Source of the DNA: Sporosarcina ureae
Lineage (GTDB): Bacteria; Bacillota; Bacilli; Bacillales_A; Planococcaceae
Reading direction: 5' to 3'
Assembly (NCBI RefSeq): GCF_002109325.1
Contig: NZ_CP015348.1
Location: 2,915,501 to 2,979,500 of the forward strand
DNA: 64,000 nt
Each line of letters opens with the position of its first letter. The stretch's first letter is position 1. The notes under the pieces are model-generated. The model ran no database searches. It was not told the origin of the DNA and was given only the letters and a program-made list of their open reading frames with translations. Positions 1-64,000 of the stretch are shown here, piece by piece. The translations under genes and the position numbers were made by a program.

Positions 1-339
1 ATAACTGTTGCAGGAAATATGATTGGAGCATGTGAAGCAATTGCTTATGCCATGGAATCGGGACTTGATCCGGATACGATGTTACAGTCCGTCACTTCGG
101 GTGCTGCGAACTCCTTTAGCTTGTCTGATCTCGGCCCTAGAATTATTAAGGAAGACTATGAGCCAGGATTTTATGTAAAACACTTTGTGAAAGATTTAAA
201 TATTGCACTAGAAGAAACCGAAAGACTGAATTTAAAATTGCCTGGACTACAGCTCGCTCGCGATATGTATACTGATTTGCTCGCAAAAGGCTATGGCGAA
301 AATGGAACGCAAGTCTTGATCAAGAAGTATATTGACTAA
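1..339 (+). CDS. 3-hydroxyisobutyrate dehydrogenase family oxidoreductase, C-terminal part
   Basis: The window opens inside this gene, in frame from base 1, so only the last 112 residues are visible. They are the all-helical C-terminal domain of the beta-hydroxyacid dehydrogenase family (HIBADH/YkwC-like). This domain shapes the active site and dimer interface of NAD(P)-dependent dehydrogenases acting on small hydroxyacids. A typical motif is visible in 'FVKDLNIALEE', where the KDL lysine region is the family signature; the usual N-terminal Rossmann fold and GxGxxG lie outside. The length from this segment to the stop fits the family. The substrate cannot be told. The family is sure; identity with YkwC is only a guess. 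Confidence 0.8.
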   Translation: MTVAGNMIGACEAIAYAMESGLDPDTMLQSVTSGAANSFSLSDLGPRIIKEDYEPGFYVKHFVKDLNIALEETERLNLKLPGLQLARDMYTDLLAKGYGENGTQVLIKKYID

Positions 340-516
340 AAACCTAAGAAGTTAAATGCATTAGCGTAATTCCAACACTTCGCTTTTCAGCTCCAGTATT
401 TCATGAAGATCAATAAAAGCTATTCATGAACGACTATTTGAATTTATAAGAGCACATAAATTCTTACTTCTTGCACATGCTCTTTAGTATAAGATGCGTG
501 AAAAGGAGTGAGTCAT
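340..516. other. Intergenic stretch with weak hairpins
   Basis: A 177-base AT-rich gap. The octamer TTCATGAA, itself a palindrome, occurs twice about 25 bases apart near 398-428. AAGAGCA near 450 can pair with TGCTCTT near 477 across a long loop. Neither is a convincing terminator or operator. No gene is seen. Confidence 0.35.
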
Positions 517-747
517 GTGTGGGATATTTGGTTATGGCCTATGATTATTGTAACAGTCGTCATGCTCGGGATCGGAATAGCTGGAGTTAGAAAAACAAGT
601 CGTTCATTTCAGTTAAATGAAAAGAACAAAATCCCTGATACAGCAGCTGAACATCCATATGCCATGAATCCATTACTGTGGATTATCATAATAGCCTCAG
701 CGTTTATCTTTATCATCGTTTTTTATTACTGGGCCTCTTTCTATTAA
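517..747 (+). CDS. Small two-helix membrane protein, unknown function
   Basis: A 76-residue protein with one hydrophobic segment near each end: about residues 5-24 (IIVTVVMLGIGIAG) and 52-72 (LLWIIIIASAFIFIIVFYY). They are joined by a polar, proline-containing loop, so a two-pass membrane hairpin is likely. The GTG at 517 is preferred because AAGGAG (503-508) lies eight bases upstream; the GTG at 508 overlaps that ribosome binding site. The gene stands alone, with a terminator overlapping its stop codon. I do not recognise the family, and the next gene, cbpB, has its own ribosome binding site well downstream. Confidence 0.6.
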   Translation: MWDIWLWPMIIVTVVMLGIGIAGVRKTSRSFQLNEKNKIPDTAAEHPYAMNPLLWIIIIASAFIFIIVFYYWASFY

Positions 748-762
748 AGAAAGGGGTTTTTT
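734..762 (+). terminator. Rho-independent terminator of the small membrane protein gene
   Basis: CCTCTTTC (734-741) pairs with GAAAGGGG (749-756), followed by TTTTTTG. The hairpin loop contains the stop codon of the upstream gene. Confidence 0.7.
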
Positions 763-883
763 GTTTTTGGAATGCGCTTTCTTTTTAGGTGGAAAAAGGC
801 TATTTGTGGTATGATGGAATTGAAACAATGGACGGACTTTTAGGTATATGTATTTAGATGATGAACAGAAGGAGAGATCACCT

Positions 884-1321
884 ATGGTTTCTATAAATAA
901 CAAAGACTTTCTCACCGCGCCTATAGCGGACCAAATTATTTCTTCAGAGAAAGTTGCCCATGTGCAACTGGGTAATAATGCCGAGCATGCTTTACTTGTT
1001 TTAACGAAGACTGGATACTCTGCTATCCCTGTACTGGATAATCAGTATCGTTTGAAGGGGCTCCTTGGAATTGGTATGATTACAGACTCTATTTTAGGCA
1101 TGGAACGTATTGAATATGAGAGATTAGAAGATATAAAAGTCGATGAGATTATGGACACAGATTTACCAACGATTCGAGTGAATGATCGTTTTCAACGCGC
1201 GTTAGATTTATTGATCAATCATCCATTTTTATGTGTTACTGAAGAAGATGGCACATTTGCGGGCATTATTACTAGACGCGTTGTGATGAAAGAATTTAAA
1301 AAGTATATTTATAATGTTTAA
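884..1321 (+). CDS. cbpB: CBS-domain c-di-AMP receptor CbpB (DarB/YkuL)
   Basis: A 145-residue protein made of two CBS repeats, about residues 15-75 and 80-140. The phrase 'HALLVLTKTGYSAIPVLD' is nearly identical to B. subtilis YkuL as I recall it. In B. subtilis this protein (DarB/CbpB) binds c-di-AMP; its free form stimulates the (p)ppGpp synthetase Rel and pyruvate carboxylase PycA. The ATG at 884 is chosen over an upstream in-frame ATG at 848 because AAGGAGA at 869-875 fits it. In B. subtilis ykuL is followed directly by ccpC; here an MFS pump gene sits between them. The family call is firm. The Rel/PycA partnership is transferred by homology, although pycA lies in this same window at 29.1 kb. 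Confidence 0.9.
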   Translation: MVSINNKDFLTAPIADQIISSEKVAHVQLGNNAEHALLVLTKTGYSAIPVLDNQYRLKGLLGIGMITDSILGMERIEYERLEDIKVDEIMDTDLPTIRVNDRFQRALDLLINHPFLCVTEEDGTFAGIITRRVVMKEFKKYIYNV

Positions 1322-1370
1322 TAAATCGATTTGAAGATCAGTAAAGTAGCTAGTATAGAAAAACGTTAAA

Positions 1371-1395
1371 AGGCTCCGATAAAAGGGGTCTTTTT
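1371..1395 (+). terminator. Weak terminator after cbpB
   Basis: AGGCTCC (1371-1377) pairs with GGGGTCT (1385-1391) using two G-T pairs, followed by a run of T. It lies just before the ribosome binding site of the MFS gene, so some readthrough is likely. Confidence 0.45.
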
Positions 1396-1419
1396 CTAAT
1401 AGAAGGAGTTGATCTATTT

Positions 1420-2901
1420 GTGCGAAAAGAAACAAATCGCCCTCTTGTACTTGCTGCTGTGATGCTTGCTATGTTTGTAGGAGCAGTTGAAGCGACTATT
1501 GTCACCACTGCCATGCCAACGATTGCTTCCGACTTAGGTGGATTTTCACGATATAGTTGGATCTTCTCCTCTTATTTATTGATGAGTACAGTGACGGTAT
1601 TGATTTATGGAAAATTAGCGGACTTATTTGGACGAAAGCCCATATTTTTTATAGGATTGACCATTTTTTTAATTGGTTCCATACTTTGCGGATTTGCCGT
1701 CTCGATGGAGCAATTGATTGTTTATCGTCTTATACAGGGGTTGGGAGCAGGTGCTGTCATGCCAATCGCGACCACAATAATTGGAGATATTTATTCAACA
1801 GAAGAACGGGCAAAAATACAAGGATACTTATCAAGTGTATGGGGTGTTTCAGCAGTTTCAGGTCCTGTCATTGGTGGGTTACTCGTACAGTATGTTAGCT
1901 GGCAGTATGTATTCTGGGTGAACGTGCCGCTTGGAATACTATCAATGGGTGTCATTTACTTCTTTTTACATGAACCGAAAGAAACACAAAAAGCGTCCGT
2001 TGACTACAAAGGTGCATTTTTACTAACATTCGCATTGTCTACAATTTTGATTTGGCTAGTAGAAGGTGGGCAAGGGTTCGGACGTTTATCAGCTCTTGGT
2101 ATAGGATTGATTGTACTTTCAGGGATTTTATTTTGGTTATTTTTCAGGCAAGAAAAACGTGCGAAAGATCCGCTTATTTCATTTAGTATTTGGAGAAACC
2201 CAGTCATTTTATATGCGAATCTAGTATCACTGACCACTGGCGTTATTTTAATAGGGGTTTCTTCTTATTTACCTACATATGTGTCGGGAGTTATGGAGCA
2301 ACCAGCAATTATAGCGGGCTTTACACTGACGGCTATGTCGATCGGCTGGCCTTTAGCTTCTTCACTGGCAGGACACCTACTCATACGGTTTGGTCCTTTT
2401 CTTGTATCGTTTGCCGGTGGTGTGTCACTCGTGATCGGGACGACCATGTTTGTGTTCATGAATGCTACACTAGGACCGATCTGGGCAGGTTGTTCTAGTT
2501 TCTTCATAGGTGTTGGTATGGGTCTGACTAATACTTCATTCATTGTAACGATTCAAGGAGCTGTGCCGCGCGTACAAAGAGGGTCGGCTACTGCAGCGAA
2601 TATGTTCATGAAAAACTTTGGAAACACAATTGGTGCCTCTGTGTTTGGTGCGATTTTGAACAGTACACTCATTGCCTATTTTGCAAAAGAAAAGTTGGCT
2701 TACACAATTGATGATGTCAATACGTTGCTCACCAAAGATGGTCGTTCAATGATTTCGTCACAGGAGCTTGTCAGTTTGCAGAGCGGTTTAGATAGTTCAT
2801 TGCACTGGGTGTATATAGCAATTGCTATATTTGCTGTGATCAGCTTATTATTGATTTTACGAATTCCGCGGGGGAAGGTGCAAGATTATGTCAACAACTG
2901 A
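1420..2901 (+). CDS. MFS multidrug efflux transporter, 14-helix DHA2 type
   Basis: A 493-residue proton-driven exporter of the EmrB/QacA (DHA2) group, judged from length and opening: 'MFVGAVEATIVTTAMPTI' in helix 1 is the family's D/E-containing signature. The loop after helix 2 has 'GKLADLFGRKP', the MFS motif A, and helix 4/5 has 'RLIQGLGAGAVMP', motif B/C. It should export lipophilic drugs or toxic metabolites across the membrane; substrates cannot be read off. It starts at GTG 1420 behind AGAAGGAG (1401-1408). Its last 14 bases overlap ccpC, so the two are translationally coupled. This raises the possibility that the LysR-type partner or its ligand controls efflux, which is inference. Confidence 0.85.
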   Translation: MRKETNRPLVLAAVMLAMFVGAVEATIVTTAMPTIASDLGGFSRYSWIFSSYLLMSTVTVLIYGKLADLFGRKPIFFIGLTIFLIGSILCGFAVSMEQLIVYRLIQGLGAGAVMPIATTIIGDIYSTEERAKIQGYLSSVWGVSAVSGPVIGGLLVQYVSWQYVFWVNVPLGILSMGVIYFFLHEPKETQKASVDYKGAFLLTFALSTILIWLVEGGQGFGRLSALGIGLIVLSGILFWLFFRQEKRAKDPLISFSIWRNPVILYANLVSLTTGVILIGVSSYLPTYVSGVMEQPAIIAGFTLTAMSIGWPLASSLAGHLLIRFGPFLVSFAGGVSLVIGTTMFVFMNATLGPIWAGCSSFFIGVGMGLTNTSFIVTIQGAVPRVQRGSATAANMFMKNFGNTIGASVFGAILNSTLIAYFAKEKLAYTIDDVNTLLTKDGRSMISSQELVSLQSGLDSSLHWVYIAIAIFAVISLLLILRIPRGKVQDYVNN

Positions 2902-3775
2902 ACTAGATATAATTAAAGCGTTGGCAGAAGAAGGGAATATGCGCAAAGCGTCAGAACGTCTTCATTTATCACAACCAGCCTTGTCACAACGCCTCCAGAC
3001 GATCGAAAAAGAATGGGGTATGCAGTTATTCATTCGATCACAGAAAGGGCTGGAACCGACGCCAGCAGGTGAACACGTTATCAGCTACGCGAAGGAGTCG
3101 TTAGCGAAGAAGGATGAGACAATAGAATTGATCGCTTCTTTAGAAGATAAGGTCCACGGAACTTTGAAGATTGCCTGTGCTTCGATTATTGGTCAGACGT
3201 GGTTACCACAAGTATTGAAAGACTATGTCGCACTGTACCCTGATGCCAAGATTTCTTTGATGACGGGATGGAGTTCAGAAATTTCTAAAGCGCTGTATGA
3301 AGGAGAAGCCCATATCGGTATTGTCAGGGGGCAAACTGACTGGAAGAGTAATCGGGTGTATCTATTCCGTGATCAACTGTATTTGGTGGATTCCGAAATT
3401 TCAACTATAGATGAATTAAAAGATACAAATCGTCATTTCATACAATATAAAAGTGATTCGAACTATTACATGGAAATCCAACGCTGGTGGCATAAGCATT
3501 TTAATCAAGACCCTGGACGTCAAATTGTTGTGGATCAGATCGAGACATGCAAACAACTTGCGCTGAAGGGTATAGGCTATGCTATCCTGCCATCTATTAC
3601 TTTGTCGGGAGATGAGAAAGTCAATCGAATTCCGTTGCTAAATAGCGAAGAAGAGTTCGAATTGACGCGTGATACGTGGATGATCGGATACGCTTCTACA
3701 TTTGAACTGAAGCAAGTGAGAGCATTCGTCGATATTGTGCAGGACTACGCAGAGTTGTTGAGGAAAAGTGAATAG
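2888..3775 (+). CDS. ccpC: LysR-type transcriptional regulator CcpC
   Basis: A 295-residue LysR regulator. Residues 4-62 form the winged helix-turn-helix ('NMRKASERLHLSQPALSQRLQ'); residues about 90-290 form the periplasmic-binding-like effector domain. The stretches 'GTLKIACASIIGQTWLP' and 'DQIETCKQLALKGIGYAILPS' match B. subtilis CcpC (YkuM) closely from memory. CcpC represses citZ and citB and is relieved by citrate, linking the TCA branch to carbon supply. It starts at ATG 2888 inside the end of the MFS gene. In B. subtilis its neighbour is ykuL, which is also nearby here. The family and orthology are strong; regulon membership in this organism is inferred. Confidence 0.9.
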   Translation: MSTTELDIIKALAEEGNMRKASERLHLSQPALSQRLQTIEKEWGMQLFIRSQKGLEPTPAGEHVISYAKESLAKKDETIELIASLEDKVHGTLKIACASIIGQTWLPQVLKDYVALYPDAKISLMTGWSSEISKALYEGEAHIGIVRGQTDWKSNRVYLFRDQLYLVDSEISTIDELKDTNRHFIQYKSDSNYYMEIQRWWHKHFNQDPGRQIVVDQIETCKQLALKGIGYAILPSITLSGDEKVNRIPLLNSEEEFELTRDTWMIGYASTFELKQVRAFVDIVQDYAELLRKSE

Positions 3776-3856
3776 AGTAAAGTCTATATAGTTAAAATAG
3801 AGTAAGCAAAGTCGGTAAACTACTGTTTCTTATAACAAAGAATAGTTAAATTCAAA

Positions 3857-3893
3857 AAAAGACGAACTCCGTGTTTCACGAAGTTGTCTTTAG
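3857..3893 (+). terminator. Terminator after ccpC
   Basis: AAAGACGAACTCCGTG pairs imperfectly with CACGAAGTTGTCTTT around a three-base loop. It is T-poor on the plus side but A-rich upstream, so it may serve either strand between these convergent genes. Confidence 0.55.
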
Positions 3894-3899
3894 TTGTTG

Positions 3900-3927
3900 G
3901 ACTTCCAGTAAATGTGGAAGTCTTTTT
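3900..3927 (+). terminator. Second terminator between ccpC and the convergent MFS gene
   Basis: GACTTCCA (3900-3907) pairs perfectly with TGGAAGTC (3915-3922), followed by TTTTT. It touches the stop codon of the minus-strand MFS gene at 3926. Confidence 0.7.
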
Positions 3928-5116
3928 ATCGAGTTCTAGCAGACTCAAGAAGCGGCTTGTTATTCCTTGACCAGTATAGAGCAAGAGTGAAGCACAACAA
4001 CAAAATGATCGTGCCGACTATATACGGCGATTCCATTTTAATGTCAAAGATGTATCCAGCGGTAGCAGGGCCGATCATGTTACCTAAACTCATGTAAGCA
4101 TTCATCATACCTGCTGCATAACCCTGTTCTTTACCAGCGAGTTTTGAAACCAAGGTGTTTACTGCCGGTCGCAGTAATGAAGTGGCGGTTGAGAAAACTG
4201 TCGCCACTAAAAGAATAGTGAAGAATGTATTGACGAATAAAATACCTAGCATAGCGAGTGCCGCTATAACTAAATTAATTAAAATGACACGCATTTCTCC
4301 AAACCGCCTGAATAAGCGATCGATGACGAACGTTTGAATGATGACACCCACAAAACCTCCAACGGTAATAATGACTGCGATTTGCGAAGGAGTGTAATTA
4401 TACTTCTGATCTACATACAACGAAATGGTCGATTGAAAATTAGCCAAACCGAATGAAAATACAAACATGACAATCAGCATGATAAAGTAGGGGGTTTTCG
4501 TAGATCTACGCATTTGCTGAAAAATGTTTTCATTCGTTGCAGCTCCTTGTAGTACAGGTTTCGGATTAGGCAGAAAGAATAAAGAGACTACCGCTGCTAG
4601 GACTGATGCAGATGCAGCAAAATAAAATGGGAAGTGTAAGCTGATTTTAGATAGAAATCCTCCGATACCAGGCCCAACCATAAAACCTAACGACATGGAA
4701 GCACCTAGTAATCCCATTCCACGTCCGCGATTTTCTAAAGAAGTAATATCCGCTACAAATGCCATAGTCGGTGGAATAATAAAGGCAGCGCCAAAGCCTG
4801 AAAAGAATCGTGCAACGTAGAGCATCCAGAGCTCTGTTGATAGACTGAAAGCTAATTGAGAAAGACTATAAATTATCAAACCGAAAATAATGATACGTTT
4901 TCTTCCGTATTTGTCGGAAAGGTTTCCTGAAATAGGAGATAAAATAAACTGCGCGAAAGAGAAGATGGCAATCAGCAGTCCGAGTGCGCGTCCCGCGACG
5001 CCAAAAGTACCTAAAAATTCGGGCATAATGGGGATGATGAGGCCGATACCTGCCATGGCGATGAACATATTGAACATCAGAATATAGAGTGCGATATTTG
5101 TAGGTGGTTTGTTCAT
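3926..5116 (-). CDS. MFS efflux transporter, 12-helix DHA1 type (YkuC-like)
   Basis: A 396-residue major facilitator starting at ATG 5116. 'MFIAMAGIGLIIPIMPEFLG' is helix 1, 'GNLSDKYGRKRIIIFGL' is motif A in loop 2-3, and 'FFSGFGAAFIIPPTMAFVAD' with 'GPGIGGFL' is the antiporter motif C region. These place it with NorA/Blt/TetA-like drug:proton antiporters. A longer reading to 5218 would run through the terminator of ykuV (5212-5250), so the short start is preferred even though its ribosome binding site (GGAAAGTGAG) is modest. B. subtilis ykuC encodes an MFS protein in the same chromosomal neighbourhood, but orthology is not certain. Substrate unknown. Confidence 0.8.
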   Translation of the reverse strand: MNKPPTNIALYILMFNMFIAMAGIGLIIPIMPEFLGTFGVAGRALGLLIAIFSFAQFILSPISGNLSDKYGRKRIIIFGLIIYSLSQLAFSLSTELWMLYVARFFSGFGAAFIIPPTMAFVADITSLENRGRGMGLLGASMSLGFMVGPGIGGFLSKISLHFPFYFAASASVLAAVVSLFFLPNPKPVLQGAATNENIFQQMRRSTKTPYFIMLIVMFVFSFGLANFQSTISLYVDQKYNYTPSQIAVIITVGGFVGVIIQTFVIDRLFRRFGEMRVILINLVIAALAMLGILFVNTFFTILLVATVFSTATSLLRPAVNTLVSKLAGKEQGYAAGMMNAYMSLGNMIGPATAGYIFDIKMESPYIVGTIILLLCFTLALYWSRNNKPLLESARTR

Positions 5117-5211
5117 TCGGTAGCTCACTTTCCAGAAACTTTTTCCTAATCGTATCACAAACAATTCTGGAATGTCTGTATAGTGCTTACTATGTGTTGA
5201 CATGAAAAAAG

Positions 5212-5250
5212 AAAACAAAAACGACTCCTTTTTGATCAGGAGTCGTTTCT
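5212..5250 (-). terminator. Terminator of ykuV
   Basis: AACGACTCCT (5220-5229) and AGGAGTCGTT (5238-5247) form a perfect ten-pair stem. On the minus strand it is followed by TTTTTG, directly after the ykuV stop. Confidence 0.85.
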
Positions 5251-5254
5251 TAAA

Positions 5255-5710
5255 TTAATCTTCTTTTTTCATTTCATCAAGTACGCGGTTTACACGTTTT
5301 TCAAGCATTTTCATACCGCTTCCGCCTGCTTGGAAGTGACGTAACTGGCCGTCTTTGTCAAAGACATAATAAGCAGGAACGTACTGGTTTTCAAATGCAT
5401 CATTAAGTTTTAATTCGCTATCAACGAAAATGGGTTGTGTAATATCATGCTCAGCTGCTACAGTTTTGATTTGTTCAAGATCGACATCATCTTCTGAGCG
5501 AGGCATATGGACTGCTACAACATTCAATTCATCTTTGTATTGATCTCTGAAATTGTTTACATCCGGCATCGCTTCTTTGCACATGTGACAACTTACAGAC
5601 CAGAAATGGATAAGTGTTGGTTTTTCACCGATGAGTTCTGATTTAGAAGTTTCACCATTCAACCAAGTAGTAGCACCTTGAAGTTCAGGCATTTGTTGAC
5701 GTAATTTCAT
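5255..5710 (-). CDS. ykuV: Thiol-disulfide oxidoreductase YkuV
   Basis: A 151-residue TlpA/thioredoxin-like protein. The active site is 'SCHMCKEAMP' (CxxC near residues 45-48), and 'PAYYVFDKDGQLRHFQAGG' carries the cis-proline that faces it. No signal peptide is seen, so it acts in the cytoplasm, reducing protein disulfides as the B. subtilis homologue does. The ATG at 5710 is used because AGGGGG is eight bases upstream; an in-frame TTG at 5713 sits too close. It lies 90 bases after ykuU, the order found in B. subtilis, but a strong terminator separates them, so expression depends on readthrough or its own promoter. Confidence 0.92.
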   Translation of the reverse strand: MKLRQQMPELQGATTWLNGETSKSELIGEKPTLIHFWSVSCHMCKEAMPDVNNFRDQYKDELNVVAVHMPRSEDDVDLEQIKTVAAEHDITQPIFVDSELKLNDAFENQYVPAYYVFDKDGQLRHFQAGGSGMKMLEKRVNRVLDEMKKED

Positions 5711-5751
5711 CAAGAATTCCCCCTAGCTAAGAGTGTAGTATATTTTGTGAT

Positions 5752-5787
5752 AAAAAAATCCCCACGATTATCGTAACGCGTGGGGAT
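5752..5787 (-). terminator. Terminator between ykuU and ykuV
   Basis: ATCCCCACG (5758-5766) pairs perfectly with CGTGGGGAT (5779-5787), with seven T on the minus strand. It is placed so that ykuU can be made in excess over ykuV. Confidence 0.85.
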
Positions 5788-5800
5788 GCTTGTCTAAAAA

Positions 5801-6343
5801 TTAAAGAGTTTTTTCACCTGGACGCCAGTTTGCTGGGCAAAGACCGCCAGTTTGTAGTGCTTGTAGTACACGGAGAGTTTCATCTACGTCACGACCGATA
5901 TTGTTGTGGAATACTGTCTGATACTGAAGTTCACCTTCAGGATTGATGATGTAAAGGCCGCGCAATGCAATACCTTCTTCTTCGATCAATACACCGTATT
6001 CGCGTGAAACGAAATGGTTAGTATCTGCTGCAAGTGGGTATTTTAGTTGTTCAAGACCATTGTCTTTACGATCAGTGTTGATCCAAGCAAGGTGAGTGTG
6101 GATAGTATCAGTAGAAACACCGATTACTTCTGCATCCAAGTCTTCGAACTCATCATAACGATCCGACATGGCAGTGATTTCTGTTGGACATACAAAAGTG
6201 AAGTCCATTGGATAGAAGAAAAGAACTGTCCATTTGTCGTTTTTAATGTTTTCTTGTAAACTAACTTTACCAAAAGATTTGTCAGCTAGTACTGCCTCCA
6301 TTGTAAAATCTGGAGCTTGTTTACCTACCATACGTTCAGCCAT
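5801..6343 (-). CDS. ykuU: 2-Cys peroxiredoxin YkuU (AhpC/Prx1 type)
   Basis: A 180-residue typical 2-Cys peroxiredoxin. The peroxidatic cysteine is in 'DFTFVCPTE' (about residue 51), the resolving cysteine in 'GGLCPANW' near the C-terminus (about 169). It reduces hydrogen peroxide and organic hydroperoxides in the cytoplasm, and the resulting disulfide is recycled by a thioredoxin-like partner; the adjacent YkuV is a natural candidate. The ATG at 6343 follows AGGAGGTTTTATATA. Upstream lie a candidate extended -10 promoter (6406-6434) and a Fur/PerR-family box (6452-6469), so peroxide or iron control is plausible. Family and function class are sure; regulation is inferred. Confidence 0.93.
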   Translation of the reverse strand: MAERMVGKQAPDFTMEAVLADKSFGKVSLQENIKNDKWTVLFFYPMDFTFVCPTEITAMSDRYDEFEDLDAEVIGVSTDTIHTHLAWINTDRKDNGLEQLKYPLAADTNHFVSREYGVLIEEEGIALRGLYIINPEGELQYQTVFHNNIGRDVDETLRVLQALQTGGLCPANWRPGEKTL

Positions 6344-6405
6344 TATATAAAACCTCCAATTAATCTTTTGTACAACCACATGACTGCGCTGTACAATTCT
6401 TATCT

Positions 6406-6434
6406 AGAATAACAAGATCCCGACTCGAATTCAA
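6406..6434 (-). promoter_or_regulatory. Candidate SigA promoter of ykuU
   Basis: On the minus strand TTGAAT, a 17-base spacer and TATTCT preceded by TGT (extended -10). It lies about 60 bases before the ykuU start. Confidence 0.5.
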
Positions 6435-6451
6435 TTAGAATGACTCGAAGA

Positions 6452-6469
6452 TGATAATAATTATTATAA
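6452..6469. promoter_or_regulatory. PerR/Fur-family operator-like palindrome upstream of ykuU
   Basis: TGATAATAATTATTATAA. One strand matches the Fur 7-1-7 consensus TGATAATnATTATCA at 13 of 14 defined positions. The other matches the PerR box TTATAATnATTATAA at 13 of 14. It lies 18 bases upstream of the proposed -35 of the peroxiredoxin gene. Which regulator uses it cannot be decided from the sequence. Confidence 0.6.
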
Positions 6470-6509
6470 AGAGCGGTAAACCTTATATATTTAGGATTTG
6501 AGTAGATAA

Positions 6510-6812
6510 TTACTCAAAGTCTTGTGTACAGTCAGAAGGTTTTACAGGGCGTGTTTGGCATGTTTTGCAATTTGGATCACAAATCATTTCTCGCCATTCA
6601 TCGCAATCTTTGCAATAACGCGCGTCAAATTCGTCGCTATAATGTAATGGTTCCATGCACTCTACGCAATGAGAAGCCATCTCTTTCCACGTTCGGATTT
6701 TCTTATTGTTTACTAGGAAAATCCCTTCTAGATGATTTTCTTTTGTAGCGGGCTCGGCTTTTCGATTCCGCTTGGCATCAGAGTCCAGATAAAAAAATAA
6801 ATGGTCTTCCAA
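6510..6812 (-). CDS. Cysteine-rich, probable zinc-binding small protein
   Basis: A 100-residue protein that I cannot assign. The N-terminal half is charged, with no membrane segment. The C-terminal half holds CxxC pairs in 'HCVECMEPL' and 'YCKDCDEW', then 'CDPNCKTCQTRP' and a last cysteine near the end. Eight or more cysteines in 50 residues suggest two zinc ribbons or knuckles. It starts with TTG at 6812 behind GGAGGG. It lies 166 bases upstream of ykuU on the same strand with no clear terminator between, so co-transcription with the peroxiredoxin is possible. Role unknown; a redox or nucleic-acid-binding function would only be a guess. Confidence 0.6.
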   Translation of the reverse strand: MEDHLFFYLDSDAKRNRKAEPATKENHLEGIFLVNNKKIRTWKEMASHCVECMEPLHYSDEFDARYCKDCDEWREMICDPNCKTCQTRPVKPSDCTQDFE

Positions 6813-6922
6813 CTGAATCCCTCCTTAACATATGGTTTCATTCTACTATGTCATCTGCGAAAAAACAATTTTCATGACCATTTTCCTGTATGCTGTATTC
6901 CTATTTTACATTATATAGATGG

Positions 6923-6950
6923 TTGATTTCACTATCATTTTGTGTATAAT
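6923..6950 (+). promoter_or_regulatory. SigA promoter of potABCD
   Basis: TTGATT, 16-base spacer, TATAAT, about 60 bases ahead of the potA start. Confidence 0.65.
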
Positions 6951-7012
6951 GAGTAGGTTTACAACTGTTCATTAATCACAAGAAATAATACGTTACGCAA
7001 GGAGGAAATCTA

Positions 7013-8119
7013 TTGACTACTGAGCCGATTATTCGTTTTGAGAATGTTACAAAACGCTATGATGAATCTACAACTGTACTCAACCGAGTTTCATTTGAAA
7101 TGGAACGCGGGAAATTTTATACATTGCTTGGGCCTTCTGGCTGTGGAAAAACGACTATTTTACGTTTGATCGCCGGCTTTACGGAAGCTACAGATGGAAC
7201 AATCTTATTTAATGGTAAGAAGATTAACGCTGTACCTGCAAATGAACGTCAAGTGAACACAGTATTTCAAGATTATGCATTGTTTCCTCATTTAAATGTA
7301 TATGAAAATGTAGCATTCGGTTTACGTATAAAGAAAGTGAAAAAGAATGAAGTGGATCGACGGGTAAAAGAAGCGTTGAAGTTCGTCAATCTAGAAGGGT
7401 ACGAATCTCGGGAAATTACTGAAATGTCGGGTGGGCAGCGTCAACGCGTTGCGATTGCTAGAGCGATCGTCAATGACCCTGAAGTGATTTTACTAGACGA
7501 ACCATTGTCTGCACTCGATTTGAAGTTGCGTTCTGAAATGCAGTATGAATTACGAGAGCTCCAGCAGCGTCTTGGTAAAACATTTGTTTTTGTTACGCAT
7601 GACCAGGAAGAAGCACTTGCGATGTCCGATGAGATTTTCGTCATGAATAACGGAGAAATTCAACAATCTGGGACACCAATCGACATTTACGATGAGCCAA
7701 TTAACCGTTTCGTGGCAGACTTTATTGGAGAATCTAATATAGTAAGTGGGAGAATTATTGAAGATTATCTAGTGGAATTCACAGGTAAACAATTCCCGTG
7801 TGTAGATGGTGGCTTTTATCCTAATGAAAAAGTGGATATCGTCATTCGTCCTGAAGACTTGGAAATGACTACTGTTGAAAAAGGAAGATTCAGTGTCACA
7901 GTAGATACGCAATTATTCCGAGGTGTACACTATGAGCTTTCAACGTATGACTCTGATGGTAATGAGTGGCTAGTCCATTCAACGAAACCAGCGGATGTAG
8001 GGATGTTAATCGGTTTGGATTTTGAACCTGCAGACATTCATGTTATGCGACTGAATGAATCTGAAGCAGACTTTGATGCACGTCTGGAATCGTTTGGAGT
8101 GGCGGAAGATGAGGAATAA
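7013..8119 (+). CDS. potA: Spermidine/putrescine ABC transporter ATP-binding protein PotA
   Basis: A 368-residue ATPase of the polyamine importer. Residues about 1-235 are the ABC domain: Walker A 'GPSGCGKTT', Q-loop '[11 protein letters not shown]', signature '[15 protein letters not shown]', Walker B '[12 protein letters not shown]' and H-loop 'FVTHDQEEA'. Residues about 240-350 are the TOBE regulatory domain. It powers uptake through PotB and PotC. It starts with TTG at 7013 behind a strong AAGGAGG. The last 11 bases overlap potB, giving a tightly coupled potABCD operon, as in many Firmicutes. Confidence 0.93.
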
Positions 8120-8921
8120 AAAACCGTTACGTTTTATATATGCCACACCGTATGCAGCTTGGTTATTATTATTCGTACTAGCGCCGATCGTTGTTATCGT
8201 GTATTACTCATTTTTCGATTTATCCGGCCATTTAACGTTGGCTAACTATCGGAATTTCTTTACATCGATTTATTTCAAATTAACGATGAGCTCATTTTGG
8301 TATGCCTTTCTTATTACCTTTTTTGCTTTATTGATCTCCTATCCGACAGCTTATTTCTTAACTAAGACGAAGCATAAGCAATTATGGTTATTGCTCATTA
8401 TCATACCTTCGTGGATTAATCTGTTGTTAAAGACATATGCCTTTATTGGGTTGATGGGGATTTATGGACCGATTAATGCCTTTTTGGAAACGATTGGCAT
8501 AGGTAGTCAGCAAATATTATTCACGGATTTTAGTTTTGTGTTTGTTTCTGTATATATCTTTATTCCATTTATGATTTTACCGATTTTTAACTCCTTAGAT
8601 AAAATCAATCCAGCACTTCTTGACGCATCGAAGGATTTAGGGGCGAATGCATGGGTAACCTTTAAACGGGTGATTTGGCCATTGACAACAGATGGTGTGA
8701 AATCGGGTGTACAAGTCGTGTTCATTCCGGCTCTGTCTTTATTTATGATTACTCGCTTAATTGCAGGTAATAAAGTAATCACACTGGGTACTGCGATTGA
8801 ACAGCAATTCCTCGTGACGCAAAACTGGGGGATGGGTTCGACAATTGCCGTATTCCTTATTATCTTCATGTTCTTAATTATGGTGCTGACGTCAGGCAAA
8901 GAGAGGGGCATAACTAAATGA
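8109..8921 (+). CDS. potB: Spermidine/putrescine ABC transporter permease PotB
   Basis: A 270-residue inner-membrane permease with about six hydrophobic helices, starting in '[25 protein letters not shown]'. The EAA loop that docks onto PotA is in '[22 protein letters not shown]'. The ATG at 8109 lies inside the end of potA behind GGAGTGG; a longer in-frame reading from 8055 has no better signal. The stop overlaps the potC start by four bases (ATGA). With PotC it forms the channel for spermidine and putrescine. Confidence 0.9.
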
Positions 8922-9715
8922 AGAAACTGGGTAGTTTGCCGAGAATTTATTTGGCGGCAGTCTTTGTAATTTTATATGCTCCTATTTTTTATCTCATTTA
9001 TTACTCCTTCAACTCGGGAGGCGGGATGTCGCATTTCGAATCATTCACATTGGAGCATTATCAAGCGGTGTTTCAAGATACACGGCTTTTAATTATTGTG
9101 ATGAATACCGTAATTATTGCATTATTGTCTGCCTTACTTTCTACAACTATAGGTGTAATAGGCGCGCTTGCCATCTATTTCATGAAAAATAAGTCTGCGC
9201 GTAAAACGGTATTGTCGCTGAATAATATTTTAATTGTTAGCCCGGATGTCATTATCGGTGCCTCATTCTTAATATTATTCACGCTAATTGGAGTGAGATT
9301 AGGTTTTGCTTCGGTGCTGATTTCCCATATTGCCTTCAGTATACCTATAGTTGTCATCATGGTATTACCGAAATTGCTGGAAATGAGTACTACGTTAATA
9401 GATGCAGCACTCGATTTAGGTGCGTCGCGTAAAGATGTACTGACACGTGTTATATTGCCATATATTAAGCCGGGTATTTTTGCAGGATTTTTCCTTGCTT
9501 TAACCTACTCACTTGATGACTTTGCGGTTACCTTTTTCGTCACAGGAAATGGCTTCTCGACATTATCCGTAGAGATTTATTCTATGGCGCGAACAGGAAT
9601 CACATTGACAATTAATGCTCTATCGGGATTAATCTTCTTGATCACGATCGTGTTGGTAATTGGTTATTATATTGTTGGAAATAAAGCAAAGTCACCTCAG
9701 GGGGTGAAGAAATGA
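8918..9715 (+). CDS. potC: Spermidine/putrescine ABC transporter permease PotC
   Basis: A 265-residue permease with about six membrane helices, the partner of PotB. The EAA coupling loop is 'LIDAALDLGASRKDVLTRVILP'. The segment 'LTYSLDDFAVTFFVTGNG' is characteristic of PotC-type polyamine permeases, as recalled. Start and stop overlap both neighbours by four bases (ATGA at 8918 and 9712), so it is strictly coupled within potABCD. Confidence 0.92.
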   Translation: MKKLGSLPRIYLAAVFVILYAPIFYLIYYSFNSGGGMSHFESFTLEHYQAVFQDTRLLIIVMNTVIIALLSALLSTTIGVIGALAIYFMKNKSARKTVLSLNNILIVSPDVIIGASFLILFTLIGVRLGFASVLISHIAFSIPIVVIMVLPKLLEMSTTLIDAALDLGASRKDVLTRVILPYIKPGIFAGFFLALTYSLDDFAVTFFVTGNGFSTLSVEIYSMARTGITLTINALSGLIFLITIVLVIGYYIVGNKAKSPQGVKK

Positions 9716-10785
9716 AAGGATTAGTCAGCAGTGCAATCGCGATCCTACTCGTTTCTGGTGTTCTATTATTTACGAACTATCAGCTTGAACATAAAGCGGG
9801 ACGTGCAGGCAAAGATACGATCACAGTTTACAACTGGGGCGAATATATTGATCCAGATCTTCTGAAGCAGTTTGAAGAAGAGGAAGGGATAAAAGTCATT
9901 TATGAAACATTTGATTCAAATGAAGGAATGATGGGGAAAATCGAACAAGGTGGAACCGCTTATGATGTTACAGTTCCGTCTGAATACGCAGTGCAGATGA
10001 TGGAAGAAAAGGATTTATTACTTCCACTGGATTTCTCTAAAATTCCGAACATTAAACATATCGATCCGTATTTTATGAATTTAGCTTTTGATCCAGATAA
10101 TCAGTATTCAATTCCGTACTTCTGGGGAACTGTAGGTATCGCGTATAACGCATCATTATTAAATGGTCAGACGTTTGAAAGCTGGGAAAGTTTATGGGAT
10201 GCGTCATTGCGTCAAAAACTTATTATAGTAGATAGTGCGCGCGAAGTAATTGGCGTGTCGTTAAATTCACTCGGTTACTCATTGAACTCCACCAGTCTCC
10301 AAGAACTTAAAGAAGCAACCGACAAGTTGGAAACGATGGGCCCGAATGTCAAAGCCGTCATTGGCGATGAAGTCACGCAGTTAATGATTAATAATGAAGC
10401 ATCCGTAGCGCTGACTTGGTCAGGGCAAGCAGCAGATATGATTTCGGAGAATGAAGACATTGATTACATTGTGCCGGAAGAAGGTTCAAATCTATGGTTC
10501 GATAATATTGTCATCCCGAGAACTTCAACAAATATCGAAGGTGCCTATAAATTTATAAACTTCATGCTGGATCCTGAAGTGGCGGCGCAAAATGCAGATT
10601 ACGTAGGCTATTCTACGCCGAACATTTCAGCCTTATCGTTTATGGATAAAGAAACTACGGAAGATGAACGGTTTTATCCTGACGAAGAAGCGAGAGAGAA
10701 TCTAGAAGTGTATGAAAATTTAGGCTTAGAAACACTTGGGGTGTATAATGAGTTATTCCTGAAATTCAAAATGGGATTGCGATAA
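9712..10785 (+). CDS. potD: Spermidine/putrescine-binding protein PotD with an N-terminal anchor
   Basis: A 357-residue substrate-binding protein (type II periplasmic-binding fold). 'DTITVYNWGEYIDPDLLKQFEEE' opens the mature domain and 'GSNLWFDNIVIPRTSTN' is the typical PotD C-terminal lobe strand. It captures polyamines outside the membrane for PotBC. Unlike most Gram-positive binding proteins it has no lipobox: the first 33 residues hold one hydrophobic helix ('AIAILLVSGVLLF') and no cysteine. It is therefore either anchored by that helix or released by a signal peptidase, not a lipoprotein. It is the last gene of the pot operon, ending 36 bases before ktrC. Confidence 0.9.
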   Translation: MKGLVSSAIAILLVSGVLLFTNYQLEHKAGRAGKDTITVYNWGEYIDPDLLKQFEEEEGIKVIYETFDSNEGMMGKIEQGGTAYDVTVPSEYAVQMMEEKDLLLPLDFSKIPNIKHIDPYFMNLAFDPDNQYSIPYFWGTVGIAYNASLLNGQTFESWESLWDASLRQKLIIVDSAREVIGVSLNSLGYSLNSTSLQELKEATDKLETMGPNVKAVIGDEVTQLMINNEASVALTWSGQAADMISENEDIDYIVPEEGSNLWFDNIVIPRTSTNIEGAYKFINFMLDPEVAAQNADYVGYSTPNISALSFMDKETTEDERFYPDEEARENLEVYENLGLETLGVYNELFLKFKMGLR

Positions 10786-10821
10786 AACGAATAACTATTC
10801 GCAATAGCGAGGAGTAATGAG

Positions 10822-11481
10822 ATGAAAAAGGAATTTGTAGTGATTGGTTTGGGTCGTTTTGGCGGTAGTATCGTTAAAGAACTGATTGAGCTCGAAGCAG
10901 ACGTTATGGCGATTGATAAGTCACAGGAACGCGTGGAAGAGTTTGCGAATATCGCAACCCAGGCAGTGGCGGTCGATACGACAGATGAAGCGGCATTGCG
11001 TTCGTTAGGTATACGAAATTTCGAGCATGTTGTAATCGCGATCGGGGAAAATATTCAAGCTAGTATTCTGACTACGTTGATTTTAAAAGAAATCGGTGTA
11101 CAACGTATTACTGTAAAAGCGCAAAATGATTACCATGAAAAAGTATTACGTAAAATCGGTGCGGATCAAGTCGTTCACCCTGAGCGTGATATGGGGAAGC
11201 GAATCGCGAATAACTTGGTTTCGAATAATATTTTGGATTATCTAGAGTTGTCCGATGAATATTCCATCGTGGAAATTCAAGCCAATAACCACATCGCCGG
11301 CTCTTCGTTGATCGATTTAGATATTCGCGCGAAGTATGGCGTCAATATTGTGGCTATTAAACGGGGGACCCATATCCTAGTTTCTCCTCAGGCGATTGAG
11401 CAGATCGAAGTAAACGACGTTCTCATCGTGATAGGATCAGATTTAGATATCCACCGCTTTGAACGGAAAGCATTGCACTAA
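10822..11481 (+). CDS. ktrC: Potassium channel gating subunit KtrC (RCK protein)
   Basis: A 219-residue RCK/TrkA protein. Residues 1-135 are the RCK_N Rossmann fold ('VIGLGRFGGSIVKELIELEADV', nucleotide motif GxGxxG, acidic residue at the end of strand 2). Residues about 136-219 are the RCK_C domain ('SGSSLIDLDIRAKYGVNIVAI'-type ligand fold, here 'AGSSLIDL'). It forms the cytoplasmic octameric ring gating KtrB/KtrD potassium channels. In B. subtilis and S. aureus the RCK_C domain of these proteins binds c-di-AMP, which closes the channel. In B. subtilis ktrC (ykqB) is next to rnjA, as here, which favours KtrC over KtrA. No membrane partner gene is in the window. Confidence 0.9.
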   Translation: MKKEFVVIGLGRFGGSIVKELIELEADVMAIDKSQERVEEFANIATQAVAVDTTDEAALRSLGIRNFEHVVIAIGENIQASILTTLILKEIGVQRITVKAQNDYHEKVLRKIGADQVVHPERDMGKRIANNLVSNNILDYLELSDEYSIVEIQANNHIAGSSLIDLDIRAKYGVNIVAIKRGTHILVSPQAIEQIEVNDVLIVIGSDLDIHRFERKALH

Positions 11482-11557
11482 CGAATAGATAGGGGATAGC
11501 GTGGAATTGCCACCTTTCGCTCTAGAACAACTACTATACTTTACTGGAAGCAATAAA

Positions 11558-11603
11558 CAAAAAACTGAAGACAGACTCCTAGTTTATAGGAGTTGCCTTC
11601 AGT
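11558..11603 (-). terminator. Terminator of rnjA (minus strand)
   Basis: ACTGAAG...ACTCCTA pairs with TAGGAGT...CTTCAGT (11564-11603). On the minus strand the stem is followed by TTTTTTG. Confidence 0.8.
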
Positions 11604-11607
11604 CTGA

Positions 11608-11637
11608 AGCAAGTGCTACTATGCACTTGCTTTTTTT
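11608..11637 (+). terminator. Terminator of ktrC (plus strand)
   Basis: GCAAGTG (11609-11615) pairs with CACTTGC (11624-11630), followed by seven T. Confidence 0.85.
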
Positions 11638-11645
11638 ATGAATTT

Positions 11646-13313
11646 TTAAAGTTCCATGATGACAGGAAGAATCATTGGTTTACGCTTCGTTTTTTCATAT
11701 AAATATGGAACGAGTGTATCGATGATGTCGCCCTTTAAATTGTTGATGGAATCAGGTTTAGCAGCTAGTTTGCGCTGTAATGTCTTCGAAAGCATATACT
11801 GTGCTTCGTTGATCATTGCGCCTGATTCGCGCATGTAGACGAATCCACGTGAGATCAGGTCAGGACCGGATACTAAGCGATTCTTTTTCGTGTCGATTGT
11901 AGCGACTACAATAACTAGACCATCTTCAGAGAGGATTCGGCGGTCACGTAGCACGACGTTACCGATGTCGCCTATACCACTTCCATCAATATAGACATCG
12001 CCTGACGGTACGCGTCCTGCTAGTCTTGCTGTTGAATCAGTAAGTGCGAGGACGTCACCGTTCCCCATAATAAAGATATTATCAGGCTCGACGTCACAGT
12101 CTATCGCTAGTTGAGAGTGCATATTCATCATACGGTACTCACCGTGAATCGGCATGAAGTATTTAGGCTTAATTAAACGTAACATAAGCTTTTGCTCTTC
12201 CTGTGATCCGTGTCCGGATGTGTGGATGTTGTTCAATGGACCATGAATAACTTCTGCACCTGCACGGAACAGTGAGTTAATCGCTTTGTTGACACTTAGT
12301 GTGTTTCCTGGGATAGGTGAAGATGAGAAGATTACTGTATCACCAGGTTGAATTTGTACTTGTCTATGTGTACCGTTTGCGATACGTGATAAAGCTGCCA
12401 TCGGTTCACCTTGGCTACCCGTACATAAAATCATTACTTTGTTGGCAGGAAGACGATTAAGCGATTGAGCATCCACGAATAAATCTTTTGGAGCGTCAAT
12501 ATAACCTAGTTCGCGACCGATTGTGATGGCATTATCCATACTGCGACCAAAGACAGCGATTTTACGACCGAAGATCTGTGCTGATTCGATGACTTGTTGT
12601 AATCTGTGGATATTCGAAGCGAATGTAGCAAAAATAATTCGACCATCTACTGTACGGAAAATATCGTTTAAGCTTTCTCCTACTTTACGTTCAGACATTG
12701 TAAAGTTAGGCACTTCTGCATTCGTACTGTCTGATAATAGACAAAGTACGCCTTCGCTACCGATTTTCGCCATCTTATGCAAGTTAGCAGGTTCACCGAC
12801 TGGCGTGAAGTCGAATTTAAAGTCTCCTGTATGGACGATATTACCGGAAGGAGTTTTCACTACTACTCCGAATGCGTCAGGAATACTGTGCGTAGTTCTG
12901 AAGAATGACACTGCTGTTTTACGGAATTTAATAAAATCATCTTCTTCAATTTCATGAATTTCCGTTGTGCGCAATAATCCATGCTCTTCCAACTTATTGC
13001 GAAGTAATCCAATCGCGAGTTTACCGCCATAGACGGGAACATTCACTTTGCGCAATAGATAAGGGATGCCACCAATATGGTCTTCATGACCGTGTGTGAT
13101 GAAAAGTCCTTTGATCTTATCGATATTGCGTTCGAGATAAGTATAATCTGGAATTACATAGTCAATACCTAGTAATTCATCTTCTGGAAATTTGATTCCG
13201 GCGTCGATAATAATAATTTCATCTTGGAATTGGATACAATACGTATTTTTACCGATTTCACCTAGTCCGCCTAGGGCAAAAACAGCTGTTTCATTATTTT
13301 TAATAGATTTCAT
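11646..13313 (-). CDS. rnjA: Ribonuclease J1
   Basis: A 555-residue metallo-beta-lactamase/beta-CASP ribonuclease. The zinc motif is '[15 protein letters not shown]' (about residues 74-79), with 'HTGDFKFD' supplying further ligands. The beta-CASP motifs follow ('[16 protein letters not shown]', '[13 protein letters not shown]'), and the C-terminal RNase J domain ends the chain. It is a 5'-3' exonuclease and endonuclease central to mRNA turnover and 16S rRNA maturation in Bacillales. It begins three bases after the rpoY stop with a weak AGCAGG ribosome site, so it is translationally linked to rpoY, the same arrangement as B. subtilis ykzG-ykqC. Confidence 0.95.
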
Positions 13314-13316
13314 AAA

Positions 13317-13526
13317 TTAAACCTGCTCAATGTGGAAGGCTGGGGAAGCTTGTTCATAAGTTAAATGTTCGCCTTCCAACTTTTGCACGAATTCAATCAT
13401 TAGATCACGGTCTTTTAATCGATTCCGAACTTCTCTTTCGTTTTCAGCTTCTACGTACAAGCTAAGTGTGTTCTCGCGGACTGGAACTTCATGTACGTTT
13501 AAATGGTAATATACTTTGAAAATCAT
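13317..13526 (-). CDS. rpoY: RNA polymerase epsilon subunit RpoY
   Basis: A 69-residue protein ('MIFKVYYHLNVHEVPVRE' at the N-terminus), the same length as B. subtilis YkzG. It is a small auxiliary subunit that binds the core RNA polymerase of Firmicutes. The ATG at 13526 follows AAGGAGA by eight bases; the 17 extra upstream codons have no start signal. It is the first gene of the rpoY-rnjA transcript. Confidence 0.92.
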   Translation of the reverse strand: MIFKVYYHLNVHEVPVRENTLSLYVEAENEREVRNRLKDRDLMIEFVQKLEGEHLTYEQASPAFHIEQV

Positions 13527-13593
13527 GTTAAACTCTCCTTTTACGTTCGTAATAATACATATCATCAATAATAGCATGCAATTTCCCTAAAAT

Positions 13594-13623
13594 AAAGAAA
13601 AGCCCACCAATTACTTGGCGGGC
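13594..13623 (-). terminator. Terminator behind the 23-codon peptide gene
   Basis: GCCCACCA (13602-13609) and TGGCGGGC (13616-13623) pair with one G-T. On the minus strand TTTTCTTTATTTT follows. It starts nine bases after the stop of the small ORF. Confidence 0.75.
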
Positions 13624-13631
13624 GTAAAAGT

Positions 13632-13703
13632 CTAGGCAATCGTCTTTTTACCGAGCAGGCCATTAAGTCGTCTTAGCAGTTTGCGTTTTAGACGTTTATA
13701 CAT
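13632..13703 (-). CDS. Candidate 23-residue highly cationic peptide
   Basis: A tiny ORF. The peptide begins MYKRLKRKLLRR, continues LNGLLGKK and ends TIA. Nine of 23 residues are Lys or Arg and none are acidic; leucines are spaced as in an amphipathic helix. Three signals support it: AAGGAG ten bases before ATG 13703, a TTGACA/17/TACTGT promoter at 13726-13754, and a hairpin terminator at 13594-13623. The predicted transcript start falls at the ribosome site itself (about 13719), which is tight, so transcription from def is an alternative. It lies between def and rpoY, where B. subtilis has ykrA. I do not recognise it. Possible roles are a membrane-active or RNA-binding peptide, but no function is shown. 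Confidence 0.55.
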   Translation of the reverse strand: MYKRLKRKLLRRLNGLLGKKTIA

Positions 13704-13725
13704 GGCATCATCACTCCTTGACAAG

Positions 13726-13754
13726 ACAGTAACAGAAATTTCTCATCCTGTCAA
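13726..13754 (-). promoter_or_regulatory. Candidate SigA promoter of the small peptide gene
   Basis: TTGACA, exactly 17 bases, TACTGT on the minus strand, between the def stop and the peptide ORF. CTTGACA at its upstream edge is repeated inverted as TGTCAAG next to the ribosome site. Confidence 0.55.
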
Positions 13755-13765
13755 GTATAAACGCT

Positions 13766-14323
13766 TTACTCTCTGTCGAAAGCTGTAGCACCAGGTATTT
13801 CCTTGTAAGGAGAACTTTCATCAATGTGATCATAGAACATGATGCCGTTTAAGTGATCCAATTCATGCTGGAAAGCAATTGCTGGCAATCCTTTCAAACG
13901 CTTCTTAATAACATTTCCTTCCTTATCAAATGCTTTCACAGTAATTCTCGCGTAACGGGGAACATATCCCGGAACTTCGCGATCTACTGATAAACAGCCT
14001 TCGCCAGTTTCTATATAGGTCTTTTCGACAGAGTGACTAATAATCTTCGGATTAATTGCGATGAAGTTTTCCAGTAAATTCTCGCCGTCAGGTATATGCA
14101 GGGCGAAAATTCTTTTTGACGCATTTGTTTGGGGAGCAGCCAAGCCAATACCCGAACGTAAGCCGTACTTTTCACACAGTTCGTCGTCTTGGCTATTGAC
14201 GACATACTCCAATAAATTATCGCATAATTGACGATCTTCATTACTTAAAGGAAAGTCTACCTCTTTTGCTTTCAAGCGCAACGTCGGATGACCTTCACGA
14301 ATGATGTCTTTCATTAAAATCAT
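13766..14323 (-). CDS. def: Peptide deformylase
   Basis: A 185-residue metal-dependent deformylase removing the N-formyl group from nascent proteins. All three active-site motifs are present: 'GIGLAAPQ' (about residue 58), 'EGCLSV' with the metal cysteine (about 110) and 'QHELDH' with two metal histidines (about 152). The long insert between motifs 1 and 2 marks the type-2 enzymes of Gram-positives. ATG 14323 follows GAGGAAG. B. subtilis has its defB (ykrB) in this neighbourhood. Confidence 0.95.
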   Translation of the reverse strand: MILMKDIIREGHPTLRLKAKEVDFPLSNEDRQLCDNLLEYVVNSQDDELCEKYGLRSGIGLAAPQTNASKRIFALHIPDGENLLENFIAINPKIISHSVEKTYIETGEGCLSVDREVPGYVPRYARITVKAFDKEGNVIKKRLKGLPAIAFQHELDHLNGIMFYDHIDESSPYKEIPGATAFDRE

Positions 14324-14503
14324 TTCTACTCTTCCTCTCGGATATATTAGGTATAGTTAGTATATAGCATAATCTACAATTTGCTTGTAGAACATGTGGA
14401 TTAAAGTTATATAATCGTAAAAACTAATTTCCTTTAATACAGTATAAACGAATAAGAAAAATGGTGAAAGAAAAAAGTATATAAAGAGCGAGGAGGATTG
14501 TAG

Positions 14504-15133
14504 ATGAAGAAAGTAGTTTGCACAATGTTCATACTGATTCTGTTAAGTGGTTGTTCAAAAGAGCCTACCATAGCGCAGCAATTCAGGGATTTCCTAATCG
14601 CTGTGAATGAAAAAGAAAATAAGGGGAACAACTTTGGAAGGAAGTTATACGAAAAAGAGCACAAAGAACAGGAGTTATTTATTCAACTAATGGAATTAAC
14701 TCAACAGCAATATCCAGAAGTGAAGCAGCGAGTAGTTGCATTGAAAAGATCTGTACGTGAACGGTCCATGTTGCTTGAAAAAGAGGAGAGTGCTGTTCGC
14801 GAGTCGAAGGAAACTATAGGGCAATTAGCTGAAAGTATGAATCAAAAGGGATTCACTAGCCAAGTAGAAGATGTAGTGGATGCACTTACTGAACGTTCAG
14901 GAATACATGAAGCTTTCATTTTGCAGTATAAAAAACTTTTAGATAGTCAAATGCAATTATATACGCAGCTTGAAGATCAATCGGTGCGTGAACTAGGACT
15001 TCAAAAACAAGTAAGTGAAGTAAATGATCTAATTGCTGCTAGTCAGCAAACTCTAATAGAGTTTAATGAGACGACTCGGGAAGTAAATCGATTAGCGAGT
15101 CGTACATCAAAAAGTTTAGAACAGCAAAAATAA
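14504..15133 (+). CDS. ykyA: YkyA-family lipoprotein
   Basis: A 209-residue secreted lipoprotein. The signal peptide 'MKKVVCTMFILILLSGCSKE' ends in a lipobox (LSGC, cysteine about residue 17). The mature part is almost wholly helical and charged, consistent with a coiled coil (Lys/Glu/Gln-rich, residues 40-205). It belongs to the YkyA putative cell-wall-binding lipoprotein family and sits immediately upstream of pdhA as in B. subtilis. ATG 14504 follows GAGGAGG. Function unknown; outer-face scaffolding is only a guess. Confidence 0.85.
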   Translation: MKKVVCTMFILILLSGCSKEPTIAQQFRDFLIAVNEKENKGNNFGRKLYEKEHKEQELFIQLMELTQQQYPEVKQRVVALKRSVRERSMLLEKEESAVRESKETIGQLAESMNQKGFTSQVEDVVDALTERSGIHEAFILQYKKLLDSQMQLYTQLEDQSVRELGLQKQVSEVNDLIAASQQTLIEFNETTREVNRLASRTSKSLEQQK

Positions 15134-15406
15134 GGAAGTATATAGTAGACGGCAAGAATGGAATAGAGAATTTTTGCATGCAAAAGCTAACACATTAAAT
15201 ATCTGCGATAGAAATTTTAAAGCGTGTTAACAAGCCTGAGACAGAGATTGTTCATATGTAGTCTAAACAAGCATTTTGCAGATAAAGTTCGGCGTATAGA
15301 ATGCTAGTGAAAAACTCTTCTGTACCAATACAGAATCGATATTGTAATAGTACAGCTTGTTTGAAATGATATATGCCAAACGAGTGAAAGTCTTTGATTA
15401 CAATGG
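15134..15406 (+). other. Gene-free leader region upstream of pdhA
   Basis: AT-rich sequence with no ORF of credible coding character. TTTTGCATGCAAAA near 15172 is a perfect palindrome and may be a weak terminator for ykyA. The only strong signal is the promoter that follows. Confidence 0.4.
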
Positions 15407-15435
15407 TTGACCAAGCGCTCAGTTTTGCGTATACT
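15407..15435 (+). promoter_or_regulatory. SigA promoter of pdhABCD
   Basis: TTGACC, 17-base spacer, TATACT. It lies about 70 bases before the pdhA start and is the best-matching promoter in the 370-base gap. Confidence 0.75.
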
Positions 15436-15446
15436 GAAAAATATAA

Positions 15447-16622
<1,176 letters not shown>

Positions 16623-16625
16623 CCC

Positions 16626-17603
16626 ATGGCAGAATTAACAATGATTCAAGCAATTACAGAAGCACTCCGTACTGAGCTGAAAGCAGATGAAAATGTATTG
16701 CTGTTCGGTGAAGACGTTGGGGCTAACGGAGGTGTCTTCCGTGCCACGGAAGGCCTCCATAAAGAATTTGGCGAAGAGCGAGTATTTGATACACCGCTAG
16801 CTGAGTCCGGTATTGGCGGATTAGCAATTGGTCTAGCGCTTACTGGTTTCCGTCCTATCATGGAAATTCAATTCTTCGGTTTTCTATTTGAAGTGATGGA
16901 TTCTGTAAGTGGTCAAATCGCAAGAATGAACTTTAGAACAGGTGGACACTTCAATGCACCTATTACGATTCGCGCACCATTTGGCGGCGGTGTAGCAACA
17001 CCTGAAATGCATGCGGATAGCCTAGAAGGTCTTGTAGCATCACAACCTGGTTTAACTGTCGTTATTCCTTCGACTCCTTACGATGCAAAAGGTCTGCTGA
17101 TCTCTGCAATTAAGAGTGACGATCCAGTCATTTTCTTGGAGCATATGAAATTGTATCGTTCATTCAGACAAGAAGTTCCTGAAGAAGAATATTCTATTCC
17201 TTTAGGAAAAGCAGATGTGAAGCGTGAAGGTACAGATTTAACAATTGTCACATACGGCGCGATGGTTCAAGAAAGCCTGAAAGCTGCTGAAGCACTTGAA
17301 AAAGAAAATTACTCAGTGGAAGTAATCGACTTGCGCACAATTCAGCCACTTGACGTAGAAACAATTATCAAATCAGTTGAAAAAACAAATCGTGCAATTG
17401 TTGTACAAGAAGCGCAACGTCAAGCCGGAATTGCTGCTAATGTAGTAGCTGAAATTACGGAACGTGCAATCTTGAGCCTAGAAGCTCCTGTGCTACGTGT
17501 GACAGCGCCAGATACAGTGTATCCATTCGCAGCAGGCGAGAATACATGGTTGCCTAACGCGAAAGATATTGCAGCGAAAGCAAAAGAAGTTCTGACATTC
17601 TAA
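16626..17603 (+). CDS. pdhB: Pyruvate dehydrogenase E1 beta subunit
   Basis: A 325-residue E1 beta chain: N-terminal pyrimidine-binding domain ('[19 protein letters not shown]', with the catalytic glutamate region) and C-terminal transketolase domain ('[17 protein letters not shown]', about residues 225-240). Together with PdhA it forms the heterotetrameric E1. ATG 16626 follows AAAGGAG at a long 12-base spacing, consistent with translation coupled to pdhA, whose stop is three bases away. Confidence 0.96.
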
Positions 17604-17637
17604 ATACTTATTGGACAATCCAGGAAGGGTGAATTAC

Positions 17638-19014
17638 GTGACTTATGAATTTCGATTACCAGATATTGGTGAAGGTATACACGAAGGGGAGATCGTCAAG
17701 TGGTTCGTTAAACCAGGCGATGTAATCCAGGAAGATGATACATTACTAGAAGTGCAAAATGATAAATCAGTAGTAGAAATTCCATCACCTGTATCGGGTA
17801 CTGTAGAAGAAATTTATGTTTCTGAAGGTACCGTAGCAGTGGTTGGAGATAAATTGGTGCGTTTTGACGCGCCAGATCATGACATACCGGATCATGATGA
17901 TGAGGATGAGGAAAGCGTAGACTCCTCAAAAGAAGAAGCAAGTGCGGAAAAATCCCATGAGCAAGTCGGGGAAGCTTTGGGAAGCGTAGATTCCAAAAAA
18001 CCGGAACAGGCAACTGAGCAGCAGCCATCTGCTGAACTGGAACAAGCGCAACCTTCTAATGCATCTCGTGGTGATGTGGATGAAAATCGCCGTGTCATTG
18101 CAATGCCATCTGTACGTAAATATGCACGTGAAAATGATGTCACGATTGCACAAGTAGCAGGCAGTGGCAAAAATGGTCGTGTTTTAAAAGAAGATATAGA
18201 TTCATTTAAATCAGGTGGTCAACAACAACCTGCGACTGAATCAACAGAATTACCACAAGATGCACAGACACAAGCAGCATCTGAAAAACAAGCACCTGTC
18301 TTTGAAGGTGAATTCCCGGAAACACGCGAGAAATTGTCACCTATGCGAAAGGCAATCTCAAAAGCTATGTCGAACTCCAAACATACAGCAGCACACGTTA
18401 CATTGCTGGATGAAGTGGATGTTACAGCGCTCGTGGCACACAGAAAAGAATTTAAAGCAATTGCAGCGGAAAGAGATATTAAATTAACGTATCTTCCTTA
18501 TGTAGTGAAAGCACTTGTTGCTACTTTGCGTAAATTCCCGCAATTAAATACGTCATTAGATGATGAAACTGAAGAGTTAATTCAAAAACATTATTATAAT
18601 ATTGGAATTGCAGCAGATACAGACCGTGGCTTAATGGTACCGGTTGTAAAAAATGCAGATCGTAAATCCGTGTTCGCTATTTCGGATGAAGTGAATGAAC
18701 TCGCTGGTAAAGCGCGTGATGGAAAACTTCAAGCAGCAGAAATGAAAGGCGCATCATGTACGATCACGAATATTGGTTCAGCAGGTGGATTGTGGTTTAC
18801 ACCAATTATTAACCACCCAGAAGTAGCTATTTTAGGTATCGGAAGAATTTCTGAAAAACCTGTAGTAAAAAATGGTGAAATTGTACCTGCACCTATGTTA
18901 GCATTATCTTTAGTGTTTGATCACAGAGTGATTGATGGCGTAACGGGGCAGTTAGCGTTAAACTATCTTAAGGAATTACTAAGTAACCCATCACTTTTAT
19001 TAATGGAGGCGTAA
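17638..19014 (+). CDS. pdhC: Dihydrolipoamide acetyltransferase E2
   Basis: A 458-residue E2 core protein. One lipoyl domain (residues 2-77, modified lysine in 'NDKSVVEI' at K43); an acidic then Gln/Ala-rich linker (80-145); a peripheral subunit-binding domain ('[14 protein letters not shown]', about 150-185); a second flexible linker; and the catalytic domain (about 225-458) with 'DHRVIDG'. It transfers acetyl from lipoate to CoA and scaffolds the complex. The GTG at 17638 is chosen because AGGAAGG lies nine bases upstream and the protein then opens like other E2s; a TTG at 17611 would add nine non-homologous residues. Confidence 0.95.
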
Positions 19015-19019
19015 AGCAA

Positions 19020-20432
19020 ATGGTAGTAGGAGATTTTCCAATTGAAGTAGACACGCTCGTAGTTGGTTCAGGTCCCGGAGGTTATGTTGCAGCAATTCGC
19101 GCAGCACAACTCGGTCAAAAAGTAACAATTGTAGAAAAAAATACAATCGGTGGCGTATGTTTAAACGTTGGTTGTATTCCTTCTAAAGCTATGATTTCTG
19201 TTGGACATCGTTTTGTGGCTGCTAAGAACTCTGATTCTATGGGAATTACTGCACAATCTGTCGAATTAGATTTCTCGAAAGCTCAGAAGTTTAAAGAGAG
19301 CGTTGTTTCCAAATTAACAGGTGGCGTATCAGGATTGTTAAAAGGTAATAATGTAGAGACAGTTGAAGGGGAAGCATATTTCGTAGATGCTAACACTGTA
19401 CGTGTCATGACAGATAAATCTGCACAAACGTATAAATTCAACAATGTCATTATCGCAACTGGTGCACGTCCAGTTGAAATTTCTTCTTTCAAATTTACTG
19501 ATCGCGTAATCAATTCTACTGGCGCTTTAAATTTAAAAGAATTGCCGAAAAAGCTTGTCGTTGTTGGTGGCGGTTATATCGGTACAGAACTAGGGTCAGC
19601 TTATGCGAATCTAGGTTCTGAAGTAACCATTCTTGAAGGTGCAGACGATATTCTTGCAGGTTTCGAGAAACAAATGACTCAAATCGTCAAAAAAGGCTTA
19701 AAGAAAAAAGGCGTTGAAGTAGTTGTTAAAGCATCTGCTAAGGGCGTTGAAGAAACAAAAGATGGCGTCGTAGTAACATACGAAGCTAAAGGTGAAGAAG
19801 TGAAAGTTGAAGCGGACTACGTTTTAGTAACTGTAGGTCGTCGTCCAAATACAGATGAAATCGGCTTGGAAGGTCTTGGCTTGAACATGACTGACCGTGG
19901 TTTGATCGAAGTGGACAAGCAGTGCCGCACAAACATCCCGAATGTATACGCAATCGGTGATATCGTAGCTGGACCACAGCTTGCACACAAAGCATCTTAT
20001 GAGGCGAAAATTGCAGCAGAAGCTATTTCTGGAGAAAAATCTGAAGTTGATTATATGGCTATTCCAGCTGTATGCTTCACAGATCCAGAACTTGCTACGG
20101 TTGGCTTAAACGAAAAGCAAGCAAAAGACGAAGGATACGATGTTGTGACTGGTAAATTCCCGTTTGCAGCAAACGGACGTGCTCTTTCATTGGATGCTAC
20201 AGAAGGTTTCGTGAAGCTTGTTGGCCGTAAAGAAGATGGCTTATTACTTGGTGCACAAATCGTTGGTGAAAATGCTTCTGATATGATTGCAGAGCTAGGA
20301 CTAGCGATTGAAGCGGGTATGACTCTTGAAGATATTTCTATGACGATCCATGCTCACCCTACTTTAGGTGAGATTTCCATGGAAGCAGCAGAAGTAGCTC
20401 TTGGTAAGCCGATTCATATGATGACGAAATAA
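19020..20432 (+). CDS. pdhD: Dihydrolipoamide dehydrogenase E3
   Basis: A 470-residue flavoprotein disulfide reductase. FAD motif '[17 protein letters not shown]' (about residues 15-31), redox cysteines in '[13 protein letters not shown]' (about 45-50), NAD motif '[19 protein letters not shown]' (about 181-199) and the C-terminal 'HAHPTLGE' with the active-site histidine. It reoxidises the lipoyl groups of PDH and, in Bacillus, also serves 2-oxoglutarate dehydrogenase. Last gene of the operon, followed by a strong terminator. Confidence 0.96.
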
Positions 20433-20449
20433 AACAACTAGAATTTAAC

Positions 20450-20485
20450 AGCCCATGGGAATATTTTTTCTCATGGGCTATTTTC
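20450..20485 (+). terminator. Terminator of pdhABCD
   Basis: AGCCCATG (20450-20457) pairs with CATGGGCT (20472-20479), followed by ATTTTC. Confidence 0.75.
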
Positions 20486-20513
20486 ATATTTTGAATTAAC
20501 TGGAGGTGTTGTC

Positions 20514-21473
20514 ATGTGGAAAACTAGAGTGACAGAACTATTTGGAATTCAATACCCGATTGTGCAAGGTGGTCTTGCGTATTTAGCGTATGCAGATCTT
20601 GCAGCTGCGGTTTCTGAAGCAGGAGGTCTTGGTCAAATAACAGCAATGAGTTTGCCATCTCCCGAAGCATTGAAAGAAGAAATCCGCCGTGTACGTCAAA
20701 AAACAACTAAACCATTCAGTGTGAATTTTGCCATTGGTAATCATGGAAGATCATATGAAGCGATGGTGGAAGCGGCACTAGAAGAAGATATTAATATTAT
20801 CTCGGTTACGGGTGGGAATCCCGCACCTTTATTTGAAATGTTAAAAGGAACTGACGTCAAGAAACTAGTGCTAGTAGCAGCCAGAAGACAAGCGCAAAAG
20901 GCTGAAGAAATTGGAGCTGACGCTGTCATAGCAGTTGGGCAAGAAGGCGGGGGACATTTAGGTCGTGATGATATTGGCACGATGGTATTAATTCCGAGGA
21001 TTGTAGATTCAGTCAGTATACCAGTAATAGGGTCAGGCGGCATTGGTGATGGGCGAGGCTGGATGGCAGCTCAAGCACTCGGAGCAGAGGGAATAGAGAT
21101 GGGTACACGTTTTATTGCGACGAAAGAATGTGTCGACGCGTCACCTGCTTATATAGAATCCCTTTTGGCGAGTAGCGAGCAAGATACAACGATCATTAAA
21201 CGTACAATCGGTGCGCCTGCACGTGCATTATCGAATGAATGGACTAAAAAGATTCTGCAGCTAGAAGCAGAAAACGCTGGTTATGAAGGATTAAAAACAT
21301 ATATTAGCGGTGAAGCCAATTGTAAGTTTATTCACGAAGGTTCGGAAGATCAAGGTTTCGGCTGGGGTGGCCAAGTAACCGGTATGATCGATGATGTACC
21401 TAGCGTAGCTGAATTGTTTGAACGAATGAAAAACGAAGCGACATCCATACGAGAAAAATGGAGTATCAGATAA
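20514..21473 (+). CDS. Nitronate monooxygenase-family flavoprotein (FabK-like TIM barrel)
   Basis: A 319-residue FMN-dependent TIM-barrel protein of the 2-nitropropane dioxygenase/FabK superfamily. Visible landmarks are the N-terminal 'YPIVQGGLAYLAYADLAAAVSEAGGLG' strand-helix, 'VGQEGGGHLGRDD' (catalytic-region glycine/histidine motif) and the FMN phosphate site 'GSGGIGDGRG'. Members either oxidise toxic alkyl nitronates or reduce enoyl-ACP. The 'GQEGGGHLG' form occurs in both, so the activity is left open; B. subtilis YrpB is a likely relative. It follows the pdh terminator with its own GGAGGTG and runs into yktA 12 bases later. It occupies the place of slp-speA in B. subtilis. Confidence 0.8.
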   Translation: MWKTRVTELFGIQYPIVQGGLAYLAYADLAAAVSEAGGLGQITAMSLPSPEALKEEIRRVRQKTTKPFSVNFAIGNHGRSYEAMVEAALEEDINIISVTGGNPAPLFEMLKGTDVKKLVLVAARRQAQKAEEIGADAVIAVGQEGGGHLGRDDIGTMVLIPRIVDSVSIPVIGSGGIGDGRGWMAAQALGAEGIEMGTRFIATKECVDASPAYIESLLASSEQDTTIIKRTIGAPARALSNEWTKKILQLEAENAGYEGLKTYISGEANCKFIHEGSEDQGFGWGGQVTGMIDDVPSVAELFERMKNEATSIREKWSIR

Positions 21474-21485
21474 GGAGAGAAATAG

Positions 21486-21764
21486 ATGGCAGGTTATCAA
21501 TATCCGCTACGCGCGGAATGGTCGACAGAAGAAATTGTAAAGGTGATCGACTTTTTTACCAAAGTAGAGCAAGCATACGAATCAACAATCGAGCGAGACG
21601 AATTCATGAGGTATTACCGTGGCTTTAAAAGTGTAGTGCCATCCATGGCAGAAGAAAAAACGCTGTGCAAAGAATTCGAGGAAAGTAGTAGCTATGTAGC
21701 ATTCCGCGTAGTAAAAGCAGCAAAAGAAAGTCAGCCAGGGGAACTACTCAAGGTGAAAAAATAA
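21486..21764 (+). CDS. yktA: UPF0223 family protein YktA
   Basis: A 92-residue cytoplasmic protein of the UPF0223 family. 'YQYPLRAEWSTEEIVKVIDFF' and 'RYYRGFKSVVPSMAEEKTLCKEFEE' match the YktA pattern. No enzyme motif or membrane segment is seen; the function is unknown. ATG 21486 lies 12 bases after the flavoprotein stop with GGAGAG upstream, so the two are co-transcribed. Position downstream of pdhD agrees with B. subtilis. Confidence 0.85.
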   Translation: MAGYQYPLRAEWSTEEIVKVIDFFTKVEQAYESTIERDEFMRYYRGFKSVVPSMAEEKTLCKEFEESSSYVAFRVVKAAKESQPGELLKVKK

Positions 21765-21980
21765 CAAAATCGCACTTATAGTGAGCGGTCCTCACGAGTA
21801 ATTACTATGTACACGATGGATTGAAAATGAGAGAAACGTAAAAAAGTACATTTTGAATAGTCACTAGTCTTGGAGTTGTTTTAGAAGTCATTATTTTAAA
21901 TGGCTATCTAGGACAGCTTCTTTTTTGGGTTTCAGTGGGTAGATAAAGGATGACGATAGAAAAGTGACGGCTAAGCGTGT
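21765..21980. other. Intergenic region between yktA and the repeat copy
   Basis: No gene seen. AGAAG near 21881 can pair with CTTCT near 21917, followed by TTTTT, a weak candidate terminator for yktA. The rest shows nothing recognisable. Confidence 0.35.
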
Positions 21981-22102
21981 TGAGTAGGGATTTGTGCTCC
22001 TAACGCTTCGCTTTTACTCGCAAAAGCCGTTCTCCGTAACGGCTCTTCCCGCGGGCCCATGGAAAAGCGTCCTCCAACTGGAGCTTCCATCCCTCCTACT
22101 CA
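21981..22102 (+). repeat. Dispersed intergenic palindromic repeat, copy 1
   Basis: One of three copies in the window (others at 52802-52921, inverted, and 63258-63392). The outer ends TGAGTAGGGAT and ATCCCTCCTACTCA are inverted. Inside, small hairpins follow one another: GCTTTT/AAAAGC, GCCGTT/AACGGC and CTCCA/TGGAG. The core TTTTACTCGCAAAAGC is identical in all three. GC-rich relative to the flanks. No ORF is conserved. Confidence 0.75.
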
Positions 22103-22151
22103 CAAACTCACTTACTACTTCGAAGTCTTTGACTTTGAACTTTCACTCATA

Positions 22152-22186
22152 TAAAAAAGATGCCCACTATAACTTCAGGGGCATCT
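22152..22186 (-). terminator. Terminator of yktB
   Basis: AGATGCCC (22159-22166) pairs with GGGCATCT (22179-22186). On the minus strand TTTTTT follows. Confidence 0.75.
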
Positions 22187-22207
22187 CTAATTTACTGTAA
22201 TATTTTT

Positions 22208-22840
22208 TCAATCAAAAGAATGAATAACTACATCATAAACAGGCAATAACTTCGTGAACGTATCTTCTGCATACTCGTAAAATTGCTCCTCATTTAGCTT
22301 TGCCGCTTCTTCTTGTGGTAGATGGCGACCAACTAAAAACTCTGCCTTTTTCACCGTTTGCAGACGATCCAATAACTTCTCAAGGCCTTCGTTACCTACT
22401 TCGCTAATACGCTCGGCATCAGGTTTCATGTGATCTCCTGATACCACAAAATCATCAGGTAAAGAAGTTAGTACGTTCAAGTTCTTTTCTAAACGTTCAG
22501 CAATCCCTTTTTTATCGGGATTTTCATAAATAATTGCAAGCACGATGAATAAATGAGTGCCCCATAAGCCAATCTGAAAGTGAGGTAACGCTTTATAACC
22601 TCTCTTAGCAGGAGCGAATGCCACCCAGCTATCTCGTGGCGGATTTACAGTTCGTCTTGCGTGTTTTGCAACATGTGGAAAAAACTCACCCGTACCGTGT
22701 GCGGAAAGGCGGTGTGCAAAATGATTTCCTAAATCTTTGAACTTAGGTTGTATCTTTTCTTGCAAAGCTTTCATGCGATTATCCAAGCCATCAATGGTAA
22801 AAACATCGAAATCATTTGATGACCAATAAGACTGAATCAA
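22208..22840 (-). CDS. yktB: UPF0637 (DUF1054) family protein YktB
   Basis: A 210-residue soluble protein of the UPF0637/DUF1054 family, recognised from 'RDSWVAFAPAKRGYKALPHFQIGLWGTHLF' and 'KKAEFLVGRHLP'. Structures of the family exist but no activity is established. It starts with TTG at 22840 behind GGAGGAGA. It is inverted relative to yktA, whereas the B. subtilis genes are neighbours. The repeat copy at 21981-22102 lies between them. Confidence 0.85.
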   Translation of the reverse strand: MIQSYWSSNDFDVFTIDGLDNRMKALQEKIQPKFKDLGNHFAHRLSAHGTGEFFPHVAKHARRTVNPPRDSWVAFAPAKRGYKALPHFQIGLWGTHLFIVLAIIYENPDKKGIAERLEKNLNVLTSLPDDFVVSGDHMKPDAERISEVGNEGLEKLLDRLQTVKKAEFLVGRHLPQEEAAKLNEEQFYEYAEDTFTKLLPVYDVVIHSFD

Positions 22841-22997
22841 GAAAATCTCCTCCAGTTTGTAGTGACTACGTTTATCTTATCAGTAAACGGGGAATAATTT
22901 AAAATAACAAGGCTTCTAACCAATAGGAGTCGGAATTTTCGCATATCTTATTATAAGACGGTTAGAGTCAAATATTAACTTAAAAGGGGTGCTACTT

Positions 22998-23198
22998 ATG
23001 AAACAGGTCGTTCATTTTATCCGAAAAGAAGATGTTGAGAGAGAATATGTGAGAACTTTACAATTGGAATTGGATTATGAATTAGCTACTCTATACGATG
23101 CCCTGCAAGATCAAGACACGGTTCAAGTTGATAAAAGTAAACTAAGGTTAAGTGAAATTCACAACGAATTGGAGACGCTGAATGTTTTCTCGATGTAA
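22998..23198 (+). CDS. Small conserved-position protein (YkzI-like by synteny)
   Basis: A 66-residue acidic, helical protein ('EDVEREYVRTLQLELDYELATLYDAL', then 'LSEIHNELETLNVFSM'), probably a short coiled coil without membrane segment. The ATG at 22998 is preferred over GTG 22989 because AAAGGGG precedes it. B. subtilis has the small gene ykzI between yktB and suhB; this gene has the same place, but I cannot confirm sequence homology. Function unknown. Confidence 0.6.
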   Translation: MKQVVHFIRKEDVEREYVRTLQLELDYELATLYDALQDQDTVQVDKSKLRLSEIHNELETLNVFSM

Positions 23199-23212
23199 GT
23201 ATGACTTATGCA

Positions 23213-23268
23213 AAAGACATCCCCATTTACTTCAGATTTGAAGAAAATGTGACGGGGTGTCTTTTTAC
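23213..23268 (+). terminator. Terminator of the small gene at 22998
   Basis: AAAAGACATCCCC pairs with GGGGTGTCTTTTT across a long, partly structured loop, followed by a T run. Confidence 0.7.
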
Positions 23269-23351
23269 TTAATACCCTGTAACCGTTATCTCTTTTGTTC
23301 CGTTACCTCTGTGTTATACTAGCACTAGTCGGAATGGGAAGAGGTGGCAGA

Positions 23352-24143
23352 ATGAATCTTAATGCGATAGATCGATATGCAAAATCGTTAATCAAAGAGG
23401 CTGGCCACAAAATACGAGTGTCTTTTTTTAGTACAATTGACATCGATTCAAAGGCAGACGCTAATGATTTGGTTACCAATATCGATAGGGAAGTGGAAAG
23501 CTTTTTTATTGAACGGGTAAGACAAGATTTTCCGGAGCATAAAATGGTTTCAGAAGAGGGATTTGGAGATAAGATTTCTTCGCTTGACGGAGTAGTCTGG
23601 TTCTTGGATCCAATTGACGGAACGATGAATTTTATCCATCAAAGAAGAAACTTTGCGATTTCATTGGGGATTTATGTAGACGGCGTGGGGATGCTGGGCT
23701 ACATATATGATGTAATGCGGGATGAGTTATACCATGCGGCGAAAGATGAGGGGGCTTATTTTAATGATGAGCGACTTCCGCAGCTGGAAATCACACCACT
23801 TGAAGAAGCAATTATTGGTATCAATGCTAGTTGGGTTGCGCCAAATGAACGAGTGGAAAATGAAAAAATAATCGAACTTATCACTCGTTGTCGTGGAACG
23901 CGATCATACGGTTCAGCGGCGATTGAGCTAGCATATGTATCATCTGGAAGAATTGACGCGTATATATCTATGCGACTAGCGCCTTGGGATATTGCTGGAG
24001 GGATCGTCATTGCACAAGAAGTAGGAGCTGTGGCGACGAATTTAGAGGGCGAAAACCCACATCTTCTTGGATCTGACACATTTATTGTCACACGTCCAGG
24101 ATTGCATGAGGAGATTTTATCGAAATACATCCGACTAAAATAA
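23352..24143 (+). CDS. suhB: Inositol monophosphatase family protein SuhB (YktC)
   Basis: A 263-residue magnesium-dependent phosphatase. Metal motifs: 'VSEEGFG' (E of motif 1, about 70), 'WFLDPIDGTMNF' (DPIDGT, about 88) and 'APWDIAGG' (WDxAG, about 210). It hydrolyses inositol-1-phosphate and related phosphates in the cytoplasm. The ATG at 23352 follows GAAGAGGTGG; a longer reading to 23295 adds a hydrophobic stretch that is really promoter DNA. TGTTATACT at about 23311 is a good extended -10. Confidence 0.92.
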   Translation: MNLNAIDRYAKSLIKEAGHKIRVSFFSTIDIDSKADANDLVTNIDREVESFFIERVRQDFPEHKMVSEEGFGDKISSLDGVVWFLDPIDGTMNFIHQRRNFAISLGIYVDGVGMLGYIYDVMRDELYHAAKDEGAYFNDERLPQLEITPLEEAIIGINASWVAPNERVENEKIIELITRCRGTRSYGSAAIELAYVSSGRIDAYISMRLAPWDIAGGIVIAQEVGAVATNLEGENPHLLGSDTFIVTRPGLHEEILSKYIRLK

Positions 24144-24144
24144 A

Positions 24145-24193
24145 AAAGGGGCTGTTTGTTAAACCTAAGTGGTTTAATGTACAGTCCCTTTAA
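24145..24193. terminator. Bidirectional terminator between suhB and ylaF
   Basis: AAAGGGGCTGT...TTAAACC pairs with GGTTTAA...ACAGTCCCTTT in a two-part stem, with A and T runs on the two sides. The genes are convergent. Confidence 0.7.
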
Positions 24194-24198
24194 GCTGT

Positions 24199-24384
24199 TT
24201 AAAGCGTGCCTTCCCTACGCATACGTGCTTTTGTTTTGAATCCGTTACCCATTATTAAAATTAGAGCGACAATGGCCAGAATGACAACTAGTATGCTACG
24301 CATACCTACTCCGACACCTATTGCAGACATGGAAAGTACGGCGCCCAGTGAATAAATTACGAAAATCCACTTAATGTCTTTCAA
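24199..24384 (-). CDS. ylaF: YlaF family membrane protein (DUF5325)
   Basis: A 61-residue protein with two hydrophobic helices (about 5-24 and 28-46) and a basic tail 'GFKTKARMRREG', topology probably with the tail inside. It matches the YlaF pattern, including 'MKDIKW' at the start and GFKTK near the end. It starts with TTG 24384 behind GGAGGG. It is divergent from typA as in the yla region of B. subtilis. Function unknown. Confidence 0.8.
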   Translation of the reverse strand: MKDIKWIFVIYSLGAVLSMSAIGVGVGMRSILVVILAIVALILIMGNGFKTKARMRREGTL

Positions 24385-24432
24385 AAAAATCCCTCCATAT
24401 AATTTAAAATGTTATTTAATTGAACTATCTTG

Positions 24433-24441
24433 TGCTATAAT
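24433..24441 (+). promoter_or_regulatory. Extended -10 promoter of typA
   Basis: TGC followed by TATAAT, 44 bases before the typA start. No good -35 at 17 bases; the TGn extension can compensate. Confidence 0.5.
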
Positions 24442-24484
24442 AACACAGTTGAACATCTGAAATAAAGATAAACGGAGTGAAAAA

Positions 24485-26326
24485 ATGACAAACGAACGTA
24501 CTGATCTTAGAAATATTGCAATTATTGCCCACGTAGACCATGGTAAAACGACATTAGTCGATCAATTACTTAAACAATCCGGTATTTTCCGTTCGAACGA
24601 GCACGTTGATGACCGCGCAATGGACTCAAACGAATTAGAGCGTGAGCGAGGAATTACGATTCTAGCTAAAAACACGGCTATTGAATATAATGACACAAAA
24701 ATCAACATCTTGGATACACCAGGTCACGCTGACTTTGGTGGCGAAGTAGAACGAATCTTGCGCATGGTTGATGGCGTAATTTTAGTTGTTGACGCATTCG
24801 AAGGCTGTATGCCACAAACTCGTTTCGTATTGAAAAAAGCTTTGGAAACAAACTTGAAGCCAATTGTTGTTGTAAATAAAATTGACCGTGAGTTTGCAAG
24901 ACCAGAAGAAGTAGTAGACGAAGTACTTGAATTATTCATTGAGCTTGATGCAAATGATGAGCAATTGGAATTCCCAGTTGTTTATGCTTCAGGATTCAAC
25001 GGTACAGCAAGTCTTTCTCCTGATCCTGAAACACAAGAAGACACATTACGTGTTCTTTATGAGTCAATTCTTAAAAACATTCCATCACCAATCGACAATC
25101 GTGACGAACCACTTCAGTTCCAAGTATCACTACTTGATTACAACGACTATGTTGGTCGTATCGGAATCGGTCGTATTTTCCGTGGAACGATGAAAGTTGG
25201 AGAGTCAGTTGCTGTTCTTAAGCGTGATGGTTCTGTAAAGACTTTGCGTGTAACAAAATTATACGGATTCATGGGCTTGAAAAGAGTCGAAGTACAAGAA
25301 GCATATTCTGGTGACTTGGTAGCTGTTTCTGGAATGGGCGATATTGATGTCGGCGAGACAGTATGTCCAACTGATCATCAAGAAGCACTTCCTGAGCTTC
25401 ATATTGATGAGCCGACACTGCAAATGCGTTTCCTAGTGAACAACAGTCCATTCGCAGGCCGCGAAGGTAAATGGGTAACGGCACGTAAGATTCAAGAACG
25501 TTTGGATCAACAGCTTGAGACTGATGTTTCATTGCGAGTAGAACCAACAGATTCTCCGGACGAATGGATTGTATCTGGACGTGGAGAACTTCACTTGTCT
25601 ATTCTCATTGAAAACATGCGTCGTGAAGGATTCGAACTTCAAGTGTCCAAACCTCAAGTAATCATCCGTGAAATCGATGGTAAGCGTAGCGAGCCTTATG
25701 AGCGCGTTCAAATTGATGTACCGGAAGAACACACTGGATCTATCATCGAATCTATCGGTGAGCGTAAAGGTGAAATGTTGGATATGATCAATAACGGTAA
25801 CGGACAAGTGCGTTTAATCTTCTTGGTACCGGCTCGTGGATTGATTGGTTACACTACAGATTTCCTTACGTTAACACGTGGATATGGAATCCTGAACCAC
25901 ACGTTTGATAGCTATAAGCCAGTCACTACAGGTAAAATCGGTGGCAGACGTCACGGTGTTCTAGTTTCAATGGAGAACGGTACTGTAACGGGTTACGGTG
26001 TAATGCAATTAGAAGACCGCGGAACTATGTTTGTAGAAACAGGAGCGGAAATCTATGCAGGTATGGTAGTTGGAGAAAGTAATCGTGATAGCGACTTGAC
26101 AATCAACTTAACGAAAATCAAGCACGCTACTAACGTTCGTTCTGCTACGAAAGACCAAACAGTTACAACGAAAAAACCACGTATTTTATCGCTTGAAGAA
26201 GCACTACAATACATTGGTGATGACGAGTACTGTGAAGTTACACCACAAACAATTCGTTTGCGCAAGAAAGTTCTCGATAAGAGTGAACGCGAACGTGTAA
26301 ACAAAAAGAAAAAACTTGGCGAATAA
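24485..26326 (+). CDS. typA: Translational GTPase TypA/BipA
   Basis: A 613-residue ribosome-associated GTPase of the EF-G family. G1 is 'AHVDHGKTTL' (about 15-24), switch II region 'DTPGHADFGG' (about 78-87), G4 'NKID' (about 131). These are followed by EF-G domains II, III and V and the BipA C-terminal domain ('RKKVLDKSERER' tail). It assists 50S assembly and growth under cold or other stress. ATG 24485 follows CGGAGTG. Transcribed with ylaH, whose start is 25 bases downstream. Confidence 0.95.
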   Translation: MTNERTDLRNIAIIAHVDHGKTTLVDQLLKQSGIFRSNEHVDDRAMDSNELERERGITILAKNTAIEYNDTKINILDTPGHADFGGEVERILRMVDGVILVVDAFEGCMPQTRFVLKKALETNLKPIVVVNKIDREFARPEEVVDEVLELFIELDANDEQLEFPVVYASGFNGTASLSPDPETQEDTLRVLYESILKNIPSPIDNRDEPLQFQVSLLDYNDYVGRIGIGRIFRGTMKVGESVAVLKRDGSVKTLRVTKLYGFMGLKRVEVQEAYSGDLVAVSGMGDIDVGETVCPTDHQEALPELHIDEPTLQMRFLVNNSPFAGREGKWVTARKIQERLDQQLETDVSLRVEPTDSPDEWIVSGRGELHLSILIENMRREGFELQVSKPQVIIREIDGKRSEPYERVQIDVPEEHTGSIIESIGERKGEMLDMINNGNGQVRLIFLVPARGLIGYTTDFLTLTRGYGILNHTFDSYKPVTTGKIGGRRHGVLVSMENGTVTGYGVMQLEDRGTMFVETGAEIYAGMVVGESNRDSDLTINLTKIKHATNVRSATKDQTVTTKKPRILSLEEALQYIGDDEYCEVTPQTIRLRKKVLDKSERERVNKKKKLGE

Positions 26327-26350
26327 TATAAATAGAAGGGGATGTATGAA

Positions 26351-26686
26351 ATGAGAGTAGAGGATTCAGAAATGGTCTATAATCGAATGTCGGGCACTGC
26401 GCGCATGATCTATGAATTTGCGCCGAGTTTCTCGGCTGCCGGCTATATTCTGTTCGCCCTCGTTTTCATCATGTCTGCTATTGTGTATAAGCTTGGATTT
26501 GCGAGAAAGATCAGTTTTTGGCAGAACTTTATCATATATGCATTCCTCTTTATAGGATGCTTAATATTGACATTTTTAGCCTTCTTCCTTCCTATCGTGG
26601 AAGGACTGTTCGTAGCTGCTGCCATTCTCATTATCTATCGAGTTCGTCGCATGAATGAACACAAAAAAGACTCCGTTACTCAGTAA
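26351..26686 (+). CDS. ylaH: YlaH-like membrane protein
   Basis: A 111-residue protein with three predicted helices (about 20-38, 48-68, 73-93). The conserved phrase 'VYKLGFARKISFWQNFIIY' and 'FLAFFLPIVEGLFVAAAILIIYR' identify the YlaH family. ATG 26351 fits the ribosome site GAAGGGG; the ATG at 26342 touches that site. Its last codons form the left arm of the terminator. Function unknown. Confidence 0.85.
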   Translation: MRVEDSEMVYNRMSGTARMIYEFAPSFSAAGYILFALVFIMSAIVYKLGFARKISFWQNFIIYAFLFIGCLILTFLAFFLPIVEGLFVAAAILIIYRVRRMNEHKKDSVTQ

Positions 26687-26698
26687 CGGAGTCTTTTT
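26664..26698. terminator. Bidirectional terminator of ylaH and ylaI
   Basis: AAAAAGACTCCGTTACT (26664-26680) pairs perfectly with its complement (26682-26698) across a one-base C, a 17-pair stem. It includes the ylaH stop codon. Confidence 0.9.
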
Positions 26699-26704
26699 AT
26701 ATGA

Positions 26705-26908
26705 TTAAAAATCTTTTTCTGTAAGATGTGAGCTGCGATAAAAAACAAAGTTACCGGTTGCAATTCGTTTCTCTGTCAAATCGCTAATCCGCTCCCTGCA
26801 AGTAGGGCACATATACGTATGAATAGGCCGATTTCTCAGTTTCTTAGCAAGTGGATTATCATCTTCTAAATGATCGATTTCGTCACAAAGGACACATTTA
26901 ACGCGCAT
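26705..26908 (-). CDS. ylaI: YlaI family zinc-ribbon-like protein (DUF2197)
   Basis: A 67-residue protein with two CxxC knuckles, 'KCVLCDEID' (residues 4-7) and 'YMCPTCRERI' (about 33-36), separated by 'NRPIHT'. A single zinc site is likely. ATG 26908 follows GGAGAGG; the longer reading to 27133 crosses ylaL and has no start signal. It follows ylaL by 13 bases on the same strand. Function unknown. Confidence 0.85.
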   Translation of the reverse strand: MRVKCVLCDEIDHLEDDNPLAKKLRNRPIHTYMCPTCRERISDLTEKRIATGNFVFYRSSHLTEKDF

Positions 26909-26921
26909 TCGATCCTCTCCT

Positions 26922-27419
26922 TCAATCCACTTGGATCGCTTGAACATGACGGATCGGAGAATCTTCATTCGAACCGTCTTTAAACAGTACATGTACAGGA
27001 CCATCTTCTCGAAGAGGTTTACCTTTATGACTGAATTTGAATATAATGTTGGCTGCTTCCTCAAGTGGATACGTGTATTTATCATCTTCCGTAATAAGCG
27101 TAAATGTTGTAGCGTTTGCTGATGGAACCGCATTGTGTATGAATGGTTTTAATATAATACCAAAGCTACTAGATAACATTTTATCTTTTTCATAACGCTT
27201 TTCACTTTTTAATGTAGGTGGTTGAATGGCACCTTCCATAATCTCTCTAGACCAGTGTTTACCCATTTTCTCTTTATACTCTTCCATTTCATCTTTCTCG
27301 ACAAATTCCTCAGTGAAGAATTCATCCAGATCGATACGTCGATCATCAAATATCCAAACAGTTGGATCCAGTGTGATTGCATGTTTTACATTTCCGGTAA
27401 TCGGTATAATAAGTTCCAA
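26922..27419 (-). CDS. ylaL: Conserved cytoplasmic protein, YlaL-like by position
   Basis: A 165-residue soluble protein: 'MELIIPITGNVKHAITLDPTVWIFDDRRIDL' at the start, an acidic helix ('FVEKDEMEEYKEKMGKHW'), and a C-terminal beta-rich half ending in 'PIRHVQAIQVD'. No catalytic motif stands out. It starts with TTG 27419 behind GGGGGAAG and lies between ylaI and ylaN as B. subtilis ylaL does; I assign the symbol from that position more than from sequence recall. Confidence 0.65.
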   Translation of the reverse strand: MELIIPITGNVKHAITLDPTVWIFDDRRIDLDEFFTEEFVEKDEMEEYKEKMGKHWSREIMEGAIQPPTLKSEKRYEKDKMLSSSFGIILKPFIHNAVPSANATTFTLITEDDKYTYPLEEAANIIFKFSHKGKPLREDGPVHVLFKDGSNEDSPIRHVQAIQVD

Positions 27420-27520
27420 AATACTTCCCCCTCATTCCATAGTCACTAGAGTAAGTATACCTTTTCATAGAAGAAGTGAAAAGGATTTCATTTCAGTTCA
27501 TATTTTTCATTGGGTAACAC

Positions 27521-27549
27521 TTGCATTTTGCAAGAGCAAAAGATACAAT
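27521..27549 (+). promoter_or_regulatory. SigA promoter of ylaN
   Basis: TTGCAT, 17-base spacer, TACAAT, 48 bases before the ylaN start. Confidence 0.6.
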
Positions 27550-27596
27550 TTAATCATTAACACCTTGCGGGAATAATGAATAATGGGGGCGTCTCC

Positions 27597-27878
27597 ATGG
27601 ATATAGAAGTTCAAGATACGTATAAAGAACAAGCCATGAAACAATTGCAAATTGATGCGGATAAAATTGCAAAACTGATCAAAGTTCAAATGGATAATTT
27701 AACGATGCCGCAATGCCCACTATATGAGGAAGTGCTTGATACGCAAATGTACGGGTTATCCCGTGAGATTGATTTTGCTGTAAAGCTTGGTTTAGTCGAA
27801 CAAGACAAAGGCCGTGAAATAATCTCTGTACTGGAAAAAGAGTTAAATATCTTACATGAACTGTATACAAATAAATAA
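27597..27878 (+). CDS. ylaN: YlaN family iron-related regulator (UPF0358)
   Basis: A 93-residue helical protein. '[19 protein letters not shown]' and '[16 protein letters not shown]' are nearly invariant in the YlaN family. In S. aureus and B. subtilis YlaN is needed under iron limitation and has been linked to iron-sulfur cluster supply and to the regulator Fur. ATG 27597 follows GGGGGCG; seven codons upstream of it have no ribosome site. It has its own promoter and terminator, so it is a single-gene unit ahead of ftsW. Confidence 0.9.
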
Positions 27879-27885
27879 ATGGAAG

Positions 27886-27916
27886 ACTCAAACTACTCCA
27901 ACGGTTTGAGTTTTTT
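27886..27916 (+). terminator. Terminator of ylaN
   Basis: ACTCAAAC (27886-27893) pairs with GTTTGAGT (27904-27911), followed by TTTTTT. Confidence 0.85.
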
Positions 27917-27941
27917 ATTTAGGACGATGAGGTACTAACAA

Positions 27942-29114
27942 ATGAAGACTTATATGAATCGAATTTTACGCAATTTTGACTATCCATTATTTATCGTATA
28001 CTTGCTGCTCTGTGTATTTGGATTGATTATGATTTACAGTGCAAGTATAGTCTGGGCGGTAAATATCTATAATTATGAACCATCGCACTTCTTTATAAAA
28101 CAGTTGAAGAACCTGGCCTTAGCAATTCCAGCGTTCCTTATGGTCTCAATTATACCGTACCGACATTATAGGAATAAAAAGTTCCTTTACGGCACGCTAA
28201 TATTAATGTTTAGCTTATTGATCCTAGTAAAGTTCATCGGCTTCGGCGGTGACACAGTAGGTGCAAAGAGCTGGATTACTATGCCATTTGGACTTGGTAA
28301 CTTACAGCCGACAGAAATAGCGAAAATTGCTTTTATCGTTTATTTTTCTGGAGTATTTGCAAATAAATACTACGCAGGCACATTGGATGAAATCAGAACT
28401 ACAATTTTTCCGACATTCTCTGTTTTAACCGCATCTTTGCTATTAGTGTTGCTAGAACCAGACTTTGGAGCTACTATGATTTTGTTCTTGGTAGCTATAT
28501 CCGTAATTATGGCAAGTGGCATGAAAGTAAAAAATTACTTGATCATTAGTCGTTTCTTTGCATTATTAGGTGTGTTGATCGGTATTGTGTTGTGGATTAA
28601 GTGGGAAACAGTCATGACTGCTTCACGCATGGGGCGTTTTTTAGCCTTTACAGATCCCTTTGAATACATACAAGGTTCAGGCTTACAAATAGTCAATGGA
28701 TACATTGCAATCGGCGCTGGAGGGCTTAAAGGAGTGGGCTTAGGAAACAGTATTCAGAAACTTGGCTATTTACCTGAGCCACATACTGATGTTATCATGG
28801 CAGTAATCTCTGAAGAAACTGGAATACTCGGAACAACACTTGTTCTAGGGGGACTCTTTTTCATTGTGATGAGAGCATTTTCTGTTGCACTGCGTACAAA
28901 AGACGCACATGCAAGAATGCTCGCAGCTGGTGTTGGTAGTTTAATTGCTATTCAAACACTAGTGAACTTAGGAGGATTGACAGGATTGATTCCGTTAACA
29001 GGTGTTACGTTGCCATTTATTAGTTATGGTGGTACATCGGTTGTATTCTTGTCGATTGCGCTTGGCATACTAATGAACGTTTCGATGTTTGTGAAGTATG
29101 AGAGATCAGAATAG
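27942..29114 (+). CDS. ftsW: Peptidoglycan glycosyltransferase FtsW
   Basis: A 390-residue SEDS-family polymerase with about ten membrane helices. Landmarks are 'YSASIVWA' in helix 1, 'KSWITMPFGLGNLQPTE' (the conserved large-loop region with the essential aspartate/glutamate area), 'LLEPDFGATMI' and 'PEPHTDVIMAVISEETG' near the C-terminus. It polymerises lipid II at the septum together with a class B PBP. Position after ylaN and before pycA matches B. subtilis ylaO. Five bases separate its stop from the pycA reading. Confidence 0.92.
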   Translation: MKTYMNRILRNFDYPLFIVYLLLCVFGLIMIYSASIVWAVNIYNYEPSHFFIKQLKNLALAIPAFLMVSIIPYRHYRNKKFLYGTLILMFSLLILVKFIGFGGDTVGAKSWITMPFGLGNLQPTEIAKIAFIVYFSGVFANKYYAGTLDEIRTTIFPTFSVLTASLLLVLLEPDFGATMILFLVAISVIMASGMKVKNYLIISRFFALLGVLIGIVLWIKWETVMTASRMGRFLAFTDPFEYIQGSGLQIVNGYIAIGAGGLKGVGLGNSIQKLGYLPEPHTDVIMAVISEETGILGTTLVLGGLFFIVMRAFSVALRTKDAHARMLAAGVGSLIAIQTLVNLGGLTGLIPLTGVTLPFISYGGTSVVFLSIALGILMNVSMFVKYERSE

Positions 29115-29119
29115 AGGGG

Positions 29120-32100
29120 ATGGATTTGTTGGTGGAGAGAAGAGAGATCAAGAAAGTACTAGTCGCGAATCGCGGCGAGATTGCAATTCGTGTATTTCGA
29201 GCATGTACAGAACTAGGCATTGCTACAGTAGGTATTTATTCAGCAGAAGACCGTGCATCTCTACATCGTTACAAGTCCGATCAGTCATTTTTAATAGGTG
29301 AGGGTAAGAAACCTATCGATGCATACTTGGATATTGAAGGGATTATCGACATCGCCAAGAAAGCAAATGTCGATGCAATTCATCCGGGCTATGGTTTTTT
29401 AGCAGAGAATGCCCAGTTCGCTGCACGTCTAGAAGAAGAAGGGATTATCTTTATTGGCCCGACATCAAGACATTTAGAAATGTTTGGCGATAAAGTAAAA
29501 GCTAGAGAGCAAGCAATATTAGCTGACATCCCGGTTATCCCAGGTAGTGATGGACCAGTTACCTCAGTTGAAGAGGTTGCTAGTTTTGGTGAGCGGCATG
29601 GCTATCCTATTATTATTAAAGCTTCTTTAGGCGGCGGGGGACGCGGTATGCGTATCGTCCAATCACCAGAAGAAGTACAAGAAGCGTTTAATCGCGCGAA
29701 ATCCGAAGCGAAATCTGCGTTTGGCTCGGATGAGGTGTATGTAGAGAAATATATTACGAAACCTAAACACATAGAAGTGCAAATATTAGGTGATACATAT
29801 GGGGAAATTGTCCATTTGTACGAACGTGACTGTTCAATTCAGCGCCGCCACCAAAAGGTAGTGGAAATTGCTCCTTCCATTTCACTTACGGAAGAATTAC
29901 GGCATGCAATTTGTGATGCAGCTGTTAAACTATCAAAAAATATATCGTATATTAACGCGGGTACAGTAGAATTTTTAGTAGCTGATGATTCCTTCTATTT
30001 CATCGAAGTCAATCCACGGATTCAAGTGGAGCATACAATTACTGAAATGATTACGGGAATTGATATCGTTCAATCACAGATTATGATTGCTGCAGGAGAG
30101 TCTCTTCATTCTGAAAAGGTTAACATTCCAGTACAACAGGATATTCCGTTATTTGGTTACGCAATACAGTCCCGTGTCACGACGGAAGATCCGTTAAATG
30201 ATTTCATGCCGGATACAGGCAAAGTAATGGTCTATCGTTCAAGTGGCGGATTCGGTGTTCGCTTGGATACGGGTAATGCGTACCAAGGATCTGTTATCAG
30301 CCCTTACTATGATTCACTGTTAGTAAAAGTTTCAACTTGGGGACAGACATTTGGGGATGCTGCAAGCAAAATGCACAGAAATTTGAAGGAATTCAGAATA
30401 CGTGGAATTAAAACAAATATTCCTTTCCTTGAAAATGTAGTGTGCCATGAAAACTTCCTATCAGGCGAGTACAACACAAGCTTTATCGATGAAACGCCTG
30501 AGTTATTTGCATTTGCCAAGAAACAAGATAGAGGAACGAAAATGTTATCTTATCTTGGAAATGTCACTATTAATGGATTCCCTGGTATTGATGATGCGAC
30601 ACGTCCAGTTCTCCATCCAGTACGTATCCCTAAAATCGATTACAGTGCGCCAGTACAAAAGGGAACGAAACAAATTTTAGATGAGCAAGGTGCAGATGGA
30701 TTAGTCAAATGGGTGTTGGGGCAAGACGATGTACTATTGACAGATACTACGTTCCGCGATGCGCATCAGTCTTTGTTGGCTACGCGTATGAGAACGAAAG
30801 AGTTAACACAAATTGCAACGGAAAGTGCGCATCTATTACCTGATCTCTTCTCATTTGAGATGTGGGGTGGCGCGACATTCGATGTAGCGTACCGTTTCTT
30901 AAAAGAAAGCCCGTGGGATCGACTGGAGAAATTACGTGAGCAAGTTCCTAATGTGTTGTTCCAGATGCTATTCAGAGGGGCCAATGCCGTTGGTTATACA
31001 AACTACCCCGATAACGTCATTCGTGAATTCATAAAAGAATCGGCTTCATCAGGTATTGATGTATTCCGAATATTCGACAGCTTGAATTGGATCAAAGGCA
31101 TGGAAGTCGCAATTGATGAAGCACGTTCGACAGGAAAGATTGCAGAAGCAACGATTTGTTATACAGGTGATATTCTGGACGACAACCGTGCCAAATATAC
31201 GGTCAACTACTACAAAGAGATGGCCAAAGAGCTCGAAGCAGTCGGTGCTCATATATTGGCAATCAAAGACATGGCAGGATTGTTGAAGCCTGAAGCGGCT
31301 TATCGTCTAGTGTCAGAATTGAAAGCGTCAACAAGTCTGCCAATTCATTTGCATACGCATGATACGAGCGGTAACGGTATTTATATGTATGCTAAAGCAA
31401 TTGATGCTGGTGTCGACATTGTCGATACAGCAATTGGGTCCATGGCGGGTATGACGTCACAACCATCTGCCAATTCACTTGCTTACGCCATGCAAAATAA
31501 TAAACGACATGTTCGTGCAAATACAGAGTCATTAGAAAAACTGTCGCACTACTGGGAAGATGTACGAAAATACTACAAACCGTTTGAGAGTGGTATGAAC
31601 AGTCCGCATTCAGAGATCTATGTACATGAAATGCCAGGGGGACAATATTCAAATCTACAACAACAGTCTAAAGCCGTTGGACTGGGAGAACGCTGGGAAG
31701 AAGTGAAGAAAATGTACTCCCGCGTGAACTTCCTCTTTGGAGACATTGTCAAAGTAACGCCTTCATCCAAAGTAGTAGGGGATATGGCATTGTTCATGGT
31801 GCAAAATGAATTGGATGAGCATACGGTTATTGAAAAGGGACAAACAATTGATTTCCCTGAATCTGTTATTGAGTTCTTCGAAGGTTCAATCGGTCAACCG
31901 TATGGCGGCTTCCCTAAAGAGTTGCAGGAAGTAATATTGAAAGGTCGCAAAGCCATCACTGTTCGTCCCGGTGAGTTATTGGCGCCGGTGAACTTCCAAG
32001 ACGTACTTAAGAAGCTAACGGAGAAAATGGGCAAACCAGCTACTATGCATGATGCGCTAGCTTACGTCTTGTATCCGAAAGTGTTTGATGAGTACATCGA

Positions 32101-32575
32101 AACGAGAAAACAGTTTGGTGATGTTTCCGTCATCAATACTCCTGAATTCTTATACGGTTTACGTTTAGGTGAAGAAATCGAAATCGAGATTGAGTTCGGG
32201 AAAACCCTTATCGTCAAACTAGTATCAATTGGTGAGCCAAATCCGGACGGAACACGGGTGCTATACTTTGAGTTGAACGGTCAGTCACGTGAAATTATCA
32301 TTCAAGATTTCCAAGTGGAAACAAAAGATGAGGCGAAACAAAAGGCTGATCCTACAAATGAGTCCCATATTGCAGCTACGATGCCTGGAACTGTTTTGCA
32401 AGTTGCGGTTTCATTAGGTGCGAGAGTAAAACGTGGGGAACACTTACTGATTACAGAGGCTATGAAAATGGAAACAACAATTCAAGCTCCTTTTGCAGGT
32501 GTTGTTAAAGCCATATATGCAGGCCCTGGAGATTCTATATCAACAGGAGACTTGCTAATTGAATTAGAACACTAA
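29120..32575 (+). CDS. pycA: Pyruvate carboxylase
   Basis: A single-chain enzyme of up to 1151 residues making oxaloacetate from pyruvate, bicarbonate and ATP. Biotin carboxylase domain about 10-460 ('KASLGGGGRGMRIV' ATP loop, 'EVNPRIQVEH'); carboxyltransferase about 535-805 ('LLTDTTFRDAHQSLLATR', metal ligand 'HLHTHDTSGNG'); allosteric linker to about 1070; biotinyl domain with 'TEAMKMETT'. The start is uncertain: ATG 29120 touches GAGGGG, while TTG 29126/29129 or GTG 29132 have better spacing and a more usual N-terminus. In relatives c-di-AMP controls it, directly in Listeria and through CbpB/DarB in B. subtilis; cbpB is in this window. Confidence 0.95.
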   Translation: MDLLVERREIKKVLVANRGEIAIRVFRACTELGIATVGIYSAEDRASLHRYKSDQSFLIGEGKKPIDAYLDIEGIIDIAKKANVDAIHPGYGFLAENAQFAARLEEEGIIFIGPTSRHLEMFGDKVKAREQAILADIPVIPGSDGPVTSVEEVASFGERHGYPIIIKASLGGGGRGMRIVQSPEEVQEAFNRAKSEAKSAFGSDEVYVEKYITKPKHIEVQILGDTYGEIVHLYERDCSIQRRHQKVVEIAPSISLTEELRHAICDAAVKLSKNISYINAGTVEFLVADDSFYFIEVNPRIQVEHTITEMITGIDIVQSQIMIAAGESLHSEKVNIPVQQDIPLFGYAIQSRVTTEDPLNDFMPDTGKVMVYRSSGGFGVRLDTGNAYQGSVISPYYDSLLVKVSTWGQTFGDAASKMHRNLKEFRIRGIKTNIPFLENVVCHENFLSGEYNTSFIDETPELFAFAKKQDRGTKMLSYLGNVTINGFPGIDDATRPVLHPVRIPKIDYSAPVQKGTKQILDEQGADGLVKWVLGQDDVLLTDTTFRDAHQSLLATRMRTKELTQIATESAHLLPDLFSFEMWGGATFDVAYRFLKESPWDRLEKLREQVPNVLFQMLFRGANAVGYTNYPDNVIREFIKESASSGIDVFRIFDSLNWIKGMEVAIDEARSTGKIAEATICYTGDILDDNRAKYTVNYYKEMAKELEAVGAHILAIKDMAGLLKPEAAYRLVSELKASTSLPIHLHTHDTSGNGIYMYAKAIDAGVDIVDTAIGSMAGMTSQPSANSLAYAMQNNKRHVRANTESLEKLSHYWEDVRKYYKPFESGMNSPHSEIYVHEMPGGQYSNLQQQSKAVGLGERWEEVKKMYSRVNFLFGDIVKVTPSSKVVGDMALFMVQNELDEHTVIEKGQTIDFPESVIEFFEGSIGQPYGGFPKELQEVILKGRKAITVRPGELLAPVNFQDVLKKLTEKMGKPATMHDALAYVLYPKVFDEYIETRKQFGDVSVINTPEFLYGLRLGEEIEIEIEFGKTLIVKLVSIGEPNPDGTRVLYFELNGQSREIIIQDFQVETKDEAKQKADPTNESHIAATMPGTVLQVAVSLGARVKRGEHLLITEAMKMETTIQAPFAGVVKAIYAGPGDSISTGDLLIELEH

Positions 32576-32620
32576 AAAAATAGCTTCCACACGCCTTCAG
32601 GGCAGTGGAAGCTGTTTTCT
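32574..32620. terminator. Bidirectional terminator after pycA
   Basis: AGCTTCCAC (32582-32590) pairs with GTGGAAGCT (32605-32613), with A and T runs on either side. pycA and ctaA are convergent. Confidence 0.8.
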
Positions 32621-32632
32621 GTCATAAGTATA

Positions 32633-32671
32633 CAAAAAGCGTGCAACGGCCGCCAAACAGCTGTTGCACAC
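32633..32671 (-). terminator. Terminator of ctaA
   Basis: GTGCAAC and GTTGCAC form an inverted repeat. On the minus strand GCTTTTTG follows, just after the ctaA stop. Confidence 0.6.
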
Positions 32672-32677
32672 CTCTTG

Positions 32678-33589
32678 TTACTTCTTCAAACGACTTCGTG
32701 AAACGAGTAGGACTAGATAAGTTAACAAACCGAATAATAAAGTGACGAACAAGGAGTGTAGTAAAGCAAAATAGAGATTCAACTTCGTCAGTACAACTAT
32801 CATTCCAGTTGTGGCTTGTGCAAGTACTAAGGCGAATGCTGAGATCCATCCCCAGTATAGAACACGCTGATTCTTGTAATGCTTTATTGCTTGAATAGCG
32901 ATAAAACCAATCCATATAACTATCATGGCGGCAGCCAAACGATGGCCCATCTGAATCCATTCGTACATGTTGTTAGGTAAGCTAAATTCGTTATTGCGGC
33001 ATAGTGGCCAATCAGAACAGATCAGACCAGAATCCGTATGACGAACAAGTGCGCCAGTGTAAATTACAATGTATGAATAAATCGTTACGCCAATTGTGTG
33101 GAAGCGCATTGAATTATCTATACGTAATTTATCTGAATCAAATTTTTGATCCACTTCAAATACCAATAATGTCAGCAGGAATACTGCTGCAAATGAGATA
33201 AGCGATATACCGAAGTGAAGCGCAAGTATAAAGTCACCTTGACCCCATAAAACTTGTGCTGCTCCTATCAATGCTTGTAAAACCAAGAAAAATATTGCCA
33301 TGAATGCCAAGAACTTTGTTTCACGGACATGACCAAGTGCTTTCCACGACCATACAGCTAAGATGACGATGAAAATACCTACTGCACCAGTTACTAAACG
33401 GTGCGAGAACTCGATTAATACTTCTGCTGTGATGTCATCCGGAATAAGTTGTCCATTACATCCCGGCCAATGTCTTCCGCACCCCATGCCGCTGTCGGTT
33501 TTCGTAACGAGAGCTCCACCAAGTAAAATCGCAAGCATTCCGATCGTGGAAGCTACTCCAAACCACTTTAAAAATCTGTTGTATCGCAA
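32678..33589 (-). CDS. ctaA: Haem A synthase CtaA
   Basis: A membrane protein of about 303 residues with eight helices that oxidises haem O to haem A for the aa3/caa3 oxidases. Haem ligand and cysteine motifs are visible: '[12 protein letters not shown]' (first cysteine pair), 'EFSHRL', '[11 protein letters not shown]' (second pair) and 'MGHRLAA'. The TTG at 33589 is preferred: GAAGGTG lies eight bases upstream and the protein then opens like B. subtilis CtaA. ATG 33622 has no ribosome site. It is divergent from ctaB with ResD-like boxes in the 400-base gap. Confidence 0.93.
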
Positions 33590-33733
33590 GTATGAAACAC
33601 CTTCTTCTATTGAATTGACCATAAAAAGGTCGATTTACAGTAAATTTTGCCCGGTAAACAGAAATAATTATCTGGAAACATATGAGTGAATCTCGTGGAA
33701 TTCTGTTGAATCAGGGCAGCTATTGCAAGCTTT

Positions 33734-33762
33734 ATGATAACGAAAAACTCTTGGAAACACAA
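33734..33762 (-). promoter_or_regulatory. Candidate ctaA promoter
   Basis: On the minus strand TTGTGT, 17 bases, TATCAT. The poor -35 would fit an activator-dependent promoter. Confidence 0.45.
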
Positions 33763-33798
33763 TGCATGTACGTAATAAACCACTGATGTATAAGGCTT

Positions 33799-33839
33799 TT
33801 CACAAATTGTTCATAAAATAGTCTCTTTAACTTCACAAA
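33799..33839. promoter_or_regulatory. ResD-like box array between ctaA and ctaB
   Basis: TTCACAAA (complement TTTGTGAA, the core of the ResD consensus TTTGTGAAT) occurs at 33799-33806 and 33832-33839. A one-mismatch copy TTCATAAA lies at 33810-33817. The offsets of 11 and 33 bases place all three on one helix face. They lie just upstream of the ctaB -10 candidate. Confidence 0.6.
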
Positions 33840-33857
33840 TGGGAGTCAGAAATGCTT

Positions 33858-33866
33858 TACTATATA
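33858..33866 (+). promoter_or_regulatory. Candidate -10 of the ctaB promoter
   Basis: TACTATATA at 33858-33866, with no matching -35. The ResD-like box at 33832-33839 occupies the -35 region, typical of an activated promoter. Confidence 0.4.
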
Positions 33867-33997
33867 GGAGGTGAAGGTCAAAGACACAAAGGTTGCACGA
33901 AACCGCTATAAATTGAGAAATGGTCTAGAAATTGCGGACGTTTTTCGATATAGTAGGTGATAGGGTCTTTGCTGAAAACTTTGAAAGGAGGGTTATT

Positions 33998-34915
33998 ATG
34001 TCAAACGGTCGAACGCTTTCGACAGTTGTAGATCCAAAAGTAGAGACAATCACCTTATGGAAAGACTTTTTGGCGCTGATCAAAATTGGTATTGTCAATT
34101 CGAATTTGATCACCACGTTCACCGGTCTATTTTTGGCATTTCAATTCACCGGTAAAAGTTTTCTCCACAATTTTGATCTACTGGTATTTGCGATTTTAGG
34201 TACTGGATTGATCATCGCATCGTCAGGTGCTATGAATAACTTGATTGATCGCGATATTGATCCCGTTATGTCGAGAACGAAGTCGAGACCGACAGTAACA
34301 GGTAGATTTAAAGCTCCCGCTGTGATGACGTTAGCCGTTACATTTCTAGTGGTAGGAGAAGTGTTATTATTCTCTGCATCATCTATGGCTGGTTGGCTAG
34401 GCATCCTGGGTGTATTCGCTTACGTTGTTTTGTACTCCATGTGGTCGAAACGTAGGCATGTAAGCAATACTGTAGTAGGAAGTCTTTCAGGAGCAATACC
34501 ACCCCTTATCGGATGGGCAGCTGTTGATCCTACACTGCCAATGGGAGCGTGGGCATTGTTTTTAATCATGTTCATATGGCAACCACCGCATTTCTATGCG
34601 TTGGCTATGCGCAGAACAGAAGAGTATCGGGCAGCTAACATTCCGATGCTACCTGTAGTAAAAGGATTTGAGCGGACGAAAAAGTCCATGCTTATGTGGG
34701 TACTACTGTTGTTCCCATTGCCTTTCTTGTTATCGGAGCTCGGTACTGCGTTTATAGTTTTTGCAACACTGTTGAATGTCGGGTGGCTTTATCTAGCGCT
34801 GAAAGGATTTAAAGCCAAAGAAGATTTGAAGTGGGCAACCGGGATGTTTGTTTATTCTTTGAATTACATGACAATCTTGTTTGTATCTATGATTATCTTC
34901 TCAATATTCATCTAA
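33998..34915 (+). CDS. ctaB: Protohaem IX farnesyltransferase (haem O synthase) CtaB
   Basis: A 305-residue UbiA-family prenyltransferase with about nine helices, the same length as in B. subtilis. The prenyl-diphosphate/magnesium motif is 'NNLIDRDIDPVMSRTKSRP' (about 97-115); a second aspartate-rich loop follows helix 5. It adds the farnesyl tail to haem B, the step before CtaA. ATG 33998 follows AAGGAGG by seven bases. First gene of ctaBCDEF. Confidence 0.94.
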   Translation: MSNGRTLSTVVDPKVETITLWKDFLALIKIGIVNSNLITTFTGLFLAFQFTGKSFLHNFDLLVFAILGTGLIIASSGAMNNLIDRDIDPVMSRTKSRPTVTGRFKAPAVMTLAVTFLVVGEVLLFSASSMAGWLGILGVFAYVVLYSMWSKRRHVSNTVVGSLSGAIPPLIGWAAVDPTLPMGAWALFLIMFIWQPPHFYALAMRRTEEYRAANIPMLPVVKGFERTKKSMLMWVLLLFPLPFLLSELGTAFIVFATLLNVGWLYLALKGFKAKEDLKWATGMFVYSLNYMTILFVSMIIFSIFI

Positions 34916-35017
34916 CGTATCGGAATTCTTTCTTTAAAACAGGAATTCATCATAAAGAGGCATTCAGTCCTCCATAGTAGAAAAACATTTTTTTAGAAAG
35001 AGAGGTATTAGTTAGCG

Positions 35018-36085
35018 ATGATTAAAGGACTCAAAAAGTGGCGTCTCTTTTCTTTACTAGCGGTTTTTGCTGTGTTCATGGCAGGTTGTGGTAATGAAGA
35101 AATTTCAACCTTCCAACCGGCTGGACAAGTCGCTAATGACCAGTTCAAATTGTTGCTATTAGCATCAGGCATCATGTTACTGGTTATCATTGTAGTAGTA
35201 ATTATTTACACTGTTGCATTATTCCGCTTCAGACGTTCCAAATTGGGTGAAGATCATATACCAGAGCAAGTAGAAGGAAGTCACACACTTGAACTGATTT
35301 GGACATTCATTCCAATCGTATTACTTCTTATCCTTGCAATTCCTACTGTTCACTACACGTATAAATTAGGTGATGTGCAAGCAATGGGAGCAGTTGATGA
35401 TGATGGTAATGCGGAAAACTTGGTAGTAGACGTTACAGCGAAATTATATTGGTGGGAGTTCGAGTATCCTGATCTAGGAATTGTTACGGCTCAGGAACTA
35501 GTAGTACCTACTGATGAAAAAGTTTATTTCAACTTGATTGCAGCAGACGTAAAGCACTCATTCTGGATTCCGTCAGTCGGCGGTAAGCTAGATACGAACG
35601 TTGAGAACGTGAATAAGTTCTATCTATCATTTGAGAAAGAATCTGAAGGCTTGAAAGATGGCGTTTTCTACGGGAAATGTGCTGAGCTATGCGGACCTTC
35701 TCACGCATTGATGGACTTTAAAGTAAAAACATTACCGAGAGATCAATTTGACAGCTGGGTTGCAGCTATGCAGGAATCAGCAGAAAAACCTGTTGTTGCA
35801 AATGCTGACGGCGAAGAAGTCTTCTCTCAAAGTTGTATCGGGTGTCACGCAGTTTCCGGTGTAGGTGAGTCTGGTGCACAAGGACCTAACTTGACTTCAT
35901 TCGGTGACCGCAATCGTGTTGCAGGATACCTTAAACACGATGAAAAAGAATTAAAAGAGTGGATTCGAGATACACAGAAATACAAGCCAGGCAACACAAT
36001 GCCTTCATTCAGTAAAGATCAAATTTCTGATGAAGAATTGGATGCATTAGCTGAATACTTAATGGGCTTAAAAGTCGCAAAATAA
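35018..36085 (+). CDS. ctaC: Cytochrome caa3 oxidase subunit II with fused cytochrome c, CtaC
   Basis: A 355-residue lipoprotein: signal peptide with lipobox 'FMAGCG' (cysteine about 24), two membrane helices (about 47-70 and 90-110), a CuA domain with 'HSFWIPS' and 'CAELCGPSHALM' (CuA ligands about 223-234), and a C-terminal c-type haem domain with 'CIGCHAVSG' (about 275). It receives electrons from cytochrome c on the outer face. The fused haem c makes this a caa3 rather than aa3 oxidase. 103 bases after ctaB. Confidence 0.95.
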   Translation: MIKGLKKWRLFSLLAVFAVFMAGCGNEEISTFQPAGQVANDQFKLLLLASGIMLLVIIVVVIIYTVALFRFRRSKLGEDHIPEQVEGSHTLELIWTFIPIVLLLILAIPTVHYTYKLGDVQAMGAVDDDGNAENLVVDVTAKLYWWEFEYPDLGIVTAQELVVPTDEKVYFNLIAADVKHSFWIPSVGGKLDTNVENVNKFYLSFEKESEGLKDGVFYGKCAELCGPSHALMDFKVKTLPRDQFDSWVAAMQESAEKPVVANADGEEVFSQSCIGCHAVSGVGESGAQGPNLTSFGDRNRVAGYLKHDEKELKEWIRDTQKYKPGNTMPSFSKDQISDEELDALAEYLMGLKVAK

Positions 36086-36118
36086 TTTTCAAACGGAAAT
36101 TGAATAGGAGGTAACACA

Positions 36119-37996
36119 GTGAGTTCAGTTGCTCAAAAAAGTGGCTTTGGCGCAACGCTATGGGATTGGCTGACAACAGTCGACCATAAGAAGATCGGAA
36201 TTCTGTATCTCCTCGGGGGATTATTCTTCTTCGTTCTTGGTGGTATTGAAGCGATGATCATTCGTCTTCAGTTGATGACACCAAACAACGATCTCGTAAG
36301 CGCAGGGCTTTTTAATGACTTGATTACAATGCACGGAACGACCATGATTTTCTTGGCAGCCATGCCGATTCTCTTTGGTTTCATGAACGCTATTATGCCG
36401 CTTCAAATTGGAGCACGTGACGTAGCGTTCCCATTCATTAACTCATTAGGTTTTTGGATGTTCGTATTTGGTGGTTTATTCCTAAACATTTCTTGGTTGT
36501 TCGGTGAGGTTCCAGATGCTGGATGGACATCTTATGCATCGTTATCACTTCACTCGCCAGGACATGGCGTGGACTTCTATGCCATTGGTTTACAAATCGC
36601 AGGTGGTGGTACGTTAATGGCGGGGATTAACTTCCTTGTAACGATCATCAACATGCGTGCGCCAGGTATGACGTACATGCGTATGCCACTATTTACTTGG
36701 ACAACATTTGTTGCATCTGCAATGATCTTGTTCGCATTCCCTCCATTGACAGTTGGATTGTTCTTCTTAACATTCGATCGAATGTTTAGTGGTAACTTCT
36801 TCGACCATACAATGGGCGGAAACACAATTATCTGGGAGCATATTTTCTGGATATTCGGTCACCCTGAAGTATATATCTTGATTTTACCGGCATTCGGTAT
36901 TTTCTCAGAAATATTCTCTGTATTCTCACGGAAGCGTCTTTTCGGTTATACAGCGATGGTATTCGCTACAGTATTAATCGGTTTCCTAGGATTCATGGTA
37001 TGGGCTCACCACATGTTTACAGTTGGTCTTGGGCCAACAGCGAACGCAATCTTCGCAGTTGCGACGATGGCAATTGCTGTACCTACAGGTGTTAAAATCT
37101 TTAACTGGTTGCTCACCATTTGGGGCGGTAGCATTAAAGTTACAGTACCAATGCTTTACTCTTTAGCGTTTATTCCTTCATTCGTAATGGGTGGAGTAAC
37201 AGGCGTTATGCAAGGGGCAGCACCACTTGACTATCAGTTACACGATTCTTATTTCATCGTAGCTCACTTCCACTACGTTATCGTTGGTGGAGTAGTACTA
37301 GCTATTTTTGCGGCACTTCACTATTGGTGGCCAAAAATGTTCGGTACAATGCTAAGTGAATTCTTAGGTAAAATTACATTTGTATTCTTCTTTGTCGGAT
37401 TCCACATGACATTCCTAATTCAACACTGGTTAGGTTTCTGGGGAATGCCACGTCGAGTGTGGACATTTATGGACGGACAAGGCTGGAATATTGCAAACAT
37501 GGTAAGTACAATCGGTGCGCTCTTGATGGCAATTGGATTCACAGTAATGGTAATAAATATCATTATGACAACTGTTAAAAATGAGCGCGTTGGAAATGAC
37601 CCTTGGGGTGACGGACGTACACTTGAGTGGGCGATCCCATCTCCACCACCTTTCTATAACTTCCCTGCAACTCCATTAGTTCGTGGTTTGGATACTCTAT
37701 GGATTGAGAAAATGGAAGGTAGTAAGGAAATGATTACACCGGCTGAACCTATTACGGATATTCACATGCCGCATGGTTCAATTATTCCAATGTTGATGTC
37801 TCTAGGACTCTTCATTGCTGGATTCGGTGCAATGTTCCACCAAGAAACATCTTGGGGACTTCCAGTGTTAATCTTTGGTCTTGCATTTACATTTGTTGCA
37901 ATGGCAACTCGTTCATTGAAAGATGATCTTGGTTACTATGTAACAAAAGAGCAAATCCTTCAGGATCAAGAGAATATGAAAAGGGGGCGTAACTAA
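36119..37996 (+). CDS. ctaD: Cytochrome caa3 oxidase subunit I, CtaD
   Basis: A 625-residue haem-copper oxidase core, 12 helices plus extra C-terminal segments. Haem a ligand region 'MHGTTMIFL' (about 60), CuB ligand 'WIFGHPEVYILILPAFG' with the His-Tyr crosslink pair (about 250), two CuB histidines in 'WAHHMFTVG' (about 299), and haem ligands in 'HDSYFIVAHFHYVIVGG' (about 375-390). It reduces oxygen to water and pumps protons. GTG start at 36119 behind AGGAGG. Its stop overlaps the ctaE start by one base. Confidence 0.96.
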   Translation: MSSVAQKSGFGATLWDWLTTVDHKKIGILYLLGGLFFFVLGGIEAMIIRLQLMTPNNDLVSAGLFNDLITMHGTTMIFLAAMPILFGFMNAIMPLQIGARDVAFPFINSLGFWMFVFGGLFLNISWLFGEVPDAGWTSYASLSLHSPGHGVDFYAIGLQIAGGGTLMAGINFLVTIINMRAPGMTYMRMPLFTWTTFVASAMILFAFPPLTVGLFFLTFDRMFSGNFFDHTMGGNTIIWEHIFWIFGHPEVYILILPAFGIFSEIFSVFSRKRLFGYTAMVFATVLIGFLGFMVWAHHMFTVGLGPTANAIFAVATMAIAVPTGVKIFNWLLTIWGGSIKVTVPMLYSLAFIPSFVMGGVTGVMQGAAPLDYQLHDSYFIVAHFHYVIVGGVVLAIFAALHYWWPKMFGTMLSEFLGKITFVFFFVGFHMTFLIQHWLGFWGMPRRVWTFMDGQGWNIANMVSTIGALLMAIGFTVMVINIIMTTVKNERVGNDPWGDGRTLEWAIPSPPPFYNFPATPLVRGLDTLWIEKMEGSKEMITPAEPITDIHMPHGSIIPMLMSLGLFIAGFGAMFHQETSWGLPVLIFGLAFTFVAMATRSLKDDLGYYVTKEQILQDQENMKRGRN

Positions 37997-38622
37997 TGGA
38001 TTTGAATACAAAATTCACCCCTGAAACGTGGCCCGCTCATCCTGAGAGAGCTACTTTGGAAGCAAAGAATAAATTTGTTGGTTTTTGGCTTTTCCTTGGT
38101 GGAGAGACAATCCTTTTCGCTACGTTGTTCGCAACATATATGGCACTGAAAAACAAAGGTCCTAGTGGCTTTGGTTTCACAACACAAGAGCTATACACAT
38201 TACCTTTAGTATTTGTTATGACGATGTTGCTTTTGACATCATCACTAACAAGTGTGTATGCAATGTATCATTTGAAGAGTTTCAACTTCAAAAAAATGCA
38301 GCTATGGTTAGGTATTACAGCATTATTAGGACTAGGATTCTTAATGTTGGAAGTGTATGAGTTCTCTCATTACGTTCAAGAAGGATTTACGTTCAGTAAT
38401 AGTGCGTTCAGTTCTGCGTTCTATACTTTAGTAGGAACACACGGCTTCCACGTGGCAGTCGGTTTAGTATGGATCACATTGTTGATCTTCCGTAACTCAA
38501 AGCGTGGATTGAACTTGTATAATGCAACTAAATATTATACATTTTCACTTTACTGGCACTTCATTGACGTAGTTTGGGTATTCATCTTTACTGTAGTCTA
38601 CTTGATGGGAGTGGTCGGTTGA
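37996..38622 (+). CDS. ctaE: Cytochrome caa3 oxidase subunit III, CtaE
   Basis: A 208-residue membrane protein with five helices, the bacterial subunit III. 'KNKFVGFWLFLGGETILFATLFATY' opens helix 1 and 'VGTHGFHVAVGLVWI' and 'SLYWHFIDVVWVFIFTVVYL' are family signatures. It stabilises subunit I. The ATG shares a base with the ctaD stop (TAATG) and its own stop overlaps ctaF. Confidence 0.95.
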   Translation: MDLNTKFTPETWPAHPERATLEAKNKFVGFWLFLGGETILFATLFATYMALKNKGPSGFGFTTQELYTLPLVFVMTMLLLTSSLTSVYAMYHLKSFNFKKMQLWLGITALLGLGFLMLEVYEFSHYVQEGFTFSNSAFSSAFYTLVGTHGFHVAVGLVWITLLIFRNSKRGLNLYNATKYYTFSLYWHFIDVVWVFIFTVVYLMGVVG

Positions 38623-38969
38623 TGTCAGAAGTTCAAATGATTAAAAGATCTCCTGCTGAACAGTCACTGTCTCAACGTCGTGCAAAAGAATCAATGCGCA
38701 GTCAAGTTGCGATGTTTGCTCTGATGATTTTCTTAACACTTGTATCATTTTCCATGGTGTTTGCTCATCTAAATGACGTTGCTGGTTTCTCAAAATTCTT
38801 TATCATTCCAACATTATTCCTCTTTGCAGCTGTACAAGTTGGTCTTCAACTTTACTACTTCATGCATATGAATGAAAAAGGACATGGCATTCCACAAATG
38901 TTTATGTTTACAGGTGCTTTGCTAGGATTCTTAATCCCACTTACATTTGTAACTATCGTTTGGTGGTAA
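38622..38969 (+). CDS. ctaF: Cytochrome caa3 oxidase subunit IV, CtaF
   Basis: A 115-residue protein with three helices of the COX4 prokaryotic family. 'VGLQLYYFMHMNEKGHG' is diagnostic of the central helix end. The ATG at 38622 overlaps the ctaE stop (TGATG); a longer reading lies wholly inside ctaE. It ends seven bases before the inverted repeat of the inserted IS, which separates it from ctaG. Confidence 0.92.
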   Translation: MSEVQMIKRSPAEQSLSQRRAKESMRSQVAMFALMIFLTLVSFSMVFAHLNDVAGFSKFFIIPTLFLFAAVQVGLQLYYFMHMNEKGHGIPQMFMFTGALLGFLIPLTFVTIVWW

Positions 38970-39011
38970 GCAATAGAAAGAGGCTGGGACATAACTAGCC
39001 AGAAGTGAGCC

Positions 39012-39055
39012 AAAAAAGGGTTCGATCATCGGTTTTTGATGATCGAACCCTTTTT
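39012..39055 (-). terminator. Terminator at the 3' end of the IS transposase
   Basis: GGGTTCGATCATC and GATGATCGAACCC form a perfect 13-pair stem flanked by A and T runs. Active in both directions, it also stops the cta transcript. Confidence 0.9.
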
Positions 39056-39078
39056 GTATAGAAATCCTTGTACGACTT

Positions 39079-40656
39079 CTATACATTTACCTCCCTGGCA
39101 GTGTACTTTCTCAAGTTCACTGCCAATAAACCGAAGGCTAATTCATTTTTCACCTTTTCCTTTCCTCTTACGGAGAAACGAGTGAACCCTAAATTAGCCT
39201 TCAAGAATCCAAAAACTGGCTCTACGTCAATCTTGCGCTTGCCGTAAATTTCACCTGTTTTCTTATCTGAAAGCTTTTCACGAATATATTCTTTTTGCTG
39301 TTCCCACTTTTCATTCACATACAACTTCCTATTGTTCTCTTCTTTTGCTTTGGTACAGAAAGAGCGCAATGGGCAGCTTGAACAATCCTCACATTCGTAT
39401 ACTTTCATCGTCCGTGTGAATTGATAACGATCCGTACGATTGGAAAGGTAGCGGAACACGAGTTTTCTGTCATTTGGGCAAGTAAAGGTATCCGTAGTTT
39501 CATCATATGCCCAATTCGCTGTATTGAAAGGATCGGTTTTGTACTTCTTTTTCTTTTCTTTCCGGTAGTGGTTATAGGTAATAAGCGGAACGCGCTTTCG
39601 ATTTTCAATGACATCTCCGTAATTCTGTTCACTTCCATAACCGGCATCCGCGACAATATACTGTGGCAGCTCAAAAAAGTCTTGTTCAATAGTATCTAAG
39701 AATGGAATGAGTGTACGCGTATCGGTCGGATTTGGATACACGTCAAAAGCGAGGGTATATTGCCCTTCGGTCGCAATTTGCACATTATATCCCGGTTTTA
39801 GTTGCCCGTTTTTCATATAATCATCTTTCATCCGCATAAAGGTCGCATCGCGGTCCGTCTTCGAGTAGCTGTTACGATGGCCAAAGATCTTCATATCGTG
39901 CTGATACTTCTGCTTTCGATCCAAGAAGTCTTGAAATTGTTTACGGTATTGTTTAGGTTCCTTTCGTAGCGAGCGAATTTGTTTACGTTCCTCGACATCT
40001 TCGCTAGCGTTAATCTTTTCTGTATAGGTTTGGATAGTATCATCTAGCTTCTCTACTACTTTAGACAGTTCCGCAGTAGATAGTTCATCCAGACTTTCCC
40101 GTTCGATTTCAGGGATGATCTCTTTTTCTAACAGCTCTTCGTACATCTGACTGGACCTTTCTACAAGACCTGAACTATACCGTTCCACTGACTTGCGCCA
40201 GACAAATGTAAATTTGTTCGCATTCGCCTCAATCTTTGTTCCATCAATAAAAATGGCTTCTTCATCAATTAGCTGTTTTTGTACCAGCTGACAACGAAAT
40301 TGTACAAAGCACTGGCGTAATAATTCTTTCACTTCAGGATGAACACGAAAACGATTAATGGTGCGATAGCTTGGATTATAGCCTTGAGCTAGCCACATCA
40401 TGCGAAGGCTATCTTTTAAAAGACCTTCTATTTTTCTGCCTGAAAAAACAGACTGTGTGTAGGCACACAAAATGATCTTTAACATCATACGTGGATGATA
40501 AGATGGGCAACCTGTCTCACGCAAAAAACCGTCAAAAGCTTCATTAGGTATGCTTTCAATTAGATCATGCACAGCGTAAGCAATATCATGTTCTTGTAAG
40601 CTGATTTCTAAATCTAAAGGTAAAATCAGTTGATTCATGTTATAATCTTTAAACAT
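39079..40656 (-). CDS. IS1182-family transposase
   Basis: A 525-residue DDE transposase that appears intact. N-terminal DUF772-type domain ('HPRMMLKIILCAYTQSVFSGRKIEGLLKDS', 'YRTINRFRVHP'), first catalytic aspartate region 'EAIFIDGTKIEANANKFTF' (about 140), second 'IVADAGYGSEQNY' (about 330), a cysteine cluster 'CEDCSSCPLRSFC' and a C-terminal 'IDVEPVFGFLKANLGFTRF' with the glutamate. ATG 40656 follows GGAGGT. In the mRNA the ribosome site can pair with an upstream segment (see the hairpin at 40657-40713), which should limit translation of readthrough transcripts. Confidence 0.93.
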   Translation of the reverse strand: MFKDYNMNQLILPLDLEISLQEHDIAYAVHDLIESIPNEAFDGFLRETGCPSYHPRMMLKIILCAYTQSVFSGRKIEGLLKDSLRMMWLAQGYNPSYRTINRFRVHPEVKELLRQCFVQFRCQLVQKQLIDEEAIFIDGTKIEANANKFTFVWRKSVERYSSGLVERSSQMYEELLEKEIIPEIERESLDELSTAELSKVVEKLDDTIQTYTEKINASEDVEERKQIRSLRKEPKQYRKQFQDFLDRKQKYQHDMKIFGHRNSYSKTDRDATFMRMKDDYMKNGQLKPGYNVQIATEGQYTLAFDVYPNPTDTRTLIPFLDTIEQDFFELPQYIVADAGYGSEQNYGDVIENRKRVPLITYNHYRKEKKKKYKTDPFNTANWAYDETTDTFTCPNDRKLVFRYLSNRTDRYQFTRTMKVYECEDCSSCPLRSFCTKAKEENNRKLYVNEKWEQQKEYIREKLSDKKTGEIYGKRKIDVEPVFGFLKANLGFTRFSVRGKEKVKNELAFGLLAVNLRKYTAREVNV

Positions 40657-40713
40657 AAGGATACCTCCGATACTTTTTGTTGTGGTGACTAAATTTTATC
40701 AGAAGGTATCCTT
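40657..40713 (-). promoter_or_regulatory. Transposase promoter inside a translation-sequestering hairpin
   Basis: AAGGATACCT (40657-40666) and AGGTATCCTT (40704-40713) are perfect inverted ten-mers. One arm covers part of the transposase ribosome site. The loop holds TGATAAAAT (extended -10, 40693-40701), so native transcripts would start inside the loop and lack the blocking arm. Confidence 0.6.
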
Positions 40714-40744
40714 TTTTTCTTCCTAAAATTAAAAAATCCTATAT

Positions 40745-40788
40745 AAAAAAGAACGGACCCCATAAACTTCAATGGGTCCGTTCTTTTT
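40745..40788. terminator. Terminator guarding the upstream end of the IS
   Basis: AGAACGGACCC pairs with GGGTCCGTTCT, with A and T runs. It blocks transcription from outside into the transposase and from the IS toward ctaG. Confidence 0.85.
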
Positions 40789-40860
40789 CGATTTCAAGGA
40801 GGGTTTTGTCCCAGCCTCTTTTTTCATTCGCTTTTAGATGAAATTGTCAAAGTTCGTACA

Positions 40861-40889
40861 TTGAGTTATCGTTTATAAGCTCGTATAAT
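40861..40889 (+). promoter_or_regulatory. SigA promoter of ctaG
   Basis: TTGAGT, 17-base spacer, TATAAT, 40 bases outside the IS end and about 117 bases before the ctaG start. This can explain how ctaG is expressed despite the insertion. Confidence 0.65.
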
Positions 40890-41005
40890 AGGCATAGGAA
40901 AGAACTTCGTCAACTTTGTGCTTTGATGCTGAGTGTGTTGCGAATATCCCAGCACTACATACAGAGTAGATTCAGCGAATTGATTATAAAAGGAGAGTGA
41001 TTGTT

Positions 41006-41929
41006 TTGCCGTTAAGTATTTTTGGTTTTAGGGCTTTGTGGAGTCCTTATTTCTTAATAGCCATTGCACTTGGAATCGTTTTATATTATCTGATAACCGT
41101 TAAATGGCGCGATCGTTTCGAAGGGTCGCAGCCGTTAAAGAAACACCAAGCTGTTTATTTTTTATCTTCCATGGTGTTGCTCTATATTGTCAAAGGTTCT
41201 CCAATGGATTTAATTGGTCATATTTTATTTTCGGTCCATATGGCTCAAATGGCTTTATTGCTTTTAGTCGTAGCACCGTTCTTCATTATCGGTATACCGA
41301 ACTGGATATGGGAAAAGCTTCTATCCTTCAAGTTTTTCAGAAAAGTATTCATGCTATTGACTAAACCGCTTATTAGTTTGTTAGTATTTACATTTATGTT
41401 CTCGATGTATCACTATCCACTGATCTTGGACCAAGTGAAGTTAAGTTTGCCGTTACACACTATTTTCACCATCACACTTTTCTTCTCTGCTATTTGTCTC
41501 TGGTGGCCTGTAGTCAATACGGTAAAAGGACAGCCACAATTACACGGCTTGAAAAAAATTGGTTATGTCATATTGAGTGCTTTGCTCATTACACCTGCCT
41601 GTTCGTTGATCATCTTTGTCGACGTACCCGTTTACGAAACATACAGCAGTGGTGAAGCGTGGCTTCAAGCTATGGCATTATGTGTGCCAAGTGGAACTCT
41701 AGCTGGACTATCAGGCCTTGGCATCTCGGGACCTGAGCTGTTCACAAATATGCCTACGTTATACGATCAGCAATTAGGCGGTATCCTGATGAAAGTCATC
41801 CAGGAACTCGTTTATGTAGTTGTTATCGGCCGCATTTTCTTAAGTTGGTCACAGTATGAAAGAGATAATGCGGAAGAAATTACTAGACAAGATTTACTCA
41901 AACGCCAGAATTTGACGATGCATGGCTGA
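41006..41929 (+). CDS. ctaG: Cytochrome caa3 oxidase assembly factor CtaG
   Basis: A 307-residue membrane protein with about seven helices of the caa3_CtaG family. 'MPLSIFGFRALWSPYFL' matches the start of B. subtilis CtaG ('...FGFRAMWSPYF'). 'HMAQMALLLLVVAPFFIIGIP' and 'MYHYPLILD' contain the conserved histidines. It is needed for formation of active caa3 oxidase. TTG 41006 is ten bases after AAAAGGAG; the GTG at 40997 overlaps that site. Read from its own promoter and followed 25 bases later by ctaM. Confidence 0.92.
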   Translation: MPLSIFGFRALWSPYFLIAIALGIVLYYLITVKWRDRFEGSQPLKKHQAVYFLSSMVLLYIVKGSPMDLIGHILFSVHMAQMALLLLVVAPFFIIGIPNWIWEKLLSFKFFRKVFMLLTKPLISLLVFTFMFSMYHYPLILDQVKLSLPLHTIFTITLFFSAICLWWPVVNTVKGQPQLHGLKKIGYVILSALLITPACSLIIFVDVPVYETYSSGEAWLQAMALCVPSGTLAGLSGLGISGPELFTNMPTLYDQQLGGILMKVIQELVYVVVIGRIFLSWSQYERDNAEEITRQDLLKRQNLTMHG

Positions 41930-41954
41930 TTGAGCAAAAAGGAGTTAGTGTAGG

Positions 41955-42416
41955 ATGGGACTACCACTATTACCGACGATCAGCACATTTTTCATCATCT
42001 TATCTGCTATTTTGGTTGCGGTTGGTTGGAATTTGATCCGACAAAGAAAGATAGAAGCGCATCAAAAAACGATGATCGCAGCCGCTGTATCAGCAGTTCT
42101 ATTCTTTATTATTTATATCTCTAGAACTGTATTTATAGGCAACACTGCTTTTGGTGGACCTGATGAGTTGAAAATTTATTACACAGTGTTTTTAATATTC
42201 CACATCGTATTAGCAACGACAGGGGCCGTCTTTGGAGTTATTACGATCAATGCAGGCTTGAAGAACAATCTTGCACGCCATCGTAAAATCGGTCCTGTTA
42301 CAAGTATCATCTGGTTCTTCACGGCCATTACAGGAGTCGCTGTGTACTTGTTGCTGTATGTCTTTTACAAAGGCGGAGAAACTACTTCGATGTTTAAAGC
42401 AATTCTCGGATTTTAA
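41955..42416 (+). CDS. ctaM: DUF420 membrane protein CtaM (YozB-like)
   Basis: A 153-residue protein with four helices of the DUF420 family. 'LPTISTFFIILSAILVAVGWNLIRQRKIEAHQKTM' and 'HIVLATTGAVFGVITINAGLKNN' with conserved histidines are typical. In S. aureus the homologue CtaM is required for maturation of the aa3-type oxidase. Placed directly after ctaG, it is most likely an oxidase assembly factor here too. ATG 41955; ends before two strong hairpins. Confidence 0.85.
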   Translation: MGLPLLPTISTFFIILSAILVAVGWNLIRQRKIEAHQKTMIAAAVSAVLFFIIYISRTVFIGNTAFGGPDELKIYYTVFLIFHIVLATTGAVFGVITINAGLKNNLARHRKIGPVTSIIWFFTAITGVAVYLLLYVFYKGGETTSMFKAILGF

Positions 42417-42423
42417 TAAAATT

Positions 42424-42472
42424 CTAAGGCTGAAGTCGAATTACATGTAAATGTGTTTGACTTCAGTCTTTT
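42424..42472 (+). terminator. Terminator of ctaG-ctaM
   Basis: GGCTGAAGTC pairs with GACTTCAGTC across a partly paired loop, followed by TTTT. Confidence 0.7.
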
Positions 42473-42500
42473 ATCTAGGAACATTATAGCTGTACAACCT

Positions 42501-42534
42501 AAAAAGGGATATCTCGATTGAGATATCCCTTTTT
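42501..42534. terminator. Terminator of the AI-2E family gene
   Basis: AAAAAGGGATATCTC and GAGATATCCCTTTTT are perfectly inverted around four bases. Efficient in both directions. Confidence 0.88.
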
Positions 42535-42538
42535 GGGA

Positions 42539-43594
42539 TTAAATTTTGAAATTCAGTTTGATAATACCTGCTTCTCTTGCTGTATTGAAGAGAATGACAA
42601 GCAATGGTCCAATGAAGAAGCCAAGAAATCCGATAAGCTTTAAACCGATAAACATCGCAATCAAAGTAGGTAATGGAGACAATCCGATTTGTGAACCCAT
42701 TACTTTCGGTTCGATTGTTCGTCTGATGACTAAGAGAATGACAGCTAATATCGCCAATTTTGTACCCATTGCAATATCGCCTGAAACATATTGATAGATC
42801 GACCAAGGGGCGAGAATAATAATGGAACCGAGTATCGGAATGATATCGATAATCCAAATAACTAAAGCCATAACTACTGCATATTTAGGAATAATTAGCA
42901 ACAATCCGATAAAGGAAACGACTAGAATGATTACACTAACTAGTAATTGCGCTTTAACAAAGCCTAATATGACATATCGTAATCTGTTCATCATATAGTG
43001 GACCTTTTCTGCGGTAGCATCTGTTAAGTGAAAATAGAAAGTCTTTTTCAAGTTAGGTAATTCCAACATGAATAAGAATAGGGCAATCATAAACACGATA
43101 AAACTAACAAGGAAATTAGGGATATCGGAAATCAAAGCCAAAATCCGGTCATAGCTCAAAAGTGTAATAATTGAAATACGTATCGATTCAATTATTTCAT
43201 TAAATTCATTTTCCAGCATCGCCAGTATATCTTCCGGCATGCCGACGGTGTACTGAAACAATTTGCTTTGCGTGTTAATCCATACACTTGAGAGGGAATT
43301 TAAATAATTTGGAATCTCTTTTGTGAAATAAACTATTTTACCGATGAGCGTGGTAACCGTATAGTAAAGTAGAAAAACACTGATTCCAACAAATACAATA
43401 AAATTCACAATTACAGAAACTTTACGTTTCCACTTAAATCGCATTTCCACCCATTTAACGAGAGGATCTAAAAATATAGCGGTCAACAACGCTAAAATGA
43501 TAGGGATGGAAACGGGTAAAATAAAGAATATGATAACTAATAATACGATAATACTGAACACAATCATGATATTTCGTTTTGTCAGCAATTTCAA
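42539..43594 (-). CDS. AI-2E family transporter (YtvI-like membrane protein)
   Basis: A 351-residue protein with about eight helices (PF01594). The C-terminal 'GSQIGLSPLPTLIAMFIGLKLIGFLGFFIGPLLVILF' is the family hallmark, and 'VIWIIDIIPILGSIIILAPW' precedes it. Members include TqsA, sodium/proton exchangers and the Bacillus sporulation protein YtvI; the substrate cannot be predicted. TTG 43594 lies ten bases after GGAGG. It is monocistronic apart from readthrough from the YugN-like gene upstream. Confidence 0.82.
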   Translation of the reverse strand: MKLLTKRNIMIVFSIIVLLVIIFFILPVSIPIILALLTAIFLDPLVKWVEMRFKWKRKVSVIVNFIVFVGISVFLLYYTVTTLIGKIVYFTKEIPNYLNSLSSVWINTQSKLFQYTVGMPEDILAMLENEFNEIIESIRISIITLLSYDRILALISDIPNFLVSFIVFMIALFLFMLELPNLKKTFYFHLTDATAEKVHYMMNRLRYVILGFVKAQLLVSVIILVVSFIGLLLIIPKYAVVMALVIWIIDIIPILGSIIILAPWSIYQYVSGDIAMGTKLAILAVILLVIRRTIEPKVMGSQIGLSPLPTLIAMFIGLKLIGFLGFFIGPLLVILFNTAREAGIIKLNFKI

Positions 43595-43657
43595 AAGTGA
43601 TCGTCCTCCACATAGATACTGTTTTTATTATAACCAAATTAGTGGAGTAATAGTAGA

Positions 43658-43692
43658 AAAAGCCGAAGAACATTTAGCTCTTCGGCTTTTTC
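43658..43692. terminator. Terminator of the YugN-like gene
   Basis: AAAAAGCCGAAGA pairs with TCTTCGGCTTTTT; on the minus strand it lies seven bases after the stop. Confidence 0.85.
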
Positions 43693-43698
43693 GTATCA

Positions 43699-44058
43699 TT
43701 ACAAACTATATTGCTTTAACTCATCATATACTTTCTTTAGCGTGAGTTCGCAGTCCTTAACTAAGCTAGCTGGGAAGTTTTCTTCTTCGCCGTACTCCAC
43801 ACCGTGTGGATAGTAGTGCTTTCCTAGAACTGGTTGTTTTAGACGTACTGTAGCTTTTCTACCATCTATATCGCCTTCAACTAGTTCACCGAAAACTCGC
43901 AAGTAGTATGTACCTTCCTTGACAATATACTTTTTGTCAAAAGTTACACGCTCATAATCCCATTGTCCATCAATCTCAAGATTATTCTTATTCATAATTT
44001 CTTCCATTACGCGTAAATCTGCTACAAGGCCTTTAAGACCAATATTTTCAACATACAT
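43699..44058 (-). CDS. YugN-like family protein
   Basis: A 119-residue soluble protein. 'GQWDYERVTFDKKYIVKEGTYYLRV' and 'LGKHYYPHGVEYGEEENFP' match the YugN family of Bacillales (PF08868). No catalytic motif is known; the function is unknown. ATG 44058 follows GAGGGGG; the upstream 20 codons lack a start signal. It lies alone on the minus strand, with ylbC divergent from it. Confidence 0.82.
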   Translation of the reverse strand: MYVENIGLKGLVADLRVMEEIMNKNNLEIDGQWDYERVTFDKKYIVKEGTYYLRVFGELVEGDIDGRKATVRLKQPVLGKHYYPHGVEYGEEENFPASLVKDCELTLKKVYDELKQYSL

Positions 44059-44306
44059 CAGTATATCCCCCTCTATGTTCATCCTGACGAATACGTATAC
44101 TATTATATCATAAAACAAATCGATTTTACTTGCAATGACAACATTGTGTCAACGCTTTCTTTCTGACTTATATAAGTGACTAGCGCGAGTGTCTTCTGTA
44201 CAATGAAAGAAAGTTGCATTTTAAGAAAAATATTCATCACACCATGGTTTTTACAATACGCTAAACTAACAAAGTAACAACAGATACGTGTGGAAAGGGA
44301 GATTAC
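44059..44306. other. Divergent region between the yugN-like gene and ylbC
   Basis: About 250 bases. TGACAACATTGTGTCA (44136-44151) is an inverted repeat of five-base arms and could be an operator. Otherwise nothing is recognised; ylbC's ribosome site AAAGGGAG is at about 44294. Confidence 0.35.
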
Positions 44307-45386
44307 ATGTGGAGAGTAGGATGGAAGATTCTTCTTTTGCTTTTTATCGTAATGGGAGTCTTTTATTTCATGAGTGATAAAGTAAGTGAGAATGAGCTAC
44401 TGGAATCACCAGTGCAGCACGGTTCACCAATAGCCGTTCCTGAAAAAGGTCCATCGATAGGCGGGGAAGGAATGCCGCGGCCAACAGAAGGTATGTCAGT
44501 ACTTGTTGGACAGAAAGTCGAGAAGATGGAAGAACAATATGGTGAGCCTTCTAGGATTGAACCTTCAAGTTTTCAATATGAGTGGTGGATCTATACGGAA
44601 GGACCGCGTTTTATGGCGGGGGTTCTAAAAGGGAAAGTGAATCAGATTTATACTGCTGATAGTACGTCGGATATAGTTCCTTTTAAAATCGGTCAAAATG
44701 TGCAAGAAATTCATCGGTTTACACCTATCGAATCCGAGATTGACGTAAAGATTCAAGAAAATATTTATACATTTTCATTAAATAGTGAAGATATAAAAAA
44801 TCGCATACTGATTCCATATGAAAATTTATTTGTGCAATTATATATTGATCAGATAGATGGTGGTATTGAAGGTGTTCGCTTTATTAGCCCAGGTACTTTG
44901 GTGAAACATCAACCTTATGATATGACGTACTTAGGGGAAATGATGGAAGCACCTAAACCTTCGTCAACTGTACAGACAGAGGTAGATCGTGCCATGGAAC
45001 GACAGACGTTTGAATTGACTAATCAGTTGCGCGAAGAACATGAACTGCCACTATTATCTTATAATGATAAGCTGGCTATACTTTCAAGAAAGCATAGCCA
45101 GGAAATGATATTTCGTAAATATAGCTCCCATGAGGAAGAGCCTGTTCAAGTTTATACTGAGCGTTTAAAATCGGTTGGACTAACCCCTAGCAAAGCAGGG
45201 GAAAACATAGCGTTCAATTATATTGATGCGATTGAAACTGTGCATGGTTGGTTGAATTCTCAAAAACATCGAGATGTCTTATTAAATCCCGACTTCACCG
45301 ATACCGGCATTGGCGTTTATAATAAATACTATACACAGGCATTCATAGCGCAAACTGAAACTGAACAATCAATAGATGAAGACTAA
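44307..45386 (+). CDS. ylbC: CAP (SCP/PR1) domain protein YlbC
   Basis: A 359-residue membrane-anchored or secreted protein. Residues 5-22 are a signal/anchor helix. Residues about 65-205 match the CAP-associated N-terminal domain ('GQKVEKMEEQYGEPSRIEPSSFQYEWWIYT'). Residues about 230-350 are the CAP domain, with cavity histidines in 'SRKHSQEMIFRKYSSHEE' and 'GENIAFNYIDAIETVHGWLNS'. Sporulation proteins of this architecture are common in Bacillus. Its stop overlaps the convergent aspartokinase-like gene by four bases. Confidence 0.88.
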   Translation: MWRVGWKILLLLFIVMGVFYFMSDKVSENELLESPVQHGSPIAVPEKGPSIGGEGMPRPTEGMSVLVGQKVEKMEEQYGEPSRIEPSSFQYEWWIYTEGPRFMAGVLKGKVNQIYTADSTSDIVPFKIGQNVQEIHRFTPIESEIDVKIQENIYTFSLNSEDIKNRILIPYENLFVQLYIDQIDGGIEGVRFISPGTLVKHQPYDMTYLGEMMEAPKPSSTVQTEVDRAMERQTFELTNQLREEHELPLLSYNDKLAILSRKHSQEMIFRKYSSHEEEPVQVYTERLKSVGLTPSKAGENIAFNYIDAIETVHGWLNSQKHRDVLLNPDFTDTGIGVYNKYYTQAFIAQTETEQSIDED

Positions 45387-46114
45387 GGAAGAATCCATGT
45401 ACCTTCCTCATTTGAGCCGATGCCTCGTATATGAAGAGGCATCGCTTTTTGTTGTGCATAAATGGCTGCTTTCTCTTGTATAACAGGTCGATCACATTTT
45501 AATAACGGAAGGAATTCATCAAATAGGAGCTTGTCAAACCGCTTATAGTCAGACGTTTTGTGAGGATCTGCTGACATAACGCCTGGTACATCCTTAAAAA
45601 ATTCTACATGACTGGCTTGTAATGCAGATGCTAATGCGATCGCAGTCAGATCACTGCCACCTCTACCAAGAGTCATAAACTGCCCCTGTATATTCATCCC
45701 TTGAAATCCAGGGACGATGATGCATGAGTGCTTTTGTAGTGTATTGACGATATGTGTGCTGTTTATTTTGTCAATTGTTGCATTGCAGAATTCGCCTGAT
45801 GTCCGAATGCCTGTATTTTGTCCATAGATTATCGTGTTGTTTATACCTTCAGTAGATAATTCTGCAGATAAGACTGCCGAAGCAATCAATTCCCCGCATG
45901 CAGCCGCCAAATCTCTGGCTTCGCCGGATTTCGAGAAGGAGTCCGTAAGAGTAAGTAAATCGTCTGTGGAATAGGCGTCGCCTCCTCTACCCATTGCAGA
46001 TACTACAACGATGACAGCACGATGCTTCGACAAAGCCTGTCGAATATGCTGAATACACTTTGCCCGTTGTTGTTGATTCTGCATGGCAATCCCGCCAAAC
46101 TTCTGGATAATCAT
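45383..46114 (-). CDS. Aspartokinase-like kinase lacking ACT domains
   Basis: A 243-residue amino acid kinase domain of the aspartokinase type. 'IIQKFGG' is the phosphate-binding start, 'VVSAMGRGGDAYSTDDLLTL', 'GELIASAVLS', 'TLGRGGSDLTAIALASAL' and 'FFKDVPGVMSADP' follow in the right order, and 'SNEEGTW' marks the normal end of the catalytic domain. The two regulatory ACT domains that give lysine/threonine feedback in 400-residue aspartokinases are absent; the chain ends where they would start. It should make aspartyl phosphate free of feedback control, if active. Some usual residues differ (KFGGTS is KFGGIA). Divergent from a MurE-like ligase 111 bases away. Ribosome site weak (GGGA). Confidence 0.8.
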   Translation of the reverse strand: MIIQKFGGIAMQNQQQRAKCIQHIRQALSKHRAVIVVVSAMGRGGDAYSTDDLLTLTDSFSKSGEARDLAAACGELIASAVLSAELSTEGINNTIIYGQNTGIRTSGEFCNATIDKINSTHIVNTLQKHSCIIVPGFQGMNIQGQFMTLGRGGSDLTAIALASALQASHVEFFKDVPGVMSADPHKTSDYKRFDKLLFDEFLPLLKCDRPVIQEKAAIYAQQKAMPLHIRGIGSNEEGTWILP

Positions 46115-46135
46115 AGAATCCCAACTTTCTTCGTG

Positions 46136-46162
46136 ACATTCTTCTTACGCCTTTCATAGAAT
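46136..46162 (+). promoter_or_regulatory. SigE-like (or SigK-like) promoter of the MurE-like gene
   Basis: ACATT, 14 bases, CATAGAAT. The SigE consensus is about ATATT-N14-CATACAnT, so there is one mismatch in each element. CATAGAATA also fits the SigK -10 CATAnnnTA. On the other strand CATAAAGTA (46169-46177) and TATAAT (46181-46186) face the aspartokinase gene. Confidence 0.45.
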
Positions 46163-46225
46163 ACTTTATGCTTCGTTTCATTATATTCTCTGACGAATAA
46201 AATGTTCGGGAAGGGGCGGGATACC

Positions 46226-47632
46226 TTGCTTTTATCTGAATTACTAAAGGATTGGCCATGCACTATTTTACAGGGATCCATACGGTTAAATATCAATGGA
46301 ATCACGGAATCTTCAAAGAGGGTAAAGGAGAAGTATGTATTTGTTGCAAAGAAAGGGGTTATGGCAGATGGAACGTCATTTATTGAAGAAGCAATATCTA
46401 ATGGAGCCAAGACACTCGTAATCGATCGAACGAACATAGATCTTACGCATATACCATCTAATATTACGGTGGTTCTTGTTCCTGATAGTTCGCTATTTAT
46501 TTCGTATGGAAGTGCAAAACTTTCCGGTGATCCGGCTGAAGAACTACTAATCATTGGCGTTACAGGAACGAATGGTAAAACTACAGTCAGTCACTTTATA
46601 GGACAATTGTTAAATAAACTTGGGCATAAAACAGCTGTTATAGGAACAACAGGACTTTATATAGACGGGAAGTTGATGGAGACGATTCAAGACTCTATGA
46701 CAACGATGCCAGCGGAACAATTTCATCCGATTTTACGTAGATGTATTAATCAGCAAGTGACGCATATCGTTCTTGAGGCTTCTTCGATTGGATTATCAAC
46801 TAATCGATTGGCGCATTGTCCGTTAACTGTAGGTGTTTTCTTGAATATCGGAATGGATCATTATGCAGAACATGGGGGTAGACAGCCGTATATAGAGGCG
46901 AAAAAGTTATTGACCTCACTGGCTGATCAGCTTGTGATAAATGAAGATGACGAAATTTGTCGCGCAATAGGCGAGGGAATGTCTGATACACCTATTTATT
47001 TCAGTAGTCAACATATCAATGGAAAGCAACAGCAAGCACCATTATTTCCAAATCAAGGTCAACATAATGAAATGAATGCTAGGGCTGCTATATGTGCACT
47101 TATAGCGCTAGGCTATTCTTTACGGGCGATTAGACCACATGTGAGCGGCTTACGTTTACCTACCGGACGTCTAGAGAAATACGAAGAAGTGGGAGTCGAA
47201 GTTTATGTGGACTATGCACATACACCGGATGCGTTGCAAGCCGTTCTGCAGGCGTTGTCAGATCGCTCTAGACGATTGATCACTGTATTTGGATGTGGAG
47301 GTGAAAGGGACCGTGAGAAACGCCCACAAATGGGTGCAGTAGCTGCTCACTATAGTTCTCATGTAATTTTAACATCAGATAATCCAAGGAAAGAGGATCC
47401 GTCACAAATTATCATAGACATATTGGCAGGCATGGCAGGTTTTTCAACACCGATCGATATCTTGATCGATCGTCATCTTGCAATTCAATATGCTATCAGC
47501 CAAGCGCAACCAGGGGAAATTGTACTCATTGCAGGTAAAGGACATGAACAGATTCAGCAAATAGGAAATCAAACTACTCACTTTTGCGATATGGAAGAAG
47601 TAAAAAAATCATTTAGTAGCCGAAATACGTAA
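46226..47632 (+). CDS. MurE-like UDP-MurNAc-tripeptide ligase, second paralogue
   Basis: A 468-residue Mur ligase (476 if ATG 46202 is used; TTG 46226 fits GAAGGGGCGGG better). N-terminal UDP-binding domain 'INGITESSKRVKEKYVFVAKKG'; ATP loop 'GVTGTNGKTT' (about 112-121); central 'YIEAKKLL' with the lysine usually carbamylated; C-terminal 'YVDYAHTPDAL', 'FGCGGERDREKRPQMG' and 'SDNPRKEDP'. The DNPR motif (about 385-388) contacts meso-diaminopimelate in E. coli MurE; lysine-adding enzymes usually have other residues there. The vegetative murE is expected in the dcw cluster starting at mraZ, just outside. Divergent spots: SSHAL is SSIGL and the usual DDRE is CDME. So a specialised paralogue is likely. 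Confidence 0.8.
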   Translation: MLLSELLKDWPCTILQGSIRLNINGITESSKRVKEKYVFVAKKGVMADGTSFIEEAISNGAKTLVIDRTNIDLTHIPSNITVVLVPDSSLFISYGSAKLSGDPAEELLIIGVTGTNGKTTVSHFIGQLLNKLGHKTAVIGTTGLYIDGKLMETIQDSMTTMPAEQFHPILRRCINQQVTHIVLEASSIGLSTNRLAHCPLTVGVFLNIGMDHYAEHGGRQPYIEAKKLLTSLADQLVINEDDEICRAIGEGMSDTPIYFSSQHINGKQQQAPLFPNQGQHNEMNARAAICALIALGYSLRAIRPHVSGLRLPTGRLEKYEEVGVEVYVDYAHTPDALQAVLQALSDRSRRLITVFGCGGERDREKRPQMGAVAAHYSSHVILTSDNPRKEDPSQIIIDILAGMAGFSTPIDILIDRHLAIQYAISQAQPGEIVLIAGKGHEQIQQIGNQTTHFCDMEEVKKSFSSRNT

Positions 47633-47703
47633 AAATAAAAATCTTAATGAATAGTCGAGCAACCCGTTTTTTGATATGATGGTTGTGATAGGAGGTGCGG
47701 CAA

Positions 47704-48150
47704 TTGGTAATGATGACAGATGAGTGGATGCGAGTCATCGATATGGCGGAAGATCTTTCCGATATGCTGCTGCGTTCTGAAGTGGTGAAAACCTATCAAG
47801 ACGCACACGACCGTGTATATTCAAACGCTGATCTACGAAAGCAGATCATGGATTTCACTAAAATGAAAGAACAATATGAGGATGTACAGCGCTTTGGACG
47901 CTATCATCCAGATTATAAAGTAATTATGAAGAGTATTCGTCTTCAAAAGCGTGAACTGGATTTACAAGATGAGGTGGCGGCCTTGCGTCTAGCTGAAAAT
48001 GACGTTCAGGATTTGCTAGATGAAATAGGTATTCTGATTGGCCAGTCGGTTTCCGATGCAGTGAAAGTGCCTGCAGGAGACGGGACATTCTCCAACAGTT
48101 CTTGTGGCGGCGGATGCGGCTCAGGCGGCAGCTGTTCTTGTTCAGCATAA
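47704..48150 (+). CDS. ylbF: YlbF (RicF), RNase Y specificity and sporulation factor
   Basis: A 148-residue helical protein. 'KMKEQYEDVQRFGRYHPDYKVIMKSIRLQKRELDL' is the YlbF/YmcA family core. The C-terminal cysteine cluster 'SCGGGCGSGGSCSCSA' binds an iron-sulfur cluster in the B. subtilis YlbF-YmcA-YaaT complex. That complex directs RNase Y and promotes sporulation, competence and biofilm. TTG 47704 lies eight bases after GGAGG. TGATATGAT at about 47672 is an extended -10, so it need not depend on the MurE-like gene. Confidence 0.92.
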   Translation: MVMMTDEWMRVIDMAEDLSDMLLRSEVVKTYQDAHDRVYSNADLRKQIMDFTKMKEQYEDVQRFGRYHPDYKVIMKSIRLQKRELDLQDEVAALRLAENDVQDLLDEIGILIGQSVSDAVKVPAGDGTFSNSSCGGGCGSGGSCSCSA

Positions 48151-48167
48151 TGAACTTTATAACTACA

Positions 48168-48214
48168 AATAACCCCTTTGCAGAGAAGTTTCTCTGCAAG
48201 GGGTTATTTTTATT
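48168..48214 (+). terminator. Terminator of ylbF
   Basis: AATAACCCCTTTGCAGAG pairs with CTCTGCAAGGGGTTATT, followed by TTTTTATT. Confidence 0.9.
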
Positions 48215-48286
48215 TGTTGTATATGTAACAGAACAGCTGAAAATATCGATCCACAGTGCCGTATTCAATCACTTTATCCATAAATA

Positions 48287-48312
48287 AAACCCTGCAAAAG
48301 TCAGCAGGGTTT
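48287..48312 (-). terminator. Terminator of the GDPD-like gene
   Basis: AAACCCTGC and GCAGGGTTT are perfectly inverted; the minus strand continues TTATTTATGG. It overlaps the stop codon. Confidence 0.7.
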
Positions 48313-49180
48313 AGTTCTCGTTAAAAAAGGTTAGTAACTGTTTTGGGTGACTTGTTATAAAGCCGTCTACATTCAATTTAGCTAACTTCGAAAGTTCACT
48401 TGTTTCATTCATCTCATAAAATACGGTAATATTCAGGTCTTGTAAAAAGTGGACGAAACCTTCTGAAGCTAGTGGGAACATGCCAAGTTTTTCGGGCAAG
48501 CAGAAGAGGTCTGCATTTGGACGGTACAAATGACCGAACTTGCTCGAATACGCAACGTATGCTTTTTTGATTTCCTCACTTCCGGCACCTAATGCAACAG
48601 AATTCTGCGCATATAGATTAAACCGATCAATTTGTTCATCGTATAGACTTGTTACGACAACTCGTTCAGTAGCATCCATTTCTTTTAGTAAACGCCACAA
48701 CTTCGAAGGGATTAAACTACCTTCGTACGTAGTAGGTGAATCACTCATAGAGATGACCAGCAATAGTTGGGGGAACTTCTCCAACAGTTCACGAAGCGAT
48801 ACAACAGATAAACCATCCTGCAAAGTATCAAGTTCATCGGCACTGCTATATTCAGTTTGGATTTCTTTTAGTGTATAGTCGGAGATTTCGTCGGAAAGTA
48901 TAACTTCCTGACTTGGCACTAAAAGAATTTCTTCATCTTTTGTTAGCTGTACATCTATCGCGAATCCATGAACACCTAAATCAGCTACTTTCGTATAAGC
49001 GGAAAGTGGATCAACTTCTGCGTCCTGGCGCATTTGTGGGTCAGTCAAAACAGCTATTTCCGAAAAACGAAGCGCTTTCTTTTCGGCACGAGGTTCTTGT
49101 TTTGCTATTACTTTTGAAGCAGCCCATGCAGCTACACTCGCCGCCCCCACAGTTATTGCAACATTTGTTTTTCTACCCAA
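48311..49180 (-). CDS. Membrane-anchored GDPD-fold protein without catalytic residues
   Basis: A 289-residue protein with a short N-terminal hydrophobic segment ('AITVGAASVAAWAASKVIA'), then a glycerophosphodiesterase-like TIM barrel. Fold landmarks: 'ADLGVHGFAIDVQLTKDEEILL' aligns with the usual 'GADGIELDVQLTKDGVPVV', 'VSLRELLEKFPQLLLVIS' with helix-strand 3, and 'LNVDGFITSHPKQLL' closes the barrel. The catalytic set is missing: no HRG...PENT at the start, no ExD glutamate, no VxHD histidine and no ExK pair. It is probably a binding or structural pseudoenzyme. TTG 49180 follows GAGGAGG. Inserted between ylbF and ylbG relative to B. subtilis. Confidence 0.75.
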   Translation of the reverse strand: MGRKTNVAITVGAASVAAWAASKVIAKQEPRAEKKALRFSEIAVLTDPQMRQDAEVDPLSAYTKVADLGVHGFAIDVQLTKDEEILLVPSQEVILSDEISDYTLKEIQTEYSSADELDTLQDGLSVVSLRELLEKFPQLLLVISMSDSPTTYEGSLIPSKLWRLLKEMDATERVVVTSLYDEQIDRFNLYAQNSVALGAGSEEIKKAYVAYSSKFGHLYRPNADLFCLPEKLGMFPLASEGFVHFLQDLNITVFYEMNETSELSKLAKLNVDGFITSHPKQLLTFFNEN

Positions 49181-49462
49181 TTTAGAACCTCCTCAATAAA
49201 TAGTATCTCTTCTCTTTCTTGTATAGCAGAAGTTTGTGTTGCAACCAAATATAAAATATTTGTAACCCTCATCATGTGTAAAATAGACAGCGAGGATTCA
49301 AATAAATGTCTTATTAAGTGTAACCTATCTAAGAGAAGGTGTGCAAACAAAGATTGAGGTTCGGTCCGAGAGCACGTACCTTCACACAAACATTTCATAT
49401 GCAAGGTTGCAGGACTTTTCTCACCTATGGTATTGTATGGAGTAAGAAAGAGGGGGAGAATC
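49181..49462. other. Divergent region between the GDPD-like gene and ylbG
   Basis: No gene seen in 282 bases. TTGCAG, 18 bases, TATTGT (about 49404-49433) is a weak SigA promoter for ylbG. A hairpin is not evident. Confidence 0.35.
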
Positions 49463-49735
49463 ATGATTGATCGACAAGGAATAATTGTCTATCTCCATCA
49501 TTTAAAACAAGCAAAATCATTGCGCAAATTTGGGCATGTTCATTATATTTCAAAACGAATGAAATACGTTGTGCTTTACTGTGATATGGAAGACGTGGAA
49601 ACAACAATCACTAAGTTGGAGCGTTTATCGGCTGTACGGAAAGTATTGCCTTCGCAGCGTCCCTTTGTCAGCACAGTATATGAAAATGCAAAGCCAGATA
49701 AAGCAAAAGAATACGATTATAAAACAGGTTTGTAA
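49463..49735 (+). CDS. ylbG: YlbG family protein (DUF2129)
   Basis: A 90-residue cytoplasmic protein, the same length as B. subtilis YlbG. '[35 protein letters not shown]' is the DUF2129 signature, a small alpha-beta fold. ATG 49463 follows AGGGGGAG; upstream codons belong to the promoter region. Function unknown. Convergent with the next gene across a hairpin. Confidence 0.88.
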
Positions 49736-49750
49736 CTTGTTGCCGCTTTA

Positions 49751-50146
49751 TTAATTTAGCGGCGGCAACAAGTGGTTTAAGCGTAAGATACCAGTGATAT
49801 ACTGATAAAATAACTCTTTCTCAGCAAATTGAGATGAATGCTTTATCTCTACTCTAACGGGTTTTTTATTCAGTGATTCTGCATGTTCAACAAACATGTC
49901 ATAGCGTTTAGATGGCTTGTCTGCAGAATAACGAATTCCTTCCCTGCAAATATAGATCGGCATGAAATGATTGTTCTCAGTAGCAGGGGAAAAAGAAACA
50001 GCGAATGACAACTGTTCATTAGAGTTGTGTTTGGATGAAAAAATATAAGACTTATGAATTCGATGGGAGTTTGTGGACATTAATTCAAGCAATTCATAGA
50101 TGTCACTATAGCCTTCTCCTAGTTCGATAAAACGTTGTTGGATCAT
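49751..50146 (-). CDS. DUF7147-type conserved protein
   Basis: A 131-residue soluble protein. 'QQRFIELGEGYSDIYELLELM' at the start is a pattern I recall from a Bacillales family sometimes mislabelled methylthioribose kinase; no kinase motif is present. 'FMPIYICREGIRY' and 'KKPVRVEIKHSSQFAEKELFYQYITGILRLN' follow. ATG 50146 is preferred over TTG 50152. GTTGCCGC near its stop and GCGGC...GGCAAC form a bulged hairpin shared with ylbG. Function unknown. Confidence 0.65.
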   Translation of the reverse strand: MIQQRFIELGEGYSDIYELLELMSTNSHRIHKSYIFSSKHNSNEQLSFAVSFSPATENNHFMPIYICREGIRYSADKPSKRYDMFVEHAESLNKKPVRVEIKHSSQFAEKELFYQYITGILRLNHLLPPLN

Positions 50147-50217
50147 AATCAAGCGCTTCCTTTCAGGCGATTAGTAATGGTTCGTATCCATCATACCATG
50201 TGATGAGGTGTTGTACG

Positions 50218-51656
50218 TTGAAAGCTATTGTCAGGATTTTATTTCTTTTGGCGGCAGTAAACGGAGGACTCGTTTATTTACACTACAGCCAGTCAGCAAA
50301 TGCAGATGGAGAAGGCGCGAATTCAGGAACGTATCGTCAAGAAATCGAAGTCGTTAATCGAGCAGATGGATTGTATATCCGTCATCACTTTTACAACTTA
50401 TCCGAAAGCAGACACGAAATTATTTGGCCAGAAGGAAGTGTCGAGCGAGGTTGTGAAGTGGAGGATTCTTCGTCATGTGCCCGTCTGAATGATTCCAGTG
50501 TAGCGTTTGAAGAGGGAGAACGTGATCAGCAGTCCATTATGTATAAAATGCCAAAAAAACAGCCGCTAACTAGTAGAAAGTTATTTAAAAAGCCATTTGT
50601 ATTATTGAAGGATGCCAAACCATTGACGACTGTTCTTCATATGACAGACGAACAAAATATTGGCGGTATGTGGGTAACAGGTCTTGAACGTGTAGGGAAG
50701 GCCGATAAAGAGCGTATAACGTATCGATTATACCGCGGAGTAGGATTTGTTAATGAGCTGTATTGGCAGCCTGAGGACGTTCCGCTGGCATACTCTTCAA
50801 ACAAGCTGACTCTGTTCGGTGAAGGTATTGACAAAAAACATAATGATCGTTTAGTGAAAATGCTTGAAAGTGTCGGTGGAAACCATGTGAGTGTAGTGTT
50901 AGCTCCACGTAATCAACCACTGTATGCTGAGCGATTTATTGTGGAGAAAACCGGCAATATGTCTCAAGTGATTAAACAAGTAGCTAGAATGAGTGTGCAG
51001 TCACGTTTCGTTTTACCAACGGACGAGCCATCCATGAATAGTATGCTTGCTTCTATACTTGGAGACGAGCCAGTGGGAACGAAAGCGGAACAAGGAGCAT
51101 TTCTTCGTTTGAAAGATTCGATCTCTGAAGAGCAGTATCAGTCATTCCGTCAAAACATCCATGAGAAAATAGGTAAAGAAATTTCGTCATCCGATTTAGA
51201 TCAATCATTGTCAAAAATACTGGCATTCGATACACAGTATTTCCAAAAAACAATGAAAGAGGAACGATATAACTATCCATTCCTATTACTGGATCCACGT
51301 CTGGTGATGCTCGATGGAGAGGAAGTTCCTGAAGTCAAAGTAGTAGTGCAGAATGGGAAAAGTTTTTATCCGGCAGAAGAGTTATTATCGAAGATGGGCT
51401 ATACTATCCGTTCAAACGAGCAGTCGATTTATATCGATAGTCCAAGCCGCACCTATCGATTTTCTAAAGTAGGGCCATTCTACGTCATGAATAACCGCAA
51501 ATATGATTACAAAGAAAAGCCTTATACTTCAATTAATAAAAAAATGTATTTTGATGAAAATTGGCTACGGCGTATCTTTTTAGTATTAATTGATAAGTCC
51601 GATGAAACCATAACGATCGAACAAATTGAAAAGTTGATAAAGGAGATGGAAAATGA

Positions 51657-51660
<4 letters not shown>
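50218..51660 (+). CDS. Secreted protein with a C-terminal stalk-like (Cu-amine-oxidase-N type) domain
   Basis: A 480-residue exported protein. A signal peptide 'MKAIVRILFLLAAVNGGLVYLHYSQSANA' ends near an ANA cleavage site; no lipobox. Residues about 35-320 are not recognised and contain two cysteines eight residues apart ('RGCEVEDSSSCARL'), a probable disulfide. Residues about 350-440 resemble the repeat called copper amine oxidase N-terminal or stalk domain ('DPRLVMLDGEEV', 'AEELLSKMGYTIRSNEQSIYID'), common in Bacillales surface proteins. TTG 50218 follows GATGAGGTG by seven bases. The last four bases overlap rsmD. Role unknown; a wall-binding function is only a guess. Confidence 0.7.
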
Positions 51661-52698
<1,038 letters not shown>

Positions 52699-52716
52699 CA
52701 GTATATTTCGAGAATG

Positions 52717-52749
52717 AAAAAAGGATGTCCATTATGGGCATCCTTTTTG
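52717..52749 (+). terminator. Terminator of rsmD-coaD
   Basis: AAAGGATGTCC pairs with GGGCATCCTTT around five bases, followed by TTTT. Confidence 0.82.
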
Positions 52750-52801
52750 TATAGAGTGTAGTGCAGAAACGAATACCTCGACATGTGAGTTAAGAGTAAG
52801 T

Positions 52802-52921
52802 GCGAAGGGATGGAAGCTCAAACTGGCGGACGCTTTCCTATGGGCCTGCGGGAAGGGCCATAACGAAGAACGGCTTTTGCGAGTAAAAGCGCAGTGTTAG
52901 GAGCACATCTTTGCACTTCGC
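52802..52921 (-). repeat. Dispersed intergenic palindromic repeat, copy 2 (inverted)
   Basis: Reverse-complement copy of the element at 21981-22102. Shared blocks include GCTTTTGCGAGTAAAAG, GGGCCTGCGGGAAG and GGATGGAAGCTC. GTGAGTT upstream (about 52786) and AACTCAC downstream (about 52970) may be its outer arms. Confidence 0.75.
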
Positions 52922-53095
52922 CCCCAACTTCCGCTTCCATCTTACATTTATAGTGGAGACACTTAGATAACTCACTGTAGCTAGTGTGTTAATTCTTGTT
53001 TTTTAACTTGTTTTAAGTTCAAATAAAGAAGTTCAGAATGGTTTACAACACTTACTTTAATGTACAACAAAAAGTATCTTCCACTCACATTGCAA

Positions 53096-53221
53096 GGGAT
53101 TGGAGCGGCAGGCGGCGACTCGGGGAGGATCAGTGGGACAGGTGAAACACCCAGCGAGCGAAGCGAGGGGTGTGGTTCACCGCCCACCCTCTCGAACGCG
53201 TCCGCCTAGAGCGCAGATCCC
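53096..53221. repeat. GC-rich palindromic element
   Basis: About 126 bases, visibly richer in GC than its surroundings. GGGATTGGAGCGG...AGGCGG at the left is inverted at the right (CCGCCTAGAGCG...ATCCC). Inside, GTGGG-GGTGAA pairs with TTCACC-CCCAC, and CACCC with GGGTG around AGCGAGCGAAGCGA. No coding logic. Resembles a large-hairpin intergenic repeat; other copies would lie outside the window. Confidence 0.6.
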
Positions 53222-53270
53222 CACCCCTAAAACCCTGCCACCTACTACCTTTAAACACATTTACACTAAC

Positions 53271-54152
53271 TCAATAAATCCAAATGAACAGTATAGGCAC
53301 GAGCAACGTGTTCCAGACCCTTGCGATGACATAGGGGAATATTCGTATGCCGGCGCCCTTAGCGATCGTCATGACTTGCATATGGATGCTCAGGCCGTTG
53401 ATCGAGAGAATAGCCGCGATGAGCATCGGATAAATTGCATCCCCGGCAAAATGTTCAGTGGCAGACTGGACTCCGGAAGTCATTTCGAACACAGCGAGTA
53501 ATAAAGTTTTTGTCACGCCCATATCAACCGTGATGACAGAAGAAATAGAATACGAAAGCACATTGCTGAGTGAAGAGAAGAATATAACCGTTGTTGCCAC
53601 CAATAAAATAACTGAGGAACTGTCCTTGATAGAGCGAAGTAAAGGAGACGTGCTGTGTTGTTCAGGAACAATTGGCACAATGCTCTCTTGATGCCGCCTG
53701 CCTATAATTGACATCGCCAATATGAAAAATATGATATTAGCTAAATGAATGGCGATCAACAACTTCCAGCCACTCGTTGTGCTGCCGAATAATTCGTTAC
53801 CAACAAAGCCGATAATAAACATGGGTCCTGGTGCATGACAGGAGGCAACGAGCAAACTACTTTCAGCTGCAGAAATCTCGCCGTTCTTCTTCATTTCACT
53901 AACAGTCACGGCACCTACAGGAAAGCCGCCAAACGAACCAAGCACATAAGCTTTTATGTATCGACTCCATTGACTGGTGACCCGTTTGCTCGGCATTTTC
54001 AATAACCACTGCGTTAAAATTATATAAGGTAGCAAATAGGGAAGTAACGCAGTAGTGAATAATTGAGCACCAGTGACGGCTCCTTCATGTGCGACATCTG
54101 GTTGCAAAATAAATAAAATAATCAGTGCCCAGATGACGAGTACGTTACTCAT
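53271..54152 (-). CDS. ylbJ: YlbJ-like sporulation membrane protein
   Basis: A 293-residue protein with about eight helices and the nucleoside-recognition (Gate) fold of the YlbJ/SpoVxx group. 'LFTTALLPYLLPYIILTQWLL', 'GSFGGFPVGAVTVSEMKKNGEISAAESSLLVASCHAPGPMFIIG' (conserved gating segment) and 'SGVQSATE' are typical. B. subtilis YlbJ, about 400 residues, is a mother-cell-expressed spore-resistance protein; this one is shorter. ATG 54152 has no ribosome site of its own but overlaps the stop of a 12-codon ORF that has one (54149-54187). Inverted relative to its neighbours. Confidence 0.78.
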   Translation of the reverse strand: MSNVLVIWALIILFILQPDVAHEGAVTGAQLFTTALLPYLLPYIILTQWLLKMPSKRVTSQWSRYIKAYVLGSFGGFPVGAVTVSEMKKNGEISAAESSLLVASCHAPGPMFIIGFVGNELFGSTTSGWKLLIAIHLANIIFFILAMSIIGRRHQESIVPIVPEQHSTSPLLRSIKDSSSVILLVATTVIFFSSLSNVLSYSISSVITVDMGVTKTLLLAVFEMTSGVQSATEHFAGDAIYPMLIAAILSINGLSIHMQVMTIAKGAGIRIFPYVIARVWNTLLVPILFIWIY

Positions 54153-54187
54153 TGTTCGATACGGCAGAATCGCAATTTAATAAGCAT
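54149..54187 (-). CDS. Possible 12-codon leader ORF coupled to ylbJ
   Basis: MLIKLRFCRIEQ, ATG 54187 behind GAAGGAGTG. Its TGA overlaps the ylbJ ATG (ATGA). Either a translational coupling leader or the true, frame-shifted start of ylbJ. Confidence 0.4.
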   Translation of the reverse strand: MLIKLRFCRIEQ

Positions 54188-54280
54188 CTGTCGCACTCCT
54201 TCCTTATTTTTGAATTACAATAAAATCTACCGTAATATATATGTAGTATTCGTACAGGCTATTAATGGAGGTGAACTTTT

Positions 54281-55327
54281 ATGAAAATGCGGAAATGGGG
54301 AATAGCGGCAGTAATCCTAATAGTAATCGCTGTTATAGCACTTTATCCGTTAGATATGTATATTTCTCGGCCAGGTGGAGCGTATGATTTAGCACCGCTT
54401 GTAGAAGTAGCAGGCGGAGATACAGATGATGCAGGAACATTTAGTTTGATGACGATTGCAATCGGCAAAGCGACTCCCATCACTTATGCGTGGTCAAAGT
54501 TTTCCGATAAAATGAAACTACTACCAGCTACCCAAGTGAGAAGGCATGGTGAAAGTGACGAAGAGTACGGAGTGCGACAGAAGAAATTGATGAATGATTC
54601 CAAAACACATGCCATATCCGTCGCATTTGACAAGGCAGGTTTGCCAATCAATCGGAAGTTTACCGGTGTTTTTGTGGCAGGCGTATTACCTGCAGGTGCT
54701 TCTGCGGGTAAGCTAGAAGTTGGGGACATCATTCAATCAATCGATCAGCAAGAGCTTGCTTCAGCAAAAGAATTTATGCAAGAGATTGGTGATAAGTCGG
54801 AAGGTCAGAAGGTACAATTGCGAGTGAAACGAAGGAAACAGGAACTAGATGTACCAATAGAATTAAAAGAATTACCTGATTCAAATGGTCGTGCAGGGCT
54901 TGGTATAGAGTTTGAAGAACAGATCAAACTAGAAACAGAGCCAAAGGTCGACATTCGCACAGAAGACATTGGTGGGCCTTCAGCTGGCTTGATGTTTACG
55001 CTGGAATTGATGAATCGTTTAGTGGATGTCGATTTGACAAAAGGCTATAATATCGCAGGAACCGGTGAGATGCTCGAAGATGGTTCTGTAGGAAGAATCG
55101 GTGGAATTGATTTTAAAGTTATGGCTGCCGATCGTCAAGATATCGAAATATTTTTCGCGCCTGACGATGAATTACCGGATGAAGTGAAAAAGAAAAACCC
55201 GCAGCTTCGCTCCAACTATGAAGAAGCGAAAGAAACTGCGGATAAAATCGGTACGAAAATGAAAGTCGTACCTGTAAAAACGATTGATGATGCACTGAGT
55301 TATCTGGAAAAATTGGACGAGAAGTAA
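54281..55327 (+). CDS. ylbL: PDZ-Lon-type serine protease YlbL
   Basis: A 348-residue membrane protease. One N-terminal helix (8-25), an extracytoplasmic part, a PDZ domain (about 125-205, 'TGVFVAGVLPAGASAGKLEVGDIIQSID') and a Lon-type catalytic domain with serine in 'GGPSAGLMF' (about 230) and lysine in 'GGIDFKVMAA' (about 275). In B. subtilis YlbL, together with CtpA, clears the division inhibitor YneA after DNA damage. ATG 54281 follows GGAGGTG. Convergent with tmcAL, four bases apart. Confidence 0.92.
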   Translation: MKMRKWGIAAVILIVIAVIALYPLDMYISRPGGAYDLAPLVEVAGGDTDDAGTFSLMTIAIGKATPITYAWSKFSDKMKLLPATQVRRHGESDEEYGVRQKKLMNDSKTHAISVAFDKAGLPINRKFTGVFVAGVLPAGASAGKLEVGDIIQSIDQQELASAKEFMQEIGDKSEGQKVQLRVKRRKQELDVPIELKELPDSNGRAGLGIEFEEQIKLETEPKVDIRTEDIGGPSAGLMFTLELMNRLVDVDLTKGYNIAGTGEMLEDGSVGRIGGIDFKVMAADRQDIEIFFAPDDELPDEVKKKNPQLRSNYEEAKETADKIGTKMKVVPVKTIDDALSYLEKLDEK

Positions 55328-55331
55328 CCAC

Positions 55332-56510
55332 TCACAGTAAAATTGGCGGTGTTTTAAAATCAAGTCCTGGCTCTCTTTGGATACCACACATATAAATATC
55401 TGTACTTTTGATATCCATCAACAGTGATGGGTCTTTGTGGGAACCGGCACGGCTTATGAGCGGCAACGGTAATTCTTTTTTTACAGACCGTAAATAACTT
55501 CTTCCATTTTCCGATATGCCGAGAAGTCTTAAGTAAGACGGACTACTAATTTGTGCGCGTGTCGTTTTACGGTAACCTGTCAATATGTGCACTAACATGC
55601 GTTGTATGCGTGTCCACGTATAGCGTTTTGATTTGACGGCCTGCATGAACAGTTGGAATGTAGAATATTGTTTTGCGGCGCGCCAAATAGAAAACTCGAT
55701 GCCTTCCGTGATATCTGCAATGAGAGCCAATTGTTCAGGTCCTTCCCGAAGAATCGTGTACCGAAGAAACGGGTAGAGATGGTCCCAGCTCTGATGTGGC
55801 AGTTGTTTGAGAAGTTTAAAGGAAGCTGGTGGCATGAATGTTTGCACGTGCTCCGTATCGGTTGCAAACAGCTCTTTGCGTATTCCTGTAGCACTAGCAA
55901 TAGAGTTCTCAGGTAATGCTTCATCATGAAAATGTGTACCTTTTCTCGCGATCGTGACAGGCGTCATATCCGACCTAATTTCTCTTGCAGACTGCATATA
56001 ATGAAAACCTAAAATATTATTTGGTTCTGACAAGTCAGCTAAAGGCTCATCAGTAGTGCGGGAAATTTCTTCATAGGCGATCCGCAATGCATTTGGATAA
56101 CTAATACCTTCTTGCACGGAAGACATTATTGTTTTTTCGTAAAGTTCTTTATTTGTGTCCATTGTGTCTAAACTATTCGTAAACGGTGCGATACTCCCTT
56201 CTTCACTGCCGAAGCAAATGTATTTGCATTGAAGGGCGTCAAGGATTTGTACGGAACCTTTCGCAAATTTCGGGGCATGTGCTGTAGAAAAAGCATAGGG
56301 TAACTCAATGACGAGATCAGCCCCGCCAGCGAGAGCCATTCGCGTCCGTGTCCATTTATCGACAATCGCGGGTTCACCACGTTGAAGAAAATGCCCACTC
56401 ATCACAGCGATGATTACATTCGCGTTCGTAAGCCTTTTTGCTTCATTCAGATGAAATAAATGACCGTTATGGAAGGGATTATATTCGACGACAATACCAG
56501 TAGCTATCAA
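55332..56510 (-). CDS. tmcAL: tRNA(Met) cytidine acetate ligase TmcAL (YlbM)
   Basis: A 392-residue nucleotidyltransferase-like enzyme. 'IATGIVVEYNPFHNGHLFHL' has the HxGH-type motif (NGH, about 16-18). 'AIVDKWTRTRMALAGGADLVIELP' and 'CFGSEEG' follow, and the C-terminal 'SPSYLRLLGISENGRSYL' is family-typical. It forms N4-acetylcytidine at the wobble position of elongator tRNA-Met using acetate and ATP. The TTG at 56510 sits six bases after AGGAGG; a 49-codon extension has no signal. Divergent from ylbN. Confidence 0.9.
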   Translation of the reverse strand: MIATGIVVEYNPFHNGHLFHLNEAKRLTNANVIIAVMSGHFLQRGEPAIVDKWTRTRMALAGGADLVIELPYAFSTAHAPKFAKGSVQILDALQCKYICFGSEEGSIAPFTNSLDTMDTNKELYEKTIMSSVQEGISYPNALRIAYEEISRTTDEPLADLSEPNNILGFHYMQSAREIRSDMTPVTIARKGTHFHDEALPENSIASATGIRKELFATDTEHVQTFMPPASFKLLKQLPHQSWDHLYPFLRYTILREGPEQLALIADITEGIEFSIWRAAKQYSTFQLFMQAVKSKRYTWTRIQRMLVHILTGYRKTTRAQISSPSYLRLLGISENGRSYLRSVKKELPLPLISRAGSHKDPSLLMDIKSTDIYMCGIQREPGLDFKTPPILL

Positions 56511-56580
56511 TGAAATCCTCCTCTGTACTTGCGTATAATGAATTATAACGTTAAACTTATTAGGGTGACAAGAAAATATC

Positions 56581-56609
56581 TTGACATCCCATATTTTAAA
56601 TACTATAAT
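56581..56609 (+). promoter_or_regulatory. Perfect-consensus SigA promoter of ylbN-rpmF
   Basis: TTGACA, exactly 17 bases, TATAAT. The expected transcript begins about 20 bases before the ylbN start. It explains high output for ribosomal protein L32. Confidence 0.88.
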
Positions 56610-56636
56610 CAACATTGTTGTCTTGAGGTGATAGAC

Positions 56637-57167
56637 ATGAAATGGTCCATTCATCAATTACGGAAACATAGGCAAGGCCCGCTACTGTTTGACGAAGCAG
56701 TAAATTTGGATTCTGTGAAAAATCGGAATCAAGAAATTAGGGCAATTCAGCCTGTTCGAGTAAGTGGAACATGTACAATTGGTGAGAAAAAGTTAACATG
56801 CCGGCTTAAGTTAGAAGGTTCAATGACTTTGCCTTGTGCACGTACGTGGGAAGACGTCGATTATCCTTTCTCTATTGAATCGTTTGAGCAATTCAGCTGG
56901 GACGATGAAACACTTCAGATGGATGATGAAATTCATCCGGTTGAAGGAGAAGTAATTGATTTTATTCCTGTATTGGAAGAACTCATTTTGCTAGAGATCC
57001 CGATGCAAGTATTCTGTGATAACGCAGATGAAATGCAACAGGTTGAAGGCAAAGGTTGGTCCTATACAACCGATGAAGAATTGGAAGCGCAACGACAAGA
57101 AGCAGGAGAAACAGTGGATCCTCGCTTAGCAGGATTGGCTAATTTTTTTGAAACCGATAAAGAGTAA
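56637..57167 (+). CDS. ylbN: DUF177 family protein YlbN (YceD-like)
   Basis: A 176-residue protein of the DUF177 (YceD) family, found next to rpmF across bacteria. Homologues influence 23S rRNA precursor handling and, in plants, are needed for 23S accumulation. Seen: 'MKWSIHQLRKHRQGPLLFDEAV' at the start, 'RVSGTCTIGEKKLTCRLKLEGSMTLPCARTWEDVDYPF' in the middle, and an acidic C-terminus ending 'DPRLAGLANFFE'. ATG 56637 follows GAGGTG. Co-transcribed with rpmF, 24 bases downstream. Confidence 0.9.
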   Translation: MKWSIHQLRKHRQGPLLFDEAVNLDSVKNRNQEIRAIQPVRVSGTCTIGEKKLTCRLKLEGSMTLPCARTWEDVDYPFSIESFEQFSWDDETLQMDDEIHPVEGEVIDFIPVLEELILLEIPMQVFCDNADEMQQVEGKGWSYTTDEELEAQRQEAGETVDPRLAGLANFFETDKE

Positions 57168-57191
57168 ACCCTTATAAGGAGGTGCCCCCCA

Positions 57192-57365
57192 ATGGCAGTA
57201 CCAAAGAGAAGAACTTCTAAAACGAAGAAAAATATGCGTCGAACTCATTACAAAATTGAAGCGCCAGGTATGACTACTTGTAGCAACTGTGGAGAAATGA
57301 AGTTGGCACACCACGTTTGCAAATCATGCGGACACTACAAAGGAAAAGACGTTGTAGGCGAATAA
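57192..57365 (+). CDS. rpmF: 50S ribosomal protein L32
   Basis: A 57-residue ribosomal protein: '[20 protein letters not shown]' followed by a zinc ribbon with cysteine pairs in 'TTCSNCGEM' and 'HVCKSCGHY'. The four-cysteine form binds zinc. ATG 57192 follows AAGGAGGTG (57177-57185). Conserved ylbN-rpmF pair, ended by a perfect terminator. Confidence 0.97.
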
Positions 57366-57389
57366 TTTAGATTCTGCACAACGAAATAG

Positions 57390-57428
57390 AAGACTACCTT
57401 GAGACCATGGCTCAAGGTAGTCTTTTTT
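57390..57428 (+). terminator. Terminator of ylbN-rpmF
   Basis: AAGACTACCTTGAG (57390-57403) and CTCAAGGTAGTCTT (57411-57424) are perfectly inverted, followed by TTTT. Confidence 0.92.
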
Positions 57429-57472
57429 GTTTTACACAAAAATGGTATGCTGAATAAAAAGGGGGAATTTTT

Positions 57473-58234
57473 TTGTCTTATTCTATAAATATAGATCAGT
57501 CCATAGCTAGCTTCACAATTAATCGTCCTGCTATGCGAAATGCAATAAATTATGACGTCATGGAGGGGCTTGAACTTTTCTTAGATAAAATTGAGGATGA
57601 TCCTGAAATTTCTTTCGCTGTCATAACAGGAGAAGGGAGCCTTGCATTTTGTTCAGGGGGAGACCTAAGTGATTTTCACGGCTTTCAAACAGCGGAGGAT
57701 GCTATTCCAATGCTTAGTAGGGGAGCAAGTATATTGCACCGTATTGCCACGTTGCCGATGCCTACAATAGCGCTTGTGAATGGGACAGCTGTTGGTGGCG
57801 GTTGTGAACTAGCAACAGCTTGTGATTACCGTCTAGTTGCGTCTCACGCAAAAGCAGGTTTCATTCAGGGTACGTTAGCCATCACGTCAGGTTGGGGTGG
57901 CGCAACATTGTTATTCGAGAAAAACGGTCCACATGATCGTATGCTGCAGTTTACGAGTAGAGCGAGCGTTCATTCGCCTGAAGAATTACTTGAGCTTGGA
58001 TGGGCGACTGAAGTGTATGAGGGGGATGCCCAAACTGCACTTGATCAATTCTTAGCTCCTAAGCTGAAAGTGCATAGAAATGTACACCGTGCATATAAAT
58101 CTATCGCGACGAGAAAGTGGGAAGCGAGTGGGCTTGAGCAAGCGATGCAAGAAGAGGCTCGCATTTGTTCTGTTCTGTGGGAAAGCGATGCACATCATGA
58201 AGCAGTACAACGATTTTTAACGAAAAGCAAGTAA
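57473..58234 (+). CDS. Enoyl-CoA hydratase/isomerase family protein
   Basis: A 253-residue crotonase-fold enzyme. 'INRPAMRNAINYDVMEGL' is the typical first helix, 'AFCSGGDLSDF' forms half of the oxyanion hole, and 'ALVNGTAVGGGCELATACDYRLVA' the second half with the first catalytic glutamate position in 'GCELA'. The second glutamate of true hydratases (usually in a GxxPExG segment) is replaced: here 'GTLAITSGWGG'. So it may be a different crotonase, for example a decarboxylase or isomerase. TTG 57473 follows AAGGGGGAA. Upstream of the carboxylase genes but separated by a hairpin and promoter. Confidence 0.82.
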   Translation: MSYSINIDQSIASFTINRPAMRNAINYDVMEGLELFLDKIEDDPEISFAVITGEGSLAFCSGGDLSDFHGFQTAEDAIPMLSRGASILHRIATLPMPTIALVNGTAVGGGCELATACDYRLVASHAKAGFIQGTLAITSGWGGATLLFEKNGPHDRMLQFTSRASVHSPEELLELGWATEVYEGDAQTALDQFLAPKLKVHRNVHRAYKSIATRKWEASGLEQAMQEEARICSVLWESDAHHEAVQRFLTKSK

Positions 58235-58240
58235 AGTTAC

Positions 58241-58275
58241 GGTCCTGATAGGCATAGACTGTCGGGACTGTTTAA
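58241..58275 (+). terminator. Weak terminator after the crotonase gene
   Basis: CGGTCCTGATAG pairs with CTGTCGGGACTG using G-T pairs, followed by TTT. Confidence 0.45.
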
Positions 58276-58282
58276 CATTTAC

Positions 58283-58312
58283 TTGTAAACGGTTTCATAA
58301 ATAAGATACACT
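58283..58312 (+). promoter_or_regulatory. Promoter with overlapping cre operator (CcpA site)
   Basis: TGTAAACGGTTTCA (58284-58297) matches the cre consensus TGWAANCGNTNWCA at every position. TTGTAA (58283-58288), 18 bases, TACACT (58307-58312) is the best promoter. The operator covers the -35 and spacer, the position for CcpA repression in glucose. Confidence 0.75.
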
Positions 58313-58370
58313 AACTATAAAGAAATAGTTTTCAACAAATGTAAGTACTAAGAATACGAGGAGTGATTGT

Positions 58371-58586
58371 ATGCAAGAAGTAAAAGCAGCGATGGCAGGG
58401 ACGATCTTTCAGATTGAAGTGAAAGAAGGAGACGCAGTGACGAAGGGACAAGTTGTCGTCATTTTGGAATCGATGAAAATGGAGATTCCGCTTGAAGCAG
58501 AAATTGATGGAACAGTAAGTAAAATCCACGGAGCTGAGGGCGATTTCGTAGATGAAGATGACGTATTGGTTACTATTCAATCGTAA
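58371..58586 (+). CDS. Biotinyl carrier protein of an acyl-CoA carboxylase (YngHB-like)
   Basis: A 71-residue stand-alone biotin/lipoyl attachment domain. The biotin lysine is in 'ILESMKMEIPLEA' (about K36), the classical MKM motif. 'VKAAMAGTIFQIEVKEGDAV' opens the fold. It should carry carboxybiotin between a biotin carboxylase and the carboxyltransferase encoded 18 bases downstream. ATG 58371 follows GAGGAG. Resembles the small yngHB gene of the B. subtilis yng operon. Controlled by the cre-bearing promoter. Confidence 0.88.
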   Translation: MQEVKAAMAGTIFQIEVKEGDAVTKGQVVVILESMKMEIPLEAEIDGTVSKIHGAEGDFVDEDDVLVTIQS

Positions 58587-58604
58587 TGGAAGGCGGGAAA
58601 TCCT

Positions 58605-60155
58605 TTGAAAAACGAATCGACAAAGACGGCTTATAATGAAAAGCTTCAAGAAATCACTACTCGCATTATGGCAGGCGGTGCAGAAAAATATCATGCTAAA
58701 TCGGAAGAACAAGGAAAGTTGTTTGTAAGAGAACGGCTTCGCTTATTATTTGATGATGGTAAGTATGCTGAGGATGGTAGATTTGCGAATTGTGAAGCAA
58801 AAGATCTTCCTTCAGACGGGGTTGTAACGGCTACTGGGAAAATCGATGGTCAAACCGTTTGTGTGATGGCCAATGATTCAACAGTCAAAGCAGGTTCGTG
58901 GGGTGCACGAACAGTAGAGAAAATTATTCGTATTCAGGAAACAGCTGAAAAACTTCGCGTACCTCTACTTTATTTAGTGGACTCTGCAGGAGCACGAATT
59001 ACAGATCAGTTGGATATGTTCCCGAATCGCCGTGGTGCCGGTAGGATATTCCACAATCAAGTACGTTTATCTGGTGTCATTCCGCAAGTTTGTCTTTTAT
59101 TCGGACCTTCCGCAGCAGGTGGGGCTTATATTCCGGCCTTCTGTGACATTGTCATTATGGTAGAAGGCAATGCTTCGATGTATCTAGGGTCACCTCGGAT
59201 GGCTGAAAAAGTTATAGGTGAGAAAGTGACGTTGGAAGAAATGGGCGGAGCGCGCATGCATTGTTCCATAAGTGGTTGTGGTGATGTGTTGGTAGACAGC
59301 GAGGAGCAAGCAATTGTAGAAGCCCGCAGATACTTGTCCTACTTCCCTGAAAACTATGAAGCGCCTGCCAAAATGGCTGCACCTCGTGAGGCGAAGATAG
59401 GACGCACGTTGGAAGAGATCATACCAGAAAATCAAAACGCTCCATTCGATATGCATGAGGCAATTGATCAATTGGTAGATGAAGATAGTTTGTTTGAAAT
59501 CAAGAAGTTGTTTGCTGGGGAGGTCATCACTACACTTGCGCGTATTGACGGCCGGCCTGTAGGGATCATTGCCAATCAGCCAAAAGTAAAAGGTGGCGTA
59601 CTGTTTGTGGACTCCGCAGATAAAGTAACGAAGTTCATTACACTGTGCGATGCTTTCTCTATTCCGTTGTTGTTCCTTGCAGATGTGCCAGGATTCATGA
59701 TTGGGACGAAAGTGGAACGACAAGGAATTATCCGTCATGGTGCAAAGTTAATTATGGCGATGAGTTCCGCTACTGTCCCGAAAATTTCGGTTGTTGTGCG
59801 CAAAGCTTACGGAGCAGGCCTATATGCGATGGCAGGACCCGCATTTGAGCCCGATGTCTGTATTGCCTTGCCAACTGCGCAAATCGCCGTAATGGGCCCT
59901 GAAGCAGCTGTCAATGCAGTGTACTCGAATAAAATCGAAGCCATTACAGATCCAAAAGAAAAAATCGCATTTATTAAAGAGAAGCAACAAGAGTATAAAG
60001 AGGAAATTGATATTTATAGAATGGCATCAGAACTCATTATTGACGAAGTAGTTGCACCACATAATCTTCGCTCAGTACTAGCTGAAAGATTTGGATTCTA
60101 TGAAACGAAAAAAATTATGAATTCTTCGAGAAAACATCCTGTCTATCCTGTATAA
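58605..60155 (+). CDS. Acyl-CoA carboxylase carboxyltransferase subunit (YngE-like)
   Basis: A 516-residue carboxyltransferase with the N and C crotonase-fold halves in one chain. The N half holds 'GSWGARTVEKIIRIQETAEKLRVPLLYLVDSAGARI' and 'FGPSAAGGAYIPAFCDIVIM'. The C half holds 'FLADVPGFMIGTKVERQGIIRHGAKLIMAMS' and 'RKAYGAGLYAMAGPAFEPDV'. It moves carboxyl from biotin to an acyl-CoA (propionyl-, methylcrotonyl- or similar). The order and size fit B. subtilis YngE. No biotin carboxylase gene lies in this operon. TTG 58605 follows AAGGCGGG. Ended by a terminator. Confidence 0.88.
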   Translation: MKNESTKTAYNEKLQEITTRIMAGGAEKYHAKSEEQGKLFVRERLRLLFDDGKYAEDGRFANCEAKDLPSDGVVTATGKIDGQTVCVMANDSTVKAGSWGARTVEKIIRIQETAEKLRVPLLYLVDSAGARITDQLDMFPNRRGAGRIFHNQVRLSGVIPQVCLLFGPSAAGGAYIPAFCDIVIMVEGNASMYLGSPRMAEKVIGEKVTLEEMGGARMHCSISGCGDVLVDSEEQAIVEARRYLSYFPENYEAPAKMAAPREAKIGRTLEEIIPENQNAPFDMHEAIDQLVDEDSLFEIKKLFAGEVITTLARIDGRPVGIIANQPKVKGGVLFVDSADKVTKFITLCDAFSIPLLFLADVPGFMIGTKVERQGIIRHGAKLIMAMSSATVPKISVVVRKAYGAGLYAMAGPAFEPDVCIALPTAQIAVMGPEAAVNAVYSNKIEAITDPKEKIAFIKEKQQEYKEEIDIYRMASELIIDEVVAPHNLRSVLAERFGFYETKKIMNSSRKHPVYPV

Positions 60156-60169
60156 TAAAATGTACCAAC

Positions 60170-60197
60170 AGAGACGCCTTTACTGGGTCTCTTTTTT
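60170..60197 (+). terminator. Terminator of the carboxylase operon
   Basis: AGAGACGCC (60170-60178) pairs with GGGTCTCT (60185-60192), followed by TTTTT. It lies just before the panE ribosome site. Confidence 0.78.
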
Positions 60198-60210
60198 AAG
60201 GAGGAAAGCT

Positions 60211-61104
60211 ATGCAATTTGTAGTGGTGGGAGCAGGATCAATAGGTTTGTTAATTGGCTCCTATTTAGCTCAACATCAGGCAGAGGTTACCTTCTGGGTA
60301 AGGCGCGAGGAACAAGCAAAGCGCTTACGTAGTGGTCTAGTAAGAGAGCCTGAAAAGAATACATATGAAGTACGTTCAACCATACATATTGAGGAATTGC
60401 CGACAGACGCGTTATGGATTATTGCGGTGAAGTATGATGCATTGCCAGTTATCTTGTCTGAAATTAGTACATTATCTGTACAACCGGATTTGTTATTTGT
60501 TCAAAATGGGATAGGTCATCTGTCGTTGGTAAAACAATATTCGCTAGGGCATGTGTCATTCGCGACAGTTGAGCATGGTGCAGGAAGAATAAATGATCGA
60601 ACAGTTTCACATAACGGTGTTGGGCCTATAACCATTGCGGAAAATGAGCGGATTCTATCAACGATTCAGTGGATGGCTGAAATCGATCCGCTGAATTTTC
60701 CAATCGCTACACAAAAAAGTTCGGAACGCTTACTTTTCCGTAAAGTACTGATAAATTGTGCAATTAATCCTCTCACAGCACTGTTGCAAGTGAAGAACGG
60801 ACAATTGTTGGAGAATCCCCATTTTTATTCATTGTTCCATCAGTTATGTGATGAGTTGTTAAGTAATTTCGAAGAGTATAGTGATCTATTGAACTATAAG
60901 GATATAGAAGAAGTGTGCCGTAAAACAGCTCATAATCAATCTTCTATGCTAGTAGACAGAGAAAAAGGAAGAAAAATGGAAATTGAAACGATTCTAACGG
61001 CAGTCTTGAAGGAGATTGAAAGAAAAGGTGAAAGTGCTCCTTTTTTACAAATGCTTGAGACGATGTTGCTTGGAATAAACAGGAGTGAATCTAGCGGATG
61101 TTGA
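60211..61104 (+). CDS. panE: 2-dehydropantoate 2-reductase
   Basis: A 297-residue NADPH-dependent ketopantoate reductase of pantothenate synthesis. N-terminal Rossmann fold 'QFVVVGAGSIGLLIGSYLAQ' (GxGxxG, about 7-12), 'DALWIIAVKYDALPVIL' (conserved K in the active site, about 68), and the C-terminal helical domain 'FRKVLINCAINPLTALLQVKNGQLL' with the catalytic lysine and asparagine. ATG 60211 follows AAGGAGG; the reading from 60160 runs through a terminator. Its end overlaps the next gene by seven bases. B. subtilis has its ylbQ/panE at this point. Confidence 0.92.
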   Translation: MQFVVVGAGSIGLLIGSYLAQHQAEVTFWVRREEQAKRLRSGLVREPEKNTYEVRSTIHIEELPTDALWIIAVKYDALPVILSEISTLSVQPDLLFVQNGIGHLSLVKQYSLGHVSFATVEHGAGRINDRTVSHNGVGPITIAENERILSTIQWMAEIDPLNFPIATQKSSERLLFRKVLINCAINPLTALLQVKNGQLLENPHFYSLFHQLCDELLSNFEEYSDLLNYKDIEEVCRKTAHNQSSMLVDREKGRKMEIETILTAVLKEIERKGESAPFLQMLETMLLGINRSESSGC

Positions 61105-61478
61105 CGAATATACTTGGGGCATTATTATTGTTTCCGTTTATTATTTTAATTGTATTAATTATTGTGGCAAAGAAGATTGGAATTACGAAGAAAAAAAGAA
61201 TTGGCTGGGCTATTGACTGGACAACCCCATTCATGGTTCTAACCGTGCTAATCTTAATACGGGCTATTTGGGATGTTTGGCTTCCTATTTTATTGATTGG
61301 TGTATTGTGCATAATTGCGATAGGTTTCTCTATCATGGAACGTTCAAGGGAAAAGGAATTCCGGACTTCTTGGGTACTACGTAGAACGTGGCGGGCTTAT
61401 TTCTTGTTGTTGACTGTAACTTACTTCTTGCTGTTCGTTATCGGAATCACATTGCAAATTATTCGCTATGTGAACTAA
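61098..61478 (+). CDS. DUF3397-type membrane protein
   Basis: A 126-residue protein with four predicted helices (about 3-24, 42-58, 66-84, 101-124) and basic loops ('KKIGITKKKRIGWAID', 'RSREKEFRTSWVLRRTWR'). Size and place upstream of bshC fit the DUF3397 family of Bacillales. No functional motif. It starts at ATG 61098 inside the end of panE, so it is translationally coupled to it. Confidence 0.7.
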   Translation: MLTNILGALLLFPFIILIVLIIVAKKIGITKKKRIGWAIDWTTPFMVLTVLILIRAIWDVWLPILLIGVLCIIAIGFSIMERSREKEFRTSWVLRRTWRAYFLLLTVTYFLLFVIGITLQIIRYVN

Positions 61479-61563
61479 TTTGCGCTCATAAGCGTATCAA
61501 TTCATCCTATTCGGATGAAATGATATACTTGCGATAAGTATGCGACATAAAGGAGTTTGTGAC

Positions 61564-63180
61564 ATGTATTTGGACACAATGGAATTGCCAAAAAAGAATA
61601 AATTGATGGAAGCGTATCGGCATGATCCACAATTTTTTCATACATTTTTTGATTATGAAGTAACACAGGCAGGATATGAGAATAGAGCAGAAGAGTTGCA
61701 AGGGCGTTCATTTCAACGGGAACAACTAGCGCTTGCCATAGAACACTATATGGAGCCGTTTGGCATATCGGATTTGGCCGCTCAACATATTCAAGAACTT
61801 TCTAATGATGCACTTGTCGTTATTGGAGGACAACAAGCGGGAATTTTGACGGGGCCTTTATATTCTGTTCATAAGGCTATTTCTGTTATTTTATTGGCAA
61901 AAGAACAACGCAAAGCACTAAAGAAACCCGTAATACCTGTTTTTTGGATTGCAGGAGAAGATCATGACATCAATGAAATTAATCATACATATACTGCCAA
62001 AGCAGGAAAGGCGGCAAAGCGACAATTTAAACAGCCTACCATTCTGAAAACGATGGCTTCGGATACGCCATACGATCAAAAGGAAATGGCTGCTTTCATC
62101 AGAAAAGTTTTCAAAAGCTATGGAGAAACAACTTATACACGCGGGTTGCTAGATCATGTATTGCAAACCGTGAAACAACAGCAAACGTTCACAGGTTTTT
62201 TTACCTCGTTGATGAACGACTTGTTTACAAAGCACGGGTTGTTGTTTATGGATGCAGCCTATAAACCACTACGCCAATTGGAATCACCATATTTTTCGCA
62301 AATGATTGAAAGCTCTGAAGCGATGGCAAGAAGTATCTACACAACAGAACAACAGCTTCAGTCACATGGTTACTCGAAGCCGATCGAATCCGAAGAGTCG
62401 GATGCCAACATCTTTTATGTTCATGATACAGGGAGAATTTTGCTCCGAAGAAAAGACGGAAAGTTCGTTAATGAACAATCAGGTATTTCCTTCACGGAGC
62501 AGAAGATGTATGAGCTTGCCAAGAATGAACCTTGGTTGCTAAGTAATAACGTAGCAACTAGACCCATTATGCAAGATTTGGTATTTCCTGTATTAGCATT
62601 CGTTGGCGGACCGGGTGAAATTGCGTATTGGTCTTTGTTGAAAGATGCATTTCATATTATGGGTATCCATATGCCAGTCATCGTTCCAAGGCTTTCTATC
62701 ACACTGGTCAACAGACAAGTCCAAGAAGCACTGGAACTGACAGATATTACGATGGCTCAAGTAATGGATTATCAATTACCGGAACATCAGGAACAATGGC
62801 TAGAGCAACAAAGGGATGAGCCATTTGATCGTTTGCTTGACGAGACGAAGAGTCAACTAGAAGCACAGTATGAAAAGTTGCATACACATTTAGAAACGAC
62901 AGATCCAAGCTTACTTCAATTACTTCAAAAGAATTTGCAGTTCCATAAGAGTCAGTTTGATTATTTACAGAAGAAAAAAGAACAATCAATCTTAGTGAAA
63001 CATCATGTACAGTACGAGCGTTACCATGTCATTTCTGAACAGCTATTTCCAGAAGGCTCCTTGCAAGAGCGTCTCTATTCGCCTTACTTCTACATGAATC
63101 AATTTGGCGAAGACTTGATAGACGAGTTACTAAAACAGTCGTATACCTTCGATGGATCTCATCAGCTCGTGTATTTATAA
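61564..63180 (+). CDS. bshC: Bacillithiol synthase BshC
   Basis: A 538-residue cysteine ligase completing bacillithiol from GlcN-malate. A Rossmann-like core has 'VVIGGQQAGILTGPLYSVHKAISVI' (about 88-112) and 'IPVFWIAGEDHDINEINHTY'; 'FPVLAFVGGPGEIAYWSLLKDAF' lies in the second half, and a long helical coiled-coil (about 420-480) links to the C-terminus 'FDGSHQLVYL'. ATG 61564 follows AAAGGAG; the ATG at 61540 precedes that site. It lies just upstream of mraZ as B. subtilis yllA does. Supplies the main low-molecular-weight thiol. Confidence 0.93.
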   Translation: MYLDTMELPKKNKLMEAYRHDPQFFHTFFDYEVTQAGYENRAEELQGRSFQREQLALAIEHYMEPFGISDLAAQHIQELSNDALVVIGGQQAGILTGPLYSVHKAISVILLAKEQRKALKKPVIPVFWIAGEDHDINEINHTYTAKAGKAAKRQFKQPTILKTMASDTPYDQKEMAAFIRKVFKSYGETTYTRGLLDHVLQTVKQQQTFTGFFTSLMNDLFTKHGLLFMDAAYKPLRQLESPYFSQMIESSEAMARSIYTTEQQLQSHGYSKPIESEESDANIFYVHDTGRILLRRKDGKFVNEQSGISFTEQKMYELAKNEPWLLSNNVATRPIMQDLVFPVLAFVGGPGEIAYWSLLKDAFHIMGIHMPVIVPRLSITLVNRQVQEALELTDITMAQVMDYQLPEHQEQWLEQQRDEPFDRLLDETKSQLEAQYEKLHTHLETTDPSLLQLLQKNLQFHKSQFDYLQKKKEQSILVKHHVQYERYHVISEQLFPEGSLQERLYSPYFYMNQFGEDLIDELLKQSYTFDGSHQLVYL

Positions 63181-63190
63181 GAAACCCCTT

Positions 63191-63228
63191 AAACCCGTCA
63201 TTCGTTCTATGAATGGCGGGTTTAATTT
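63191..63228 (+). terminator. Terminator of bshC
   Basis: AAACCCGTCATTC pairs with GAATGGCGGGTTT (one G-T), followed by AATTT. Confidence 0.75.
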
Positions 63229-63257
63229 GCGTTGAATGGATCGACTAGCAAGGATGC

Positions 63258-63392
63258 TGGGTAGGGATTTTGCGGGCAAAGCTGTGCTCTCAACGCCCCA
63301 CTTTTACTCGCAAAAGCAGTCCTTCGTTACGGCTCTTCCCGCGGGCCCACCGGAAAGCGTCCCCAACTAGAGCTTCAATCCACTCGTACTCA
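63258..63392 (+). repeat. Dispersed intergenic palindromic repeat, copy 3
   Basis: Same orientation as copy 1. Shares CTTTTACTCGCAAAAGC, CTCTTCCCGCGGGCCCA and GAAAGCGTCC, with outer arms GGTAGGGAT and ATCCACTCGTACTCA. It lies between bshC and mraZ. Confidence 0.75.
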
Positions 63393-63602
63393 CTAATTGT
63401 TTAATTTTCACTGGGATTTCATCTTACGACAATTCCTAGTGTTACTAGCGAAAACAGTGGTTTTTTCGCGATATGAGCAGGAAAACAAATCAGAAAGAAG
63501 TACTATTGACACATTTTAATAAATATGAGAAGAAAAATAGCCAAGTGGGTGGAGGAAAGTGGGGGGATGTGGTACATTATTTCATACAGTGGGGTGAATT
63601 AT
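63393..63602 (+). promoter_or_regulatory. mraZ upstream region with repeated AGTGGG motifs
   Basis: TTGACA (63506-63511) has no good -10 at 17 bases. AAGTGGG occurs at 63543 and 63557, ATGTGGT at 63567 and CAGTGGGG at 63587. Clustered direct GTGG repeats just before mraZ are the expected kind of target for MraZ autoregulation. No gene otherwise. Confidence 0.45.
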
Positions 63603-64000
63603 ATGTTCATGGGAGAGTATCAACATTCAATTGATATGAAAGGTCGTCTGATTGTTCCTTCGAAATTTCGGGAACTGTTGGAAGATGGCTTTATTTTAAC
63701 CCGCGGACTTGATAATTGCTTGTTTGGATACCCACTGGACGAATGGCAAAAGCTTGAAGAAAAGTTGAAAGCGTTGCCGGTCACAAAAAAAGATGCTCGT
63801 GCATTCACTCGCTTCTTCTTCTCGGGAGCATGCGAAGCAAGTCTTGATAAGCAGGGGAGAGTCAATATACCTGCCAATTTACGAGAGTTCGCAAAGATTG
63901 AAAAGGACTGTATGATTATCGGTGTATCCAGCCGTATTGAAATTTGGTCTGCAGAACTTTGGGAAGCGTACTACGAGGAATCTGAGGAATCATTTAATGA
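63603..64000 (+). CDS. mraZ: Transcriptional regulator MraZ, N-terminal 132 residues
   Basis: The window ends inside this gene. ATG 63603 follows GGGGTG. '[26 protein letters not shown]' is the first SpoVT/AbrB-like swapped-hairpin repeat and '[30 protein letters not shown]' the second, each with the DKxGR DNA-binding signature. MraZ forms a ring and represses its own dcw (division and cell wall) cluster through upstream direct repeats. The full protein is about 143 residues, so only about ten are missing. The vegetative murE should lie a few kilobases beyond. Confidence 0.95.

Follow-up and report, generated by a model that had tools for sequence, protein, structure and literature searches.

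The small gene and its neighbours

The window analysed here is a stretch of 64,000 nucleotides from Sporosarcina ureae (contig NZ_CP015348.1, positions 2,915,501 to 2,979,500). Between the gene for peptide deformylase and those for the RNA polymerase epsilon subunit and RNase J1, it holds a very short gene with the following parts (window coordinates).

13766..14323, minus strand: def, peptide deformylase, the upstream neighbour (PF01327)
13749..13754, minus strand: -35 box TTGACA of the small gene, read from the sequence
13726..13731, minus strand: -10 box TACTGT of the small gene, weak (3 of 6 consensus bases)
13710..13719, minus strand: extended Shine-Dalgarno AAGGAGTGAT (sequence, and a count of GGAG.?TGAT in leaders)
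13632..13703, minus strand: 23-codon ORF, product MYKRLKRKLLRRLNGLLGKKTIA (sequence, conservation, codon test)
13592..13623, minus strand: intrinsic terminator, a 9-pair stem at 13623-13602 plus a T-rich tail (terminator scan)
13568..13576, minus strand: TGCTATTAT, which probably serves rpoY as the extended -10 of its own promoter (putative function)
13317..13526, minus strand: rpoY, RNA polymerase epsilon subunit, the downstream neighbour (PF07288)
11646..13313, minus strand: rnjA, RNase J1 (RNase J domains; full-length match to PDB 3zq4)

The two promoter boxes are separated by 17 nt. On the minus strand, the AAGGAG core of the Shine-Dalgarno sequence is at 13719-13714, the ORF runs from an ATG at 13703-13701 to a TAG at 13634-13632, and TTTTCTTTAT follows 3' of the hairpin at 13623-13602. 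The earlier note had listed a TTGACA/17/TACTGT promoter, AAGGAG, a 23-codon frame and a hairpin, and all of these are present on the minus strand between 13754 and 13592. Its description of the product as cationic and leucine-rich also holds (nine Lys/Arg, no Asp/Glu, six Leu), as does its view that the set is hard to obtain by chance: a degenerate gene pattern has one hit in the window and no hit in 100 shuffles. The peptide has a single match within its own whole genome. A gene for a YkyA-type cell-wall lipoprotein (PF10368) is found at 14504-15133, on the opposite strand to def.

Distribution

A search of the family matched 254 of 261 genomes, or 253 after removal of a chance hit in one genome (G149). 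The 253 span 18 of the 19 genera, and among the matches listed all are full length. A broader order-level search covered the same 261 genomes. Within the 253 we read the loci of all 68 genomes of the window's genus and of 52 others at the sequence level. All 68 genus genomes carry the gene, and the identical peptide is present in Sporosarcina loci L162, L216, L224 and L234.

When 398 genomes of the class were searched with a profile, 153 matched at E up to 1, many of them only partially. We fetched the 27 full or near-full matches outside the family (E < 0.006), plus three weak ones. All 27, from 11 other families, are upstream of rpoY and rnjA. One of these loci (L101) encodes the peptide MLRKLRKKLRRQWNGMLRKKVIA and an RNase J1 that differs at 7 of 555 positions from PDB chain 3zq4, which we take to be RNase J1 of B. 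subtilis. Since this genome is close to B. subtilis and carries the peptide, the gene is present in the lineage of B. subtilis, as read in this relative rather than in strain 168 itself.

An order-free pattern scan of 84,980 species genomes found at least 119 copies, and the titles of the copies listed are all of Bacillaceae- or Planococcaceae-type genera. The patterned positions in these loci are conserved by construction, so the less biased evidence for conservation is the family search together with the codon test within the genus. A DNA search against plasmids found no match.

Eight loci were dropped before counting. L051, L052, L120 and L121 were rejected as chance matches that are not beside rpoY or contain stops (L051 is the G149 hit counted among the 254). 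L050 is a 25-codon form with a two-residue insertion, L122 is an extended form from family f41, and L079 and L091 fall outside the strict pattern. Loci L123-L142 and L297-L308 were used for the absence check only. The remaining 268 loci include duplicates, where the same genome occurs twice, so we give counts of distinct sequences where we have them.

Selection on the reading frame

The earlier note had proposed checking the frame by its conservation and by a synonymous-change test, and the frame is indeed kept, with changes that are almost all synonymous. The 68 genus genomes contain 56 distinct ORFs that encode 16 peptides. Among codon pairs with one difference, 12291 were synonymous and 1453 nonsynonymous, which is 89% synonymous versus 29% expected. 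The resulting ratio to expectation is 0.048 in frame. It is 1.77 and 13.4 in the two alternative forward frames, and the three reverse frames give 11.6, 0.28 and 4.6. The codon pairs are not independent, so the ratio is a measure and not a probability. Variable columns at codon positions 1, 2 and 3 number 7, 8 and 20 of 23. From these codon comparisons, we conclude that the 23-codon frame is evidently under strong purifying selection at the amino acid level.

Four-fold sites differ in 0.489 of comparisons in the small ORF and in 0.549 in rpoY. Divergence this near to that of rpoY argues that there is no strong RNA-level constraint within the ORF and that selection acts more on the peptide than on the RNA.

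Promoter, leader and terminator

A promoter scan of the window did not list the TTGACA/TACTGT site, and among the 68 genus genomes TACTGT as a -10 box is found in the window's genome only. The comparison across genomes resolves this doubt. Within the genus, 32 of 68 genomes have TATAAT as the -10 box, and a promoter site matching at least 9 of 12 bases is at -50 to -53 in 68 of 68, while in a shuffled control such a site occurs anywhere in 13 of 68. Across all loci the promoter score is at least 9 in 233 of 268 (12 of 100 shuffled) and below 9 in 35, and in several B. subtilis- and B. pumilus-type leaders we saw no clear promoter by eye. In the loci with Trp at position 13 of the peptide (Trp13-type), the promoter spacer contains the motif TTGGACA, a possible operator, in 40 of 97 cases (for example L104, L143 and L199).

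The -10 box usually ends 21-23 nt ahead of the ATG, which makes for a short leader that is nearly all Shine-Dalgarno sequence. Of the 192 distinct leaders of the small gene, 140 contain GGAG.?TGAT. By comparison, the motif is found before rpoY in 0 of 188 cases, before rnjA in 0 of 195, before def in 2 of 158 and before the ORFs of the window in 0 of 57. In 29 of 268 loci the leader contains AAGGAGATGATCC, which is predicted to pair with 12 of the 13 bases of what we take to be the 3' end of 16S rRNA. The median duplex energy with that end is -12.5 kcal/mol for the small gene, versus -9.4 for rpoY, -7.1 for rnjA and -10.4 for def. The window's own leader is ordinary in this respect, at 16th of 57 window ORFs. 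Extended Shine-Dalgarno pairing has been reported for S. aureus (PMC13009471).

A strict terminator scan was positive in 187 of 234 distinct loci, leaving 47 without. In the 187, the stem starts a median of 7 nt past the stop codon (range 0-67 nt). The T-rich tail is present in all 68 genus genomes, and the strict hairpin scan fails there for L075 and L077. An inverted repeat, TTGACA..TGTCAAGGAG, around the promoter and Shine-Dalgarno sequence (176-nt fold, z -3.7) was rejected as a conserved element because only 13 of 68 genus genomes have it, the window's included.

The small gene thus has its own predicted promoter, ribosome-binding site and terminator.

Linkage to rpoY and rnjA

Among the matches listed by the pattern scan that have enough sequence, rpoY is downstream on the same strand in 116 of 116, at 175-731 nt. 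When all 268 loci are considered, this holds for 265, and the other three end too early. We found def upstream in 227 of 268 loci, at distances of 58-2700 nt. With rpoY constant and the distance to def variable, the linkage is with rpoY-rnjA. The placement between def and rpoY-rnjA given in the earlier note therefore describes the window correctly, but in other genomes the partner that stays constant is rpoY-rnjA. In Bacillus infantis (L211 3710-3776, minus strand) an Rfam Bacillaceae-1 RNA (RF01690, 87 bits) is situated between the small gene and rpoY.

The spacer holds promoter-like elements of its own. Loci of the window's own family type encode peptides with Tyr2 or Leu/Met13. Among their distinct spacers 110 contain TTTATTTTA, and in every one of the 110 TG.TA comes after it, which reads as an extended -10 for rpoY. 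Only 3 of 93 distinct spacers of the Trp13 type contain TTTATTTTA; there, a -10 of the form TATAATAGAA is often seen by eye close to rpoY. Of 265 loci, 124 retain TTTTCTTTATTTT behind the terminator (minus strand, 13601-13588 of the window). Taken with bases about 17 nt further on, this sequence can be read as a promoter that serves rpoY in the sense direction and, for some of the genomes, also as one that runs antisense into the small gene. These elements make it likely that rpoY has an independent promoter. The small gene accordingly looks like the stand-alone unit that the earlier note described, with its own promoter, a terminator in most distinct loci and a separate promoter-like sequence for rpoY.

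Losses and longer forms

Eight of the 261 family genomes show no copy (G021-G024, G062, G148, G149 and G247). In G021-G024, which belong to one genus and have rpoY genes 92-99% identical to each other, the promoter and terminator are kept and the frame is gone. G062 keeps the terminator alone, without the frame. Neither the frame nor the conserved stem was found in G148 and G149, and G247 is a fragmentary assembly with no rpoY match either. The earlier note had set a hairpin kept without its frame against its own proposal. This is what we see in four of 261 family genomes, with a fifth that keeps the terminator alone; we read it as secondary loss in these genomes.

The remnant in G021-G024 (L127-L130) is upstream of rpoY, where a promoter TTTACA..TAWAAT and the conserved terminator bracket a transcript of 84-85 nt that has no ORF. 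A small hairpin, TTAGC..GCTAA/GCTAG, recurs in the four. The remnant is either a recent loss or a remodelled small RNA.

Outside the family, we found no such ORF before rpoY in families f4, f9, f16, f20, f26, f34, f40, f45, f46, f47 and f49 (1-4 genomes read per family), nor in one of two genomes of f8. Families f41 (L125, L131, L299) and f42 (L306) have longer versions of the peptide, with 32-43 residues, in which additional C-terminal residues replace the K-K-x-I-A end. In f59 a basic 27-residue ORF precedes rpoY and may be related to the peptide.

Properties of the peptide

Net charge is between +7 and +11 in 126 distinct peptides and is +9 in 79 of them, while Lys and Arg swap among homologues. 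Lys20, Ile22 and Ala23 do not vary among the 68 genus genomes and are present in 122, 115 and 121 of 122 distinct peptides, a conservation that is partly by construction. Structure prediction, made for one 30-residue sequence in which seven upstream residues precede the peptide, gave a helix across peptide residues 1-18 with a mean pLDDT of 82. The hydrophobic moment has a mean of 0.51 and a mean z of 1.6 versus shuffles, which is a modest excess. The peptide is thus predicted to be an amphipathic cationic helix.

None of 20 members of the peptide family matched NCBIfam, Pfam or PHROGs, the best PDB chain had an E of 1.3, and no Rfam family matches the small gene. The literature searched, outside subscription papers and supplements, held no description recognisable as the gene, and the peptide strings had no match there; a listing in an anonymous small-ORF catalogue is possible. 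We consider the peptide to be a family of its own among bacterial micro-proteins.

Possible functions

We are almost certain that this is a real and expressed micro-protein gene. The explanation that we favour, with somewhat better than even confidence, is that its product acts in trans. Once released, the peptide would be a cationic amphipathic helix that works in the cytoplasm, with its leucine/tryptophan face packed onto a protein or the surface of a membrane while its roughly nine Lys/Arg residues touch phospholipid head groups or RNA. We would give about half of our confidence in this explanation to docking on the membrane, as opposed to a ribonucleoprotein or protein. We favour a trans-acting helix because the unit looks independent of rpoY and yet is never found away from rpoY-rnjA. 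For the same reason the target is probably, though we hold this less firmly, part of the machinery of RNA synthesis or decay: RNase J1, RNA polymerase or a membrane-associated decay network. Adjacency to rpoY-rnjA fits a role in cis equally well.

Leader peptide. Such a cis role is the main rival, and we consider it unlikely. Translation of the 23 codons would decide between termination of transcription at the hairpin and read-through of RNA polymerase into rpoY-rnjA, either by way of the nascent chain in the exit tunnel or by ribosome release at the stop codon. The constant placement and the unusual extended Shine-Dalgarno sequence are in keeping with this. A chain of 23 residues would remain inside the ribosome tunnel, and with the stem at a median of 7 nt past the stop a ribosome halted there could block it. 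TnaC-type leaders are alike in length, in a stop near a terminator and in position before an operon. They differ from what we see here in the separate promoter-like element of rpoY, the variable distance and the extended frames of f41 and f42. The details of the locus also argue against a leader peptide: the spacers reach about 650 nt, L211 has a small RNA between the two genes, and 47 of the 234 loci have no terminator in the strict scan. The extended frames mean that the position of the stop is not fixed, and its distance to the terminator varies from 0 to 67 nt. The interchange of Lys and Arg speaks against codon-specific attenuation, and in B. subtilis transcription outruns the ribosomes.

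Toxin or antimicrobial peptide. A membrane-active peptide of a type I toxin-antitoxin system, or an antimicrobial peptide, would have the cationic amphipathic composition seen here. Type I toxins are likewise short amphipathic peptides, and there is a possible antisense promoter in the window's own family. Antisense promoter-like sites are present in 42 of 68 genus genomes versus 28 of 68 shuffled. In 23 of 68 a site of at least 9 of 12 bases is at +134 to +142 (TTTATA or TTCATA, 17 nt, TAAAAT), pointing into the terminator and the ORF, with no single position exceeding 8 of 68. In other loci of the Leu/Met13 type, the pair ATTTTA, 17 nt, TATAA/T is found in 55 of 75 distinct spacers. However, the antisense pair of the own-family spacers, with a spacing of 16-18 nt, is made from the same bases as the extended -10 that precedes rpoY in all 110 spacers. 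Its -35 matches at 4 of 6 bases in most non-Sporosarcina spacers (54 of 60) and in fewer of the Sporosarcina type (21 of 50), where the other 29 match at only 3 of 6. The bases appear to fit a sense promoter for rpoY better than an antisense one, although an antisense RNA in the own family is possible. The element is nearly absent from Trp13-type loci, as the 3 of 93 spacers indicate. Also unlike such toxins, the gene is present as a single copy at one housekeeping locus, and almost all genomes of the family have it. PHROGs gave no match. Taking all of this together, we think a toxin or antimicrobial peptide improbable.

Small RNA. Slightly less probable still is a dual-function or purely regulatory RNA of about 130 nt in which the ORF is secondary. 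In its favour, four genomes of a single genus have lost the frame and kept the promoter and terminator, and the leader sequence is conserved. On the other side, synonymous sites in the ORF are nearly as variable as those of rpoY, and Rfam has no match.

Ribosome sensor. RNase J1 also matures 16S rRNA, and the gene could be a sensor of 30S subunits that tunes RNase J1. The extended complement to 16S rRNA would capture free 30S subunits, and the basic peptide, nascent or released, would signal to rpoY-rnjA. We regard this as a long shot.

An untranslated ORF that arose by chance inside a conserved stretch is the least probable explanation of all, as selection is specific to the frame that all 68 genus genomes carry.

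Comparison with known small proteins

The trans-acting helix that we favour has some company among small proteins. SpoVM of Bacillus, a sporulation protein, is a 26-residue amphipathic helix. It too has a stand-alone gene, is of similar size, comes from related bacteria and forms a basic amphipathic helix; the likeness drawn here is one of size and helix. Unlike SpoVM, the small gene is tied to rpoY-rnjA and is also present in Planococcus, Bhargavaea and Caryophanon, which are mostly non-spore-forming. The tiny ribosomal proteins eL41 and bTHX are also of 23-26 residues and very basic, a likeness of size and charge. They differ from the peptide in its conserved hydrophobic face, and the ORF was not found in several families that have rpoY.

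For the putative target, a precedent comes from SR1P and SR7P, which tune RNase J1 and RNase Y via GapA and enolase (PMC8152036). Both belong to B. subtilis and are small proteins with a link to RNA decay, as the candidate here may be. They differ in that dual-function RNAs encode them; for our peptide, a link to GapA, enolase or an RNase is hypothetical.

A protein of 23 residues that is shared by 12 or more families of Bacilli, with a close B. subtilis relative among its carriers, and that has no match in the family libraries searched would be very small and yet broadly conserved. Its constant position before rpoY-rnjA may offer a handle on the regulation or localisation of RNase J1 and the epsilon subunit of RNA polymerase.
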